From assembly GCF_947624825.1 (NCBI RefSeq), contig NZ_CANQLZ010000007.1, forward strand, positions 1 through 64,000: 64,000 nucleotides of DNA. Reading direction: 5' to 3'. The notes below the pieces were generated by a model. The model saw only the letters and a list, made by a program, of their open reading frames with translations. It ran no database searches and was not told the origin of the DNA. A program made the translations under genes and the position numbers. The stretch comes from an uncultured Acinetobacter sp. Lineage in GTDB: Bacteria; Pseudomonadota; Gammaproteobacteria; Pseudomonadales; Moraxellaceae. Of the stretch, positions 1 through 64,000 are shown piece after piece (the first letter of the stretch is position 1; every line of letters starts with the position of its first letter).

Positions 1-72
<72 letters not shown>

Positions 73-80
73 AGTTTTCT

Positions 81-108
81 AAAGGCTCACAACAAGGTGG
101 GCCTTTTT
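81..108 (+). terminator. Intrinsic terminator after tRNA
   Basis: AAAGGCTCAC-aacaag-GTGGGCCTTTTT stem-loop with T tract. Confidence 0.7.
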
Positions 109-284
109 GCACAGTGGACATTTGTTTTTCTGTGTAATAATGAGGGCGATTAACGCCCTTTTTTATTGGCTATCGTGTAGTGCCGACATCAATTGGTCAA
201 ATAGTCATGTTTCACTACTATTATAGTCCTGTCCAATCTTATGGTCGTTCTGACCATTGAATCGCACAAAATTGACGAGAGTAA

Positions 285-806
285 ATGAAGCTATCAAATA
301 AAACTCAAGCACTCCAAGACCTAATCGCTCCTGCTGTGCAAGCTTGTGGTGTTGACCTTTGGGGCATTGAATTTTTGCCGCAAGGAAAACGTTCTTTATT
401 ACGCATTTATATTGATAAAGATATTGATCAAACCACGCCAGTCTTAAATGAAGATGGTGAAGAAGAGCAAGGTCGCGGTATTGGCGTACAAGATTGTGTT
501 CGCGTAACACAACAAGTTGGCGCAATGCTCGACGTACATGACCCAATCTCTGGCGAATATTCACTTGAAGTATCATCTCCGGGTTGGGATCGTCCATTTT
601 TCCAATTACACCAGATGCCGGCTTATGTAGGTCAGCAAGTTGCATTGCGCCTGATTAGTGCTGTAGACAACCGTCGTAAATTTCAGGCGAAACTTGTTTC
701 AGTTGATCTTGAAAGCGAAATGATTCAAGTGGAAGTTGAAAAACAACAAGTGTTGGAAATCGACAGTCACAACATTGATAAAGCAAATTTAGTTTACCAA
801 GACTAA
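285..806 (+). CDS. rimP: Ribosome maturation factor RimP
   Basis: 173 aa ORF; RimP-like sequence ([23 protein letters not shown]...[12 protein letters not shown]); upstream of nusA. Confidence 0.95.
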
Positions 807-835
807 TTGAAAAAGAATCAGAGAATAGGTGACTT

Positions 836-2320
836 ATGGCACGTGAAATTCTTACCGTAGTAGAAACGGTTAGTAACGAAAAAGGTGTACCTCGTGAAGC
901 AATCTTTGAAGCGCTTGAACAAGCGTTAGTTGCAGCAACGAAAAAGAAATTTTACGAAGGCACACACTCGGAAGAAGCACAATTACGTGTAGAAATCGAT
1001 CGTAAAACAGGTGACTACCGTACTTTCCGTCAATGGGAAGTTGTGGCTGATGAAGATCATGAAATGCCAGCGTGTCAAGATGCGATTTCTGATGTTGATC
1101 CAGCACAATGGTCATTGGGTGACATTCGCGAGCTTGAAGTTGAATCGATTGATTTTGGTCGTATTGCAGCACAAATTGCAAAGCAAGTGATTGTACAAAA
1201 GATTCGTGAAGCAGAGCGTGCTTTAATTGCTGATGCTTATGAATCTAAAGTTGGTGAGCTGATTTACGGCGAAGTGAAAAAGCAAACTAAAGATGGCTTT
1301 ATCATTGATCTTGGCGAAAATGCAGAAGCATATTTAGCACGTGAAGAAATGATTGCAAAAGAAATTTTGCGTCCTAAACAACGTGTTAATGCAATTTTGT
1401 TTAATGTTAACCGTGAAGGTCGTGGTGCACAATTACAATTGTCACGCGCTAAACCTGACATGCTGATTGCTTTGATGAAAAAGGAAATTCCAGAAATTTC
1501 TGAAGAAATCATTGAAATTAAAGCAGCTGCACGTCAACCGGGTGTTCGTGCTAAAATTGCAGTGAAAACTAACGATCATCGTATTGATCCAGTGGGTGCT
1601 TGTATTGGTATGCGTGGTACACGTATCCAAGCGGTACAATCTGAATTAAATGGTGAGCGTATTGATGTTGTGGTATGGTCAGATGATCCAGCGCAATATA
1701 TCGCAAGTGCTTTAGAGCCTGCTGATGTATCAAGCATTGTGATTGATGAAGATGCACGCACTGCAGATATCATCTTTGCAACCAGTGATCAACTTGCACG
1801 TGCCATCGGTTCACAAGGTCAAAACGTCCGTTTAGCGTCAGAATTAACTGGCTTTAAACTCGACATGATGCTTGAATCAGAATACCAAGCACGTCAACAA
1901 AATGAAGCACAACAATATTTAGACATGTTTGTGTCGCGTCTTGATATTGCTGAAGACTTAGCAATGGCTTTAGTGGAAATGGGCTTCACTTCGTTAGAAG
2001 AAATTGCATATGTTCCGGCTGAAACATTCGATGAAATCGAATTAGATGCTGAAACAGTAGAAATGTTACAAGGTCGTGCTAAAGAAATTGCTTTAGCTGA
2101 CGCATTGAAACAACAGGAAAATATCCAAGATCCAAGTGCTGAACTTCTAGCAATGGAAGGAATGACACAAGAGATTGCCTACGCGCTTGCTGCTCGTGGC
2201 GTGGTGACTGTCGATGATTTGGCAGACCAAGCTACGGATGATATCGCAGATATCGAAGCTTTAGGTGCTGAGAAAGCGGGTCAACTCATTATGAAAGCGC
2301 GCGAATCATGGTTTAACTAG
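836..2320 (+). CDS. nusA: Transcription termination/antitermination factor NusA
   Basis: 494 aa; S1/KH domains ([42 protein letters not shown]) and C-terminal acidic repeats. Confidence 0.98.
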
Positions 2321-2328
2321 GAGGTAAT

Positions 2329-5007
2329 ATGGCGGACAAGTCGATTAAAGATTTGGCAGTGAGCGTTAATCGCTCGGTTGAAACACTTTTAGAGCAAGTT
2401 CGTGATGCAGGCTTACCGCAACGTCAGCCTGAAGATATTATTTCCACAGAACAACAAGATACCCTCGTGAACCATTTGAAGAAAATTCATGGTCAAGACG
2501 TGGGTCAAGCAGGACAAATCACGTTGAAACGTAAAACAACCAGCACCGCTAAGGTAGCAAGTACCTCAGGTAAGGCGAAAACTATTAACGTAGAAGTTCG
2601 CAAAAAACATACTTTTGTTAAACCAGATCCAGAGCAGATCAAAGCAGAAGCATTGGCTAAAGCTGAAGCTGACAAAGCTAAAGCTCAATCTGATGCTCCA
2701 GTATCTGGCGTAAACAATGCAAACAAAGCTTTAGAAGCCATGCGTGCCGCTGCAAAACAAAGCAGTGAAAAGCAAGAAGTGTCTAAAGCTGCGGTTGTGG
2801 TAAAACGCAAATCGACGAATAAGCCAGTGGTTAAATCGCAAATTAAAGCGATTGAAACACCTGAGCAAAAACGTGCGCGTGAAGCTGAAGCTGCTAAATT
2901 AAAAGCAGTGGAAGAAGCAGCACGTCGTCGCGCAGCAGAAGAAGCGCAACAACGTACGCTTGAGCAAATGCGTCAAATGGCGTCTAAGTATTCAGCTGAA
3001 GACAATGCGCCAACGATTCGTGTTGTAGATGATTCTCCACTTGCTGCAGGCCTTGTAGGTCAAGCATACGAAGATTCATTTAACAAAGAAGACCGCGAAA
3101 TCAAACGTGGTACCAATACGCCAACTGCACGTGCACCTAAAAAAGGTGGTCGTCGTGGTCAAGAAGAGCAAAGCTTTAGCAAACAGCCTAAACGCGGTTT
3201 AAAAACTAGCTCTTCAAACAAACATGGCTTTGAAAAACCTGTTAAAAAACAAGTTTATGATGTTGAAATTGGTTCAACCATCATTGTTGCTGATCTTGCA
3301 GTTAAGATGGCAATCAAGGTGCGTGAAGTGATCAAATCACTCATGAAAATGGGTGAGCTTGTGACTCAAAACCAAGCCATTGATCAAGAAATTGCAGCGT
3401 TAATCGTAGAAGAAATGGGCCATAACCCAGTTCTTGTATCAGATACACAAGCTGAAGATAACTTACTAGAAGCAGCAGAAGAAGCGCGTGGTGTTCAATC
3501 AACGCGTGCGCCTGTTGTGACTATCATGGGTCACGTTGACCATGGTAAAACATCGCTTCTTGACCGTATTCGTCGTGCGAAAGTGGCACAAGGCGAGGCA
3601 GGTGGTATTACCCAGCATATCGGTGCTTACCATGTAACCACTGATAAAGGTATGATCACATTCCTTGATACTCCGGGACACGCAGCATTTACTGCTATGC
3701 GTTCACGTGGTGCCAAAGCGACTGATATCGTTGTTTTAGTTGTTGCAGCAGATGATGGTGTAATGCCACAAACTGCAGAAGCAATTGATCATGCGCGTGC
3801 TGCGGGTACGCCGATCATTGTTGCAATCAACAAAATGGATAAAGAATCTGCTGATCCAGATCGCGTATTAAACGAATTGACTGTGAAAGAAATCGTGCCT
3901 GAGCAATGGGGCGGTGACGTACCAGTAGCGATGGTTTCTGCGCATTCTGGTCAAGGTATTGATGAACTTCTTGATTTGATTTCACTTCAAGCTGAATTGC
4001 TTGAATTGAAAGCGTCTGAAGAAGGTGCGGCTCAAGGTGTAGTGATTGAAGCACGTGTAGACAACAGCCGTGGTGCGGTAACGTCTATTCTTGTTCAAAA
4101 CGGTACATTAAAAGTAGGTGACCTTGTTCTTGCAGGTGCATCTTACGGCCGCGTTCGTGCAATGACAGATGAAAACGGTAAACGTATTCAATCTGCAGGT
4201 CCTTCGATTCCTGTTGAAATCTTAGGTCTTCCTGAAGCGCCAATGGCGGGTGACGAAGTTCTTGTTGTAAGCGATGAGAAAAAAGCGCGTGAAGTTGCCG
4301 ATGCCCGTATGGATCGTGAACGTCAAAAACGTCTTGAGCGTCAATCTGCAATGCGTCTTGAAAACATTATGGCGTCTATGGGCAAAAAAGATGTGCCTAT
4401 CGTGAACGTTGTATTGAAAACTGACGTACGTGGTACCTTAGAAGCGCTACACGTTGCACTTGCTGATCTTGCAACAGACGAAGTGAAAGTACGTATTATT
4501 GGTTCAGGTGTTGGTGCAATCACTGAATCTGACGTAACACTTGCTGAATCTTCTGAAGCAGTATTACTTGGCTTTAACGTACGTGCCGATGCAACTGCGC
4601 GTCAAAAAGCAGATGCAGATAGCATTGACATTCGTTACTACTCAATCATCTATCAATTGATTGATGATGTGAAAGCTGCGATGAGCGGTAAGCTTGCTCC
4701 TGAACACCGTGAAACCATTCTTGGTGTGGCGCAAGTACGTGAAGTATTCCACTCAAGCAAATTTGGTGCAGCTGCAGGCTGTATGGTTCTTGAAGGCGTA
4801 TTACATCGTAACAAACCAATTCGCGTATTACGTGATGACGTGGTGGTATTCCAAGGTGAACTTGAATCGCTTCGTCGTTATAAAGAAGTGGTTGAAGAAG
4901 TTCGTGCCGGTATGGAATGTGGTCTTGCAGTTAAAGGCTACAAAGACATTAAGGCATTGGATAAGATCGAAGTATACGACGTACAATTGATTAAACGGAG
5001 TCTTTAA
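2329..5007 (+). CDS. infB: Translation initiation factor IF-2
   Basis: 892 aa; G motifs [32 protein letters not shown]. Confidence 0.99.
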
Positions 5008-5411
5008 TGGCCGGTAGTCAACGTCTGAAGCGTATGGCGGACACAGTACAGCGCGAGTTGTCTGAACTGATCCGTCAGGAGCTAAAAGATCCGCGTTTAG
5101 GTGGTCTTGTGACCATCTCTGCGGTCAAAGTTAGCCCAGACTTAGGTTATGCTGAAGTGTATGTGACCGTGATGGGTCGTGAGCTTGGCGATGAGCAAAG
5201 TGAAACGGCAAATAAAGAAACTTTAGAGGTGTTAAACAAAGCCTCTGGTTTCTTGCGCCATGAACTGAGCCGTCGTATTAAGACACGTATTACGCCACGT
5301 TTGCGTTTCCACTATGACAAAACCAATGCGTATGGTAACTATATGTTTGGTCTGATTGCAGAAGCTGTGAAGGATTTACCTACAGCCGATGACAAGAAAG
5401 ACGACGAATAA
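5007..5411 (+). CDS. rbfA: 30S ribosome-binding factor RbfA
   Basis: 134 aa; start overlaps infB stop (TAATG); RbfA-like (RVQRELSELIRQELKDPRLGGLVTIS). Confidence 0.96.
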   Translation: MAGSQRLKRMADTVQRELSELIRQELKDPRLGGLVTISAVKVSPDLGYAEVYVTVMGRELGDEQSETANKETLEVLNKASGFLRHELSRRIKTRITPRLRFHYDKTNAYGNYMFGLIAEAVKDLPTADDKKDDE

Positions 5412-5419
5412 GTTGTCAT

Positions 5420-5448
5420 AAAAAAAGCCACCTTCGGGTGGCTTTTTT
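5420..5448. terminator. Bidirectional intrinsic terminator between rbfA and mnhG
   Basis: AAAAAAGCCACCttcgGGTGGCTTTTTT between convergent genes. Confidence 0.9.
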
Positions 5449-5451
5449 GAT

Positions 5452-5859
5452 TTAGGCAATGTCATTATTGTCGTGTTTGACTTGCTTTTGATAGCGTTTA
5501 AAACTACGACGATGTTTTTGCCACGGTAATGGTCGCTCTAAACTCTCAGGTACATCGCCACTCATCGAGCGTAAACGTAAGTGTAGGGCAGCCTGTGCCA
5601 TTAAGTTGGCCGATACCGGCGCGGTAATAAAGGCAAACAAGGTAATTAAGATTTCGGCAAAGCCAAAACGGCCATGTGCTGCTGAAAAAATAATAGCGGC
5701 CATTAAAAAGCCACCTAAACCTAAAGTGCTTGATTTAGTTGGGGCATGGAGGCGCATAAATAAATCGGGCAGACGCACCATGCCAATGCCGCCAACCAAC
5801 ATAAATAAACCACCCATGACCAAAAAAATCGACACCAATATTTCTAAAACTAAAGACAT
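5452..5859 (-). CDS. mnhG: Na+/H+ antiporter subunit G (Mrp/Mnh)
   Basis: 135 aa; PhaG/MnhG features (GGIGMVRLPDLFMRLHAPTKSSTLG). Confidence 0.93.
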   Translation of the reverse strand: MSLVLEILVSIFLVMGGLFMLVGGIGMVRLPDLFMRLHAPTKSSTLGLGGFLMAAIIFSAAHGRFGFAEILITLFAFITAPVSANLMAQAALHLRLRSMSGDVPESLERPLPWQKHRRSFKRYQKQVKHDNNDIA

Positions 5860-5869
5860 ACAGTCGCTC

Positions 5870-6148
5870 CTAGTCGATCACGTGACCGGTGGTAAAGTAA
5901 CGTGCTAAGGCAGCAGTGGAGACAAAGCCTAGCATCGCCACCAACAAGGCACCTTCAAACAGTGAAGTGCTTGCCCAATAAATCCCGAGTACAATGACTA
6001 AGCCTGTTGCATTTAAAAATAAGGTATCAAGTGCTAATAAGCGATCTACAATTGATGGACCAATCACAAGGCGATACAAGCACATCAGCATCGACAGGGT
6101 AATGGCAAGCAAGCTAATGCCCAGTGCATAAGGCAAAATGGTGTTCAT
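5870..6148 (-). CDS. mnhF: Na+/H+ antiporter subunit F (Mrp/Mnh)
   Basis: 92 aa; MnhF motif (RLVIGPSIVDRLLALDTL). Confidence 0.92.
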   Translation of the reverse strand: MNTILPYALGISLLAITLSMLMCLYRLVIGPSIVDRLLALDTLFLNATGLVIVLGIYWASTSLFEGALLVAMLGFVSTAALARYFTTGHVID

Positions 6149-6663
6149 GCAACATCTCCTGTCTGTACGTCAAAAATTTCCATGAGTGGTTTTTCATAGC
6201 GTGCTTTGATGAGACGAATTTCTTCATCTACATCGTCTGTACTTAAAGCATGTACCAAAATATCACCACGATCTTGGTCAATACCCGCTGTGACCGTACC
6301 CGGCGTGGTGGTAATGATCATCGCTAATAAGGTATTGACTTGCTCATGTTTGGTTTCTAGTGGTACACGAAACCATTTAGGTTGCAATTTGTCGGTAGGA
6401 CCTAACACCAATTTAGCCACGCGCAAATTAGAAATCACAATGTCCCACAGCACCACTAAAAATAGTTTAAAAGACGGTAGCCAATGAATGTCGGGGGTGC
6501 GCTCTACAAAAGGCCGAATTAAGCGTGGGATGGCAATGGCAAGAATTAAGGCCATGACCAAAGTACCCGCTTCCAAACTCTGCGCTAACATGATCCAACT
6601 GACACCAACCAATACCGAAACAAAAGGATGCGGCAGCCAGCGTTGGAAAAAGCTGTATTGCAT
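6145..6663 (-). CDS. mnhE: Na+/H+ antiporter subunit E (Mrp/Mnh)
   Basis: 172 aa; MnhE family (ITTTPGTVTAGID); overlaps mnhF. Confidence 0.92.
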   Translation of the reverse strand: MQYSFFQRWLPHPFVSVLVGVSWIMLAQSLEAGTLVMALILAIAIPRLIRPFVERTPDIHWLPSFKLFLVVLWDIVISNLRVAKLVLGPTDKLQPKWFRVPLETKHEQVNTLLAMIITTTPGTVTAGIDQDRGDILVHALSTDDVDEEIRLIKARYEKPLMEIFDVQTGDVA

Positions 6664-8474
6664 TAGTAGCCCTCCTGTACGGGTTGTAGTTTATCACCGC
6701 TAGGATCACTCAATTGTTGTTGCTGTTTGAGGATTTGGCGCTGTTTAAAATCTGAAATATGCTCACCTTGTAAGGTGTTTTCAGATATCACATATGGAAT
6801 AAGGTGCGCGTTTGGATCAATGCTTTCACCACCATATTTGGTTTGTGGAAGATTTTCTGGATCATAGGGCTGCACGCTAATGGCTTGGTTGTCAGCATCA
6901 TGTTTTAAAATGGTGGCTTCATACAATTCATTATGTTGAATTTGCACGGCTGTGCTGTGCATATAACGCTGAATGGGACTGGTCAATAGCACATAGCCTA
7001 TTAGTAGGGCTAACAGTATATAAATGGCTGTGTCATTGCGTGGCGGTGCCTTTGCAGGTAGCACTTGATAAGCAAGATAGGCGTCGCTGGTGACATCGTC
7101 TTCAGGTTTTGTGGCACGCCAAAACAGAATAAAACCAACGCGGGTAAAGCCAATAATGCTCAGTAAGCTCACCAACAGTAAAGTGGCAATAATCCAAGCT
7201 TGATAAGCATGTCCTGCTGTGGCTTGTAAAATAAATACTTTACCTAAAAAGCCACTAAAAGGCGGCAAACCTGCCATCATTAAAGCAATGATAAAAAAGG
7301 TGATTGAAGCAATTTTTTGTTGTTTGATCTGTGGGGCAACTTTGAGGTGGTCTTTAAACTCACCCCGTTGTGAGGTGATCCAACCGCCCATTAAATACAG
7401 TGCAGCTGCAATCAAGGTACTGTGTAACATGTAATACAATGCACCGGCCCATGCTTGTGGGTTTAGCATGGCAATTGCCACTAAAATTGTGCCCACAGAA
7501 GACAAAATCATAAAGCCAACAAAACGGCGTAAGCGCTCAGCACCCAATGCTGCAATGGCACCATACAGTGACGTGATCAGACCAATCGTGAGTAACCATG
7601 GCGCCAAAATGCTATGGCTTAAGGGGTCATCAAAGACTGTCCCATTAATCCGTAAGATGGCATAAATCCCGACCTTGGTCATAATGGTAAAGAATGCAGC
7701 AACGGGTGTGGCTGCCACAGCGTAAGTTTTTGGTAGCCAAAAACCTACGGGTAACATGGCAGCTTTAATCCCAAACACCACAAATAGCATGAGACCACCA
7801 GCCACCGCCAAGCGATGCTCAGCAGGTTCAAGCAGCGGCATTAAACGTGCCACGTCGGTCATATTTAAACTACCAACGCTGCCATAAATCATGCCCAAAC
7901 CAATTAAAAATAGCGCAGATGCTAATAAATTAATGGTGACATAATGAATGCCTAGCTGAAAACGCACCTTGCCCTGACCATGTAATAGCAATACATAAGA
8001 TGCCATCAGCAAGATTTCAAAAAACACAAATAGGTTAAATAAATCGCCCGTTAAAAATGCTCCGCACAGACCCATAATCAGAAAGTGCAGCATGGCATGG
8101 AAATAACGACCGCGTTCATCCCATTGTCGGCTGGCGTACCATAAAATTGGAACAGCAAGGGTATAGGTCAGCACCAACATTAAGGCCGAAAGCTGATCAA
8201 GCACTAAAATAATGCCAAAAGGTGCAGCCCATTCACTTAAGTTATAAATGATAATTTGCCCACTACTGGCATAACTTAAATAGCAAAGGGCTGTGGCTAA
8301 ACCTAATGTTGCAGAAATATAGCTAATACCACGACGCCATGGTTGACGCCAATCATAGGCCAATGAACCCGAACCCGGATTGCCCAATAACAGCAAAATG
8401 AAAGCAGTTAAAGCTGGAATTAAAATACTAAAAATAGGTGCGTGTTGCTGCCAAAAATGCAGAAGATCAGTCAT
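6663..8474 (-). CDS. mnhD: Na+/H+ antiporter subunit D (Mrp/Mnh)
   Basis: 603 aa NuoN/MnhD-like polytopic protein (TGDLFNLFVFFEILLMASYVLL). Confidence 0.94.
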   Translation of the reverse strand: MTDLLHFWQQHAPIFSILIPALTAFILLLLGNPGSGSLAYDWRQPWRRGISYISATLGLATALCYLSYASSGQIIIYNLSEWAAPFGIILVLDQLSALMLVLTYTLAVPILWYASRQWDERGRYFHAMLHFLIMGLCGAFLTGDLFNLFVFFEILLMASYVLLLHGQGKVRFQLGIHYVTINLLASALFLIGLGMIYGSVGSLNMTDVARLMPLLEPAEHRLAVAGGLMLFVVFGIKAAMLPVGFWLPKTYAVAATPVAAFFTIMTKVGIYAILRINGTVFDDPLSHSILAPWLLTIGLITSLYGAIAALGAERLRRFVGFMILSSVGTILVAIAMLNPQAWAGALYYMLHSTLIAAALYLMGGWITSQRGEFKDHLKVAPQIKQQKIASITFFIIALMMAGLPPFSGFLGKVFILQATAGHAYQAWIIATLLLVSLLSIIGFTRVGFILFWRATKPEDDVTSDAYLAYQVLPAKAPPRNDTAIYILLALLIGYVLLTSPIQRYMHSTAVQIQHNELYEATILKHDADNQAISVQPYDPENLPQTKYGGESIDPNAHLIPYVISENTLQGEHISDFKQRQILKQQQQLSDPSGDKLQPVQEGY

Positions 8475-8839
8475 TAGGGCTCATCCTCGCGTGGGTCAAT
8501 GGCAGGTAGATCTTCTTTAGAGTCAACGTGATCTGTCCCTGATTCAAAGCGGCTGCGTAGTGCCAATTGCACAATAAAGGCGGTGGTGGCAAAACCAATC
8601 ACAATAGCAGTAAGTACCAATGCTTGTGGTAGTGGGTCGGTGGCTTGTGTGGTATTGGTGAGGACGGCAGGTGAATTAATCTGCACGCGTCCCATGGTAA
8701 ACAAGAAAATATTGACCGCATAACCAATCATGGCCAAGCCCAATACCACCGGAAAAGTACGCGCACGTAGCACCAAATAAATGCCTGTGGCGATTAATAA
8801 ACCAATGGCAGAGGCCAATAAAAATTCTAAGCTGATCAT
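8474..8839 (-). CDS. mnhC: Na+/H+ antiporter subunit C (Mrp/Mnh)
   Basis: 121 aa NuoK-like (DPLPQALVLTAIVIGFATTAF). Confidence 0.94.
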   Translation of the reverse strand: MISLEFLLASAIGLLIATGIYLVLRARTFPVVLGLAMIGYAVNIFLFTMGRVQINSPAVLTNTTQATDPLPQALVLTAIVIGFATTAFIVQLALRSRFESGTDHVDSKEDLPAIDPREDEP

Positions 8840-8840
8840 C

Positions 8841-11681
8841 TTATTTCCCCTTTGGTACTGGACCTGACATGCTTGAATGACGTGAGTCGCCCAGCACCGA
8901 GATCAGTAACATACTTGCACCTACCACCGTGATATACACCCCTAAATCAAACAGTGCTGCTGAAGCCAAATGCATCTCGCCCAACACAGGAGGCGATACA
9001 TAAATATGTGCACTGGTTAAGAACGGACGACCCCAAAACCACGCCCCAATTCCAGATAGGCCTGCGATGACTAAACCTGCGCCAATCCAAATTTCATATA
9101 AGCGTCCAGACTTAGCTTTTAGCATTTGTTCAGTGCGATCTTGACCTAAAGCAATATATTGAATGACCAATGCCATAGCCGTGACTAAACCTGCAATAAA
9201 GCCACCACCTGGTAAGTTATGACCACGTAAGAAGATATACACGCTGACCACTAAAGCCAGCGGTAAAATCCATGAGGCGGTCATGCGTAGCATTAAAGGT
9301 GATGGGTTAAAGCGATAAGTTAAGCCTTGGGTAATGGTGGTACCATGCGCACGCATACCATCCATCATGCATAACGCGCCAATTGCCGCGATGCCAAGAA
9401 CGGTGATTTCACCAAAGGTATCAAAGCCACGGAAATCTACTAAAATTACGTTCACCACGTTGGTACCGCCACCCAGTGGAATAGATTGCTGCATAAAGAA
9501 CCACGAAATCGAGTTGTGATCCCGGGTCATAATCAGCCAAGCAATCCAACCAATCGACAAACCGCCACCAATGGCAATTAAAGCATCACGCCAACGACGT
9601 GAACGACTTGATTCATAAGGCGTAAGTTGCGGCAATAAAGACAAGCTCATCAGCAACAACACCGTGGTGACTACATCTACCGTAATTTGGGTTAAAGCCA
9701 AATCGGGTGCCGACAATGCTACAAACATCATGGTGACCACTAAGCCCACGGCACCACTAATCAACACAGCTTTGATACGTTCATGGTGGAACCACAACAT
9801 CATCCAGCAAGCTGAGAACAATAACAGCCACAACACAATGGCTAAAATAGGTGCCGGAGTTAAGATACGCGTGCCTGTGGTTAAACCTTGGAACAACAGT
9901 GGCATGGCCACCAACACCAAGGTAAACACAATAATGTAAAATAAATAGCTTTGTAGTGAACCTGTTTCAGTATGGACTTTAAGCTTACGTGCCCATTGTA
10001 ATAAATGTTTAAGCGCATCTTCAAAGAGTAACTTGCCTTGCAGTTTACCTAAGTAAGGATCAAGGTCGATGTCACGCAAACGTCCACCTTTTGCCAAAGC
10101 AAAATAAAACAGTAAACCACCCACTAGGGCAATCACACTCATCAATAGCGGTGCATTAATCCCATGCCAAATAGCAAGGTGAGTGCCTTCAAAAGCGAAG
10201 TTTTGCGTACTGGCGCGGGTCGTGGCATTGACGATATGTTCAAGCAATAAACTTGGTAAAATTCCGACTAAAATACATAAAATAGCAAGCAACGTGGCAG
10301 GTGCACGCATACCAAAAGGTGGTTCATGCGCGTCTTTATTGGGTACGTTTTTACCCAGAGGACCATCAAAAAATACCCCATGCACCAAACGTGTTGAATA
10401 GGCCACGGCAAAAATACCGGCTAAAGTTGCCACCACTGCCGAAGCAATCATGATTGGGCCAGTTAAGTTCGCCAATAATTCGGTGAAGAACATCTCTTTA
10501 GATAAAAAGCCATTGGTCAGTGGTACACCCGCCATAGATGCGGCAGTAATCATGGTCAGTGTGGCGGTAAATGGCAACAGTTGCCATAGACCCGATAACT
10601 TACGTAAATCACGGGTGCCTGATTCATGGTCAATAATGCCGGCAATCATAAACAGTGCCGCTTTAAACGTGGCATGGTTAATAATGTGGAACATGGCAGC
10701 GGCCACCGCAAGCGATGATCCAATGCCCAATAAACACATAATTAAGCCTAAATGACTGATGGTGGAATAAGCCAATAAGCCTTTTAAATCTTCCTTGAAA
10801 ATGGCAAAAAATGCAGCCATACATAAGGTCAACAAACCTACAAAGGTCACAATGTTATGAAATAACGCAGCGCCGGCAAAAATTGGCAATAAACGCGCCA
10901 CTAAGAAAATACCGGCTTTGACCATGGTGGCAGAATGCAAGTAAGCCGACACCGGTGTTGGCGCAGCCATGGCATTGGGCAGCCAAAAGTGAAAAGGAAA
11001 TTGTGCACTTTTGGTAAAAGCACCCAACAATACCAATAACAACATAGGCACAAATAAAGCATGACTTTGGATTTGATCCGTCATTGTTAAAATCTGATCA
11101 ATTTCATAGGTGCCGGTGATTTGTCCTAATAAAATAAAACCACCGAGCATGCCAAGACCGCCCATACCGGTAATGGTGAGAGCCATGCGTGAGCCGCGTT
11201 GTGCAGCATCGTAATTGCTCCAATAACCCACCAATAAAAATGATGAAATACTGGTCAACTCCCAAAACGTCAGCAGTAAAATCAAGTTGTTGGACAGCGC
11301 AATCCCAAGCATTGCTGCCATAAACAACATTAAAAGCATATACAGCTTACTGAGCGAGTTTTTGGGGCCCAAATAGTAATAGGCATAAATAAAAATTAAT
11401 GTGCCAATCCCACTAATGAGCAGCGCAAAGAGCAAACCCAAAGCGTCAAGCCTAAAGCTTAAATTTAAGCCCAATTCAGGTAGCCAACGCCATGTTTGTT
11501 GAATAACCTGACCATTGAATACATCAGGGGCATGTAAAAGCAGTAAAACTAAACTGCTTAAACTGATGCCAATAGCCGCTAAAGCTGTTACCCCGCGCGA
11601 AAATTGCTTCAGCCACGAGACAAGGGTGGTGCCTAGTACTAGCGGTAATAAGATAATAATCGGTAGCACACTGATATCCAT
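8841..11681 (-). CDS. mnhA: Na+/H+ antiporter subunit A with fused B domain (Mrp/Mnh)
   Basis: 946 aa; NuoL-like N-terminal part (FWELTSISSFLLVGYW, PVSAYLHSATMVKAGIFL) plus C-terminal MnhB-like part (RGHNLPGGGFIAGLV). Confidence 0.95.
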   Translation of the reverse strand: MDISVLPIIILLPLVLGTTLVSWLKQFSRGVTALAAIGISLSSLVLLLLHAPDVFNGQVIQQTWRWLPELGLNLSFRLDALGLLFALLISGIGTLIFIYAYYYLGPKNSLSKLYMLLMLFMAAMLGIALSNNLILLLTFWELTSISSFLLVGYWSNYDAAQRGSRMALTITGMGGLGMLGGFILLGQITGTYEIDQILTMTDQIQSHALFVPMLLLVLLGAFTKSAQFPFHFWLPNAMAAPTPVSAYLHSATMVKAGIFLVARLLPIFAGAALFHNIVTFVGLLTLCMAAFFAIFKEDLKGLLAYSTISHLGLIMCLLGIGSSLAVAAAMFHIINHATFKAALFMIAGIIDHESGTRDLRKLSGLWQLLPFTATLTMITAASMAGVPLTNGFLSKEMFFTELLANLTGPIMIASAVVATLAGIFAVAYSTRLVHGVFFDGPLGKNVPNKDAHEPPFGMRAPATLLAILCILVGILPSLLLEHIVNATTRASTQNFAFEGTHLAIWHGINAPLLMSVIALVGGLLFYFALAKGGRLRDIDLDPYLGKLQGKLLFEDALKHLLQWARKLKVHTETGSLQSYLFYIIVFTLVLVAMPLLFQGLTTGTRILTPAPILAIVLWLLLFSACWMMLWFHHERIKAVLISGAVGLVVTMMFVALSAPDLALTQITVDVVTTVLLLMSLSLLPQLTPYESSRSRRWRDALIAIGGGLSIGWIAWLIMTRDHNSISWFFMQQSIPLGGGTNVVNVILVDFRGFDTFGEITVLGIAAIGALCMMDGMRAHGTTITQGLTYRFNPSPLMLRMTASWILPLALVVSVYIFLRGHNLPGGGFIAGLVTAMALVIQYIALGQDRTEQMLKAKSGRLYEIWIGAGLVIAGLSGIGAWFWGRPFLTSAHIYVSPPVLGEMHLASAALFDLGVYITVVGASMLLISVLGDSRHSSMSGPVPKGK

Positions 11682-12022
11682 TGTCGTGATAGGTTAAAAA
11701 CCTAAGGGTGAATCTTATTTTTTCAAACTTACAGGACCACAAAGAATGATCCAAAAAAGGCTCAAGTTTGAAAACCAAAGGTGTTTACAGGTGTCACTAA
11801 CAAGTTGTGTTGCACAACTTGATGAAAAAAACGACAGTAAAATCGGATTTTACTATAAAAGTGTTGATTTTATTTGATCTTATTACACGAACAACACAAC
11901 TTCAAACACTTTTGTGCAGAGACCATCAAAACATAAAATCTGCTGAGTTTAACGTATTTAAATCGTACTCAAAGCAGCATCATGCTGTGTTGCTTAACTA
12001 AGCACAGCTTATATTACAAAGC

Positions 12023-13360
12023 TTATTCAAGCGTTTTACTGTGTAACTGTTGGGCATGTAAATTTTGTAAATCCAAAATGAATTGCTGTTGTTGTTCTAA
12101 ATTCAATTGTTGCTGAATCTGGGTGAGTAACTCGTCATAACGCTGTTCAGGCAGGGTGAGCGCTTCAACAGGTGTAGTTTCTGTAATCTCAAGGGATGGG
12201 GTGTATAAATTACGGTAATTTTCATCAAAAATCATACTTTGCGTAATTAAGGGCTGTAATTTTTCATCATAGAATTTTAAGCATTGATATTCAGGTTGCA
12301 GATTAAGTAATTCAGGATTAGATGTGGTCACAATCATCTGTAGCTTTGGAAAAGCCTGTTGCAGACGTGGCAATAATGTACTGATATGTGGCTCATCGAG
12401 CTGTTGTTCAATTTGATCAATCAGTAAAATACCATCCCCAACGCAACACGGTTGTAGCTGAGTGGGATTTAATACACATAAACGGCGTACTATATCACCC
12501 ACTAAAGCAATCCAAATTTTAAAACTGCTGCCCAATTGTTGATATAGCATGACTTCACCATTGATTTTGACTTTAAGCTGAATCTTGGGTTGATAGTCTA
12601 AAAACAAATCTTCAATTTCAGGCAATACTATTTGTAGCGCAGTTTTGAGCGCTGTTAGATGAGGACGTGGTGGTTGAGTGTTTAAGTGCTGTTGCACGTC
12701 GGTCAGCTCAAGCTGTTGTAAACCGGCCAAATACGCAGCAGCTTGGGCATTTTCAATATCATGAATTTCACGCAGCCATTCAAAAAAACGACTAAACGTG
12801 GTGTAAGGAATACTCACCAAATCATAAGCATACTGCGCTTGTAAAACCAATGGATTGTTTTTACTTAATAAATTGACCTCGTGAATAAAACGCTCTGTTG
12901 GATAATAAGCCAGCAAAGGGAAACCATAATCAGGGTCGTGATGATTGGCTTGTTGATACAGTTTGACTAAATGATCTAAAGCTACAGTTTCGGCTGTATT
13001 AATGGCCGATTTACTATTTTTAGATTTTTGTAATTGCCAACTATATACACAAGGCACAGCCTCAGAATCTGGCTGTTGTGTAAATTGCTGTAGTGCCTCA
13101 TTGATTTGCACGCGAATGTGTAGTTGTGAGATTTGAGCCAAATGGTAAATATCTTGCTCATTCATCACCACACCTGCGCTACGTACATCGCGTGAGCGTC
13201 CTTGAAACCAAGTTAGGCTGTGATACAGATGTTTTAAAAGAGTAGTTTTGCCTGAACCTTGCTCACCGGCAATCACAGTGACTAAGCAGTCTTTTTTAAT
13301 ATTTAAATTGAGTGTGGCAAATGGACCAGTATTTTTTAAGATAAACGTAGAGAGCTTCAT
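12023..13360 (-). CDS. AAA/ABC-type (RecF/OLD-like) P-loop ATPase, function unknown
   Basis: 445 aa; Walker A GEQGSGKTTLL; Walker B-like ILLIDQIEQQL; TTSNPELL switch-like motif; start 20 bp downstream of helicase stop. Confidence 0.8.
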   Translation of the reverse strand: MKLSTFILKNTGPFATLNLNIKKDCLVTVIAGEQGSGKTTLLKHLYHSLTWFQGRSRDVRSAGVVMNEQDIYHLAQISQLHIRVQINEALQQFTQQPDSEAVPCVYSWQLQKSKNSKSAINTAETVALDHLVKLYQQANHHDPDYGFPLLAYYPTERFIHEVNLLSKNNPLVLQAQYAYDLVSIPYTTFSRFFEWLREIHDIENAQAAAYLAGLQQLELTDVQQHLNTQPPRPHLTALKTALQIVLPEIEDLFLDYQPKIQLKVKINGEVMLYQQLGSSFKIWIALVGDIVRRLCVLNPTQLQPCCVGDGILLIDQIEQQLDEPHISTLLPRLQQAFPKLQMIVTTSNPELLNLQPEYQCLKFYDEKLQPLITQSMIFDENYRNLYTPSLEITETTPVEALTLPEQRYDELLTQIQQQLNLEQQQQFILDLQNLHAQQLHSKTLE

Positions 13361-13380
13361 TGAGCACCTAAATGATGTAT

Positions 13381-14871
13381 TTATCTACGCATTGATGCCG
13401 GCATCTTCTTGTTGAGTAATTGCATCAAGTCATAAATGTGGTGAATATTTAGACTAACTTTAGCACGAGTACAGGCAACATACAGTAAACGTAACTCTTC
13501 ATCACTTATTTTATAATCTTTTTGATTAAGCTTAAATTGGTAGTCATCTTCAATCTGTACCCGATTCCATTCTAAGCCTTTAGCTTTATGTGCTGTAGAA
13601 ATAATATAGTCGGCTTGGGCAATCGGGGTGATTTTGACTAAAGCGCGTTTAAGTGCATCGGTACCGTGATCATCCACCAATTTAACCAAAGGCTTAATGT
13701 CACTGCCTTCATTGGTTTCACAATATTCATGCACGTCATGCCATGAATTAAACCAAGCCAGTTCAGGCACATCATGAGGACGACGCCCTTGTTTAAGCAT
13801 ACTCGCTGCATCAACAAAGCGCGCCAATTTAACATGGTCAGCTTGCAGACTGACTTTATCGCCTTTGACTAAACCTGCCAGTAACAATTCCATGGCGCGG
13901 GCATTGGTGCGGCACAAAATCGCATCACGCGCACGATGATCTTGTGTACGAATTAATTTTGAATCAAGCGCTTGGTAACCCAGTAAAGGTACGGTTTCAT
14001 TTAAAGCACTTAAAATAGCGTTGGCATTGGCTGCAATGTCGGGACCAAAACGAAACGATGTGGTCAAACGTGATTCAGGCAAAGGCAGTTTTTGCATGGC
14101 ATTAATGGCACCACGCCATGCATAAATTTGCTGATGTGCATCGCCAACATAAATCACTTGTGAGCGTTGTTGACGTAGCAAAATCCCGAGCATTAAAGGG
14201 TCGGCATCTTGGGCTTCATCAAATAAAATATAGTCGGCAGGAATATTGGGTTCAGACAGTGCCCACAGTTTTAAATAAATGTCATGCCCAATACCCGCCT
14301 GATGGTTAGGATCAATCGACTCTAACCAACGTCGTTCAAGCGCAGGATACAAATGCTGTTGTAAGCTTTCGATATCATCGGGATGGAGCCAACTTGGGGC
14401 TTGTAAATGTCTGGGTGCAGGATATTGCGAGCTAGTAGAGCAAAAAAAGCCAACGGCATCTGCCACTAAGCTTGCCAAGCGCGAGGGCATGAGCACGTAT
14501 TTTTCATAACGTCCACCCATGAGGCGGCGTAAGGTAATGGGGGTTAAGTGATACTCTTTGGCTAAAAAGCTTGGACTTAACCGCGGTAAACGCAGTTTGT
14601 CGGTAATGCCGCGTGCCACATTGCGATAAGCAAGCGAGTGAAAGGTACGACAATCCACATTGCTACCAAATTTGCTTTGTGCTTCGGTGGCAATGGCTTT
14701 ATTAAATGCCAAGTACATACCACGCCGTTTGGGCATGGCAGCACTCATCATTTGTAAGGTTGTGGTTTTACCTGTGCCGGCATAAGCCACAACTTTTAAA
14801 GAGTTGCCTTGGCAGGCTTTTTCAATCGCAACCGCTTGTTCGGGGGTGGGCTGATGTGCAGACACAGACAA
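13381..14871 (-). CDS. UvrD/Rep-like superfamily 1 DNA helicase
   Basis: 496 aa; SF1 motifs AYAGTGKTTT, FDEAQDADPLM, YVGDAHQQIYAWRGA, TSFRFGPDIA, STAHKAKGLEW, LLYVACTRAK; non-ATG start (TTG at 14871 or GTG at 14865). Confidence 0.9.
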   Translation of the reverse strand: MSVSAHQPTPEQAVAIEKACQGNSLKVVAYAGTGKTTTLQMMSAAMPKRRGMYLAFNKAIATEAQSKFGSNVDCRTFHSLAYRNVARGITDKLRLPRLSPSFLAKEYHLTPITLRRLMGGRYEKYVLMPSRLASLVADAVGFFCSTSSQYPAPRHLQAPSWLHPDDIESLQQHLYPALERRWLESIDPNHQAGIGHDIYLKLWALSEPNIPADYILFDEAQDADPLMLGILLRQQRSQVIYVGDAHQQIYAWRGAINAMQKLPLPESRLTTSFRFGPDIAANANAILSALNETVPLLGYQALDSKLIRTQDHRARDAILCRTNARAMELLLAGLVKGDKVSLQADHVKLARFVDAASMLKQGRRPHDVPELAWFNSWHDVHEYCETNEGSDIKPLVKLVDDHGTDALKRALVKITPIAQADYIISTAHKAKGLEWNRVQIEDDYQFKLNQKDYKISDEELRLLYVACTRAKVSLNIHHIYDLMQLLNKKMPASMRR

Positions 14872-14874
14872 AAT

Positions 14875-15666
14875 TTAGTGGTCTCGATTGGCTTTTTCAA
14901 CCAAACCTGATAAACCTTGACGACGTGCCAATTCATTGAGTACAAGTTGCACATCAAGATCAAAGTAACCTAGCATCACAATAGTATGGAACCAAAGATC
15001 AGCCACTTCATAAATTAAATCGTTTTTATTGTCTTCAGTGGCATCTGCTTTAAAGTCTTTAGCTGCAATAATCGCTTCAACGCTTTCTTCACCGACTTTT
15101 TCTAAGATTTTGTTTAAACCTTTATGATAAAGCTTGGCTACATAAGATGAATCAGGGTCGGCAGCTTTACGCTCTGCCATCATTTGACCTAAATATGACA
15201 ACACTTCGACTTGCTCAGCTTGAGCCTTTGAAGCGTTCATAGCAAGGCTATGTGGGTTGCTTGATTTTTCGCCATAGATCGCGTTTGGATCTTTAAGTTG
15301 CGCGTCGACAATTTCCCAACCATTTGCGGTGAGTTTGCGATAAAAACAAGATTCACGACCGGTATGGCAAGCAATCCCGCCGTGTTGCTCAATTTGTAAC
15401 ACAATTACATCGGCATCACAGTCTAAACGGATTTCATGTACGGTTTGAAAATGACCTGACTCTTCACCTTTATGCCATAATTTTTGACGCGAACGTGAAA
15501 AATATACCGCTTGGTTTTTCTCAGCCGTTAATGCTAAAGCGTCACGGTTCATCCAAGCCACCATCATCACACGTCCAGTTTGATGATGCTGTGCAATAGC
15601 AGGTACAAGACCGTGTTCGTTAAATTTTACTTCATCGAGCCATTGCAGATTGTTCATTGGATTCAC
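14875..15666 (-). CDS. hisIE: Bifunctional phosphoribosyl-AMP cyclohydrolase / phosphoribosyl-ATP diphosphatase HisIE
   Basis: 263 aa; HisI part ([11 protein letters not shown]...[18 protein letters not shown]) followed by HisE part ([26 protein letters not shown]). Confidence 0.95.
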
Positions 15667-15795
15667 CTAAAGGTTTAAAAAAGAAAAGTGCAGAATTTTG
15701 CATCCGTCATATTAGCCTAAAACCGCTAGGTTTTGGCACGGCATCGTTTAAAAAAATCATAGATCACGACATTGTATGTCGTAAAGGGGGAGAGT

Positions 15796-16116
15796 TTGAA
15801 ATATATAGGGTTTGGATGTGTGCTGGTGGTATTGCTCAGTGGGGGAGCTTATTGGACATGGCAGCAACAAGATTTAGGCAAAAATCTACAGGTACAGCGC
15901 GAGCTTGCGCGTATTTATAAAATGGCGATGATCAATCGAGATCAACAGACCTTGCAATTGATTAAAAATGCTGACCAAGATCGACGTTTAAGCCAAAAAG
16001 AATGGCAAACCATTCAAGCCAGCCACAGCGAGACCTTAAAAAATTTTGACCACTCAGATGCACTGGCACGCGAAAAAGAATTTTTACAACGCAAAGCAGC
16101 ACAGCAAGCTTTATAA
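15796..16116 (+). CDS. Small single-pass membrane protein, unknown function
   Basis: ORF track starts at 15772; TTG at 15796 is better placed behind GGGGGAGAG. N-terminal TM segment (YIGFGCVLVVLLSGGAYWTW), then a charged helical region. Confidence 0.6.
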   Translation: MKYIGFGCVLVVLLSGGAYWTWQQQDLGKNLQVQRELARIYKMAMINRDQQTLQLIKNADQDRRLSQKEWQTIQASHSETLKNFDHSDALAREKEFLQRKAAQQAL

Positions 16117-17190
16117 ATCTTGTAGATGCTCAGCAAAATTTTGCTTGAGAACTAACTCTAAAAAGGCATCGCCTAAACGCTGACTTTCACTCACGCTTTG
16201 TTGCCAATATTTAATTCGGGTTGCCTGATCTAAACCTTTTAAGGCAAAGTCTTTACGATCGGGCAAACGACCTAAAGGGAGGTTGGCTAAGTATTCAGCT
16301 GAGGGTGAGATTAACAAGGTTCGTGCTTGATAATGAGGATTGGCGCGGCGTTTAAGGCTTTTGTCAAACCATCCGGGTGTAATAGAGTCGGTAAAATGTG
16401 GATATAACACAATGCCTTGGCTGCTAAACGGTAAATCAATATGGTAGTCAATTAAACCGCCGTCACGATAACTGCCTTGAGCATGGGGAATGTTTTTCAC
16501 CGCATGCATGACTCCCGGAATCGAGGCAGAAGCCATCAGCCAAGGTAAGATATTGTCTTGCTCAAGAGCATGATAATGGGTAACAAAATCATCACTGACT
16601 TGGAATTGTTGCCCTTGCTTGGGCTGACTAATCACGCGTTGCATAAAAAAGCGATTATGTTTACGCGATAGGGCATTGCAGCCCACAATGCCGGCAATGG
16701 ATGCCAGTAAAGGCACAGCACGATCACTTTTAAACATATGCCGCGCTTTAACTGAAATAACCGTCAGGTGATAATCGGGATGTTCAATCATGTGTCGTTC
16801 ACGACCTTGCACCAATTCAAACAACATATTTTGACAAATTGCTGCAATGTCTTGCATCTTCATATGTTGATCAAAATATAAGTGGGTATATAGATCAGCT
16901 AAACGGCTTAAACCTAGTGTGGCGCCCCAAGCTGTAATACTGGCAAAACGCCAAGCTCCAATGGAGGAGCCAATTAAAGTACGCCGCTTAGGTGCTTTTG
17001 GTAAAAACTCATTAAAAATAGCTTGGTCTAAACCCAAAATACCAATACCTTTAGGACCACCTGCCGCACCGGGAAGAGTATCAACGTCTTGGGCAGATAA
17101 GCCCTGTTGTAGAATATGCGCTTTGGCAATGTGACCGGCTTTTAAGGTTAATGGGTATGCAGATTTTTTTAAAATATGGTGCATGATCAA
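16111..17190 (-). CDS. Patatin-like phospholipase family protein
   Basis: 359 aa; GGPKGIGILG oxyanion motif, GSSIG nucleophile elbow, DGG (YRDGGLIDY). Confidence 0.85.
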   Translation of the reverse strand: MIMHHILKKSAYPLTLKAGHIAKAHILQQGLSAQDVDTLPGAAGGPKGIGILGLDQAIFNEFLPKAPKRRTLIGSSIGAWRFASITAWGATLGLSRLADLYTHLYFDQHMKMQDIAAICQNMLFELVQGRERHMIEHPDYHLTVISVKARHMFKSDRAVPLLASIAGIVGCNALSRKHNRFFMQRVISQPKQGQQFQVSDDFVTHYHALEQDNILPWLMASASIPGVMHAVKNIPHAQGSYRDGGLIDYHIDLPFSSQGIVLYPHFTDSITPGWFDKSLKRRANPHYQARTLLISPSAEYLANLPLGRLPDRKDFALKGLDQATRIKYWQQSVSESQRLGDAFLELVLKQNFAEHLQDL

Positions 17191-17203
17191 AAAGCGAATA
17201 CAA

Positions 17204-17243
17204 TAAAAAAGACCAACAAGCTTAGCATAAGCCTGTTGATCTG
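17204..17243 (-). terminator. Intrinsic terminator of lipoprotein gene 17264-18946
   Basis: Minus strand GATCAACAGGCTTA-tgc-TAAGCTTGTTGGTC followed by TTTTTT. Confidence 0.8.
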
Positions 17244-17263
17244 GTTATTTAAGGCAAGGTGTG

Positions 17264-18946
17264 TTATGGCGCGATCTTAAACTTCGCGCTGACACCAGAG
17301 CCAAAGCTTTGTGTATTAATTTGATACTTGTTGCTTAACACAGGTTTTTGCTGAGCATTGGTATGGGCAACGTATTGGTTGTTTTTGGGTTGTAGTACAG
17401 CTGTTAACAGCACTGTTTCACCCTTTAATGGCAACTTGGCCAAATTGGCAAACTGTGGTGCAATTTGAGCCAATACATCACCATTTAACGCCACTTTTCC
17501 ATTTTCTAACACATCAATGGATGTGCCTAAGGTGATATCAGCATTAGGTACTGAGTTTAATGTTGAGCTTAAATTGAGTTTAGCACCACTTGGTAATTGT
17601 GCTGCTTGTAGGCCACCAGTGGTATTAAATGTTAAATTTAAACGATCAATGCTAATCGTGACTTGTTTGTTGCTCAGCGTATTAAGACTCAGACCAGCAG
17701 AGAACTCTAAGGCTTGATCAGTTAATTTGCCATAGCTTTCAACACCAAGCAGTAAACCATTGAGTTCAGATAAAGCGATTGGGTTTTGTAAAGAATCATT
17801 AAATTCTTGATAAGTGTAGCTTGTATTTAAAATACTAAAGCTAGCCAACTTAATATAATCGGCATAAAACTCTGCCGTTAAACTTTCTTCTAAGGCTTCT
17901 ACATTAATAGAACTATCAATTTCAGCCAATTGTGTTAAAGAATCTGTCAGGTTTTCTTGGCTGGATGAAGCAGCTGCACTGCCTACATTTGCAAGAATAC
18001 TGCTGGCTTCTTCAGCAGGGAGTGTCAGTGCTTCGCTTAAAGTGCTGACTAATTTATGGGTCACAATAGACTCTTTGGCTGTTTGCATATCTGCCGCGGT
18101 CGATTGTTGAATTGCATCTACGCCTGCGTTAAAGGTACTGCTTGGTAAACTTTCTAAAGTCTCTTGTACACTTTGTACGTTGGCAATAATTGCAGGGGTG
18201 GCAAGTGCAGCTAAGTTTGCACTCACCTCATCAAGCTTACCTTGGTATTCAGGTGCTAAGCTGTCTTCAATTGCAGTTAAAGTTTGGCTAATGGTGGCTT
18301 GAATAATGGCTGGGTCTTGTAAAGAACTAATCGAAGTATCTGCTGTGAGTGCCTGACTTAAAGCTGCAAATGTTGCAGATGTAAAAGCTTCTTCTGATAA
18401 CGATGCGCCAAGTGGTGCAATACTCGATTTAATTTGTTCAACCAATTGTTGTACCACCACTGTCTTGGTGTACAAATCTTGGCTGTCCATAGGATCGGCA
18501 GTCAATAGATTTGTGCCTTGTAAACCCAATACACGTGCAATCTGAGCAGTTGCTTCAGTGACACTTTGACCTGCTTCCACTTGAGTTTGAATGAGGGTCG
18601 TGATAGGTGACACAATAACATCATTAGAATCTGATTTTGGTGCTTTTAAAGTAGAACTAAAAGCCAAGTTAGTGGCTGTGTCTAGACCACCTGAAATCTG
18701 AATGCTACTTGCAACACAGTTTTCTGGAAACTTAAAGTAGCCTTGTGCGTCGGTTTGTGTAGTTTGATTTTGGCAGTCTTCAAAAACAACCAAAGAACCT
18801 GCTAAAGGGCCATCTACGGCACGACCATTTTTTTCAATGACAGGGTTATTGCCACCACCACTACTTCCACCCCCACCGCCACATGCCGCTAAGGCAGCTG
18901 CAATAGAAACTGCTAATATTGAGCTATAAAAACGCGTTTTTAACAT
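17264..18946 (-). CDS. Gly-rich secreted lipoprotein, unknown function (paralog of 20346-21902)
   Basis: ORF track extends to 19012; start at MLKTRF (18946) is preceded by AAGGA. Lipobox LAAC followed by GGGGGSSGGG. Confidence 0.75.
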   Translation of the reverse strand: MLKTRFYSSILAVSIAAALAACGGGGGSSGGGNNPVIEKNGRAVDGPLAGSLVVFEDCQNQTTQTDAQGYFKFPENCVASSIQISGGLDTATNLAFSSTLKAPKSDSNDVIVSPITTLIQTQVEAGQSVTEATAQIARVLGLQGTNLLTADPMDSQDLYTKTVVVQQLVEQIKSSIAPLGASLSEEAFTSATFAALSQALTADTSISSLQDPAIIQATISQTLTAIEDSLAPEYQGKLDEVSANLAALATPAIIANVQSVQETLESLPSSTFNAGVDAIQQSTAADMQTAKESIVTHKLVSTLSEALTLPAEEASSILANVGSAAASSSQENLTDSLTQLAEIDSSINVEALEESLTAEFYADYIKLASFSILNTSYTYQEFNDSLQNPIALSELNGLLLGVESYGKLTDQALEFSAGLSLNTLSNKQVTISIDRLNLTFNTTGGLQAAQLPSGAKLNLSSTLNSVPNADITLGTSIDVLENGKVALNGDVLAQIAPQFANLAKLPLKGETVLLTAVLQPKNNQYVAHTNAQQKPVLSNKYQINTQSFGSGVSAKFKIAP

Positions 18947-19130
18947 TATTATATCCTTAATTGTCGCTATGTTTTTTGTAGTTATATCAAAAAAACATAC
19001 AAAAAAAAGCAAATTTTAAGTCCATTTTTTTTTGCTTTAAATAAGTCTATTGCATTTTAAGGTGTTTTATTTTTATAAAGTTTTGTTTAATCAATGTTAT
19101 TTATTTTAAGTTTAACGTGAATTGAGTCAC

Positions 19131-19168
19131 AAAAAAAGGACGATTAAAATCCAATTTAAACGTCCTTT
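19131..19168 (-). terminator. Intrinsic terminator of the OMP gene
   Basis: AAAGGACG...CGTCCTTT stem, followed by a T tract on the minus strand. Confidence 0.8.
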
Positions 19169-19182
19169 ACTTTGTGAGGCAC

Positions 19183-20280
19183 TTAAAAGCTATGTAGTTT
19201 CAGCCCTAATGATGCCAAGCCATAACGGCGATCTAAGCGTGAGGCTGTCACGCCATTGTATAAAAATGGAATATTACCGACAAAGTTATGTTGGTAAATT
19301 TCACCTTGTACAAATGCGCTCATACGTGGCGTTAGATCATAGCTGAGCTTTAAACCTAAGTTGTGATTGTCTTTAATTGCACGACTGCCAAATTGCGTTA
19401 CGCGATCATCTATATCTTTGCGCCATAAACGTTGGTATTGATAAGCCACTTGGCTTTCAAATTTCTGATAGCGCCAATTCCATGAACCACCCAAACTTGC
19501 AAAATAGCTGTCGTAGTTGAGGTCTTTATCTACCTCTAAACCGTAGTCTTTGGCATCACCGACAATTTCAAGATCATTGACCATAACGCCATCAATATTA
19601 CAACGCTCTAGTAGCTGACCCACATATTGGTTGTTACTGTTAATCTGAATATTGGTCAGGCAATCGCGATAATGGGTGGTTAGGTTAAGACCTTCCATCT
19701 CTACTTTGCTATAGCCTAAACTTGCAAACGCATTAATTTGATTCATGTGGTCAATTTTACGTGAAAACATGGCATCAAATTGCACTTGTAGATCTTGAGG
19801 CTGTTCAACGCTAATTTGATCAAAGGTATTTTGATTTACCCGTGTTGGGGTAGATTTTGTGAGCTCATCACTTGTGTTTCCCCAAACACTGGCACGAAAT
19901 GCAAGCGCATCGTTCTTGTTTAAGAATGAAAATTCCGGCTGATAGCGTACGCCTAGCAACGCTGTGTGAATGGTGTTGGTATCTGGTGCTAAATCAATAT
20001 CGCGATAGTGGTAGCGGCCTTCAAGGCTCCATTGCTGATTGAGTTGATATTCAGCTGCAATATTGCCACCAATATAGTCGCCACGATCACCACTGATGCC
20101 TTCACTTTGGCGCATGTCAAACACATCAATAGTGTCATTGACAGCATCAATGGCAACTGTAACCTTAAGCGCTGCATCTTGTGCTTTAAAGTCATCTGCT
20201 TGTAAAAATAAGTCGTTTGGTGCTGCAACACTGTAGCCACTTAGACCAACTAAACTAATAATCAGATATTTTAATTTCAT
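19183..20280 (-). CDS. Putative outer-membrane beta-barrel protein
   Basis: Signal peptide (MKLKYLIISLVGLSGYSVAA), alternating amphipathic strands, C-terminal aromatic residue (LGLKLHSF). ORF track start is 20292. Confidence 0.65.
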   Translation of the reverse strand: MKLKYLIISLVGLSGYSVAAPNDLFLQADDFKAQDAALKVTVAIDAVNDTIDVFDMRQSEGISGDRGDYIGGNIAAEYQLNQQWSLEGRYHYRDIDLAPDTNTIHTALLGVRYQPEFSFLNKNDALAFRASVWGNTSDELTKSTPTRVNQNTFDQISVEQPQDLQVQFDAMFSRKIDHMNQINAFASLGYSKVEMEGLNLTTHYRDCLTNIQINSNNQYVGQLLERCNIDGVMVNDLEIVGDAKDYGLEVDKDLNYDSYFASLGGSWNWRYQKFESQVAYQYQRLWRKDIDDRVTQFGSRAIKDNHNLGLKLSYDLTPRMSAFVQGEIYQHNFVGNIPFLYNGVTASRLDRRYGLASLGLKLHSF

Positions 20281-20312
20281 AGAGTTATACATACATTTAA
20301 GAATGATAAAAA

Positions 20313-20336
20313 AAGGTCAGCACGTGTGCTGACCTT
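20313..20336 (-). terminator. Terminator hairpin downstream of lipoprotein gene 20346-21902
   Basis: 11-bp perfect inverted repeat AAGGTCAGCAC-gt-GTGCTGACCTT, with a T tract following on the minus strand. Confidence 0.8.
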
Positions 20337-20345
20337 AAGTCTCAA

Positions 20346-21902
20346 TTATTTCAGTTTAAAGTAAGCTGCTATACTAGGCGCTGAGAAGTTGATGTCTCGA
20401 ATGGTCATAGTGGACACTTCTAAACCTAAATTGGCATCAATTTGATAGTTCGTTGGTGCCACGAAGATGTTAGCGCGCAAGCTGTTGCCGGATACCAAGT
20501 TACCTTTATAGGTATCGTATGCAGATTTTAAACGCTGATCGCTATTCAGCAGTTGGCTTAAAGAAATAGTCCGGTTATTGCTTATGCTAAAAGCACGTGG
20601 TAGCTCAAACGAAGCATATGAAGTGCTTGCACTTGTACCTGGTATTGGGAAATTTAAACTCGATGTTACTGTAAGTAGAGTATCTTTATTGATGCTTGCT
20701 GTTTCAATACGACCGGTCTTATCAAAAGTGACCTGCACTTCATCTAAGATTACATCTAGTGTTTCTGTACGATCATTGGTTTGTGCTTGAATGCTAAAAC
20801 CAAGTCGGAAGTTATCTTGTAGTGCTTTTTGGGTATTTTGAATCCCAAAATTAAATTCAAGTACTGTATCAATCTCTTTAAGATCAAGTTCAATTGGTTG
20901 TAGTTGGCTTGAATTTTTCAAATCCATGACACTGTAATTGGCGACAGAGAAATTGCCATAGATGGGTTGAGTAATAATCTCAGCAGGTGGTTGTAAAATT
21001 TCTTCAAGAACAGCTTGATTTTCTGGTTTTTGCAGTTCTGACAGTAATTGCTCTCCATCACCGCCTTGTTGAACCAAGGTATCTAATAATGTTGATAATT
21101 TAACAGAATCAGCGGCGATATCACTGATCAAACTCGCTGGAATCATTGTATCTGGATCTTGAGCTTGGAGTTGTTTTTCAGCAACGCTAAATGCTTCAAT
21201 AAGTACAGCATCTAAGGTGTTTTCATCAAAACTTACTGCACTATCGTTAAATAAAGGTTGCTCTTTTACAACGTCAATGACTGCTAAGAACGCAATTTGT
21301 GCGGCTTGATCAGCAGCAAAAGCTGATGTGCCATTAGTTTGCAGGCTTTCTAAATGATCTTCAATTTTGTTGACCAACTGTTGTAAAGCAAATACTGCGG
21401 CAGCAGTTTGAGCATTGGCATCGGTAACAGGGTTAAAGCTGCTTAGATCTTGAGGTACATCACTCATGCCTAAATTTTGCAAAATGCGAGGCAATAGCGC
21501 TTGTTGACCTGCATCAACTAAATGTTTTTCTAGTGTGGTTAATGGCGTCACTGCAAGTTGAGTGGCTTGATTGAAATTCGTGTTTTTTAATTGTAATCGA
21601 CCCGTAAATGGTAAGCCTGTACCTAGATCTATACCACTGCTAATTACCATCTCTGAATCTTGGCAATTGGCTGTAGTTGTAAAGCTAAACTGACCTTGGT
21701 CATTGGTTCTTATAGGCGCACAATTAGGGTTACTAAAGCTAATGAGTGCATCTTTTAAGTAAAAATCTACAGCTACACCATTCACTGTGTTGCCTTTATA
21801 CCCTGGTGCAGCGCTATCACTACCACCACCACCGCCGCCACATGCAGCCAAGGTTGTGATTGCAGCGCTCAGCATAGAAATTTTTAAAGTTTTGCTAAAC
21901 AT
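20346..21902 (-). CDS. Gly-rich secreted lipoprotein, unknown function (paralog of 17264-18946)
   Basis: 518 aa; lipobox LAAC followed by GGGGGGSDS; same layout as the neighbouring lipoprotein. Confidence 0.75.
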   Translation of the reverse strand: MFSKTLKISMLSAAITTLAACGGGGGGSDSAAPGYKGNTVNGVAVDFYLKDALISFSNPNCAPIRTNDQGQFSFTTTANCQDSEMVISSGIDLGTGLPFTGRLQLKNTNFNQATQLAVTPLTTLEKHLVDAGQQALLPRILQNLGMSDVPQDLSSFNPVTDANAQTAAAVFALQQLVNKIEDHLESLQTNGTSAFAADQAAQIAFLAVIDVVKEQPLFNDSAVSFDENTLDAVLIEAFSVAEKQLQAQDPDTMIPASLISDIAADSVKLSTLLDTLVQQGGDGEQLLSELQKPENQAVLEEILQPPAEIITQPIYGNFSVANYSVMDLKNSSQLQPIELDLKEIDTVLEFNFGIQNTQKALQDNFRLGFSIQAQTNDRTETLDVILDEVQVTFDKTGRIETASINKDTLLTVTSSLNFPIPGTSASTSYASFELPRAFSISNNRTISLSQLLNSDQRLKSAYDTYKGNLVSGNSLRANIFVAPTNYQIDANLGLEVSTMTIRDINFSAPSIAAYFKLK

Positions 21903-22071
21903 ACGTAGACCGATCCTGAATAAAGTAATAGTTTTTAACGGGTTTTTTATAAAGAAAGACAGTAAAATATTACATGTGTCACACTAAGAATGAATTATAG
22001 GTAAAATTTCAAAAATTACGAGTTTTTATATGCTGATTTTGTAGTCATTTTAAAAAGTTGAATGCTGTCAC

Positions 22072-22105
22072 AAAAAAAGGGAACATCACCATGATGCTCC
22101 CTTTT
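22072..22105 (-). terminator. Intrinsic terminator of ubiB
   Basis: AAAAAGGGAGCATCA-tgg-TGATGTTCCCTTTTTTT on the minus strand. Confidence 0.85.
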
Positions 22106-22111
22106 TGTATT

Positions 22112-23740
22112 TTATTTGGCTACACGCCAAATGGCTAAAATACTGCTCAAGCCAATTAAAATTGCAGAAATATACCAAGGCGTAATTACGGCAATAACCA
22201 ATAATACGGCGATCAAGCTGCCAAAAAACCATGAGCGCTTTTGCTGTTGTTCCATCTGTAAGCGTAAATGTTGTAATTCACGCAATTGTTTTTCATGCCA
22301 AGCCGACTGATTTTTTAAGCCATTTAAGCTATCAATCAGTAGGGTCGGTAAATCTTGAGCGCCTAAGAGTAAATCTGGAATTTTCTCACCTAATTCTTTA
22401 AGATTTTTTTGTGGATTCATTTGGGCTTTAACCCAATCGGTGAGAATGGGTTTGGCTAATTTCCAAATATCAAGCTGCGGATACAGGTCGGTGCCTAGGC
22501 CTTCAACATGGACTAAGGTTTTGAGCAATAACATCAGTTGCGGTGGAATTTCCAAATGGAAACGTCGCGCAATGTCCATGACTTGTAATAAAATTCCGGC
22601 AAAATCCAATTGATCCATGGGTTTAGACACCATTGGGCCAACGGTGCGACGCATTTCACGCGCTAATTCGTCTTGATTTGTGCCCGGTGGAATCCATCCA
22701 GCTTGATGCACAATTTGAATCAGTTGTAAGAAGTTGCTGTTCATCACCGCAAGCAGCATACGTGCTACAGTCATTTGGTCGCTTTTAGACAGCTCACCCA
22801 TAATGGCGCAATCGAGTGCGATATAACGCGGATTGCTTGGATTAATGGTTTCAACAAAGACGTTGCCCGGATGCATGTCGGCATGGAAAAAGTTATCACG
22901 AAACACTTGGGTGAAGAAAATGGTTAAGCCTTTTTCTGCCAAATCAGCACGATCCATGCCCATTTCATCAAAGACATGCGTTTCAGAAATCGGCACACCT
23001 GTGATGCGCTCGGCCACCATAACATCTACGCTATCCATATATACTTCAGGCACATACATCATGCTAGAGCCGGTAAAGTAATGGCGCATACGACGGGTAT
23101 TGTCGGCTTCTAAGGTCAGATCCAACTCATTTAAAATGGTTTGACGATAGCTTTGAATAATTTCCGATAAATGCAAAGCACGAGCAGCTTCAAGCCGTTT
23201 TTCTAAAGCGGTACCTAACCATTGCAAGATTTCAAAGTCTTGGAGTAGCTGACGTTTAATATCAGGACGTGTGACTTTAACCACCACTTCACGACCATCA
23301 TGTAAAGCTGCGGTATGAACTTGAGCAATGGATGCTGCGGCAAGTGGTTGCTCATCAAAGCGGGCAAACAAGGTGGCAATGTCAGCTTTTAAGGCGCTTT
23401 GAATACGCATTGTTGCTACATCTGAAGCAAAAGGTTTTACGCGATCTTGTAGTAAAACTAATTGTTCAAGAACTTCAGGTGGAATTAAGTCACGGCGGGT
23501 TGAGAGCAATTGACCTAATTTAATTGCCAATGGTCCCATATCTTCTAAAGCTTGTTTGAGCTTTAAAGGGTTGTCTTTTTCTTTACTTGACCATGCCGCA
23601 GGATGCAGACGAATCAACTTTAAAATCGGGCGGGCTTTGGCAGGGAGTTCTTCGGCAGGAAACAACGTGTCGAGTCTATAGTGCGCGGCGATGCGCCAAA
23701 GTTCGAGTAAACGTGAAACATGCGGAATCATAAATGCCAT
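22112..23740 (-). CDS. ubiB: Ubiquinone biosynthesis regulatory kinase-like protein UbiB
   Basis: 542 aa ABC1/UbiB family (KLGQLLSTRRDLIPPE, AAASIAQVHTA, HADMHPGNVFV). Confidence 0.96.
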   Translation of the reverse strand: MAFMIPHVSRLLELWRIAAHYRLDTLFPAEELPAKARPILKLIRLHPAAWSSKEKDNPLKLKQALEDMGPLAIKLGQLLSTRRDLIPPEVLEQLVLLQDRVKPFASDVATMRIQSALKADIATLFARFDEQPLAAASIAQVHTAALHDGREVVVKVTRPDIKRQLLQDFEILQWLGTALEKRLEAARALHLSEIIQSYRQTILNELDLTLEADNTRRMRHYFTGSSMMYVPEVYMDSVDVMVAERITGVPISETHVFDEMGMDRADLAEKGLTIFFTQVFRDNFFHADMHPGNVFVETINPSNPRYIALDCAIMGELSKSDQMTVARMLLAVMNSNFLQLIQIVHQAGWIPPGTNQDELAREMRRTVGPMVSKPMDQLDFAGILLQVMDIARRFHLEIPPQLMLLLKTLVHVEGLGTDLYPQLDIWKLAKPILTDWVKAQMNPQKNLKELGEKIPDLLLGAQDLPTLLIDSLNGLKNQSAWHEKQLRELQHLRLQMEQQQKRSWFFGSLIAVLLVIAVITPWYISAILIGLSSILAIWRVAK

Positions 23741-23749
23741 TACCTAAAG

Positions 23750-24400
23750 TTAAGAAATTTTTTGTTTGAGCGCTAAAATTTTCGCTTCAGCACGATCAAG
23801 GTTTTGCAGCAAACGACGGGTCGCTTGTTGCAGTTCGTCCATTTGCCAACGTGGGGCAAATAAACCGGAATCTTCTTTTAAATAATCTTCTGCAATAAAG
23901 GCTTGGCTGTGCAGTTGATCTTTCATGAGGCGAGGGATGTATTGTAATTTGCCAATTTCATGCGCTAAATTTGCCCCAATCCACGGACTTAAATGTGCCG
24001 CTAGGTCGAGCTCACTATTTTGCATAATACGTTGTAGATCTTGCAACACACGATAATCGCCTTGCAAAGGAATCGTGCCCACTTCATCGCTGAGTAAAAG
24101 TTTCAGCAAATCTACGACATTGCCAACATGTAAAGTTGCCGTTGCGACAATAGGTACATGGCTTGGGTCAAAGGGACGCTGCTCAAAAATAGACGGCGTT
24201 TGACTGTGTCCTGTGGGGGTGGGTTCTAGGCGCACTTTACCCTCATCAAAGCAAACATCAACAGACAGTTGCGGTGTGTCAATCACCACGCGCAACACTT
24301 TGCCTTGTAAGCTATTGAGCTGAATGCGGGTAATCGCATCCAGATCAATTACATGATGCATAAAGCGTTCGATTGCACCTAAGGCAAGAATCGACCACAT
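23750..24400 (-). CDS. ubiJ: Ubiquinone biosynthesis accessory factor UbiJ (SCP2 domain)
   Basis: 216 aa located between ubiE and ubiB, SCP2-like sequence. Confidence 0.88.
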   Translation of the reverse strand: MWSILALGAIERFMHHVIDLDAITRIQLNSLQGKVLRVVIDTPQLSVDVCFDEGKVRLEPTPTGHSQTPSIFEQRPFDPSHVPIVATATLHVGNVVDLLKLLLSDEVGTIPLQGDYRVLQDLQRIMQNSELDLAAHLSPWIGANLAHEIGKLQYIPRLMKDQLHSQAFIAEDYLKEDSGLFAPRWQMDELQQATRRLLQNLDRAEAKILALKQKIS

Positions 24401-24410
24401 AATTTAAACC

Positions 24411-25328
24411 TTAAAGTTTAAAGCCACGATGCACTGCCACAATACCACCGGTTAAGTTGTGGTAGTCGCAGTTGCTAAAGCCTGCATTTTCCATCATGCC
24501 TTTTAAGGTACGTTGGTCTGGGTGCATACGGATTGATTCGGCTAGGTATTTATAGCTTTCTGCGTCATTGGCAATGATTTTGCCCATGACTGGTAATGCT
24601 GTAAACGAGTATAAATCGTAAAGCTTTGAGAATGGTTCAAACACAGGTTTAGAAAATTCTAACACCAATAAACGACCGCCCGGCTTTAACACGCGATACA
24701 TGGCTTCTAGTGCAGCATCTTTATCGGTTACGTTACGTAAACCAAAAGAAATAGTCACTAAATCAAAGCTGTTGTCGGCAAAAGGTTCTAAGGTTTCTGC
24801 ATTGGCAAGTACAAAATCAACGTTGGCACAGCCTGCATCAATTAAACGATCACGACCGACATTGAGCATTGATTCGTTAATATCAGATAACACTACATGA
24901 CCTGTTGGACCCACTTCACGGCTAAAGACTTTGGCTAAATCACCTGTACCGCCTGCAATATCTAGCACGTGCTGACCACGACGTACACCCGACATATTAA
25001 TTGCAAAGCGTTTCCATAGACGGTGAATACCAAACGACATTAAGTCATTCATAATGTCGTATTTAGCTGCAACCGAGTGAAATACTTCAGCAACTTTTTG
25101 CGCTTTTTCTTCGCTATTTACCGTTTGATAACCAAAGTGAGTTTTTTCACCCACATTGCCGGTATTGGCACCACGCGGTAAATTATATTTAGGAATGGCG
25201 CGTGTTGTAGTGGCTTCAACGCTTTGTTGCTGACCTTGTGGCGCACCTTGTGGTAGTGGCTCGGTTAAGAATGGGCTCACTTTGTCTGTGTTTTGTGCAT
25301 TTGTAGGCGTTTGATTTTCGTTAGACAT
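24411..25328 (-). CDS. ubiE: Demethylmenaquinone/ubiquinone methyltransferase UbiE
   Basis: [48 protein letters not shown] motif [11 protein letters not shown]. Start at MSNEN (25328) is preceded by AGGAG. Confidence 0.96.
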
Positions 25329-25494
25329 GAGTCTCACTCCTAACAGGGAAATAGAGTTAAAAACAGTGCATGCATCATGACAGATTCTAAAGCCTTATAG
25401 CGATGCAGACTTGAATGTGTTGCATAATATACAGAAAAAACACTGCATTTGTTGTATTTATAACGCAACCAAAGTGCAAGCGATGGCTTTTCGC

Positions 25495-26220
25495 TTATGC
25501 AAACGGTTGTGGATCACCGGCATGCACTTTAGCAACAATTTCACGTTCTTGAGCGGTAAAGTCACGCACAAATTGCTCAGCCGATTTAAGTGGTTTCATG
25601 GCAGCAAAACCATCTTGCATAAAATCATACATCACATCAAATTTATGTTTATAGGCAGTGCTTTTACACATTTTAAATGCAGTATGCACCACAAAAGAAC
25701 GCAAATATTTATCTAAACTTAAACCCAATTGATCTAGTTGACGTAATTGTTCTAAACGCTGTGTGCCTTGGTCTAGTTTTAAATAGGTCACACGCATGAT
25801 TTCGTCGGTTAATGGGGTATTTTCAGGGTAATCTTGCAATAATTGAGCAGCCACTTGTTCATCAAGTTGTACCGCAAGCAAAGCCAATTGAATACCTGCA
25901 GTTCCGGTTTTAACGGCATTTTCAGGAATCAGTTTTTCAGCTTTGTTAATTTTAGGAATTAAGCGCTGAATCTGTGCAGCAAGGGCATCAAAATCTGGAC
26001 CACCATATAGGCGATTCATAAAATATTCGGCCATTAATACATTTTGTTTTTGTTTAAATTGTGGCGCATGGCTACGAATAATGCGCTTTTTTTGCCAATT
26101 TTGCACATCACGTAATCGTTGTAATAACTGCGGATTTTGGTGATAGTTTAATTGTTGATACGTCATAAATAAATCGTTTAAAACCGCAAGTTTTGACATA
26201 TCGGCTCCATTGCTTGCCAC
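25495..26220 (-). CDS. Conserved hypothetical protein, possibly the Acinetobacter FFLEELY-motif family
   Basis: 241 aa; MAEYFMNRLYGG resembles the FFLEELYG-type motif. Likely start MSKLAV (about 26199). Confidence 0.6.
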   Translation of the reverse strand: MASNGADMSKLAVLNDLFMTYQQLNYHQNPQLLQRLRDVQNWQKKRIIRSHAPQFKQKQNVLMAEYFMNRLYGGPDFDALAAQIQRLIPKINKAEKLIPENAVKTGTAGIQLALLAVQLDEQVAAQLLQDYPENTPLTDEIMRVTYLKLDQGTQRLEQLRQLDQLGLSLDKYLRSFVVHTAFKMCKSTAYKHKFDVMYDFMQDGFAAMKPLKSAEQFVRDFTAQEREIVAKVHAGDPQPFA

Positions 26221-26357
26221 TGTGCCTTAAGCTTAAAGATTTACACCTCAAACAGCTATCTTTAAATCCAAAAAAAGCGATTTGTTGATTGCAAGCTGCA
26301 CTAAATCTTTGTAAACATAGAAGCTACAACCATAAAAAATGATAAGGGCAACACAAT

Positions 26358-27764
26358 ATGGCAGAAAAATTTAAAGCAATGGATGAAGATCAACTGTCCT
26401 TAGATTTAATTGAGGCACAATTTGCTTTACGCCAAAGCCGTGACCAAAAAAATGCCAAAAGTTTACTGATCTTGGTCAATGGGATTGATTTAGCCGGAAA
26501 AGGTGAGGCGGTTAAACAATTACGTGAATGGGTCGATCCGCGTTATTTAAAGGTAAAAGCTGATAAAGCTTTGGTACTTGAGCGCGAGCAACCTTATTGG
26601 CTGCCGTATGTGCCGTTTATGCCCAAAGAAGGTCAAATCACCATTTTATTTGGCAATTGGTATACCGACTTACTGAGCACCGCCATGCATGTATCTAATC
26701 CCATTGATGACAGTTTATATGACGATTACATCGCCAAAATGGCGCAGTACGAACAAGATTTAAGAAATAATAATGTGGATGTCATTAAAGTTTGGTTTGA
26801 TTTGTCATGGGATACTTTGCAACAACGTATTGATGAGATGGAACCGAGTGAAGCCCGTTGGCATAAATTACAAAGTAGTGATTGGCGTAATCAAAATAAA
26901 TACAAGACTTTGCAGCGTTTAAGATCGCGCTTTACCCAAGATTGGTTAGTCATTGATGGGGCAGATAAAAACCGTGATCAAATTTTTGCCCAGCATATTT
27001 TAAGTGCTTTAAAAGACTGCCCTGAGCATATCAAAACCAGTGCTAAAAAATGGAAAAACAATTCTATTCCTCAAGCCTTACAAGCACCTGAACAAAACGT
27101 ATTAGATAAATCTGAGTATAAAGACAAACTAAAAACCCTAACCCGTGAAGTTGCCGACGCTTTACGTTTTGATCCACGCGATGTGATAGTGTGCTTTGAA
27201 GGCATGGACGCAGCCGGCAAAGGTGGTGCAATTAAACGCATTGTGCAAAAGCTTGATCCGCGTGAATACCAAATTCATAGCATTGCTGCACCTGAGCCGT
27301 ATGAGTTGCGCCGCCCGTATTTATGGCGCTTTTGGCGACGTTTACAAACCGAAGGCGATATTAGTATTTTTGATCGTAGCTGGTATGGGCGGGTGTTGGT
27401 CGAGCGTGTTGAAGGTTTTGCGCATCCAGCCGAATGGCAACGCGCTTATGCAGAAATTAACCGCTTTGAACAAGACTTGATTGAAAACAATGGTGTGATT
27501 GTCAAAATTTGGTTGGCGATTTCTAAAGATGAGCAAGAGGCACGTTTTAAGGCACGTGAAGAAACCCCGCATAAGCGCTTTAAAATTACCGAAGAAGATT
27601 GGCGTAATCGTGAGCGTTGGGATGATTATTTACAAGCAGCTGCCGATACGTTTGCTCATACCAGTACTCAGGCTGCGCCGTGGCATGTTATTGCCACGGA
27701 TGACAAAAACACCGCACGAATTGAGGTGCTAGAAACCATTTTAAAGCAGCTCAAAGCCACATAA
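26358..27764 (+). CDS. pap: Polyphosphate:AMP phosphotransferase (tandem PPK2 domains)
   Basis: 468 aa; two PPK2 domains with Walker A VNGIDLAGKGEAVK and FEGMDAAGKGGAIK; C-terminal FDRSWYGRVLVERV. Confidence 0.93.
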   Translation: MAEKFKAMDEDQLSLDLIEAQFALRQSRDQKNAKSLLILVNGIDLAGKGEAVKQLREWVDPRYLKVKADKALVLEREQPYWLPYVPFMPKEGQITILFGNWYTDLLSTAMHVSNPIDDSLYDDYIAKMAQYEQDLRNNNVDVIKVWFDLSWDTLQQRIDEMEPSEARWHKLQSSDWRNQNKYKTLQRLRSRFTQDWLVIDGADKNRDQIFAQHILSALKDCPEHIKTSAKKWKNNSIPQALQAPEQNVLDKSEYKDKLKTLTREVADALRFDPRDVIVCFEGMDAAGKGGAIKRIVQKLDPREYQIHSIAAPEPYELRRPYLWRFWRRLQTEGDISIFDRSWYGRVLVERVEGFAHPAEWQRAYAEINRFEQDLIENNGVIVKIWLAISKDEQEARFKAREETPHKRFKITEEDWRNRERWDDYLQAAADTFAHTSTQAAPWHVIATDDKNTARIEVLETILKQLKAT

Positions 27765-27790
27765 AAAACGCCCTTTTACGAGCGTTTTAA
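27764..27790. terminator. Bidirectional terminator between convergent genes
   Basis: AAAACGCccttttacgaGCGTTTT. Confidence 0.6.
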
Positions 27791-27794
27791 TCAC

Positions 27795-28367
27795 TTACTT
27801 TTGAGCAGCATCTTGTTGCTGCTCAAGGGTCGGTACATTGGTCACAGGTGGTGCTACAGGTTGGCCACGATCAACACCTTGTTTAAGCTGAATGCCTTTG
27901 GCCAATTTGTAGCTTTCTTCAACATGCGCTTCGGCGACTTTTTTCATCACAATATAACCTAAGCTGGCAGCAATCATTTGTCCGCCAAGTGGAATAAACT
28001 TGGTCACTTGTTTGGTTAAGTATTTGGCGGCCATGTTATTAAATGATTTTTTCATGGCAGTACGCGCAACCACTAAACCTGAGAACTCAACCCCACGTTT
28101 TTTGAGCTCACTCCAATGAATTTGCTTGGTTTTTGGATCAAACACAGTCACTTGTTCAGGTGCTAAACCAAAGCGGGCATTCACCTCAGGAATTAGTTGC
28201 GATAAAATCCCCACATCAATTAAAACATCTAAAAAAGGAATAGGAATAATGGCAACACCTGCCGACATATAGGCACGTTTTTTGACCAACTCTAAACACT
28301 CTTCACGGACTTGTTCTAAATTTAATGTAGGGTCAATTGTTTGTGGAATATTGTCAATTTTCATCAT
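27795..28367 (-). CDS. Hypothetical protein with hydrophobic segments
   Basis: 190 aa intact ORF with hydrophobic stretches (AGVAIIPIPFLDVLIDVGIL); family not recognised with confidence. Confidence 0.6.
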   Translation of the reverse strand: MMKIDNIPQTIDPTLNLEQVREECLELVKKRAYMSAGVAIIPIPFLDVLIDVGILSQLIPEVNARFGLAPEQVTVFDPKTKQIHWSELKKRGVEFSGLVVARTAMKKSFNNMAAKYLTKQVTKFIPLGGQMIAASLGYIVMKKVAEAHVEESYKLAKGIQLKQGVDRGQPVAPPVTNVPTLEQQQDAAQK

Positions 28368-28523
28368 GAAATACCTTAAACTAATATGAATTTTTTCTAT
28401 GTCTGATCGTGTGGTTTAAGCCAACTTAAGCTTAATTTGACATAGCCATTGGCGTGGGTCTAGTACAGAATCTTTGTGATTTTGTAGATAAATTTTTATT
28501 TTTATTCAGGTGTTAGGAGCAGT

Positions 28524-31500
28524 ATGGCCATTCATGTAATGCAAAGTCAGCGAATTGAAGTGTTATTTGAAGCCATGCTGCGCGCGGTGCAACAAAGCAA
28601 AGCGCATCCTTTGATGGTGTTAAAAGCCCAACATTTTATTGTGCCATCCTTAGCCATTGAAACATGGCTTACCCAACGTTTGGCCGAACAGCGCGGCATT
28701 AGTGCCAATAATCAATTTCATCAGCGTATGCGTGGTTTTCAGTGGTGGGCATATCAAGAAGTGCTGCATGATCAACGCGATGAAGTGCGTAAAGCCAACT
28801 TGCCGCGTTTAATGATCAAATGGCGCATTTATCAAAGTCTAAAAGATTTTGTCCAAGCACCACACAATACCTTAAGTCAGCAACATCCGTTATATCCCAT
28901 CATTCAACGTATTTATGCCAGTGCCGACCGTTTAGAGGGGTTTGAACAACTTAATAAAAAACAAAGCATGTTGTATTGGGTGTCCGAACAAGTGTCGCGT
29001 TTATTTTCCAATTATATGGAATACCGTAGCCATTGTGCACGTTGTGGGGCTCAGTTGTGTGTTTGTGGCAATAATTGGCTGCAAACATGGGGCAAGCAAC
29101 ATGCTTTAAATGTCGAGCAATTGTTTTTTAAGGTCGGCACTGAAATTGAGCAATTTAAGCTTGAGCAAGCCTATGAGCTTGAAGCATGGCAACGTTGGTT
29201 ATGGCAAAGCGTTTTTGCTGAAGATTTTAAAAACGTGGCACGGATTGATGCGCTGTTTTGGCAACGCCTTGATGACCCAAACACACGCCAAGATGCCCTA
29301 AAACGTTTACCTAATCAAATTGTGGTGTTTAGCTTATTGGATTTACCGCCCGTACAACTGCAATTTTTACGTCGTTTAGGACAGTACCTTGATATTTTTG
29401 TGATGCATTACAACCCCTCACAAGAATATTGGGCCGATATGGTCGACCCACATTGGAAAGCCCGCTATGACGCACAGTTACGCCAAAGATTTATTGAACG
29501 TGAGCAAGCGCAAGGGCGTAGCGTCGATGACCAAGCCATTAATGCCTATATTGAAAAATTTAGTCTAGAGTTTCATGCCGAAAAACGCGATTCGCATCAT
29601 CCGCTACTCACGCGTTTTGGTAAGCAAGCGCGTGACCATTTTTCGTTGTTGTCGAGTTTATCTTCTAACGAAGAGGGGCAATGGTTTGATTTATTCCCTG
29701 AAGATTATCCAAACACCTTATTAGGCAAAATCCAAAGCGATATTTTACATTTACGTAAACCTGAGGCAAAGCAATACCATTTACAGCCAGATGATGGCTC
29801 GATTCAAATTCATGTGTGTCATTCAAGTTTGCGCCAACTTGAGGTGTTAAAAGAACAAATTTTACATTGGTTAAGCCACGGCACACCTGATGCACCGCGC
29901 CGTGCCAGTGATATTTTGGTGTTATGTCCTAACCTTAAAGACATTGAACCACAAATTCGCAGTACCTTTGCCGCGCCTTTGTCTGAGCGCGAACGCATGC
30001 TGCAAGATAGCGTGTATCTGCCCATTCAAATTGCCGGTGTTACACCACTCGATGCACAAAACGCATGGCGTGCTGTACTCGGGCGTATTGAGTTATTAAA
30101 AGGTCGTTTTACTTTAGAAGCATTTGCCGATTGGCTGAGTTTATTTGCCACCCAACAACGCTACAATTTAGATGCCAATGCCCTTGAACGTATTTATGAA
30201 CTACTCCAAGCGGCGGGTTTTAAACGTGGTTTCGATGCGCAGCATTTACAAGAAAGCTTAATTGAGGGCGATCTAGATTATCGTTTTAGCTTTAAATTTG
30301 CTTTAGATCGTTTGGCACTTGGCATTGCCATTCCTGAACATTGTGTATTTGAAAACACCTTAAGTTATGCCGAAGTTCGCCCAAGTGATTTTGCTTTAAT
30401 TGGTACCTTAATTGAAATTTATCAAGATATTGCGACACGGCGTACATGGCTGATTGAGCATGAAACCCAAGAACAACGCAGCGCTGAATATTGGCTAAAC
30501 TGTTTAATGGATGAAATTAATGAGTTTAAAGCCGCAGGCGTAGATGTGTTAGACAGCGTATATCTGTTGGTTAAAAAACAAGAACGTATGCTGACTTTAA
30601 CCAGTTTTTATGATGACGATGAACAAGATGCTTTACGCAGTTTGACCCTGCCTTTGCCTTATATTTTAGCAGAAATTGAAAAAAGTTTAGGCAGTCAGTT
30701 AGAGCAAGCCGAACCTACAGGACAAATCACTTTTAGCCAAATGGGGCAGATCCGTCCTGTGCCATATAAATTGGTGGTGATGCTTAATTTAGACAGTGGC
30801 AAGTTCCCAAATCGCGATCAGCATATTCCTTTTGATCTTATGCAAATGTTACGTCCACAATTGGGTGATTGTTCACGTTTAGAAGATGATCAAGGTGCAT
30901 TTTTAGATGCCATGTTATTGGCCAAAGACAATGTATGGCTGTTTTATAATGCGTTTGACTTAAACGACAGCGAAGTACGTGATCCATCCAGCGTGTTACA
31001 AGAGTTTATACAGCACTTAAATTTGATTGTGTATCAAGATCCAACCCTTGCCCTACATACCGATATGCATGGGGTTGAAGTACCGAGCCAATTGCTCAGC
31101 CTCTATCATATTCATCCTTTACAACCCTTTGATCCTGTAGGCTTTAGTCAAGCGCATGCTATACGCTATCAAAACCAATGGTTTAAAGTGGCGCGTCAAT
31201 TGGTTGGTGCGCAGCAACCACGTCAAGCATGGAGTACAGGCGTATATACATTGCCGGCATTAGAGCAAGCCTTTGAATTATTAGACAGTGAACAATGGAT
31301 GCAAGACATTCTATTTCCGGCGCGCACGTATCTTAAAACTTTAGGGGTGAAAAATTTAAGCCCAAGTGATGTGATAGAAGATCAAGAACCATTGTTGTTA
31401 GATGGTTTAAAAAAATATCAAGTGCGTGAGTTTTTATTGCATCAACAAAGCGCCAATGCAGATGTTTTACAAGATGTGTTGCCGGTAGGCAAAACTCAGT

Positions 31501-32180
31501 ATGCCACATGGCAGCAAAGCTTGGTTGAGCACAGGCATTTGCAGCAGCGCTTATACCAATTTGCTGAAACCAGCACTGCCACCACACGACAGGTTTTAAA
31601 ACTTCAAGATCAATTACATATCAGTATTCAAGTGCCAGAAAGTATGAGCGAAACGTGGGTCAGTTTAATGGCAGCCAGTGCTAAGCCCAAACGCCGTGGT
31701 CGGGTGTGGCTTGAATATTTACTGTGGCTTGCCTATTTAGATTTAGGTGATGCAGGAAGAAATTTACGCCGTATTGTTGTATGCAGTGATAAAACCTTAA
31801 TTTGCCAAGGGGTCAGCTCAGATCAAGCCAAAATTTGGTTACACGATTGGCTTGAGGCATGGCAATACGCTAAGCAAAATGTCTTATTATTGCCGGCAGA
31901 ATTACTCCTCAAAGACGAAGCCAAAGTTGAGTGGGTAGATGTTAAAAATGGTGATATGCAAGTTAAAGATTTAGACAGACTGATTAAAGAGTGGCGTAAA
32001 TCGGATGGTTTTGCCGGCTATCGTTATGACAATGAAGAGTGGAATATTAAACACCGCGATTGGCAGTTTATTTTACGTGATGCCGATAGCAATAGCTTGC
32101 TTGAACAGGCGTGTTTAACCTTCTCTTACCGACTTTATCAGCCGATCTTTTGGCATCAAACGATACAGGATGACGCATGA
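28524..32180 (+). CDS. recC: Exodeoxyribonuclease V subunit gamma RecC
   Basis: 1218 aa RecC-like (HVCHSSLRQLEVLKEQIL, FSQMGQIRPVPYKLVVMLNLDSGKFP). Confidence 0.96.
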   Translation: MAIHVMQSQRIEVLFEAMLRAVQQSKAHPLMVLKAQHFIVPSLAIETWLTQRLAEQRGISANNQFHQRMRGFQWWAYQEVLHDQRDEVRKANLPRLMIKWRIYQSLKDFVQAPHNTLSQQHPLYPIIQRIYASADRLEGFEQLNKKQSMLYWVSEQVSRLFSNYMEYRSHCARCGAQLCVCGNNWLQTWGKQHALNVEQLFFKVGTEIEQFKLEQAYELEAWQRWLWQSVFAEDFKNVARIDALFWQRLDDPNTRQDALKRLPNQIVVFSLLDLPPVQLQFLRRLGQYLDIFVMHYNPSQEYWADMVDPHWKARYDAQLRQRFIEREQAQGRSVDDQAINAYIEKFSLEFHAEKRDSHHPLLTRFGKQARDHFSLLSSLSSNEEGQWFDLFPEDYPNTLLGKIQSDILHLRKPEAKQYHLQPDDGSIQIHVCHSSLRQLEVLKEQILHWLSHGTPDAPRRASDILVLCPNLKDIEPQIRSTFAAPLSERERMLQDSVYLPIQIAGVTPLDAQNAWRAVLGRIELLKGRFTLEAFADWLSLFATQQRYNLDANALERIYELLQAAGFKRGFDAQHLQESLIEGDLDYRFSFKFALDRLALGIAIPEHCVFENTLSYAEVRPSDFALIGTLIEIYQDIATRRTWLIEHETQEQRSAEYWLNCLMDEINEFKAAGVDVLDSVYLLVKKQERMLTLTSFYDDDEQDALRSLTLPLPYILAEIEKSLGSQLEQAEPTGQITFSQMGQIRPVPYKLVVMLNLDSGKFPNRDQHIPFDLMQMLRPQLGDCSRLEDDQGAFLDAMLLAKDNVWLFYNAFDLNDSEVRDPSSVLQEFIQHLNLIVYQDPTLALHTDMHGVEVPSQLLSLYHIHPLQPFDPVGFSQAHAIRYQNQWFKVARQLVGAQQPRQAWSTGVYTLPALEQAFELLDSEQWMQDILFPARTYLKTLGVKNLSPSDVIEDQEPLLLDGLKKYQVREFLLHQQSANADVLQDVLPVGKTQYATWQQSLVEHRHLQQRLYQFAETSTATTRQVLKLQDQLHISIQVPESMSETWVSLMAASAKPKRRGRVWLEYLLWLAYLDLGDAGRNLRRIVVCSDKTLICQGVSSDQAKIWLHDWLEAWQYAKQNVLLLPAELLLKDEAKVEWVDVKNGDMQVKDLDRLIKEWRKSDGFAGYRYDNEEWNIKHRDWQFILRDADSNSLLEQACLTFSYRLYQPIFWHQTIQDDA

Positions 32181-35100
32181 ACAGTTTTTGTCAGATTGAA
32201 CCTTCTTATGCGCCTATTGTTGATATGCAATTTCGCGGCTTACATTGGATTGAAGCTTCGGCGGGCACAGGTAAAACCTATACGCTATCAAGCTTAATGG
32301 TGCGTGTGTTGTTGCATGATTATTTACCGCATCAAGTGATTGCCACCACTTTTACCCGTGCAGCAGCGGCAGAATTAAAAACCCGTATTCGTAAACGTTT
32401 GCAAGATACTTTGCATTTTTTACAGCCTTATCAAGCTCTAAGCAGCACAGAAATTTTAGCGCAAGCGCAACTTGAACAAGACGTCTTATTCCAAAAAATC
32501 TTGCACGATTATGCAGATAAAATTGGCTATGCTTGCGAACGTTTAAAGTTGGTTTTAGACCAATTTGATGAATTGTTTGTTGGAACGCTAGACAGCTTTA
32601 GTCAAAAATTGCTCACAGAATTTTCTTTTGAAAGTGGCAGAATTGAGCATGTGGCCATTAGTGATCAAGCCAAGCAATACACCCAACAAATTATTCACGA
32701 TGTATTACGTGAGTGGATTCAATTACAGCCACAAGCCAATATTGATTTTTTGCTGCTAAAAGGAATTTTAAAAGCCCCTTTGGCTTATGTGGATGTGGTG
32801 CAAAAAAGTCTTGATTTTGCCTCAGCCAAAATGCAAACCGTGAAGCCACAACCTTTAGACACTGAGGTTTTATCAGCTTGTCTAAATCAACTTGCGAGTT
32901 TTACTGTAGAGGATTTACAAGAATTACAGGCCTATTATGCAGGAGAATTTACATCTAATTTTTCTGCACATGTCTTAGAAAAACCTGGAAAAAACCTGCT
33001 ACAAACCTTTACGGTGATTTTACCGAATCTCATCAACACGTTAAAGCAAAACGAACCTTTAACAGTATTTTTTAATCCACAGTTTCAAAAACAGCTGAAA
33101 CAAATTTTTAATTTATTTTTAGACAGTAAAGGCTTGCCACGTAAAAGTTTATTTAATAAACCGAGTAAAACTTGTAGCGCCGAAGATCAAGTAGCCTTTT
33201 TACAGCATCGGGTCATACAAAAACTACAAGAGCTATTGCTGGCCACCCAACAATTTGAGCAGCAACTTGGCGCGATTGATACACAGCTTAAATATTTTTT
33301 AACCCAAGAAGTCAAACGTCGTTTACCACAGCGTTTACAACAACAAGGCGAAACCACCTTTACCCAACAAATGCGCAGTTTAAGCGATGCCTTAATGGGA
33401 GAGCAGGGACAGCGGTTTGCCCAATATGTGCAGAGTCGTTATCCGTTAATTTTGGTCGATGAATTTCAAGATACCAACCAAGATCAAGACAATATGTTGG
33501 CGCAAATTTGGCGTAACCCCAAATGGTATAGCCAAGGTTGTATGATTATGGTGGGTGACCCTAAACAGGCCATTTATGGCTTTCGTGGTGGCGATATGTT
33601 GACCTATAGCAAAGCCCGTCAAGATGTTTTAGCCAAACACGGTAAACTGTATAGCCTTAAATATAATCAGCGTTCTGTACCTGAGTTGGTGCAAGTGGTT
33701 GATGCTTTGTTTCAGCAGCAGACCAATTTTGGTGAACAGGTGATTTATAGTCCTGTAGAAGCAGGTCTACGTCCGCATCCGATCTGTTATGAACAAGGTA
33801 TCGCCAATCCAAAGCCGCTGCGTTTTATCACTTTAGAAGATGCCGATCAAGAGCCTTTACAAGTGGCTTGGCAAATTCGCCATCTGTTAAATTTAAGCGC
33901 ACAACAGCAATTATATTTTCAACATAAAGAACAGCAACAGCCTTTGCAAGCCGATGATATTGCTGTTTTATCACGTAATCATGATGGCTTAGATAAAGTT
34001 CAATATGAGCTAAATCGTTTAAATATTCGCGTTAATCGTGCCTCAAAACGCAGTGTATTTGACAGCAGTATTGCCCAAGATGTTGGGGCGATCTTAACTG
34101 CAATTTTGCATCCTTTTGATGAAGCTAAAGTCAAACGGGCTTTACTCAGTCATTTAATTGGACTGCAACTTAATGACCTGATTGCGATGCAAGGTCAGCC
34201 TGAGGGTTTAAGTCGTTATATGAACGACTTTGAGCATATTCGTGAAATGTGGTTGGCTAAAGGCTTTTTAACTGCATGGCAATACACCTTAAATATTTTT
34301 GCGGTGTGGGAAAATTTAGTGCGTTACCAAAGCCGTGATAATGAACGCCTAGTGGTCAATTTACGTCATTTAACTGAAAGTCTGACCCAGCACAGCGAAA
34401 GCTATCAAGGTGCGCAAACCTTATATACATGGTATTTAAAACAAATTCAGTCACCGGGGCAACGTGATTGGGAAATGGAGCGCAGTTTAAGTAACACAGC
34501 AGGTGTGCAACTGATGACAGTGCATCAATCTAAAGGGCTTGAATTTAAAATTGTATTTTTGCTTGGGGCAAGCTCGGCTGGGCGTGAGATCAATAAAACC
34601 TTGAATTTCTCGACTCAAGTGATCAATCACAGTGAGACTGGGCAAACTGAAATCCAACGTGTAGTGGCAATTAACGATAAACATTTATTAGATACACAAG
34701 CCATTGCCGAACATGACGCCAGATTAGAAGCCGAACAGCACCGTTTGTGGTATGTGGCACTCACCCGTGCCAGTCATCGGGTGTATGCCATGTTGAGTAA
34801 AAAACTATTAGATAAAGCACATGGTGTATTGTTTTGGAAAAATGTTGGTGAAGGGTTTTGTCATGCTCATTGTCAGGACGAGCCATTGTTGGCGGAGTGT
34901 CCGATCTGGATTCGTCCGCCGCAACAGATTCAAACGCCTGTGCTGCATGCGTTAGATTTACCTAAACAACGTTTTTATCCGCGCAGTAAAACCAGTTTTA
35001 GTGCTTTAGCGCAGCATTTAAGCCGTAAACAAGCCATGGATGTTTTGGCTGCACAGCATGAACAGCACAACAATGCTGCTGATGAAATCCATGTGGTTGC

Positions 35101-35902
35101 AGACAGTCATCCAAGCGAGCAAAGTTTATCTTGGATTAAACGTAATTTCCCGATGGGCACATTGGCGGGTAACTTCTTACATGAAATCTTTGAACATATT
35201 GATTTTCAAGATCAAAGTGACTGGGGTTTAGAGCTACATCGACGTTTTAAAAACAGTTATCCAAGCCTATGGAAAGAATTAAAAGAAAAATATGTGGCAG
35301 AGTTTGAGCTGGTCAATGACGAGCACCTATATGCCATGTTGGGCGAGTGGTTAGCTGAGATTTTAAATACACCATTATTTGCCGATTTCTGTTTAAGTCA
35401 GTTAAGTGCAGATGCGCATATTGCCGAATTTCCATTTTATTTGGCGCTCGCCGATCGCATCTTTGGCGTGCAACGTATAAGTGATTTATTTCAAGAATAT
35501 GGCATTCATATGTTGCCACTCAATCACGCCAATTCAGCGCGTTATCTCACAGGTTCAATTGACTTGGTGTTTTATGATGGACAGCGCTATCACATTGCCG
35601 ACTATAAGAGTAACTTTTTAGGTCAAAATCAAGTTGACTATAGCAACGCCCATATTCAAGCCAATATGTCACAAGCAAGTTATTGGTTACAAGCAGGTTT
35701 GTATTTGGTGGCCTTGCATCGTTATTTAAGTGTGCAACTGCAAGACTACGACATCCACACCCATTTAGGTGGCGCAAGTTATTTGTATTTGCGTGGTATG
35801 AATGGGCAAACTGAGCAAGGTCTATATTATTTTAAACCTGAGGATGAATTTATTTTGCGTTTAGATGCATTGTTAGGTCGTATGCAAGGGGACACGCTAT
35901 GA
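32177..35902 (+). CDS. recB: Exodeoxyribonuclease V subunit beta RecB
   Basis: 1241 aa; SF1 helicase motifs (EASAGTGKTYTLSSL, LVDEFQDTNQDQ) plus C-terminal nuclease (GSIDLVFYDGQRYHIADYKSN); overlaps recC. Confidence 0.98.
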   Translation: MNSFCQIEPSYAPIVDMQFRGLHWIEASAGTGKTYTLSSLMVRVLLHDYLPHQVIATTFTRAAAAELKTRIRKRLQDTLHFLQPYQALSSTEILAQAQLEQDVLFQKILHDYADKIGYACERLKLVLDQFDELFVGTLDSFSQKLLTEFSFESGRIEHVAISDQAKQYTQQIIHDVLREWIQLQPQANIDFLLLKGILKAPLAYVDVVQKSLDFASAKMQTVKPQPLDTEVLSACLNQLASFTVEDLQELQAYYAGEFTSNFSAHVLEKPGKNLLQTFTVILPNLINTLKQNEPLTVFFNPQFQKQLKQIFNLFLDSKGLPRKSLFNKPSKTCSAEDQVAFLQHRVIQKLQELLLATQQFEQQLGAIDTQLKYFLTQEVKRRLPQRLQQQGETTFTQQMRSLSDALMGEQGQRFAQYVQSRYPLILVDEFQDTNQDQDNMLAQIWRNPKWYSQGCMIMVGDPKQAIYGFRGGDMLTYSKARQDVLAKHGKLYSLKYNQRSVPELVQVVDALFQQQTNFGEQVIYSPVEAGLRPHPICYEQGIANPKPLRFITLEDADQEPLQVAWQIRHLLNLSAQQQLYFQHKEQQQPLQADDIAVLSRNHDGLDKVQYELNRLNIRVNRASKRSVFDSSIAQDVGAILTAILHPFDEAKVKRALLSHLIGLQLNDLIAMQGQPEGLSRYMNDFEHIREMWLAKGFLTAWQYTLNIFAVWENLVRYQSRDNERLVVNLRHLTESLTQHSESYQGAQTLYTWYLKQIQSPGQRDWEMERSLSNTAGVQLMTVHQSKGLEFKIVFLLGASSAGREINKTLNFSTQVINHSETGQTEIQRVVAINDKHLLDTQAIAEHDARLEAEQHRLWYVALTRASHRVYAMLSKKLLDKAHGVLFWKNVGEGFCHAHCQDEPLLAECPIWIRPPQQIQTPVLHALDLPKQRFYPRSKTSFSALAQHLSRKQAMDVLAAQHEQHNNAADEIHVVADSHPSEQSLSWIKRNFPMGTLAGNFLHEIFEHIDFQDQSDWGLELHRRFKNSYPSLWKELKEKYVAEFELVNDEHLYAMLGEWLAEILNTPLFADFCLSQLSADAHIAEFPFYLALADRIFGVQRISDLFQEYGIHMLPLNHANSARYLTGSIDLVFYDGQRYHIADYKSNFLGQNQVDYSNAHIQANMSQASYWLQAGLYLVALHRYLSVQLQDYDIHTHLGGASYLYLRGMNGQTEQGLYYFKPEDEFILRLDALLGRMQGDTL

Positions 35903-37596
35903 ACATCAGCACTGACAACGACGTAGCATGGATGAAAGCATGGAGTGGCTATTTTGCAGATACATCACTTGAGGCACAAAAATTAATTCAAGAACTGTTG
36001 CTTGCTATGCAAAGTGGGCACAGTTGCTTGCAAGCTTTACCTGAACAAGTCAGTAGTTTAGGCACATTGGTGGCCGCACCACATGCAATTGCGCCGTTTA
36101 TTTATGATCAAAGTGACTTATATTTATATCGTTATTGGCAATTAGAACAACAATTGACCCAAGATGTTCAACGCTTAATTGAAGCGAAAGTCACCCAAGT
36201 GGCTGTTGCAGATGATCAAGAGCTATTAACTGATGTTCATCAAAAAGCGGCTTTACACGCCGTGGCACAGCAGGGTTTAAGCATCATTACCGGAGGTCCG
36301 GGTACAGGTAAAACCTACACTTTGGCACGTATTATTGCTGCTTTAAATCAAGCTTTACCCAACTTACGCATTGCTATGGCAGCACCTACAGGTAAAGCGG
36401 CACAGCGTATGAAAGAAGCTTTACAAAGTGCATTTAATGACCCAAAACTTGAGCATTTGGTTAGCGATGATTTAAAGCATTTACAACCGATTACTTTACA
36501 TCGTTTATTGGGCTTAGGCACACAACATAAACCGCGTTTTTCTGCCAAGCAGCCCTTGCCATTTGATGTGGTGGTGGTTGATGAAGCTTCCATGCTAGAT
36601 TTAAATTTAGCTGCTTTATTGTTTAACGCCATTGCCAATGGTACCCGCTTAATTTTATTGGGCGATGCACAGCAATTGGCATCCGTGGATGTAGGGTCAG
36701 TCTTGGCAGATTTACAGCAGGTAGAATGTCTAGATCAACATCGGGTGCATTTACATACCAGTCGTCGTTTTAAAGCGGGTGCAGCCATTGGTGAGTTGGC
36801 AGGTTTCATCCAAGCTCCACATATGCAAAATTCAGTGCTGCATGAGCTAGAACAGTTGATTGCAGCATCTACTTTACAAGCCATTGAACTGACAACACAC
36901 ATGAGCGATGTGGTACAGCTTGAATATCTGCCTGAGCATCTGCAAACACAGCAGTACCACAGCTATTATGATCGCTTAATGTTTGGGTTTAGTGGCTATG
37001 TGGCTGCATTACAGGCTTATTTAAGCAGCGATGGACCTGACACTTTATTGGCAGAAGTTTTAGCACGTTTTGACGACTATCGTATTTTAACGGCGATTCG
37101 TCATGGGCCTTTGGGTTTAAAACAGCTTAATCAGCAGATTGAAAAACGTTTATTGCAACAGTTGGCAAGCTATACCACTCAACAAGGTGATTGGTATGTC
37201 GGACGTGCGGTAATGATGACCTATAACGATTATCAACTTGTGCTGTCTAACGGTGATATTGGTGTATGTTTACAACGTTTTAAAGACGGGCAGTGGCAGT
37301 TTGAGGTGTATTTTCCAAGTTTAGAAAAATGGTTGCCGGCAGCACGTTTACCTAAAAATATTGAAACAGCTTTTGCTTTGACGATTCATAAATCGCAAGG
37401 TTCCGAATTTAAACACACCGCTGTGGTGTTAGATGGTGCTGCTGCCAACCTATTAAGCCAGGAATTGCTTTATACAGCGATTACCCGTGCTAAGTCGGTG
37501 GTGAGTATTTTAGCCGACCCAAAGAGCTTGCAGCAGGCCTTAACTGTAAAAACCACACGCCAAAGTGGTTTAAAAAATAAGCTAAAAACAACGTGA
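35899..37596 (+). CDS. recD: Exodeoxyribonuclease V subunit alpha RecD
   Basis: 565 aa; ITGGPGTGKTYTLARI, VVDEASMLDLNL, FALTIHKSQGSEF; overlaps recB. Confidence 0.98.
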   Translation: MNISTDNDVAWMKAWSGYFADTSLEAQKLIQELLLAMQSGHSCLQALPEQVSSLGTLVAAPHAIAPFIYDQSDLYLYRYWQLEQQLTQDVQRLIEAKVTQVAVADDQELLTDVHQKAALHAVAQQGLSIITGGPGTGKTYTLARIIAALNQALPNLRIAMAAPTGKAAQRMKEALQSAFNDPKLEHLVSDDLKHLQPITLHRLLGLGTQHKPRFSAKQPLPFDVVVVDEASMLDLNLAALLFNAIANGTRLILLGDAQQLASVDVGSVLADLQQVECLDQHRVHLHTSRRFKAGAAIGELAGFIQAPHMQNSVLHELEQLIAASTLQAIELTTHMSDVVQLEYLPEHLQTQQYHSYYDRLMFGFSGYVAALQAYLSSDGPDTLLAEVLARFDDYRILTAIRHGPLGLKQLNQQIEKRLLQQLASYTTQQGDWYVGRAVMMTYNDYQLVLSNGDIGVCLQRFKDGQWQFEVYFPSLEKWLPAARLPKNIETAFALTIHKSQGSEFKHTAVVLDGAAANLLSQELLYTAITRAKSVVSILADPKSLQQALTVKTTRQSGLKNKLKTT

Positions 37597-37654
37597 TTTT
37601 TTGATTGAATAGTCAAAAAATGAATTTTGTACGCCATGGCTTACAAAGATTCGA

Positions 37655-37847
37655 GAAATTGACGCATAGAGCTTTGCTGCACTTTCTGCGAATATAGCTT
37701 TAACAAAAGCTCAACACGGAATGTTGAGAATAATCGCACAATGATAACGATAAGCCGACATGGCAGCGAACTTACAGGAAAGTAAGTCACAGAGGAAACT
37801 TACAGCCGCTAAGCCTTGTAGTTTTGGGAGAGACTACAGGGCTTTTT
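37655..37847 (+). ncRNA. Candidate structured small RNA with GGA-loop hairpins (Csr/Rsm-like), ends at an intrinsic terminator
   Basis: No annotated CDS; hairpins CTCAACA-cGGAa-TGTTGAG (37710-37728) and ACTTAC-aGGAaa-GTAAGT (37770-37787), alternative GTAAGT-cacagaGGAa-ACTTAC (37782-37803), then a 10-bp terminator stem. 5' end not determined. Confidence 0.35.
37811..37847 (+). terminator. Strong intrinsic terminator
   Basis: GCCTTGTAGT-tttgggagag-ACTACAGGGC followed by TTTTTATTTTT. Confidence 0.88.
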
Positions 37848-38012
37848 ATTTTTAAAATGGCTACACATGACGTCATTCAAAATACATAAGATCCTAGGCA
37901 AAATACCCGCTAATTTCATCTTTTAACTGCACAGTACATAAATAAAGACAGCTAGTTTTTTAAAAATATTGCTAAGCCATATCCTTATAAAACCGAATGT
38001 TATTACAAATGC

Positions 38013-38044
38013 CTCAAGCCCAAGTTTAACTTGGGCTTCTTTGT
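38013..38044. terminator. Intrinsic terminator-like hairpin
   Basis: AAGCCCAAG-tttaa-CTTGGGCTT followed by cTTTGT. Confidence 0.65.
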
Positions 38045-38112
38045 ATAGGTCTTTTCTTGGGAAAAAATTGACTGCTATTTCACCTTCAATCGCGATTTGA
38101 GCAAAAGCATTT

Positions 38113-38141
38113 TTGCAATCTGTACTAATATGGCTTAAAAT
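38113..38141 (+). promoter_or_regulatory. Putative sigma70 promoter of rpsO
   Basis: TTGCAA - 17 nt - TAAAAT, about 90 bp upstream of the rpsO start. Confidence 0.6.
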
Positions 38142-38229
38142 AGCAGCCTTGCTGTAGTGATGCACGGCAGTCAATTTTTTAAATTGATTCATATCGAAAT
38201 TTTTTATAGAAGCATCTCGGAGAAATCGA

Positions 38230-38499
38230 ATGGCTTTAACAAACGCAGATCGCGCAGAGATCATCGCTAAATTTGCTCGTGCTGAAAATGACACTGGTTC
38301 TCCAGAAGTTCAAGTAGCACTTTTAACTGCTCAAATCAATGACTTACAAGGTCACTTTAAAGAGCACAAGCACGATCACCATAGCCGTCGCGGTCTTATC
38401 CGTATGGTTAACCAACGTCGTAAGCTTCTTGACTACCTTAAAGGTAAAGACGCTACTCGTTACAGCGATTTGATTGCTGCTTTAGGTTTACGTCGTTAA
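38230..38499 (+). CDS. rpsO: 30S ribosomal protein S15
   Basis: 89 aa; [50 protein letters not shown]. Confidence 0.99.
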
Positions 38500-38564
38500 T
38501 TCGATTTAAACTTTGTTTTTCGGATTATTGCATGTTGAGTGCTGTAGGACTAAAAACAAAAGCA

Positions 38565-38617
38565 TATCTAACTTTGGTTAGATAATGGGGAAGGGGCGAA
38601 TGTTCGCTCCTTCTTTG
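38565..38617 (+). terminator. Two consecutive hairpins between rpsO and pnp; second is terminator-like
   Basis: TATCTAAC-tttg-GTTAGATA (38565-38584), then AAGGGGCGAA-tg-TTCGCTCCTT with a T-rich tail. Confidence 0.65.
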
Positions 38618-38730
38618 TGTTTAAAATCTAGTGAGGTCGGCTTCTAAGCTTTGTCATTTACACAATATCATGATTGTGAATGCCAAACCTTAGGGGTCTC
38701 CACTAGAATAAAATCAGGAAAGAAAAATAT

Positions 38731-40824
38731 ATGTCGATGTTTAATATTGTTCGTAAAGAATTCCAATACGGTCAACATACCGTAACACTAGAAACAGGTC
38801 GCGTTGCACGTCAAGCAAATACTGTGGTGATTACCATGGGTGGCGTGACTGTACTTGTTGCAATTGTTGCACAACCAAAAGCAAAAGCGGGTCAAGATTT
38901 CTTCCCACTCACTGTAAACTACCAAGAAAAGCAATATGCTGCGGGTCGTATTCCAGGTGGTTATGGTAAGCGTGAAGGTCGTCAATCAGAATCTGAAACT
39001 TTAATTTCACGTTTAATTGACCGTCCAATTCGTCCATTGTTCCCAGAAGGTTTCTATAACGAAATCCAAGTAACTGCAACAGTGGTTTCTTCTGATAAAA
39101 CGATGGAAGCTGATATTGCTGCAATGTTGGGTACGTCTGCTGCAATGTCAATTGCCGGTGTTCCATTCCGTGGTCCAATTGGTGGTGCGCGCGTTGGTTT
39201 GATCAATGGCGAATACATCCTTAACCCAACCACTGAACAATTAAAAGAGTCAGATCTTGATTTAGTGGTTGCAGGTACTGAATCTGCGGTACTTATGGTT
39301 GAGTCTGAAGCGAAAGAGCTTTCAGAAGATCAAATGCTTGGAGCTGTATTGTTTGGTCACGACGAAATGCAAATTGCAATTCAAGCGATCAAAGAATTTG
39401 CAACTGCTGCAGGTGCGGTTGAATCAACTTGGGTTGCTCCGGTTAAAAATGAAGAACTTCTTGCTAAATTAAAAGCAGCATTTGAAGCGAAAATCTCTGA
39501 AGCGTATACCATTGCTGTTAAGCAAGATCGTTATGCAGCATTAGATGCACTTCATACTGAAGCTGTTGCTCAGTTTGTTCCTGAAGAAGACGAAACAGGT
39601 ATTGCAGCTGAAGTTGACGAATTATTTGAAGAATTAAAATACCGTACAGTACGTGACAATATCTTGTCTGGTAAGCCACGTATTGATGGTCGTGACACGA
39701 AAACTGTTCGTGCAATTGATGTGCAAGTTGGCGTATTAGGTCGTGCTCACGGTTCTGCACTATTTACACGTGGTGAAACTCAGGCGTTGGTAACAACGAC
39801 TTTGGGTAACACGCGTGATGCGTTAATGGTTGATACCCTTGCAGGTACAAAAACTGATAACTTCATGCTTCATTACAACTTCCCTGCATATTCTGTAGGT
39901 GAAACTGGTCGTGAATCAGGTCCTAAACGTCGTGAAATTGGTCATGGTCGTTTAGCACGTCGTGGTGTTCAAGCTGTTCTTCCTGCAGCTGACCGCTTCC
40001 CGTATGTGATTCGTATTGTATCTGACATCACTGAATCAAATGGTTCATCTTCAATGGCGTCTGTATGTGGTGCATCATTGTCACTTATGGATGCAGGTGT
40101 GCCATTGAAAGCACCAGTTGCAGGTATTGCAATGGGCTTAGTAAAAGAAGGCGAGCGTTTTGCAGTTCTGTCTGACATCCTAGGTGATGAAGATCACTTA
40201 GGTGATATGGACTTTAAAGTTGCAGGTTCTGCCAACGGTATTACTGCACTTCAAATGGACATCAAGATTGAAGGTATCAACGAAGAAATCATGGAATCTG
40301 CATTAAACCAAGCTTATGCTGGTCGTATGCACATCTTAAATGAGATGAACCAAGTGATTTCACGTGCACGCCCAGAAATTTCTATGCACGCGCCGACATT
40401 CCAAGTGATCAATATCAACCCTGATAAGATCCGTGACGTGATTGGTAAAGGTGGTGCAACTATCCGTGCCATTACTGAAGAAACTAAAGCGGCAATTGAT
40501 ATCGAAGATAACGGTACAGTACGTGTATTTGGTGAAACTAAAGCTGCTGCAATGGCTGCGATTGCAAAAATCCAAGCTTTAACTGCTGAAATTGAGCCTG
40601 GCACAATCTACACAGGTAAAGTAATTCGTATCGTTGAATTTGGTGCGTTTGTAAATATCTTACCGGGCACTGATGGCTTACTTCATATCTCACAAATTTC
40701 TAACGAACGTATTGCTAATGTGGCAGACGTGTTGACAGAAGGTCAAGAGATTAAAGTACAAGTTGCTGATGTCGACAACCGTGGTCGTATCAAGTTAACG
40801 ATGAAAGAAATCGAACAAGCATAA
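38731..40824 (+). CDS. pnp: Polyribonucleotide nucleotidyltransferase
   Basis: 697 aa; two RNase PH domains, KH ([15 protein letters not shown]) and S1 domain. Confidence 0.99.
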
Positions 40825-40841
40825 TTGCTTTGTGTTGATTG

Positions 40842-40871
40842 AAAAAAAGCCCGCATCAGCGGGCTTTTTTT
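40842..40871. terminator. Bidirectional terminator after pnp
   Basis: AAAAAAAGCCCGC-atca-GCGGGCTTTTTTT. Confidence 0.9.
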
Positions 40872-41088
40872 ATGGACTTTGTACTTTTTGCAACATCAAA
40901 TACATTTGATCTTTAAGCTTTAATTTTTTGCGTTTTAACATTTCAATGTCATCCCGAATTTGACTTAGAGGGTCAAGTTCTAACTGCATTACGGTTTTAT
41001 CTAGCTGCTCGTGCTCTTCAAACATCTTAGCAAAATGTGGATTATTCTCACGCAATTTCGGAATTAAATCACGAAACTCAGGAAACAT
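40870..41088 (-). CDS. YdcH family (DUF465) protein
   Basis: MFPEFRDLIPKLRENNPHFAKMFEEHEQLD...LKRKKLKLKDQMYLML; likely start Met at 41088 rather than 41124. Confidence 0.8.
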   Translation of the reverse strand: MFPEFRDLIPKLRENNPHFAKMFEEHEQLDKTVMQLELDPLSQIRDDIEMLKRKKLKLKDQMYLMLQKVQSP

Positions 41089-41192
41089 GAACTTGGTCTT
41101 TTTATTACATTCTTTGGTTTTCATAGTACTTTTAAAATCTCAACTGAATTTGATTGACATACAAACAAGAGGCTGCCTAAACAATGCCATGA

Positions 41193-41510
41193 TTAGCTAT
41201 GGATAAAGTTGCAGTGTTTGACTTGTTTACGTAGCTGTTGTACTTCATCAATCAAATCAAGCATCATCGCGACGGCAGAAAAACTAGCATCAAAGTCACG
41301 TTGTAAACGATAGGCTTGTTGAGCACGTAAAAGGTCAGCGGCAAAAAACTGATGAATGCGCTCTTCTGGGCGGCGTGGCAAAATTTCATAGTCTAAAAGC
41401 TGCAAGACCCATTCAGGGCTTTGTCCACAGGTTTGTGCAAAGCTGTGTAAATCAAAACTCACGCCGTCTTCTATATTCTCTAGGCTTTCACGATGATGGA
41501 TGGTAGTCAT
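41193..41510 (-). CDS. CbpM-like chaperone modulator (MerR-like fold)
   Basis: MTTIHHRESLENIEDGVSFDLHSFAQTCGQSPEWVLQLLDYEIL...; start at 41510 is preceded by AAGGAG; ORF track start is 41558. Confidence 0.6.
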   Translation of the reverse strand: MTTIHHRESLENIEDGVSFDLHSFAQTCGQSPEWVLQLLDYEILPRRPEERIHQFFAADLLRAQQAYRLQRDFDASFSAVAMMLDLIDEVQQLRKQVKHCNFIHS

Positions 41511-41743
41511 GGACAACTCCTTGTAGTCGGTGTTCACAAAGCAAAATTTTTGCGACAAAGCTTAGGCATGAGTGAGTAGACATTGGCAAGCTAGGACGAA
41601 GAGGATGAGGTGCTTTAACAGCATAAAAATTGGATTTTGCTCATGCTTAATTTGTCTATTATTTAATCATTATTGTATGTTTTAGCCATTAAGGCTAGGG
41701 GGAGTTTGTGTAGCTTTGTTGCAAAAAGATAAACGGCGAACCC

Positions 41744-41772
41744 AAAAAAAAGGCAGCGCTAAGCTGCCTTTT
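41744..41772 (-). terminator. Intrinsic terminator of hslO
   Basis: AAAAGGCAGC-ttagc-GCTGCCTTTTTTTT on the minus strand. Confidence 0.88.
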
Positions 41773-41783
41773 AAGTGATTGAT

Positions 41784-42671
41784 TTAACTCAAATGTTGAC
41801 CAAATAAACCCAAAGCTTCTTCGGCACTAAAGGTATAGCTGGTGTTACAGAACTGGCAGCTAATCTCAATTGGATTTTGATGTTCTAGGGTTTCACGCAC
41901 ACCTGCGACGCCAATTTGTTCTAAAGCAGTGGCACAGCGTTCTTTAGAGCAAGTGCAACCAAATTTAAGCTGTTCTGCTTCAGGTAAACGCACCTCTTCT
42001 TCATTATATAAACGATATAAAATGTCGGTAGCGCTGAGGTCTGTCAGCTCTTCAGCTTTTAAGGTACTGGTGAGCATGGTTAAACGAGGCCATAAATCTT
42101 CATCAACACGTTGCTGTTCTTCTTCACTGTTACGCGGTAACAATTGGATGAGTAAACCACCCGAACGTTGCTCATTACTTGCCAATATAATACGCGTTGC
42201 AATTTGTGCAGATAAATCATAATACTGCATTAAGCATTCTGCTAAGGTGTCATGTTCAAGCGGTACCACACCTTGGTAGCGTTGACCGACCTCTGGCTCA
42301 ATGTTAATAAATAACACTGGTTTAACTAAGCTTTTAAGTACTGTGCTTGAGTCATCTGCTTGATTAAAACGCGCATCAGGTTCGTATTCAGCCAAAGCAC
42401 GTACTTCACCTAAATGGTTACATTCAGCCATCGCCCACTTGAGGGTACCTGACGCCTGAATTTGTAAGCTAATGCGACCTTTAATTTTTAAGGTGCTAGC
42501 AAGTAATGCTGTAGCGCTGAGCATTTCGCCCAATAAAACTTTAATCGCAGGTGCGTAATCACGCTGCGCTAAAATTGTGGTTAAAGTGTGCTCAAGATGC
42601 ACAACTTCGCCACGAACAGGGCTATCTTCAATAAAAAAGCGTTGACGTAAATCAGACATAAAATTCTCCAA
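41784..42671 (-). CDS. hslO: Redox-regulated chaperone Hsp33
   Basis: 295 aa; C-terminal zinc motif FGCTCSKERC...CQFC. Confidence 0.95.
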   Translation of the reverse strand: MENFMSDLRQRFFIEDSPVRGEVVHLEHTLTTILAQRDYAPAIKVLLGEMLSATALLASTLKIKGRISLQIQASGTLKWAMAECNHLGEVRALAEYEPDARFNQADDSSTVLKSLVKPVLFINIEPEVGQRYQGVVPLEHDTLAECLMQYYDLSAQIATRIILASNEQRSGGLLIQLLPRNSEEEQQRVDEDLWPRLTMLTSTLKAEELTDLSATDILYRLYNEEEVRLPEAEQLKFGCTCSKERCATALEQIGVAGVRETLEHQNPIEISCQFCNTSYTFSAEEALGLFGQHLS

Positions 42672-42701
42672 ACCCTGTCTTAATGGTGGCTATATTGTAA
42701 A

Positions 42702-44522
42702 TCACAAGTCATCTAGCTTCATCTGTTGTGATGTGGATGGGCTTAAATCACGCTTGAGTTTCGCAAGGCGCTTGGCTTTAAACTCAGCATCTTGTTGAAA
42801 TAAGTAAGCCAATTCATCTAAAGCTGCTTCTTGAGTTTGATACAGCTTAGTATCATCATATTCGATATGCTGTTGTTGGCGTTGTAATGTTTGGTCGTGA
42901 ATTCGAAACTCTTCTATACTCGTCATCAGAGGTTCATCTTGCTTGTTTAAAGATGCCAAACTTTTTTGGGCTAATTCTAAAGCAGATAAATAGGTTTCTC
43001 GCCAAATATGGGCAATGCCTAAATCTTTTAACAAATGCGCATGATGGCGGTCGCGAGCACGTACAAAAAGCTCAATCTCAGGATAATTTAACTGTAAATA
43101 GCGCACAATATTGATATTGTCTTCTACATCATCTACTGCAATCACTGCAACTTTAACCTGTGCTAAGGTTAGTTTTTCTAATTGTGTGGCGTCGGTGGCA
43201 TCTAAAACATGCAAACTCCCCCCATAGGCTTCTAGTGCTAAATCTGCTTTGATATGACTGTCGATGGCTGTAAATGGGGTGTGTTGCAGATGTGCCACGC
43301 GTGCCACCAATTGTCCAAAACGCCCAAACCCAATAATCAATAATGGAGCGTTAACCAGATGTTCTGAGCTAGTGTCTTGTGGTTGGAGGCGCGGCAACAA
43401 ATAGCGTTGGACTACAATGAATAAAAATGGTGACAGTAAAAAATTCAACATCAATAAAATTAGATAAGGCTCTAGTAAGGCTGCATTGGCGATTTGTTTT
43501 TCAAAGGCCATATACAACAAGATAAAACCAAATTCGCCACTACTGAGTAAAGCGGCTGCGCTTAAAGTACTGTCTTGCCAAGAGAGCTTAAAATAACGGC
43601 TAAGTGCCACATAAAGCAGCATCTTAACCAATAACAACGTGATTAAGCCTACACCTAAAAACAACGGCTGCTCAACAATGAGTTGTAATGGCAGGCTGAG
43701 CCCCAAAACAATAAAAAATGCAGCAAAAACTAAACCCTGCAAGGGGCGAACATACAGTTTTAAACGCTGCTCAAAACGTGAATCAGAAATTAAAAAACCA
43801 GCAAGCATCGCAGCTAAAGTTGCATGGATACCTAACGCATCTAAGGCAATAAAACTTAAACTGGCACTAAACACCGCACTGGCTAGGATGAGTTCATGGG
43901 TATGTGTTTTTTCTAACAGATCAAATACGGGTTGTAGCACATAACGTTGTAGTAAATATAAACCACTGATTGCAGCCACTAAACTCATCACATAGGCCAA
44001 GCCATGTTGAGGTGATGCCATATTAAATAGTGGCAACGCAGCCATAAAAATTGCAGCAATTAAGCTCTGCACTAAGCCAAATTGTGTTAATTTTTGGGTG
44101 ATACGAGAATTTAAGATAGTTTTGAGTTGCTGCTGTAATAAGCTAAAACTCACCAAACTTAACGCGCCACTAATGATTAAGCTTTGCAGCACAGTTAAAC
44201 CTAAGGCAAAAACACCAAGCACGGTGCCTAGACTGCTTAAAATGAGCCATGCAGCAACAGGCAATTGAAGCATTTGTTTATGGATTGAGATTAAACGCGA
44301 AGGATGCAGTTGCATGCCCACTAAAAATAATAAGAATAACAGACCTAAGTGTTGCAGTTGTTTGAGTTCCACACTTAAATCAATTAGATTTAAAGCAAAA
44401 GGCCCAAGCATAATCCCTGTAATGACATAGCCGAGCAAGGAGGGGAGTCCTAAAGACTTGGTCATAGGCACCAAGACCAAGGCAAACGCCAAGATGATCG
44501 TCAGTTGTATAAGTAAAGACAT
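42702..44522 (-). CDS. Monovalent cation:proton antiporter-2 (Kef-type) with TrkA-N domain
   Basis: 606 aa; CPA2 transmembrane region plus LLIIGFGRFGQLVARV Rossmann motif. Confidence 0.9.
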   Translation of the reverse strand: MSLLIQLTIILAFALVLVPMTKSLGLPSLLGYVITGIMLGPFALNLIDLSVELKQLQHLGLLFLLFLVGMQLHPSRLISIHKQMLQLPVAAWLILSSLGTVLGVFALGLTVLQSLIISGALSLVSFSLLQQQLKTILNSRITQKLTQFGLVQSLIAAIFMAALPLFNMASPQHGLAYVMSLVAAISGLYLLQRYVLQPVFDLLEKTHTHELILASAVFSASLSFIALDALGIHATLAAMLAGFLISDSRFEQRLKLYVRPLQGLVFAAFFIVLGLSLPLQLIVEQPLFLGVGLITLLLVKMLLYVALSRYFKLSWQDSTLSAAALLSSGEFGFILLYMAFEKQIANAALLEPYLILLMLNFLLSPFLFIVVQRYLLPRLQPQDTSSEHLVNAPLLIIGFGRFGQLVARVAHLQHTPFTAIDSHIKADLALEAYGGSLHVLDATDATQLEKLTLAQVKVAVIAVDDVEDNINIVRYLQLNYPEIELFVRARDRHHAHLLKDLGIAHIWRETYLSALELAQKSLASLNKQDEPLMTSIEEFRIHDQTLQRQQQHIEYDDTKLYQTQEAALDELAYLFQQDAEFKAKRLAKLKRDLSPSTSQQMKLDDL

Positions 44523-44559
44523 GCAGCGTCCTGTGGTAAACAGCAGTTCAAGCGGTAAT

Positions 44560-46764
44560 TTAGCTTAATTCTTGTGGGTCAATATCAAGGCTCAGTTTCA
44601 TCTGTGAGGGTTTTTGTTGCAACAGATTTGGCCACCATGTACGTAACTGTAGATGCAATTGTGCACGATCTTGTGCCAACATCACCATATGCGCATGAAA
44701 GCGGTTGGCTTTACGCTCCATAGGCGCGGGAATGGGACCCCAAATGGTGATGGTATCATTAGACATTTCACGTAAAAAAGTGGCATGTTGTTGTAGAAAA
44801 TCTAAGTTTTGTTCTTGTAAGCGTGATTCACAGCGTAGTAATGCGGCATAACGAAAGGGTGGTAATTGGGCAATCTCACGCTCGCTTAAGGTTTGTTTGG
44901 CAAATGCACGATAGTCATTATTGACTAAAGTACTTAGTAACGGATGATCAGGCCGTAGTGTTTGTAAATACACATCACCTTTACGCTCCCCACGACCGGC
45001 ACGGCCTGCAACTTGAATAATCAATTGTGCGGTACGTTCAGGGGCACGAAAGTCAACACTGAGCAAACCTGAGTCTATATCTAAGATGGCCACCAAAGTT
45101 ACATAAGGAAAATGATGACCTTTAGCCAGCATTTGTGTGCCTAATAAAATCAGCGGCTCGCTACTATGAATCTTGTCATAAATCTTTTGCCAACTGCCCA
45201 CACGGCTTGTCGAATCACGATCGACACGTAATACAGGATAATCAGGAAAAAGCTGCTTGAGTTGCTCTTCAACTTTTGCAGTGGCCAAACCGATGGGTTT
45301 GAGTTCTTTGTGCTGACAACTTGGGCATTGATCAGGTTGACGTTGAATCGTGCCACAGTGATGACAATGCAAATGTAAATAAGGTTGCTGATGTACGGTA
45401 AAATTGGCATCGCAATGTGGGCATTTGGCTTGCCATGCACAGCTATCACAAATTAATACAGGTGCATAACCACGACGGTTTAAAAACACCAAGACTTGTT
45501 CTTGTTTTTCTAAGCGTTTGCCTATTTCAGTGATTAAGCTTTGGCTAATGCCTTGCACTTTTTGCTCAGCTTTTAAATCCAAAACATGGATTTTAGGCAT
45601 GACGGCGCTACCGGCACGTTGGTTGAGTTGTAGTGCGGTCATTTTGCCTTGCTGCACAAGGGCATAACTGTCGATGCTTGGGGTGGCAGAACCTAAAATA
45701 ATGGGGCACTGTTGTAAATAGGCGCGGTATAACGCCACATCACGGGCATGATAGCGAAAACTTTCTTGCTGTTTAAAAGACAAATCATGTTCTTCATCTA
45801 AGATAATTAAGCCTAGGTTATGCATGGGCGCAAAAATTACTGAACGTGTGCCTAAAATAATTGAGGCTTTACCCGTCTGGGCGTGTTGCCATGCTTGTAG
45901 GCGTTTTGAGTCATTTAGCCCTGAATGCATCAGTACAATATTGCAATGAAAGCGTGATTGAAAGCGGCTAATGGTTTGTGGGGTTAAACCAATTTCAGGC
46001 ACCAATACCAAGACTTGTTTGCCTTGTTTGAGCACTTCTTGCATGACTTGCAAATACACTTCGGTTTTGCCACTGCCGGTTAAACCATCAAGCAAAAATG
46101 CGTGATATTTGTTTTTGGCTTTTAAAATACTTTGAATGGCGACTTTTTGTTCATCGTTGGCAGTTAATGGCATGTGTGCCAAAGTCATGGGGATGGGGCT
46201 AAAATCTTGAGCTTCCAACACACAATCAATAATGCCTTTTTTTTCCAACGCTTTTAAAGTTGCGGTTTCAATGCCGGCTAAATTCAGAATATTTTCCGCC
46301 GTGCCAGTCGGATGTAGCTTTAAAATTTTGTACGCTTCTTGCTGTTTTTCAGAGCGTTTAATTTTATTTTCTGCGATTAAATCGAGCACTCGCCACATAC
46401 GAGCCAACAAATTATAAGGTCGTCCTTGACGCAATAAACTTGGCAACGCGCTATGCAAGACTTCGCCTAAGGGAAATTGGTAGTATTTAGAAGCCCAAGT
46501 GAGCAGTTTTAAGCTGTTGGTATCAAAAATTGCCACATCGTCTAATAATTCGGTAATACTTTTTAGTTTAATATGTGGCGCAATCGGTGCATCGGGTTCG
46601 AGCTTTTCAATAATGATGCCCACTAAGTTTTGTCGACCAAAAGATACGGCCACACGCGCACCGACTTGGGCTTGCTGATATTGACTTTCAGACAACAAAT
46701 AATCAAAGCAATCGTAGAGGTGAACCGGTACGGCCACACGAACACGATAGTTAAGATTGGACAT
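44560..46764 (-). CDS. priA: Primosomal protein N' (PriA helicase)
   Basis: GLTGSGKTEVYLQ, LDEEHDLSFKQQ, Zn-binding CDSCAWQAKCPHCD, GRAGRGERKGDV. Likely start MSNLNYRV at 46764; ORF track start 46794. Confidence 0.97.
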   Translation of the reverse strand: MSNLNYRVRVAVPVHLYDCFDYLLSESQYQQAQVGARVAVSFGRQNLVGIIIEKLEPDAPIAPHIKLKSITELLDDVAIFDTNSLKLLTWASKYYQFPLGEVLHSALPSLLRQGRPYNLLARMWRVLDLIAENKIKRSEKQQEAYKILKLHPTGTAENILNLAGIETATLKALEKKGIIDCVLEAQDFSPIPMTLAHMPLTANDEQKVAIQSILKAKNKYHAFLLDGLTGSGKTEVYLQVMQEVLKQGKQVLVLVPEIGLTPQTISRFQSRFHCNIVLMHSGLNDSKRLQAWQHAQTGKASIILGTRSVIFAPMHNLGLIILDEEHDLSFKQQESFRYHARDVALYRAYLQQCPIILGSATPSIDSYALVQQGKMTALQLNQRAGSAVMPKIHVLDLKAEQKVQGISQSLITEIGKRLEKQEQVLVFLNRRGYAPVLICDSCAWQAKCPHCDANFTVHQQPYLHLHCHHCGTIQRQPDQCPSCQHKELKPIGLATAKVEEQLKQLFPDYPVLRVDRDSTSRVGSWQKIYDKIHSSEPLILLGTQMLAKGHHFPYVTLVAILDIDSGLLSVDFRAPERTAQLIIQVAGRAGRGERKGDVYLQTLRPDHPLLSTLVNNDYRAFAKQTLSEREIAQLPPFRYAALLRCESRLQEQNLDFLQQHATFLREMSNDTITIWGPIPAPMERKANRFHAHMVMLAQDRAQLHLQLRTWWPNLLQQKPSQMKLSLDIDPQELS

Positions 46765-46918
46765 AGTACGCTCAACTTGACAAGGTAAATGCAATGGGTA
46801 TGTGATAAAGAGTTATGTTAGAGTGATCACACATTTTATAGCCCTCACTATGAATGATTTTGCGTCTGTGGCGCAACTGAAGTTCAGGGATTTTTTTTGG
46901 AAAAATTAGAGCATTAAC

Positions 46919-48124
46919 ATGCCTGCATATCAATTTACTGCGCTCGATGCTGCAGGAAAACAGCATAAAGGCGTACTTGAAGCCGACTCGGCACGCCAAA
47001 TTCGACAGCAATTGCGCGATCAACAGTTACAACCCATTCGTGTAGAGCCGGTAGAACAACAACAAGATGCAAGCCAACGTGCATGGTGGCATAAAAAAGT
47101 CAGTGCTTATGATTTAGCTTTAATGACCCGTCAGTTGTCTGTGTTAATTGCAGCGTCGATTCCTTTAGAAGAAGCATTACGTGCGGTCAGTAAACAAAGT
47201 GAAAAAGCCCATGTGCGTAATGTCTTAATTTCGGTACGTTCTAAAGTACTTGAAGGCTATTCATTGGCCAAAGCCCTTGATCAAGCCGGACGTTTTCCCG
47301 AACTTTATATTGCCACCATTGCCGCAGGTGAGCGCTCAGGGCATTTAGATTTAATTTTAGAACAGCTTGCCGATTACACCGAAAATCGCTTTGCCATGCA
47401 AAAAAAGATTCAAGGTGCCATGATTTACCCGATCATTTTAATGCTGATGTCTTTTGCTATTGTCATGGGTTTAATGACCTATGTGGTGCCGGATATTGTC
47501 AAAACATTTGACCAAAATCCTGAAGCCTTGCCGTGGATTACAGTCGCATTAATGTATAGCAGTGATGTGATTCGTGTGGCGTGGCCTGCAATGTTGGTCA
47601 TGGGTGTGGTGGGTGGGCTGTTATGGTTACGCTTTTTAAAAACCCAGGCAGGACATTATGCCTTTGACCGTTTGATTTTAAAATTGCCCTTATTGGGAAA
47701 ATTGTCGCGTGGCATTAATGCAGCACGCTTTGCCAGTACTTTGTCCATTTTGACCCAATCGGGTGTACCACTTGTTGATGCACTTAAAATTGCCGCAGCG
47801 GTGAGTAATAATTGGGTGATTCGTGATGCTGTTAATGTGGCAGCAGAAAAAGTCACCGAAGGGGGCAACTTAGGCACGCAATTAGAGCGCAGTGGTTATT
47901 TTCCACCCATGATGGTACAAATGATTAAAAGTGGTGAGAGCTCAGGGGAGTTAGATCGCATGTTAGAGCGCTCATCGACCATGCAAGATCGCGAAGTCAC
48001 CAGTTTAATTAGCACTTTATTGGCTTTGCTTGAGCCGTTAATGTTGGTGCTGATGGCCAGTATTGTGTTGGTGATTGTAATTGCCGTGATGCTGCCGATT
48101 GTCAATATGAATAATATGATTTAA
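46919..48124 (+). CDS. gspF: Type II secretion system inner membrane protein GspF
   Basis: 401 aa; MPAYQFTALDAAGKQHKGVLEADSARQIRQQLR...LLEPLMLVLMASIVLVIVIAVMLPI. Confidence 0.96.
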   Translation: MPAYQFTALDAAGKQHKGVLEADSARQIRQQLRDQQLQPIRVEPVEQQQDASQRAWWHKKVSAYDLALMTRQLSVLIAASIPLEEALRAVSKQSEKAHVRNVLISVRSKVLEGYSLAKALDQAGRFPELYIATIAAGERSGHLDLILEQLADYTENRFAMQKKIQGAMIYPIILMLMSFAIVMGLMTYVVPDIVKTFDQNPEALPWITVALMYSSDVIRVAWPAMLVMGVVGGLLWLRFLKTQAGHYAFDRLILKLPLLGKLSRGINAARFASTLSILTQSGVPLVDALKIAAAVSNNWVIRDAVNVAAEKVTEGGNLGTQLERSGYFPPMMVQMIKSGESSGELDRMLERSSTMQDREVTSLISTLLALLEPLMLVLMASIVLVIVIAVMLPIVNMNNMI

Positions 48125-48128
48125 TAAA

Positions 48129-48599
48129 ATGTGTATGAACGAGATGAACATGAATACAGCAAAACATAACATGCCGCGTCTAAAACGTGCCGCGGGTTTT
48201 ACCCTGATTGAAGTGATGGTGGTGATTGTAATTTTAGGCGTGTTAGCTGCCTTAATCGTACCCAATGTGATGGGACGTGGTGAAAAAGCTAAAGTGGATA
48301 CCACTGCTATTACCTTAAAAGGTGTGGCAGGTGCATTGGATCAATATAAGTTAGACAACAGTCGTTATCCAAGCATGCAAGATGGTGGTTTAGAAGCATT
48401 GGTGACGCAGCCTGAGTCAGCCAAAAATTGGATGCCAGGCGGCTATGTAAAAGGTGGTTATCCAAAAGACAGTTGGGACAATGACCTACAATATATCGCG
48501 CCGGGCAGTGAAGGTCGTGCCTTTGATTTATACTCATTTGGTGCCGATGGTAAAGAAGGTGGTGAAGGCACAGATGCCGATATTTACTATCAGCCTTAA
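48129..48599 (+). CDS. gspG: Type II secretion system major pseudopilin GspG
   Basis: GFTLIEVMVVIVILGVLAALIVPNVMGR; start codon ambiguous among several in-frame ATGs. Confidence 0.96.
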   Translation: MCMNEMNMNTAKHNMPRLKRAAGFTLIEVMVVIVILGVLAALIVPNVMGRGEKAKVDTTAITLKGVAGALDQYKLDNSRYPSMQDGGLEALVTQPESAKNWMPGGYVKGGYPKDSWDNDLQYIAPGSEGRAFDLYSFGADGKEGGEGTDADIYYQP

Positions 48600-48882
48600 T
48601 TGAGAATCATTCTAAAATTTTAATAGATTGAATATATCACTTCAGTGCATCGGTTGTTTCAATCTAGACTGAAGTGATAATACATCTTAATACCATAAAT
48701 TATATTAAATATATGATTTATATAAATTAAAATAATAATTGATAGATGCGACTTATAATAAGAATTATTCCCATATTTAATGATTACAATAATCAAAAAA
48801 TATGTAGAGAAATAGGCTTTTTATTTAAAAAACAAACTCGCATAATGTCCTCATCGCAAGGTTTTTGACGAAGGAGGATGGA

Positions 48883-49218
48883 ATGAAAGCGTTAATTTTG
48901 TCGGATGAAATCAACCAATTCCATTGGTCTATGTTGAAATCGGTGCTATTGGTACTGAGCTTATTGCCGATGAGTCAGATGTTTTTAAATGGCTGGCAAG
49001 CCACTGAAGGCAGTAGCCAAATTATGGTGGGTTTTTTTGCCATTAGTTTATTTAGTGCCATCACGTTATTAAGTTTTTACTTTGCTTTACAAGCCACAGT
49101 TGCCAAATTACAGCAGCAAGAGATGACGGTGCTTGAGCAGCGTGTGATACAGCTGTATCGTTATGTGCCGATGCTATCGCTTGCCAGTATGTTGTCTTAC
49201 TTAAGTTTACAGATTTAA
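48883..49218 (+). CDS. Small polytopic membrane protein, unknown function
   Basis: ATG 48883 follows AGGAGG; hydrophobic segments typical of TM helices. ORF track start 48865 is a TTG. Confidence 0.6.
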   Translation: MKALILSDEINQFHWSMLKSVLLVLSLLPMSQMFLNGWQATEGSSQIMVGFFAISLFSAITLLSFYFALQATVAKLQQQEMTVLEQRVIQLYRYVPMLSLASMLSYLSLQI

Positions 49219-49246
49219 AAAAACCGAGGCATTGACCTCGGTTTTG
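49217..49246. terminator. Bidirectional terminator
   Basis: AAAAAAACCGAGG-cattga-CCTCGGTTTTG between convergent genes. Confidence 0.85.
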
Positions 49247-49251
49247 TTTGT

Positions 49252-50811
49252 TTAGCGTCTTGATTTAAACGACACATCAACTTTCTTTGGTCGGAAGAAC
49301 CAACCTAATAACAGCAATAATAGTGATACCACAATAATTGGCCAATCACTTAAACGCGTATATAAGGTCTGTCCTTGCATAGCAGGTAACTCACCACGTA
49401 ACACCACAGCTTGATCCATTGGGGCACGTTTTACGATTTCCCCATCATGATTAATAATGGCCGTCACGCCGGTATTGGTGGCACGAACAAACCAACGTCC
49501 ATTTTCTTTGGCACGCATTTGTACCATTTGCAAATGTTGTAACGGTCCTGCTGTACCGGTAAACCATGCATCATTAGACACGGTCACCAAGAAATCACTT
49601 TGACTGGCATTACGACGGGTTAAATTCGGATAAGCCACTTCATAACAAATTGCCGCGCCTAAGTTATGCTGATGAACCTTAAGTGGTGTTTGATCATTGG
49701 CACCACGACTAAAGCCACTCATCGATGGGTCATTTTGTAAGGCAGGCAATACCCAACTTAAAAAGCCCGACAGTGGAATATATTCACCAAAAGGCACTAA
49801 GCGTTGCTTTTTATAAATGCCTTCAGCTTGTGTACCACTGGCCATAATACTGTTATAGAACATGGGATGCTGTTCACGTTGCGATTCGGCCAAATCCCAA
49901 TACGGAATACCGGTAACCCATGCACTGCCTGTATTTTGCGCTTGCTGTTGCATAGCATCTAAAAATGGCTGAATGTCAGTTTGGAACATTGGAATGGAAG
50001 ATTCAGGCCAGACAATTAAATCGCGTCCCCATTCGCTACGGGTTAAATCTGCATAAATACTCAAGGTTTTGCCTTGATATTCGGTCAGCCATTTTAAATC
50101 TTGAGGAATGTTACCTTGAATCAAAGACACCGAAAGCGGAACAGTTGCTTTTTGTTGAACAAATTCAATTTGACTGGCTGCCCATGCACCAATGAGTAAA
50201 ACTGCTGATGGCACTGCCCAAATAAAGCGTTTGCGGCATAACTCGACCAAAGCACAGGCTAAGATAATCACCACAAACGAGACGCCAAACACCCCAAACA
50301 AAGGTGCATATCCATCTAAGAAATAACCGGTAAAGGCATAACCTGCAAACAGCCATGGGAAACCGGTAAACACCCAAGTTTTTGCCCATTCAAACAATAC
50401 CCACAATGGTGCAAAGGTGAGTGGTGTTTCGGGAAAAAAGCGACGATAGCTCCATGCCTGAAACGCACTAAACAACCCCATGATCAGTGCCATGACTGCA
50501 ATCATTAAAATGGCAAGTGGTGCTGCGGTATCGCCATAGACATGAATTGAGGTATACAGCCAAAATGCACCCACAAACCATAAACCAATACCGTAACTTA
50601 AGCCAATGGCAAACGCATGCACAGGTGAGCGTTTATGCAGTGCTGCATACAGTAAAGCCGGTGAGAGCAGGGCAATATACCACTGCTCAAAGGGTGCTAA
50701 GCTAAAACTAAAAATTGCGCCTGCGATGAGTGCCAACAACAGCGGAAAAATAAGCGGCAAGGCTTTTTTTTGCTCTACATCACGGGCTAATTTGTTGAAG
50801 TACGCTCTCAT
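49252..50811 (-). CDS. lnt: Apolipoprotein N-acyltransferase
   Basis: 519 aa; nitrilase domain (VWPESSIPMFQ, QRLVPFGEYIPL, AAICYEVAYP). Confidence 0.96.
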   Translation of the reverse strand: MRAYFNKLARDVEQKKALPLIFPLLLALIAGAIFSFSLAPFEQWYIALLSPALLYAALHKRSPVHAFAIGLSYGIGLWFVGAFWLYTSIHVYGDTAAPLAILMIAVMALIMGLFSAFQAWSYRRFFPETPLTFAPLWVLFEWAKTWVFTGFPWLFAGYAFTGYFLDGYAPLFGVFGVSFVVIILACALVELCRKRFIWAVPSAVLLIGAWAASQIEFVQQKATVPLSVSLIQGNIPQDLKWLTEYQGKTLSIYADLTRSEWGRDLIVWPESSIPMFQTDIQPFLDAMQQQAQNTGSAWVTGIPYWDLAESQREQHPMFYNSIMASGTQAEGIYKKQRLVPFGEYIPLSGFLSWVLPALQNDPSMSGFSRGANDQTPLKVHQHNLGAAICYEVAYPNLTRRNASQSDFLVTVSNDAWFTGTAGPLQHLQMVQMRAKENGRWFVRATNTGVTAIINHDGEIVKRAPMDQAVVLRGELPAMQGQTLYTRLSDWPIIVVSLLLLLLGWFFRPKKVDVSFKSRR

Positions 50812-51647
50812 TGACGCACAGCCTGAATCAATTGAATGCTACGCGCATCGGCTTTTAAAATAGTGAACTGCCAATGGTCAATGGTTACGGTTTGACCTTG
50901 TAAATCACTGACCAAGCCAATCTCTTGCAGCAATAAACCGCCCATGGTTTCCACTTCATCATCAGGGAAATTTGTGTTGAGCATGTCATTAAAGTATTCA
51001 ATCGGGGTTAGGGCTTGCACTAACCATGTATTGGTAGTTTGTGGGTCTTGATCGGGAACAATATAGTCAGATTCGGCATCGGCTGTATCGTGCTCATCTT
51101 CAATTTCCCCAACGATTTCTTCTAAAATATCTTCTAAGGTCACTAAACCTGAAGTTGAGCCATATTCATCCACCACAATCGCCATATGCGTTTGGGTATT
51201 TTTAAGCATCCGTAGCACTTGATCTGAACGTGCACTTTCAGGCACAAACAAAGGCTGACGCATTAAGGCATGGACATGAATACTTTGACCGGGATTTAAT
51301 AAAAACGGCAATAAATCTTTGGCCAATAAAATCCCCACCACATTGTCGGGCTGTTCTACCGAAAACACCGGAAAACGTGAATGTGCCGATTCAACCAAGA
51401 TTGGTAAAATATCAATCAGTTGATCATCTTCTTGCAAACTGACCATAGCTGGACGCTGGGTCATCACTTCACGAATTTTAGTAGCCGGAAGGTCAAGTAC
51501 ACCTTCTAACATAGCCACTGTGTCGGGTTCTAAAAATCGACGTGAATCTTGTACTAATTTTAGCAATTCATCGCGGGTTTCTGGCGCGGTACCTAACCAT
51601 TTGCGTAAACCGCGCATACCCCACGATGGGCCTGATTCCTCGTGCAT
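50808..51647 (-). CDS. corC: CorC/HlyC family protein with CBS pair (YbeX-like)
   Basis: 279 aa; VMTQRPAMVSLQ, MAIVVDEYGSTSGLVTLEDILEEIVGEI; overlaps lnt. Confidence 0.92.
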   Translation of the reverse strand: MHEESGPSWGMRGLRKWLGTAPETRDELLKLVQDSRRFLEPDTVAMLEGVLDLPATKIREVMTQRPAMVSLQEDDQLIDILPILVESAHSRFPVFSVEQPDNVVGILLAKDLLPFLLNPGQSIHVHALMRQPLFVPESARSDQVLRMLKNTQTHMAIVVDEYGSTSGLVTLEDILEEIVGEIEDEHDTADAESDYIVPDQDPQTTNTWLVQALTPIEYFNDMLNTNFPDDEVETMGGLLLQEIGLVSDLQGQTVTIDHWQFTILKADARSIQLIQAVRQ

Positions 51648-51803
51648 GATCTTTCCTAAAGACTCTTAATATCAAAAAATGTAAATTGAATCATACCGCA
51701 GAAAAAGCACTTGTCTATGGATAAACATGCCTGAGCTTAGGCAGAATTTAACTTTGCTGAAGATATGTTAAAATAATTGCGGTTTTTTATTCTGAGCGTG
51801 GTC

Positions 51804-52055
51804 ATGGCCGATATTGTTCCAAGTATTCAACTTAATACCCGTGGTTTACGTTGCCCTGAACCGGTGATGATGTTGCATCAAGCCATTCGTAAATCTAAAT
51901 CGGGCGATGTGGTTGAAGTGTTTGCTACAGATAACTCAACGTCTTGGGATATTCCTAAGTTTTGTATGCATTTAGGGCATGAGTTGTTATTACAAGAAGA
52001 ACGCTTAGATGAAAATGGCAATAAAGAATTTCATTATTTAGTGCAAAAAGGCTGA
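51804..52055 (+). CDS. tusA: TusA family sulfurtransferase
   Basis: LNTRGLRCPEPVMMLHQAIRKSKSGDVVEVFATD; start at ATG 51804. Confidence 0.9.
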   Translation: MADIVPSIQLNTRGLRCPEPVMMLHQAIRKSKSGDVVEVFATDNSTSWDIPKFCMHLGHELLLQEERLDENGNKEFHYLVQKG

Positions 52056-52115
52056 TTATTTAATCTCTAAAGTTGAGTATCATTTCTTTTATATAATTTA
52101 TATGAAATATTAGAA

Positions 52116-52907
52116 ATGATGCTCAAAAAGATTGCCTCCCATACGTGGGTCTTTGAAAATAATAATTATGCTGCAGAAGAAGCTTTAGATCGTATTTTGG
52201 ATGAATTATCTGCCCAATCTTTTCTATCCGCAGAAACAAAAATAGATAAACTTTTATTAGATTTTCCTGAATTTATTGATGGTTGGGTTCATTTAGCAAT
52301 TATTTATCAAAGTACAGGTCGGAAACGAGAAGCCTATTTAGCCAATCGTGAAGCTTACCGAATTTGCTTAAATTTATTGCCTAAAAAATTTAATTGGAAT
52401 AAAGATAAGTTGGAGTGGGGATTCCATGAGAATCGGCCATTTTTGCGTGCATGTTTTAATTTAGCACTGCATATGATTGCAGGGAAAATGAAAGATGAGG
52501 CTGTACAAATTTTAGAAAACTTAATCTGCGTTTCTCCTCATGATAATTTAGGTGCTAGATATCTTTTGTTGAAAACATATCTATTGGATCAAAATATTCC
52601 AGCAATAGAAATACTTTTTAACAAGTATCCCGATGATTACAGTAGTGAATTTTATTATGGGCAGATTTTACTGGCATTGTTGCAGCAAGATAGTGAGGCA
52701 GCACAAGATGCGTTAAAAAAAGCTCGTTTAGAATTTCCTTATATATTGAAAGAGTTAAAAAAGAAAAAACATACAAAACCGAGCACATTTGATGAGGGTT
52801 ATATTGTTGCTGGTGGTAAAGAAGAAGCATATGTTTATTGGCGTGAGTTTGGTACTTTATGGGCTATTGAAACAGCCAATTATCAATTCCTAATTGAGAA
52901 TTCTTAA
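52116..52907 (+). CDS. TPR-like repeat protein, unknown function
   Basis: 263 aa; helical repeat pattern (AETKIDKLLLDFPEFIDGWVHLAIIYQSTGRKREAYLANREAYRIC). Confidence 0.6.
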   Translation: MMLKKIASHTWVFENNNYAAEEALDRILDELSAQSFLSAETKIDKLLLDFPEFIDGWVHLAIIYQSTGRKREAYLANREAYRICLNLLPKKFNWNKDKLEWGFHENRPFLRACFNLALHMIAGKMKDEAVQILENLICVSPHDNLGARYLLLKTYLLDQNIPAIEILFNKYPDDYSSEFYYGQILLALLQQDSEAAQDALKKARLEFPYILKELKKKKHTKPSTFDEGYIVAGGKEEAYVYWREFGTLWAIETANYQFLIENS

Positions 52908-52921
52908 TATCAAGAGATAAG

Positions 52922-52947
52922 AAAAGCAGTGACGAATCACTGCTTTT
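52922..52947. terminator. Bidirectional terminator
   Basis: AAAAGCAGTGA-cgaa-TCACTGCTTTT. Confidence 0.85.
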
Positions 52948-53040
52948 GATAGTGTCAATATAAATTACATATTTGGATATGAGAAGCAATGCTTCGCAAG
53001 GTGAGGCAAGTAAAACATCGTTTTATCTGCCGCAAGGACA

Positions 53041-54753
53041 TTACATGTTAGGGTAATTAGGACCACCGCCACCCTCAGGTGTTACCCAAGTAATATTTTG
53101 TGATGGGTCTTTAATATCACAGGTCTTACAATGTACACAGTTGGCTGCGTTAATTTGGAAACGCTTTGAACCATCATCATTGTCCATGATTTCATAGACA
53201 CCTGCAGGGCAGTAACGCTGAGCAGGCTCATCCCATTTTGGTAAGTTGACATTGACAGGAATTGAAGCATCGGTGAGTTTTAAATGCGCCGGCTGATTCT
53301 CTTCATGTACGGTATTGGATACAAACACAGAAGACAAACGGTCAAAGGTCAGCTTGCCATCTGGTTTTGGATAGTTGGGCTTAAAGTTGACTGCATCGAC
53401 AGTTTTTAAAGCACTAAAGTCAGGTACTAAGTCATGTAAGGTAAATGGCACTTTAAAGACATTTTGGTCGATAAAGTTAAAGGCACCACCGCCAAAAGTA
53501 CCAAATTTATGCATCGCAGGGCCGAAGTTACGTGCGTTGTATAATTCTTCTTTGAGCCAGCTGTTGTTAAATTTGTCGGTGTAGGCTGTGACTTCTTTAA
53601 TAAATACGTCATCGCCTTCAGTGACACGGGCAATGGCTAAATCACCGCCTTTTTCTACACCAGCTGCAATGGCTTCAAAGACTGCTTCACCACACAACAT
53701 ACCTGATTTCATTGCAGTGTGTGAGCCTTTGATTTTGGCAAAGTTTAAGAAACCTGCGTCGTCACCAATCAGGCAACCACCTGGGAAGGTAAATTTTGGT
53801 AGCGCGTTAAAACCACCTTTCACTACAGCACGGGCGCCATAAGAAATGCGTTTACCGCCTTCTAATACTTGCTTGATTAAAGGATGGGTTTTCCAACGCT
53901 GCATTTCCATAAATGGATACATATGTGGGTTTTGATAAGACAAATCCACAATCATACCCAAGGTGACTTGGTTGTTTTCGGCATGATACAGCCACCAACC
54001 GCCTGAAGAACCAGTTTCAGTTAAAGGCCAACCTGCGCCATGCATTACGGTGCCGGCTTTATGCTTGGCAGGGTCAATTTCCCATAACTCTTTAATACCA
54101 ATACCGTAATGTTGAGGGTCGGCATCTTGATCAAGATTAAATTGTGAGATTAGGCGCTTACCTAAATGACCACGGCAGCCTTCAGCAAATAATGTGTATT
54201 TGGCATGTAGTTCATAACCGGGCATAAAGTTATGCGTAGGTTCACCATCTTTACCAATGCCCATGTCGCTGGTTTGAATACCTTTGACTGTGCCATCGGC
54301 ATGATACAAAATTTCAGAAGCAGCAAAACCTGGGAATACCGACACTTCAAGTTCTTCAGCTTTGGTATTTAACCAACGTACCACATTGCCTAAAGAAATC
54401 ACGTAGTTGCCATCATTGTGCATGGTTTTTGGCACCATCCAATGCGGCACTTCTTTGGCATCTGTGTCTGACATTAAGAAGTAGGTTTTATCTTCTGTCA
54501 CCGGCACGTTTAATGGTGCGCCTTGTTCTTTCCAATCTGGGAACAATTCATTCATGGCACGTGGTTCTAACACCGCACCAGATAAAATGTGTGCACCGAC
54601 TTCGGAGCCCTTTTCCACGACACAAACGGACAAATCGTTTAGGTTATTTTCAATTGCAAGTTGACGAATTTTAATCGCAGCAGATAGGCCAGCAGGACCT
54701 GCGCCAACGATAACAACGTCAAACTCCATCGATTCACGTTCGATGTGTTCCAT
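53041..54753 (-). CDS. Electron transfer flavoprotein-ubiquinone oxidoreductase
   Basis: 570 aa; VVIVGAGPAGLSAAI; C-terminal 4Fe-4S motif NCVHCKTCDIKDP. Confidence 0.96.
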   Translation of the reverse strand: MEHIERESMEFDVVIVGAGPAGLSAAIKIRQLAIENNLNDLSVCVVEKGSEVGAHILSGAVLEPRAMNELFPDWKEQGAPLNVPVTEDKTYFLMSDTDAKEVPHWMVPKTMHNDGNYVISLGNVVRWLNTKAEELEVSVFPGFAASEILYHADGTVKGIQTSDMGIGKDGEPTHNFMPGYELHAKYTLFAEGCRGHLGKRLISQFNLDQDADPQHYGIGIKELWEIDPAKHKAGTVMHGAGWPLTETGSSGGWWLYHAENNQVTLGMIVDLSYQNPHMYPFMEMQRWKTHPLIKQVLEGGKRISYGARAVVKGGFNALPKFTFPGGCLIGDDAGFLNFAKIKGSHTAMKSGMLCGEAVFEAIAAGVEKGGDLAIARVTEGDDVFIKEVTAYTDKFNNSWLKEELYNARNFGPAMHKFGTFGGGAFNFIDQNVFKVPFTLHDLVPDFSALKTVDAVNFKPNYPKPDGKLTFDRLSSVFVSNTVHEENQPAHLKLTDASIPVNVNLPKWDEPAQRYCPAGVYEIMDNDDGSKRFQINAANCVHCKTCDIKDPSQNITWVTPEGGGGPNYPNM

Positions 54754-54938
54754 GTAGGACTCCTCATATTATTTAAGGGTGGCAACCGATGATTTTGGAA
54801 ATCGGCGCTGCCATGAGTGCTCTGAATACCGCAGCATGATTTGGCATCACACCTCGATTGTGGGTTAGTATAGTTTTAAACCGAGTTCTAGCCAATCGGC
54901 AGACTCCTTTTATTTTTACGTCTGACGGGTATTTAACT

Positions 54939-55550
54939 ATGCAAAATCAAAATAATGCTGATCATCCGACGCAAAATTCAGCAAGTCTTGATAATAAAAA
55001 CTTAAACTCAATAGCACAATACTTAAAAAGTGCACAGGTGGGTCACAAAAAATCTATACCGCCTTTACAGCAGTGGAATCCACAACATTGTGGCAAGATG
55101 GATTTAAAGGTGTTGGCCAATGGCGAATGGTGGCATGAAGGGCAATTGATTCAGCGTAAAGCCTTAACCGATTTATTTGCCAGTGTACTTTGGAAACAAG
55201 ATCAAAAATTTTATTTAAAAACTCCAGTAGAGATGATTGAAATCGAAGTTGAAGATGAACCTTTATTGATTCAATCGGCAGCACACATTGAAATTGACGG
55301 TAAACTTTACATTCAACTCATCACCGATCATGACGATATTGTGATTGTAGATGAGGCACATCAAATCTTTATGCGTGAATATCAAGCCGAGTTGCGACCT
55401 TATGTGCATGTACGTTTTGGGATTAATGCTTTAATTGGGCGCGCGGCATTTTTCCATTTAATTGAGATGGGACAACTGCTAGAAACCGCTCAAGGCGCTA
55501 CAATTTTACAGCTACAAAGTGGCGATTTTTGCTTGCAATTACAAAGCTGA
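54939..55550 (+). CDS. DUF1285 domain-containing protein
   Basis: Sequence resembles DUF1285 (MDLKVLANGEWWHEGQLIQRKALTDLFASVLWKQDQKFYLKTPVEMIEIEVEDEP). ORF track start 54858; MQNQ start at 54939 preferred. Confidence 0.8.
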   Translation: MQNQNNADHPTQNSASLDNKNLNSIAQYLKSAQVGHKKSIPPLQQWNPQHCGKMDLKVLANGEWWHEGQLIQRKALTDLFASVLWKQDQKFYLKTPVEMIEIEVEDEPLLIQSAAHIEIDGKLYIQLITDHDDIVIVDEAHQIFMREYQAELRPYVHVRFGINALIGRAAFFHLIEMGQLLETAQGATILQLQSGDFCLQLQS

Positions 55551-55590
55551 GAGTTAAGCTTGTCAGATTCTTTTTCGCATTTTAATAGCT

Positions 55591-56457
55591 ATGAGCACGC
55601 GCTATCCTTTACCTGCTTTAATTGATCCTATGCCCAAAGCACAAGCCGATGCACCGATTGGCATCTTTGATTCAGGTATAGGGGGATTATCGGTGGCGCT
55701 TGAGATTGCCCATTACCTACCGCATGAGCGCATTGTATATTTTGCCGATACAGCACATGTACCCTATGGTCCACGCTCCGATCAAGAGATTCGTGAACTT
55801 ACCGCACATGCCATTGAATGGTTATATCGTCAAGGCTGTAAAGTGGCAGTGGTGGCGTGTAATACAGCATCCGCTTTTAGCTTAGATGACTTACGTGATC
55901 ACTATGGCGATAACTTTCCAATTATTGGGTTAGTGCCTGCCTTAAAACCTGCTGTTTTAAATACCAAAACTAAAAAAGTAGCAGTTTTAGCCACACCTGC
56001 AACCTTTCGCGGGAAGTTGATTCAAGATGTCATTACACGTTTTGCAGAACCTGCTCAGGTCGAGGTTGTTGCGGTGACCTGTCTAGATTTAGTGCCTTTT
56101 GTCGAGGCAGGTCAGCAGATGAGCGCAGCATGTTTAGACACATTACACAAACTTTTAGCACCACTGATTCAACAAGGGGTAGATCATCTGGTGTTGGGCT
56201 GTACGCATTATCCATTTTTAAAACCTGCCATTGAACATCTGTTTCAAACACAATTGAGCTTGGTGGATTCAGGTTTAGCTGTGGCACGGCAAACGGCAAG
56301 GATATTAATTAAAAATGGTTTGTTATGTGCTCAAATGCAAGACAGCAGCGTTAAAATTGATTGCTATGTGAGTGGTGGTAATGCGTTAAGCTTAAAACCA
56401 ATTTTAAATCATTTAATGACAACACAGATGTCATGGACGATTGCTAATTTAAATTAA
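55591..56457 (+). CDS. murI: Glutamate racemase
   Basis: 288 aa; IGIFDSGIGGLSVALEI, VACNTASAF, LGCTHYPFL. Confidence 0.97.
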   Translation: MSTRYPLPALIDPMPKAQADAPIGIFDSGIGGLSVALEIAHYLPHERIVYFADTAHVPYGPRSDQEIRELTAHAIEWLYRQGCKVAVVACNTASAFSLDDLRDHYGDNFPIIGLVPALKPAVLNTKTKKVAVLATPATFRGKLIQDVITRFAEPAQVEVVAVTCLDLVPFVEAGQQMSAACLDTLHKLLAPLIQQGVDHLVLGCTHYPFLKPAIEHLFQTQLSLVDSGLAVARQTARILIKNGLLCAQMQDSSVKIDCYVSGGNALSLKPILNHLMTTQMSWTIANLN

Positions 56458-56497
56458 GTACTTTTGGATAAAGACATAAATGACTTGGGGAATAGGC

Positions 56498-57526
56498 ATG
56501 CAAGACAAACGTTATCAGGTGTTTATTGCAACATCAGGGCTTGACATGCTACCTGAGCGCATGACATTAAGCCAAACATTGATTGGTATGGGATTTTTCT
56601 CGTGGGGTTTAGCACAACGTACGCCAGTTACGACTGCTTTTGCGCGTCGTCAAATTGATGAAAGTGATTACCTGATTTTAGTGTTGGGTAGTCAATATGG
56701 TGAATTGTCAGTTTCGGGAGTGAGCTACTTACATCTTGAATATTTGTATGCCAAAAGTAAGCAAAAACCAATTATTGCCATCTTACATGAAGCCCCCGAA
56801 ACGCGTGGCGCAGCTTTGATAGATGAAAAACTTGAATCACAGCAAAAATTTTATGAATTTCGTCAGCAAGTGTGCAATGAAAATGAGCATGTTTTTTACT
56901 ACCGCAGCTTGCGTGATTTAGAGTTGGTGCTACGCCGTCAAATGCCACAAATGCTTGAGCGTTATCCTGCACAAGGTTGGGTGCGACCAGAGGAAACCCA
57001 AAAGCTATTAGATGAAATTGAAAAACTGAAACATCAACTGACGCAACTTGAAGTGGATCAAGGCAAGCGCGAAGCTGATCCTGTACTGAATATTCAACGA
57101 GTTGCTATGCATGATGATTTTGAATTTGAATATCGTATTCATGCTTATCAAGATGGTAATTTTAAAGAGCTTAAACTCATTAAAAAAATCAGTTGGGCGC
57201 AGTTACTATTGACCTTAAGTGACACCTTTAGCCGTGCTATGCCTGAGGAGTATTTTAATAAGCGTTTAAATGATTATTTAAACGATACCGCAATTGATCA
57301 AGCACGTTTACAAATGCCACGGGTACATGCAGTGGCACGCGCGCAAATTAATATTCGCGCTTTGCATAGTATTAAAGCGCAAATGCGCCGAAATGAATGG
57401 ATTTGCCCACAAATTCGTGATGAGCGGCAACGCTTATTGTGGAAAATGACCCCAAAAGCACAAAAGTTGGTAGAGAGTCGTTTGCTCGATAGTCATCGTG
57501 TTTCTCAATTAAAATCCTCGAATTAA
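56498..57526 (+). CDS. DUF4062 domain-containing protein
   Basis: N-terminal YQVFIATSGLDMLPERMTLSQTLIGMGFFSWGL...RQIDESDYLILVLGSQYGELSVSGVSYLHLEYLYAKSKQKPIIAIL matches the DUF4062 pattern; ORF track start 56480. Confidence 0.8.
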   Translation: MQDKRYQVFIATSGLDMLPERMTLSQTLIGMGFFSWGLAQRTPVTTAFARRQIDESDYLILVLGSQYGELSVSGVSYLHLEYLYAKSKQKPIIAILHEAPETRGAALIDEKLESQQKFYEFRQQVCNENEHVFYYRSLRDLELVLRRQMPQMLERYPAQGWVRPEETQKLLDEIEKLKHQLTQLEVDQGKREADPVLNIQRVAMHDDFEFEYRIHAYQDGNFKELKLIKKISWAQLLLTLSDTFSRAMPEEYFNKRLNDYLNDTAIDQARLQMPRVHAVARAQINIRALHSIKAQMRRNEWICPQIRDERQRLLWKMTPKAQKLVESRLLDSHRVSQLKSSN

Positions 57527-57589
57527 TCCATGCAGTCAAGCTTAAAAAAGCTGTTAAAGTAAGCGCATATTGATGAAGGTGCCAGTTGT

Positions 57590-58609
57590 ATGACGTCGGT
57601 AAAAAAACCAAAAGTGAGCATTATTGTTGCCAATTTAGGTACGCCAGACGAAGCCAGTGTTGCTGGGGTGCGTCGTTTTTTAGCTCAATTTTTATCAGAT
57701 CAGCGTGTGATTGAAATTCCAAAACCGCTTTGGCAAATCATTTTAAGACTGTTTATTTTACCTTTTCGACCTAAGCGTGTGGCAGAAGCTTATGCCAGTG
57801 TTTGGCGTGAAGATTCACCCATGCGTGAGATTTTGTTTGAGCAAGTCAAGCACATCCAAGCTCAGCTGCCAAGCCAATTCCCTGAGTTTGAACTTAATAT
57901 TGTGCCTGCCATGAGCTATGGTCATCCGGGCATTCAACAGGTATTACACAATTTAACCCAAGATCCGCACGACCATATTATTTTATTGCCATTATTTCCG
58001 CAGTATTCAGCTACTTCTACCGCACCATTGTATGATGCATTGGCCAAGTGGACGCTCAAACAACGTAATTTACCCGGTATCAGTATTATTCGGGATTACT
58101 ATCAGCACCCGCTTTATATTCAGGCACTTGCACAAAGTGTAAGAGATTTTAGAGCCGAGCATGGTAGTGCCGATAAACTTTTAATGTCTTTTCATGGCAT
58201 TCCACAGCCCTATGCCGATAAAGGTGACCCCTATGCTGATCGTTGTCGCATCACCGCAAAACTTGTCGCACAGCAATTAGGTTTAACAGAAGATCAATGG
58301 GCGGTGAGTTTCCAATCGCGTTTTGGTAAGCAAGAATGGGTGAAACCTTATACCGATGCTTTGTTAGAAGAATGGGCCAAACAAGGGGTGCAATCGGTAC
58401 AGATTATGAGTCCTGCTTTTTCTGCCGACTGCTTAGAAACGCTAGAAGAACTTGCCATTGAAAATGCAGAGAATTTTAAAGCCGCAGGTGGGCAAAGCTA
58501 TGCTTATATTCCTGCCTTAAACGCCCGCGATGATCATTTACAATTGCTCAGCCATTTACTTCAAGCTAACCTTGAAGCCCTACGCCAAACTTTGGCCATT
58601 TCGCCTTAA
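57590..58609 (+). CDS. hemH: Ferrochelatase
   Basis: 339 aa; [52 protein letters not shown]. Confidence 0.97.
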
Positions 58610-58619
58610 GGATTGTCCC

Positions 58620-59264
58620 ATGTTGCAAGTTCAAATTGTGCCGGTTACGGCATTTGCCCAAAATTGTTCAATTGTTTGGGATAAAGACAGCAAAGAAGCC
58701 ATTTTAATTGATGCCGGTGGTGAGCCTGAAAAATTGCAAGGCGTGATTGATGAATTGGGTTTAACCGTAAAAGCTTTATGGTTAACCCATGGGCATTTAG
58801 ATCATGCTGGTGCAGTAGGTAAACTCAAACAAATTTGGAATGTGCCTGTGATTGGGCCACATAAAGAAGATGCATTTTGGTTGGACCAAATTCAAGAAGT
58901 TTCAGCGCGTTATGGCTTTCCGATTCCAGAAAAAGTGAGCGTTGATCAATGGCTTGAAGGTGGTGAAGTGTTAACCCTTGGTAGTGAAAAATTTGAAGTG
59001 CGCTTTGCCCCAGGTCATACCCCAGGTCATGTAATGTTTTATAACAAAAACTACGGCGTATTGTGGACGGGTGATGTGTTGTTTAAAGGCTCGATTGGAC
59101 GCACAGATTTCCCACGCGGCAACCATCAGCAATTGCTTGATTCTATTGAACGTGAATGCTTTAGCCTACCAGACGACACGCAATTTATTTCAGGTCATGG
59201 TCCAATATCAACCATTGGACATGAAAAAATGCATAATCCATTTGTGGCAGGCAAAGCCGGCTAA
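58620..59264 (+). CDS. MBL fold metallo-hydrolase (glyoxalase II-like)
   Basis: THGHLDHAGAVGKLK, FAPGHTPGHVMFY; ATG at 58620 chosen over ORF track start 58530, which overlaps hemH. Confidence 0.9.
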   Translation: MLQVQIVPVTAFAQNCSIVWDKDSKEAILIDAGGEPEKLQGVIDELGLTVKALWLTHGHLDHAGAVGKLKQIWNVPVIGPHKEDAFWLDQIQEVSARYGFPIPEKVSVDQWLEGGEVLTLGSEKFEVRFAPGHTPGHVMFYNKNYGVLWTGDVLFKGSIGRTDFPRGNHQQLLDSIERECFSLPDDTQFISGHGPISTIGHEKMHNPFVAGKAG

Positions 59265-59268
59265 CTTA

Positions 59269-59297
59269 AAAAAGGGTCAAATTATTTGACCCTTTTT
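59269..59297. terminator. Intrinsic terminator
   Basis: AAAAAAGGGTCAAA-tta-TTTGACCCTTTTT. Confidence 0.85.
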
Positions 59298-59475
59298 AAC
59301 GAAATGGATGTCGATGCACGCGTCTAATTTCTGGAAAAACCAATGCTGCGGCACACTCAAGCAAGGTACCAATCACTAAGTAAATATGATCGTTTGCGTA
59401 GAACCCCATTGCTAAAAAAAATATACCCAACCCAACTAAAGTGGCAAAAATCAGTTTTAAAGTTAATGCTGTCAT
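59296..59475 (-). CDS. Small hydrophobic protein (59 aa), absent from the supplied ORF track
   Basis: Hand translation of the minus strand: MTALTLKLIFATLVGLGIFFLAMGFYANDHIYLVIGTLLECAAALVFPEIRRVHRHPFR*; AGAGGG upstream of ATG; two TM-like segments. Confidence 0.6.
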   Translation of the reverse strand: MTALTLKLIFATLVGLGIFFLAMGFYANDHIYLVIGTLLECAAALVFPEIRRVHRHPFR

Positions 59476-59589
59476 TTTTATATCCCTCTTATATAAATAT
59501 GCAACTCAATGATAGAGGGATATTTTGTGTGAAATAGTGATCATTTTCTAGCACAAAATACAACAAAATTTAACATTATAATCATGATT

Positions 59590-59775
59590 TTAGGGTTGAT
59601 TTTCATCTGGATCACCCAATGCCTGTGGGGCATCTTGGGTTGGAATTTTATAAGCATCACTTGCCCAAGCACCTAAATCAATTAGCTTGCAGCGTTCAGA
59701 ACAAAATGGACGAAAGTCATTGCCTTGCCATGTGGTGGTGTTGCCGCAGCGCGGACATTGGAGTTGAGTTGGCAT
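59590..59775 (-). CDS. yacG: DNA gyrase inhibitor YacG
   Basis: 61 aa; CPRCGNTTTWQGNDFRPFCSERCKLIDLGAWASDAYKIP. Confidence 0.94.
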   Translation of the reverse strand: MPTQLQCPRCGNTTTWQGNDFRPFCSERCKLIDLGAWASDAYKIPTQDAPQALGDPDENQP

Positions 59776-59861
59776 AATGTATCTTTAACCTCAGCAATAG
59801 ATTAGGCAAATTCAAGCACAGTTGTTAGACTTGTGCTGATTTTTCTAAGTTTGATCTGATT

Positions 59862-60497
59862 ATGCCAATTCGTCAATTTCAAGCCCAACGTATGCGTGCA
59901 CCACGTGACTTTCAAGCCATAAACAACAGCCCAATTTGTGTAGAAATTGGCGCAGGGAAGGGTAAGCATGCCTTGCTATTTAGCCAAGCCAATCCAGATC
60001 GGACTTTAATTGCGATTGAACGTACTCGCGAGAAATTTTTGGCGATGCAAAAGCAGCATCTAGTTGAGGGGCAACATAATTTAACACCTGTCCATGCCGA
60101 TGCCTTACCTTGGGTGGTACATGCTTTATTCCCTCGGCAGGTTGAAGATTTTTTTATTTTGTACCCAAATCCAGAACCGCATAACCCCGCGCAGCGTTGG
60201 TTGAATATGCCATTTTTTGAATATTTATTATCGCGTTTAAAAACTGGTGGTCAAATCACCTTAGCCAGTAATATTCCAGAATATATCCAAGAAGCACAGC
60301 AGCAATTGATTGATGTGTGGAAACTGCCATTTGTAAAAGAAAAAATTGCCTCAACTTCAGCGCGTACCCATTTTGAAGTGAAATACTTACAGCGTGATGA
60401 ATTGTGTCAGCAATTGATCATCACCAAGCCTGTGGGCTATACAACACGTTTTGACGACTTTGCCCCATTACAAGGGCAGCATGTGGCAGCAGAATAA
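59862..60497 (+). CDS. TrmB-like SAM-dependent methyltransferase
   Basis: 211 aa; VEIGAGKGKHALLFSQANPDRTLIAIERTREK and ILYPNPEPHNPAQRW resemble, but differ from, canonical TrmB. Confidence 0.75.
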   Translation: MPIRQFQAQRMRAPRDFQAINNSPICVEIGAGKGKHALLFSQANPDRTLIAIERTREKFLAMQKQHLVEGQHNLTPVHADALPWVVHALFPRQVEDFFILYPNPEPHNPAQRWLNMPFFEYLLSRLKTGGQITLASNIPEYIQEAQQQLIDVWKLPFVKEKIASTSARTHFEVKYLQRDELCQQLIITKPVGYTTRFDDFAPLQGQHVAAE

Positions 60498-60500
60498 AGC

Positions 60501-61703
60501 ATGAAACGGATTGCAATTGTGGGTGCAGGGCCTGCAGGCTTAATGGCAGCAGAAGTGTTAAGCCAACTTGATTATCAGGTGCAGGTCTTTGAACAAAAGC
60601 CTTCAGCGGCACGTAAATTTTTAATGGCAGGTAAAACTGGTTTAAATATTTCACATGCTGAAGATGTAGCGCAGTTTATTCAGCGTTATGATCAAAGCGA
60701 TTGGCTGGCGCCGTGGGTCATGCAGTGGGATGCCAAATGGATCCAAGATTGGATGCAAGATTTAGGCATTGCTTCGTATGTGGGTTCATCAGGCCGTATT
60801 TTTCCCATGGAGATGAAAGCTGCGCCTTTATTGCGTGCGTGGTTAAAACGTCTTAACGCGGCTGGGGTGGAGTTCTTTTATCGTCATCAAGTGAAGAACT
60901 TAAATGATCATTGCTTAAGCGTGTATGACCTGAAAAATGATTGCTTACGTGAAGAATCGTTTGATGCCATTATTTTAGCCTGTGGCGCTGTATCATGGTC
61001 TGCGCTTGGCAGTGATGGTGCATGGCAAGCATGGTTGGAACCCAATAGTATTGCACCTTTTCAAGCCAGTAATGCAGGGGTGGAATATGCATGGTCTAAG
61101 TTTATGCAACCTGTGTTTGGGCAGCCCTTAAAACGCGTACATGCATGGGTTGAACAGGGCGACAAAGCCATGGGTGATATTGTGATTAGCCACTATGGTT
61201 TAGAAAGTGGCTTAATTTACAAGCAAGGGCGTGCTTTACGTGACATGCAGCAGCAACAAGGCAAGATGTGTTTAAGTTTAGATTTAATGCCTGAATTAAG
61301 CTTAGACGAGTTAAGCCAAAAACTTAAGCCAAGTAAAAAGCAGTCTTTGAGCAATATTTGGCGTAAAGCAGGTTTAGATGCAGCCAAAGCCAATTTGGTG
61401 CGTGAATTGGTTGCAAAAGAAATTTGGCAAGATCATGTGCAGTTGGCTGGGGCCATTAAACATTTAACGCTAAGATTAGATGGTTTTCGTCCTATTGAAG
61501 AAGCCATTAGTTGTGCAGGTGGTATACGCCGTGAGGTTTTCACTGAACACTTGGCACTTAGCGCACAGCCACATATCTTTGCATGCGGTGAAATGCTAGA
61601 TTGGGATGCACCAACAGGCGGTTATCTGCTGACTGCATGTTTTGCCACAGGGCGCGCAGCAGGGCATGGCGTACATACATACTTAAGCCATCTAAAGCCT
61701 TAA
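60501..61703 (+). CDS. NAD(P)/FAD-dependent oxidoreductase, HI0933/TIGR03862-like flavoprotein
   Basis: 400 aa; IAIVGAGPAGLMAAEVL; KFLMAGKTGLNISH; GEMLDWDAPTGGYLLTACFATGRAAG. Confidence 0.88.
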   Translation: MKRIAIVGAGPAGLMAAEVLSQLDYQVQVFEQKPSAARKFLMAGKTGLNISHAEDVAQFIQRYDQSDWLAPWVMQWDAKWIQDWMQDLGIASYVGSSGRIFPMEMKAAPLLRAWLKRLNAAGVEFFYRHQVKNLNDHCLSVYDLKNDCLREESFDAIILACGAVSWSALGSDGAWQAWLEPNSIAPFQASNAGVEYAWSKFMQPVFGQPLKRVHAWVEQGDKAMGDIVISHYGLESGLIYKQGRALRDMQQQQGKMCLSLDLMPELSLDELSQKLKPSKKQSLSNIWRKAGLDAAKANLVRELVAKEIWQDHVQLAGAIKHLTLRLDGFRPIEEAISCAGGIRREVFTEHLALSAQPHIFACGEMLDWDAPTGGYLLTACFATGRAAGHGVHTYLSHLKP

Positions 61704-62218
61704 GGTTGATATTGGGCTTGCCAATGCTCAAGTTGTTGGTGCGCATGTAGAAAATGCCCAATGCTTTGCATAGCAATTTCTTGTTGGCGTAGTGTATTGC
61801 TGCCAGTGATTCTGGCTGCATACAATAGATCTTGCTGCTGCCAATAGTCATACATAATGCCTTGAATATAACGACCTTGCTCAGTTTTTAAATCTAAATC
61901 TTTTAACATGATTAAAGCTGAGCCAATGTTGTCACGTTTACGCAATAAGGCAAAATCTTCACTTAAGGTACCTGCCTCACGCATGGCAATTAATTCATCT
62001 TCTATGGCATCACTCATCTCATTAAAACGGCTGTCGTAATCATTTAAGACGCTAATGTCATGTTGATCATATTGGGTTAAAGCAAAATTTTTCACTGGTT
62101 CGTTGATCAGTTGTTGCATGACGCTATCTTGCGCCTTAGGCGTTTCTACAGGTTCATGACATGCAGCCAAGATTAAACCTGTCAAGATCATTGGCGCTAG
62201 CAAATAAACCATACGCAT
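61700..62218 (-). CDS. Putative lipoprotein, unknown function
   Basis: 172 aa; signal peptide with lipobox LAAC (LTGLILAACHEP). Confidence 0.7.
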   Translation of the reverse strand: MRMVYLLAPMILTGLILAACHEPVETPKAQDSVMQQLINEPVKNFALTQYDQHDISVLNDYDSRFNEMSDAIEDELIAMREAGTLSEDFALLRKRDNIGSALIMLKDLDLKTEQGRYIQGIMYDYWQQQDLLYAARITGSNTLRQQEIAMQSIGHFLHAHQQLEHWQAQYQP

Positions 62219-62237
62219 AACGTGCCCTCATTCTTAT

Positions 62238-63014
62238 TTATGGCAACTTTTGAAAGTGATAGGCAAAGGTTTGATAGGGAAAGCAAATTTCCTGATCTTT
62301 TGTTAAACCAGTATGTTCAAAGACAATCTGTTCAAATTGTTGTTTGAGATGTTGCTGTTGCTCTTTTGCTAAAGCAGCAATAAAACTGGTCGAAAGCAAA
62401 CGCTTTGACACCACCTGTTGCACTGTTCCGATGTGTTGGTGTTGTAATACTTGTTGGTCTACCATAGCAAAGAGCACTTGATCTTCAAAGACTTTTTTCC
62501 ATTGACCACTATGATAACGTGGGGTATCACCTTCAAGGGTTTGTATCACATCGGCAAGTGCTTTAACCCATGGCACAGTTTCATCTCGTTGATTCCAAAT
62601 TAAGCCCAAAGCAGCATTGGGTTTTAACACCCGATGGATCTCTTGCAGTGCCGATGAATTAGCAAACCAATGAAAAGACTGTGCACAGGTCACTGCATCA
62701 AACTGCTCAGGCTGAAATGGTAAAGATTCGCTTAATGCTTGTATGGCATGAATATCAGGAAATTGTTGTTGTAGTTGCTCAAGCATAGCGGCCACGGGGT
62801 CGGCTGCAATAATATGTGAGCTAATTGTTTGTAAGTGCGGAATAAATTTACCGGTGCCACTGCCTAAATCTAAAATATGGCTGTTTGTATTGAGCTTTAA
62901 TTGTTGTTGTAACCAAGCTTGTATGGCGGGTGGATAACTTGGACGCACATCTTGATACAGTTTTGCCGCTGTAGCAAAGCCTACGGCTGCGGCAGGATGC
63001 AATGATTGTGTCAT
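62238..63014 (-). CDS. Class I SAM-dependent methyltransferase
   Basis: 258 aa; ILDLGSGTGKFIPHL; FDAVTCAQSFHWFAN. Confidence 0.85.
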   Translation of the reverse strand: MTQSLHPAAAVGFATAAKLYQDVRPSYPPAIQAWLQQQLKLNTNSHILDLGSGTGKFIPHLQTISSHIIAADPVAAMLEQLQQQFPDIHAIQALSESLPFQPEQFDAVTCAQSFHWFANSSALQEIHRVLKPNAALGLIWNQRDETVPWVKALADVIQTLEGDTPRYHSGQWKKVFEDQVLFAMVDQQVLQHQHIGTVQQVVSKRLLSTSFIAALAKEQQQHLKQQFEQIVFEHTGLTKDQEICFPYQTFAYHFQKLP

Positions 63015-63135
63015 ATTTTGTGCTTTTTAATCTTATTGATATCTATAAAATAACACTATTCATCGCGCTGACAAGTAGGTTCGCGGATCGTAACCCTCGT
63101 AATAAAAATAAGCGCCTAACGCTTTTGGTTGAAAC

Positions 63136-64000
63136 ATGGAAAAACAGATTATTTTTGAAGATGAGCATATTCGTGTGATTTGGATGCCCGGTCAGTCCGA
63201 GCAACTAATTTTCTCGTTTGGTGACTTAATTACCCGCGCCAAAGGCAACAACATCAATGCCGAAAAGTCCTTAGCCAAATACCATTTTAACGTGATTGGC
63301 ATTATGCCCAAAGAGCGTTCATGGTTTCCGCATAAATCCATGCAAGCTATGCTCATTGCCATTGCACCTATCATGGCAAAATTTAGGCGACGTATTGCTT
63401 ATGCAGGTTCTATGGGCGGTTATGCTGCGATTAAATATTCAAAACAATTGGGCTGTCAGCGTGTGGTGGCATTAGTGCCGCAATACTCAATTGACCCGCA
63501 AGATGTTGATGATCCGCGCTATAACATGTTCTTTCATAAAGACAATAATCAAAATATGCGGGTTACTACACAGGATGTCAGCACAGAGTGCGAGTACATC
63601 ATTGTTTATGATCCGTATTGTGTTGAGGATCGTCGTCATTATGAAAAATTAAAAGCAGTTTTACCCAATTTACATACTTTAAACTTGCCATTTACCGGAC
63701 ATGATGCAATTGCCATTTTGGCCAGTTCAGAGCTTTTGAATGACTTTTTAACGCGTGAATTTGATGCAGAGTTTTTCTATCAAAAAATGCGTCAGGTCAA
63801 AAAAAACAGTAAGTTTTATTATCGTAAAGTGATTGAAAACCTGTTACCGCGGCATCGCTTTGCTTTAGGGAAAATTTTAAAAAATAACCATTTGGCACTC
63901 GATCAGCAATTTTTTGACAACAAGCTCAAACAAAGTTTAGTGCGTGAATTACTTAGCAATAAACAAGTGAGTCAGCAAGATCTTGAAAAATTAGGTATTC
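63136..64000 (+). CDS. Alpha/beta-hydrolase-like protein, truncated by window end
   Basis: Open frame from ATG 63136 to window end (MEKQIIFEDEHIRVIWMPGQSEQLIFSF...YAGSMGGYAAIKYSKQLG), with a GxSxG-like elbow. Confidence 0.6.
   Translation, partial: MEKQIIFEDEHIRVIWMPGQSEQLIFSFGDLITRAKGNNINAEKSLAKYHFNVIGIMPKERSWFPHKSMQAMLIAIAPIMAKFRRRIAYAGSMGGYAAIKYSKQLGCQRVVALVPQYSIDPQDVDDPRYNMFFHKDNNQNMRVTTQDVSTECEYIIVYDPYCVEDRRHYEKLKAVLPNLHTLNLPFTGHDAIAILASSELLNDFLTREFDAEFFYQKMRQVKKNSKFYYRKVIENLLPRHRFALGKILKNNHLALDQQFFDNKLKQSLVRELLSNKQVSQQDLEKLGI

Follow-up and report, generated by a model that had tools for sequence, protein, structure and literature searches.

The window, a 64,000-nt stretch of contig sequence from an uncultured Acinetobacter sp., carries a small RNA gene (37696-37850, plus strand) between recD (35899-37596) and rpsO (38230-38499), two ORF calls on the same strand. 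The gene is delimited by our own covariance model, R1, built from an alignment (A1) of 39 recD-adjacent copies; R1 scores the window copy at 151.7 bits (E 4.9e-35), a value to be read in light of A1 containing this same sequence. The RNA, hereafter recD RNA, lies 100 nt past recD and has a terminator as its 3′ end. About 380 nt separate this terminator from rpsO, with a further terminator-like site in between at 38016-38038. We infer an RNA start near 37702 and thus a length of about 148 nt. A first-pass annotation of this DNA had described 37655-37847 as roughly 200 nt without a supported coding sequence, and the ORF list of the recD-rpsO gap agrees; the sequence elements that it described are all present at their positions. 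Its interval begins too far downstream to include the feature that says most about the locus, a GacA-type box at 37628-37645. Rfam scans at gathering and relaxed thresholds left the locus empty except for a weak S15 leader-like match upstream of rpsO (38144-38286; 34.8 bits, below the gathering score of 39.5).

The box, a putative GacA operator, reads TGTACG-CCATGG-CTTACA, and its centre falls about 65 nt upstream of the RNA start. The GacA site of rsmY and rsmZ is TGTAAG-N6-CTTACA, located at -75 for rsmY in Pseudomonas aeruginosa (PMC4950607), and the rsmY box of P. fluorescens is TGTAAGCATTCTCTTACA (PMC4353343). With at most one mismatch to TGTAMG-N6-CKTACA, the box occurs in 50 of 51 recD-adjacent copies at a fixed distance from the terminator loop (194-204 nt), and its half-sites are 88% and 98% identical, compared with about 50% in the flank. 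The sister genus g10 has TGTGAG-N6-CTCACA in three of four genomes and TGTAAG-N6-CTCACA in the other; the former is a symmetric change, which fits a palindromic operator. A -10-like region (TTCTGCGAATAT here, tTTtTGaGA..AT in the family) follows at 37685-37696 on the plus strand, with a mean identity of 83%. No good -35 is recognisable near this block and a sigma-70 consensus scan returned no promoter at the expected place, so the promoter is a putative one.

The region is predicted to fold stably, with a z-score of -3.1 that was beaten by only 1 of 200 dinucleotide shuffles. Covariation, which the first-pass annotation had proposed to check, was assessed by counting pairs on A1: double-changed cells numbered 69, compared with 22.8 in shuffles, and exceeded all 500 shuffles and every slid control. 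Over the whole structure, 95.5% of cells are paired, compared with 36-51% when the structure is slid. In hairpin 1, CTCAACA-CGGAA-TGTTGAG (37710-37728, plus strand), each of the six pairs counted has compensatory changes, and 95.7% of cells are paired. Its loop GGA (37718-37720) is kept in 39/39 sequences while the stem and flanks change, and on this pattern of conservation we regard it as the candidate principal CsrA site. Hairpin 2, GCC-GACAT-GGC (37754-37764, plus strand), is small, with 79.4% of cells paired and double changes at three of four pairs. Hairpin 3, ACTTAC-AGGAAA-GTAAGT (37770-37787, plus strand; 94.9% of cells paired), is followed by CACAGAGGAA-ACTTAC, which runs to 37803. A second frequent GGA site is found in AGAGGAAACTTAC (37791-37803, plus strand), and AGAGGAAA is present in 29 of the 39 sequences. 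The RNA closes with an intrinsic terminator hairpin (37811-37844, plus strand; 100% of cells paired in A1), comprising 12-nt arms and a GGGAGA loop (GGA at 37827-37829), then a T tract; the hairpin, the GGGAG-containing loop and the T tract had been recognised before, with the arms put at 10 nt. The terminator loop, TTTGGGAGAGA, is invariant (39/39).

The loop GGAs of hairpin 1 and the terminator, each with a predicted unpaired probability near 1, are the only two that are invariant. In number the motif is ordinary: sequences carry 2-6 GGA, with a mean of 3.4 versus 2.8 in shuffles, and the four in the window copy are not above shuffles (P ~0.35). The case for GGA therefore rests on conservation and loop position. 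The loop GGA of hairpin 3 is lineage-specific, occurring in 7/39 sequences, and most have AGTGA. This bears on a switch between mutually exclusive GGA hairpins that the first-pass annotation had envisaged, in which the central GTAAGT pairs with either ACTTAC. The sequences for both pairings are indeed there, and the ACTTAC of AGAGGAAACTTAC can pair with 37782-37787 in an alternative helix with 92.6% of cells paired. Yet this helix is missing in the deepest lineages and is predicted to be slightly weaker (-3.9 versus -5.0 kcal/mol) and, with so few sequences holding a GGA in the hairpin 3 loop, a conserved switch is unsupported.

By blastn with 37597-37870 as the query, recD RNA was found in 117 of 119 Acinetobacter genomes; named species that have it include A. 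baumannii and A. baylyi. R1 matched it in the two that blastn had missed (E 9e-18 and 2e-8), so that all 119 genomes have the RNA; the copy with the weaker match is degenerate, being without the box and having only two GGA. When applied to 99 Moraxellaceae genomes, R1 matched all 19 of Acinetobacter and all four of g10, the latter weakly (E 3e-5 to 1e-4) and again directly after recD. This divergent homolog carries a GGTTGGGAAACC hairpin. A single match in g9, terminator-like and without GGA, is probably due to chance, and the other Moraxellaceae genera in this set gave no R1 match. recD adjoins the RNA in nearly all Acinetobacter and in g10. In A. baumannii the RNA and recD remain neighbours, with rpsO some 2 kb distant, which places the genomic linkage with recD. 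Two records of 220 kb in the phage collection, labelled Acinetobacter phage MD-2021a (CAKLQF020000005.1 and CAKLQH020000005.1), match recD RNA and possibly reflect host DNA in the assembly. An exact copy of the terminator 18-mer in WQSV01000169.1, a 3.6-kb contig of a Bacillota metagenome-assembled genome, is probably a binning contaminant.

In other bacteria, decoy RNAs under Gac control sequester CsrA, a global regulator. The genome studied here encodes CsrA, a GacA that is 48% identical to Escherichia coli UvrY (next best full-length match, 24%) and a BarA/GacS-like kinase of 946 amino acids. As GacA and CsrA are general across Moraxellaceae, including genera without an R1 match, the presence of these partners is permissive and not discriminating evidence. 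In A. baylyi, a phenotype of gacA or gacS loss requires csrA, as would be expected if GacA drives CsrA-sequestering RNAs; the authors postulate such RNAs, and the available part of their report names none (PMC12455638). CsrA of A. baumannii has been reported as essential on rich medium (PMC12802169), and GacA of this species controls virulence-related metabolism (PMC12070743).

An operator, a short noncoding RNA, selected loop GGAs and a terminator together make up the anatomy of a Gac/Rsm sponge. With a probability of roughly 0.75, we infer that recD RNA is a GacA-activated RNA of the RsmY/RsmZ type, a transcript that would be switched on by GacA binding and would bind and titrate CsrA. In this mechanism, the sensor kinase BarA/GacS would phosphorylate GacA, which would bind the palindrome at 37628-37645 and drive transcription from about 37702. 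The resulting RNA of about 148 nt would end at the terminator (37811-37850), and CsrA would be bound at the hairpin 1 loop GGA and the GGGAGA terminator loop, probably also at AGAGGAAA, and so be titrated away from its mRNA targets. recD RNA would be a lean version of such a sponge, in which two loop GGAs are invariant and a third site is frequent. The Csr/Rsm-type identity suggested by the first-pass annotation is supported by the conserved RNA gene, its box, the two loops and the csrA, gacA and barA-like genes; its mutually exclusive GGA hairpins are not supported as a functional device.

A second family shares the operator. Exact matches to TGTANG-N6-CTTACA occur at nine places in the genome of the window, compared with about two expected from a base-composition estimate; one belongs to recD RNA and six lie upstream of members of a CAGGA-rich multicopy family (contig 29:13658 and contigs 58, 62, 63, with two copies, and 85). 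We had considered the perfect-box locus on contig 29 as a single second Rsm RNA, and it proved to be one of these several copies. The family, with loops such as GGAACAGGAAGTTCC, GGTACGACAGGAGTTATACC and, within the terminator, CCCAACAGGATGTTGGG, has members in 53 of 60 Acinetobacter genomes, often more than one per genome. For 31 of 34 copies, the distance between box and anchor is fixed at 130-139 nt. R1 recognises these RNAs over their full length (E 2e-5 to 6e-3), which suggests that the family is probably a distant paralog of recD RNA. It looks more like classical RsmY/RsmZ than recD RNA does, and its match to Rfam RsmY is weak (14.6 bits, below threshold).

The CAGGA-rich family also matches 175 Acinetobacter records of a plasmid collection, a few of them misfiled chromosomes, and the four plasmid copies examined all have the box with at most one mismatch. 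One box-carrying copy resides on the 7.7-kb A. baumannii plasmid NZ_LN865144.1, and others are on further small Acinetobacter plasmids. Separately, a box-less variant of the recD RNA 3′ half is present on 42 plasmid records, with TTTAACATAATGG..GTTATGCGAAATT upstream, which we take to resemble a XerC/XerD (pdif) site. We tentatively propose, at somewhat less than even odds, that the Gac/Rsm RNA family of Acinetobacter is expanded and partly mobile, with a core recD gene, several CAGGA-rich copies per genome, many of them on small box-carrying plasmids, and a promoter-swapped plasmid variant of recD RNA. If so, mobile elements would carry decoys for the host CsrA, and the plasmid-borne relatives raise the question of whether plasmids tune it.

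Other functions can be envisaged for recD RNA. It could be a GacA-controlled sRNA that base-pairs with mRNAs (with Hfq) and does not titrate CsrA, using an invariant GCGAACTTACA stretch and the terminator loop as seeds. Stretches outside hairpin 1 are conserved as strongly as the GGA sites and GGA number is not enriched, both of which would suit such an sRNA; against it speak the hairpin 1 GGA, invariant within a varying stem and flanks, and the box-sharing paralogs full of CAGGA loops (for example CCCAACAGGATGTTGGG), and we consider it unlikely. A location on the same strand, 100 nt past recD and with a terminator at the end, is also what might be seen if the RNA were no more than the terminator and 3′ untranslated region of recD, or a fragment processed from its mRNA, with no function in trans. 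However, the operator and -10-like block intervene, conserved between recD and the RNA amid unconserved flanks; extra copies unlinked to recD, present in some genomes, mostly retain the box; and covariation is found in hairpins upstream of the terminator. We give this explanation very little weight. That the RNA serves as an rpsO leader or attenuator for S15 autoregulation is highly improbable: it does precede rpsO on the same strand, with the sub-threshold S15 leader match in the gap, but the strong terminator that closes it some 380 nt ahead of rpsO, the other terminator-like site and the distant rpsO of A. baumannii speak against it. A phage-derived antisense RNA of the C4 type, as in the largest A. 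baumannii sRNA group, is scarcely credible: A. baumannii does have families of sRNAs that are repeated and in part mobile (PMC5320573), but neither the locus nor the multicopy paralog matches C4 in Rfam, and genus-wide synteny with recD favours a core gene.

The CsrA-titrating reading would bear on a connection that, in the available part of PMC12455638, is so far only postulated, namely an RNA link between GacA and CsrA in Acinetobacter. recD RNA could be this missing link, and its genus-wide occurrence, operator, candidate binding sites and covariance model make it a specific candidate with which the link can be tested directly. A study from 2006 (Kulkarni 2006, as cited in PMC12442408 and PMC5568370) predicted RNAs regulating CsrA in A. 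baylyi ADP1, and two further loci, ACIAD0018/0019 and ACIAD2750/2751, were predicted in 2017 (PMC5568370). These share the genus and the proposed function of recD RNA; the 2017 loci are not described as recD-rpsO (PMC5568370). Our literature search found no paper naming a recD-rpsO RNA; the predictions of 2006 may already include this locus. A. baumannii AB5075 has families of repeated sRNAs (Weiss 2016, PMC5320573), likewise multicopy and structured, and the part of that paper available links none of its groups to CsrA or GacA. Judged by its description there and not by sequence, one AB5075 repeated group, perhaps the four-member Group 3, may be the CAGGA-rich family; the C4-like Group 1 was rejected as its counterpart, as Rfam gave no C4 match.

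Among known CsrA-binding RNAs, CsrB and CsrC of E. coli and its relatives resemble recD RNA in the role proposed for it, as an RNA controlled by UvrY/GacA that titrates CsrA, whereas recD RNA is much shorter, has 3-4 GGA sites instead of many and is without detectable similarity to them in Rfam scans. The Rfam search suggested by the first-pass annotation gave no match of the locus to RsmX, RsmY, RsmZ, CsrB or CsrC at the gathering threshold or at E<=5, and recD RNA is therefore not filed under any Rfam Csr/Rsm sequence family. RsmY, RsmZ and RsmW carry 7-8 GGA motifs (PMC4353343, PMC4950607). Compared with RsmX, RsmY and RsmZ of Pseudomonas, recD RNA has fewer such motifs, with its two invariant loop GGAs, lies outside the Rfam models, has one copy fixed beside recD and often has C at position 5 of its box (TGTACG); its terminator-loop GGA reads GGGAGA, unlike the classical ANGGA. 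With these Pseudomonas RNAs it nonetheless shares an upstream GacA-type palindrome, a noncoding RNA of about 120-150 nt, GGAs in hairpin loops, an intrinsic terminator, and a genome that also encodes CsrA/RsmA and GacA.
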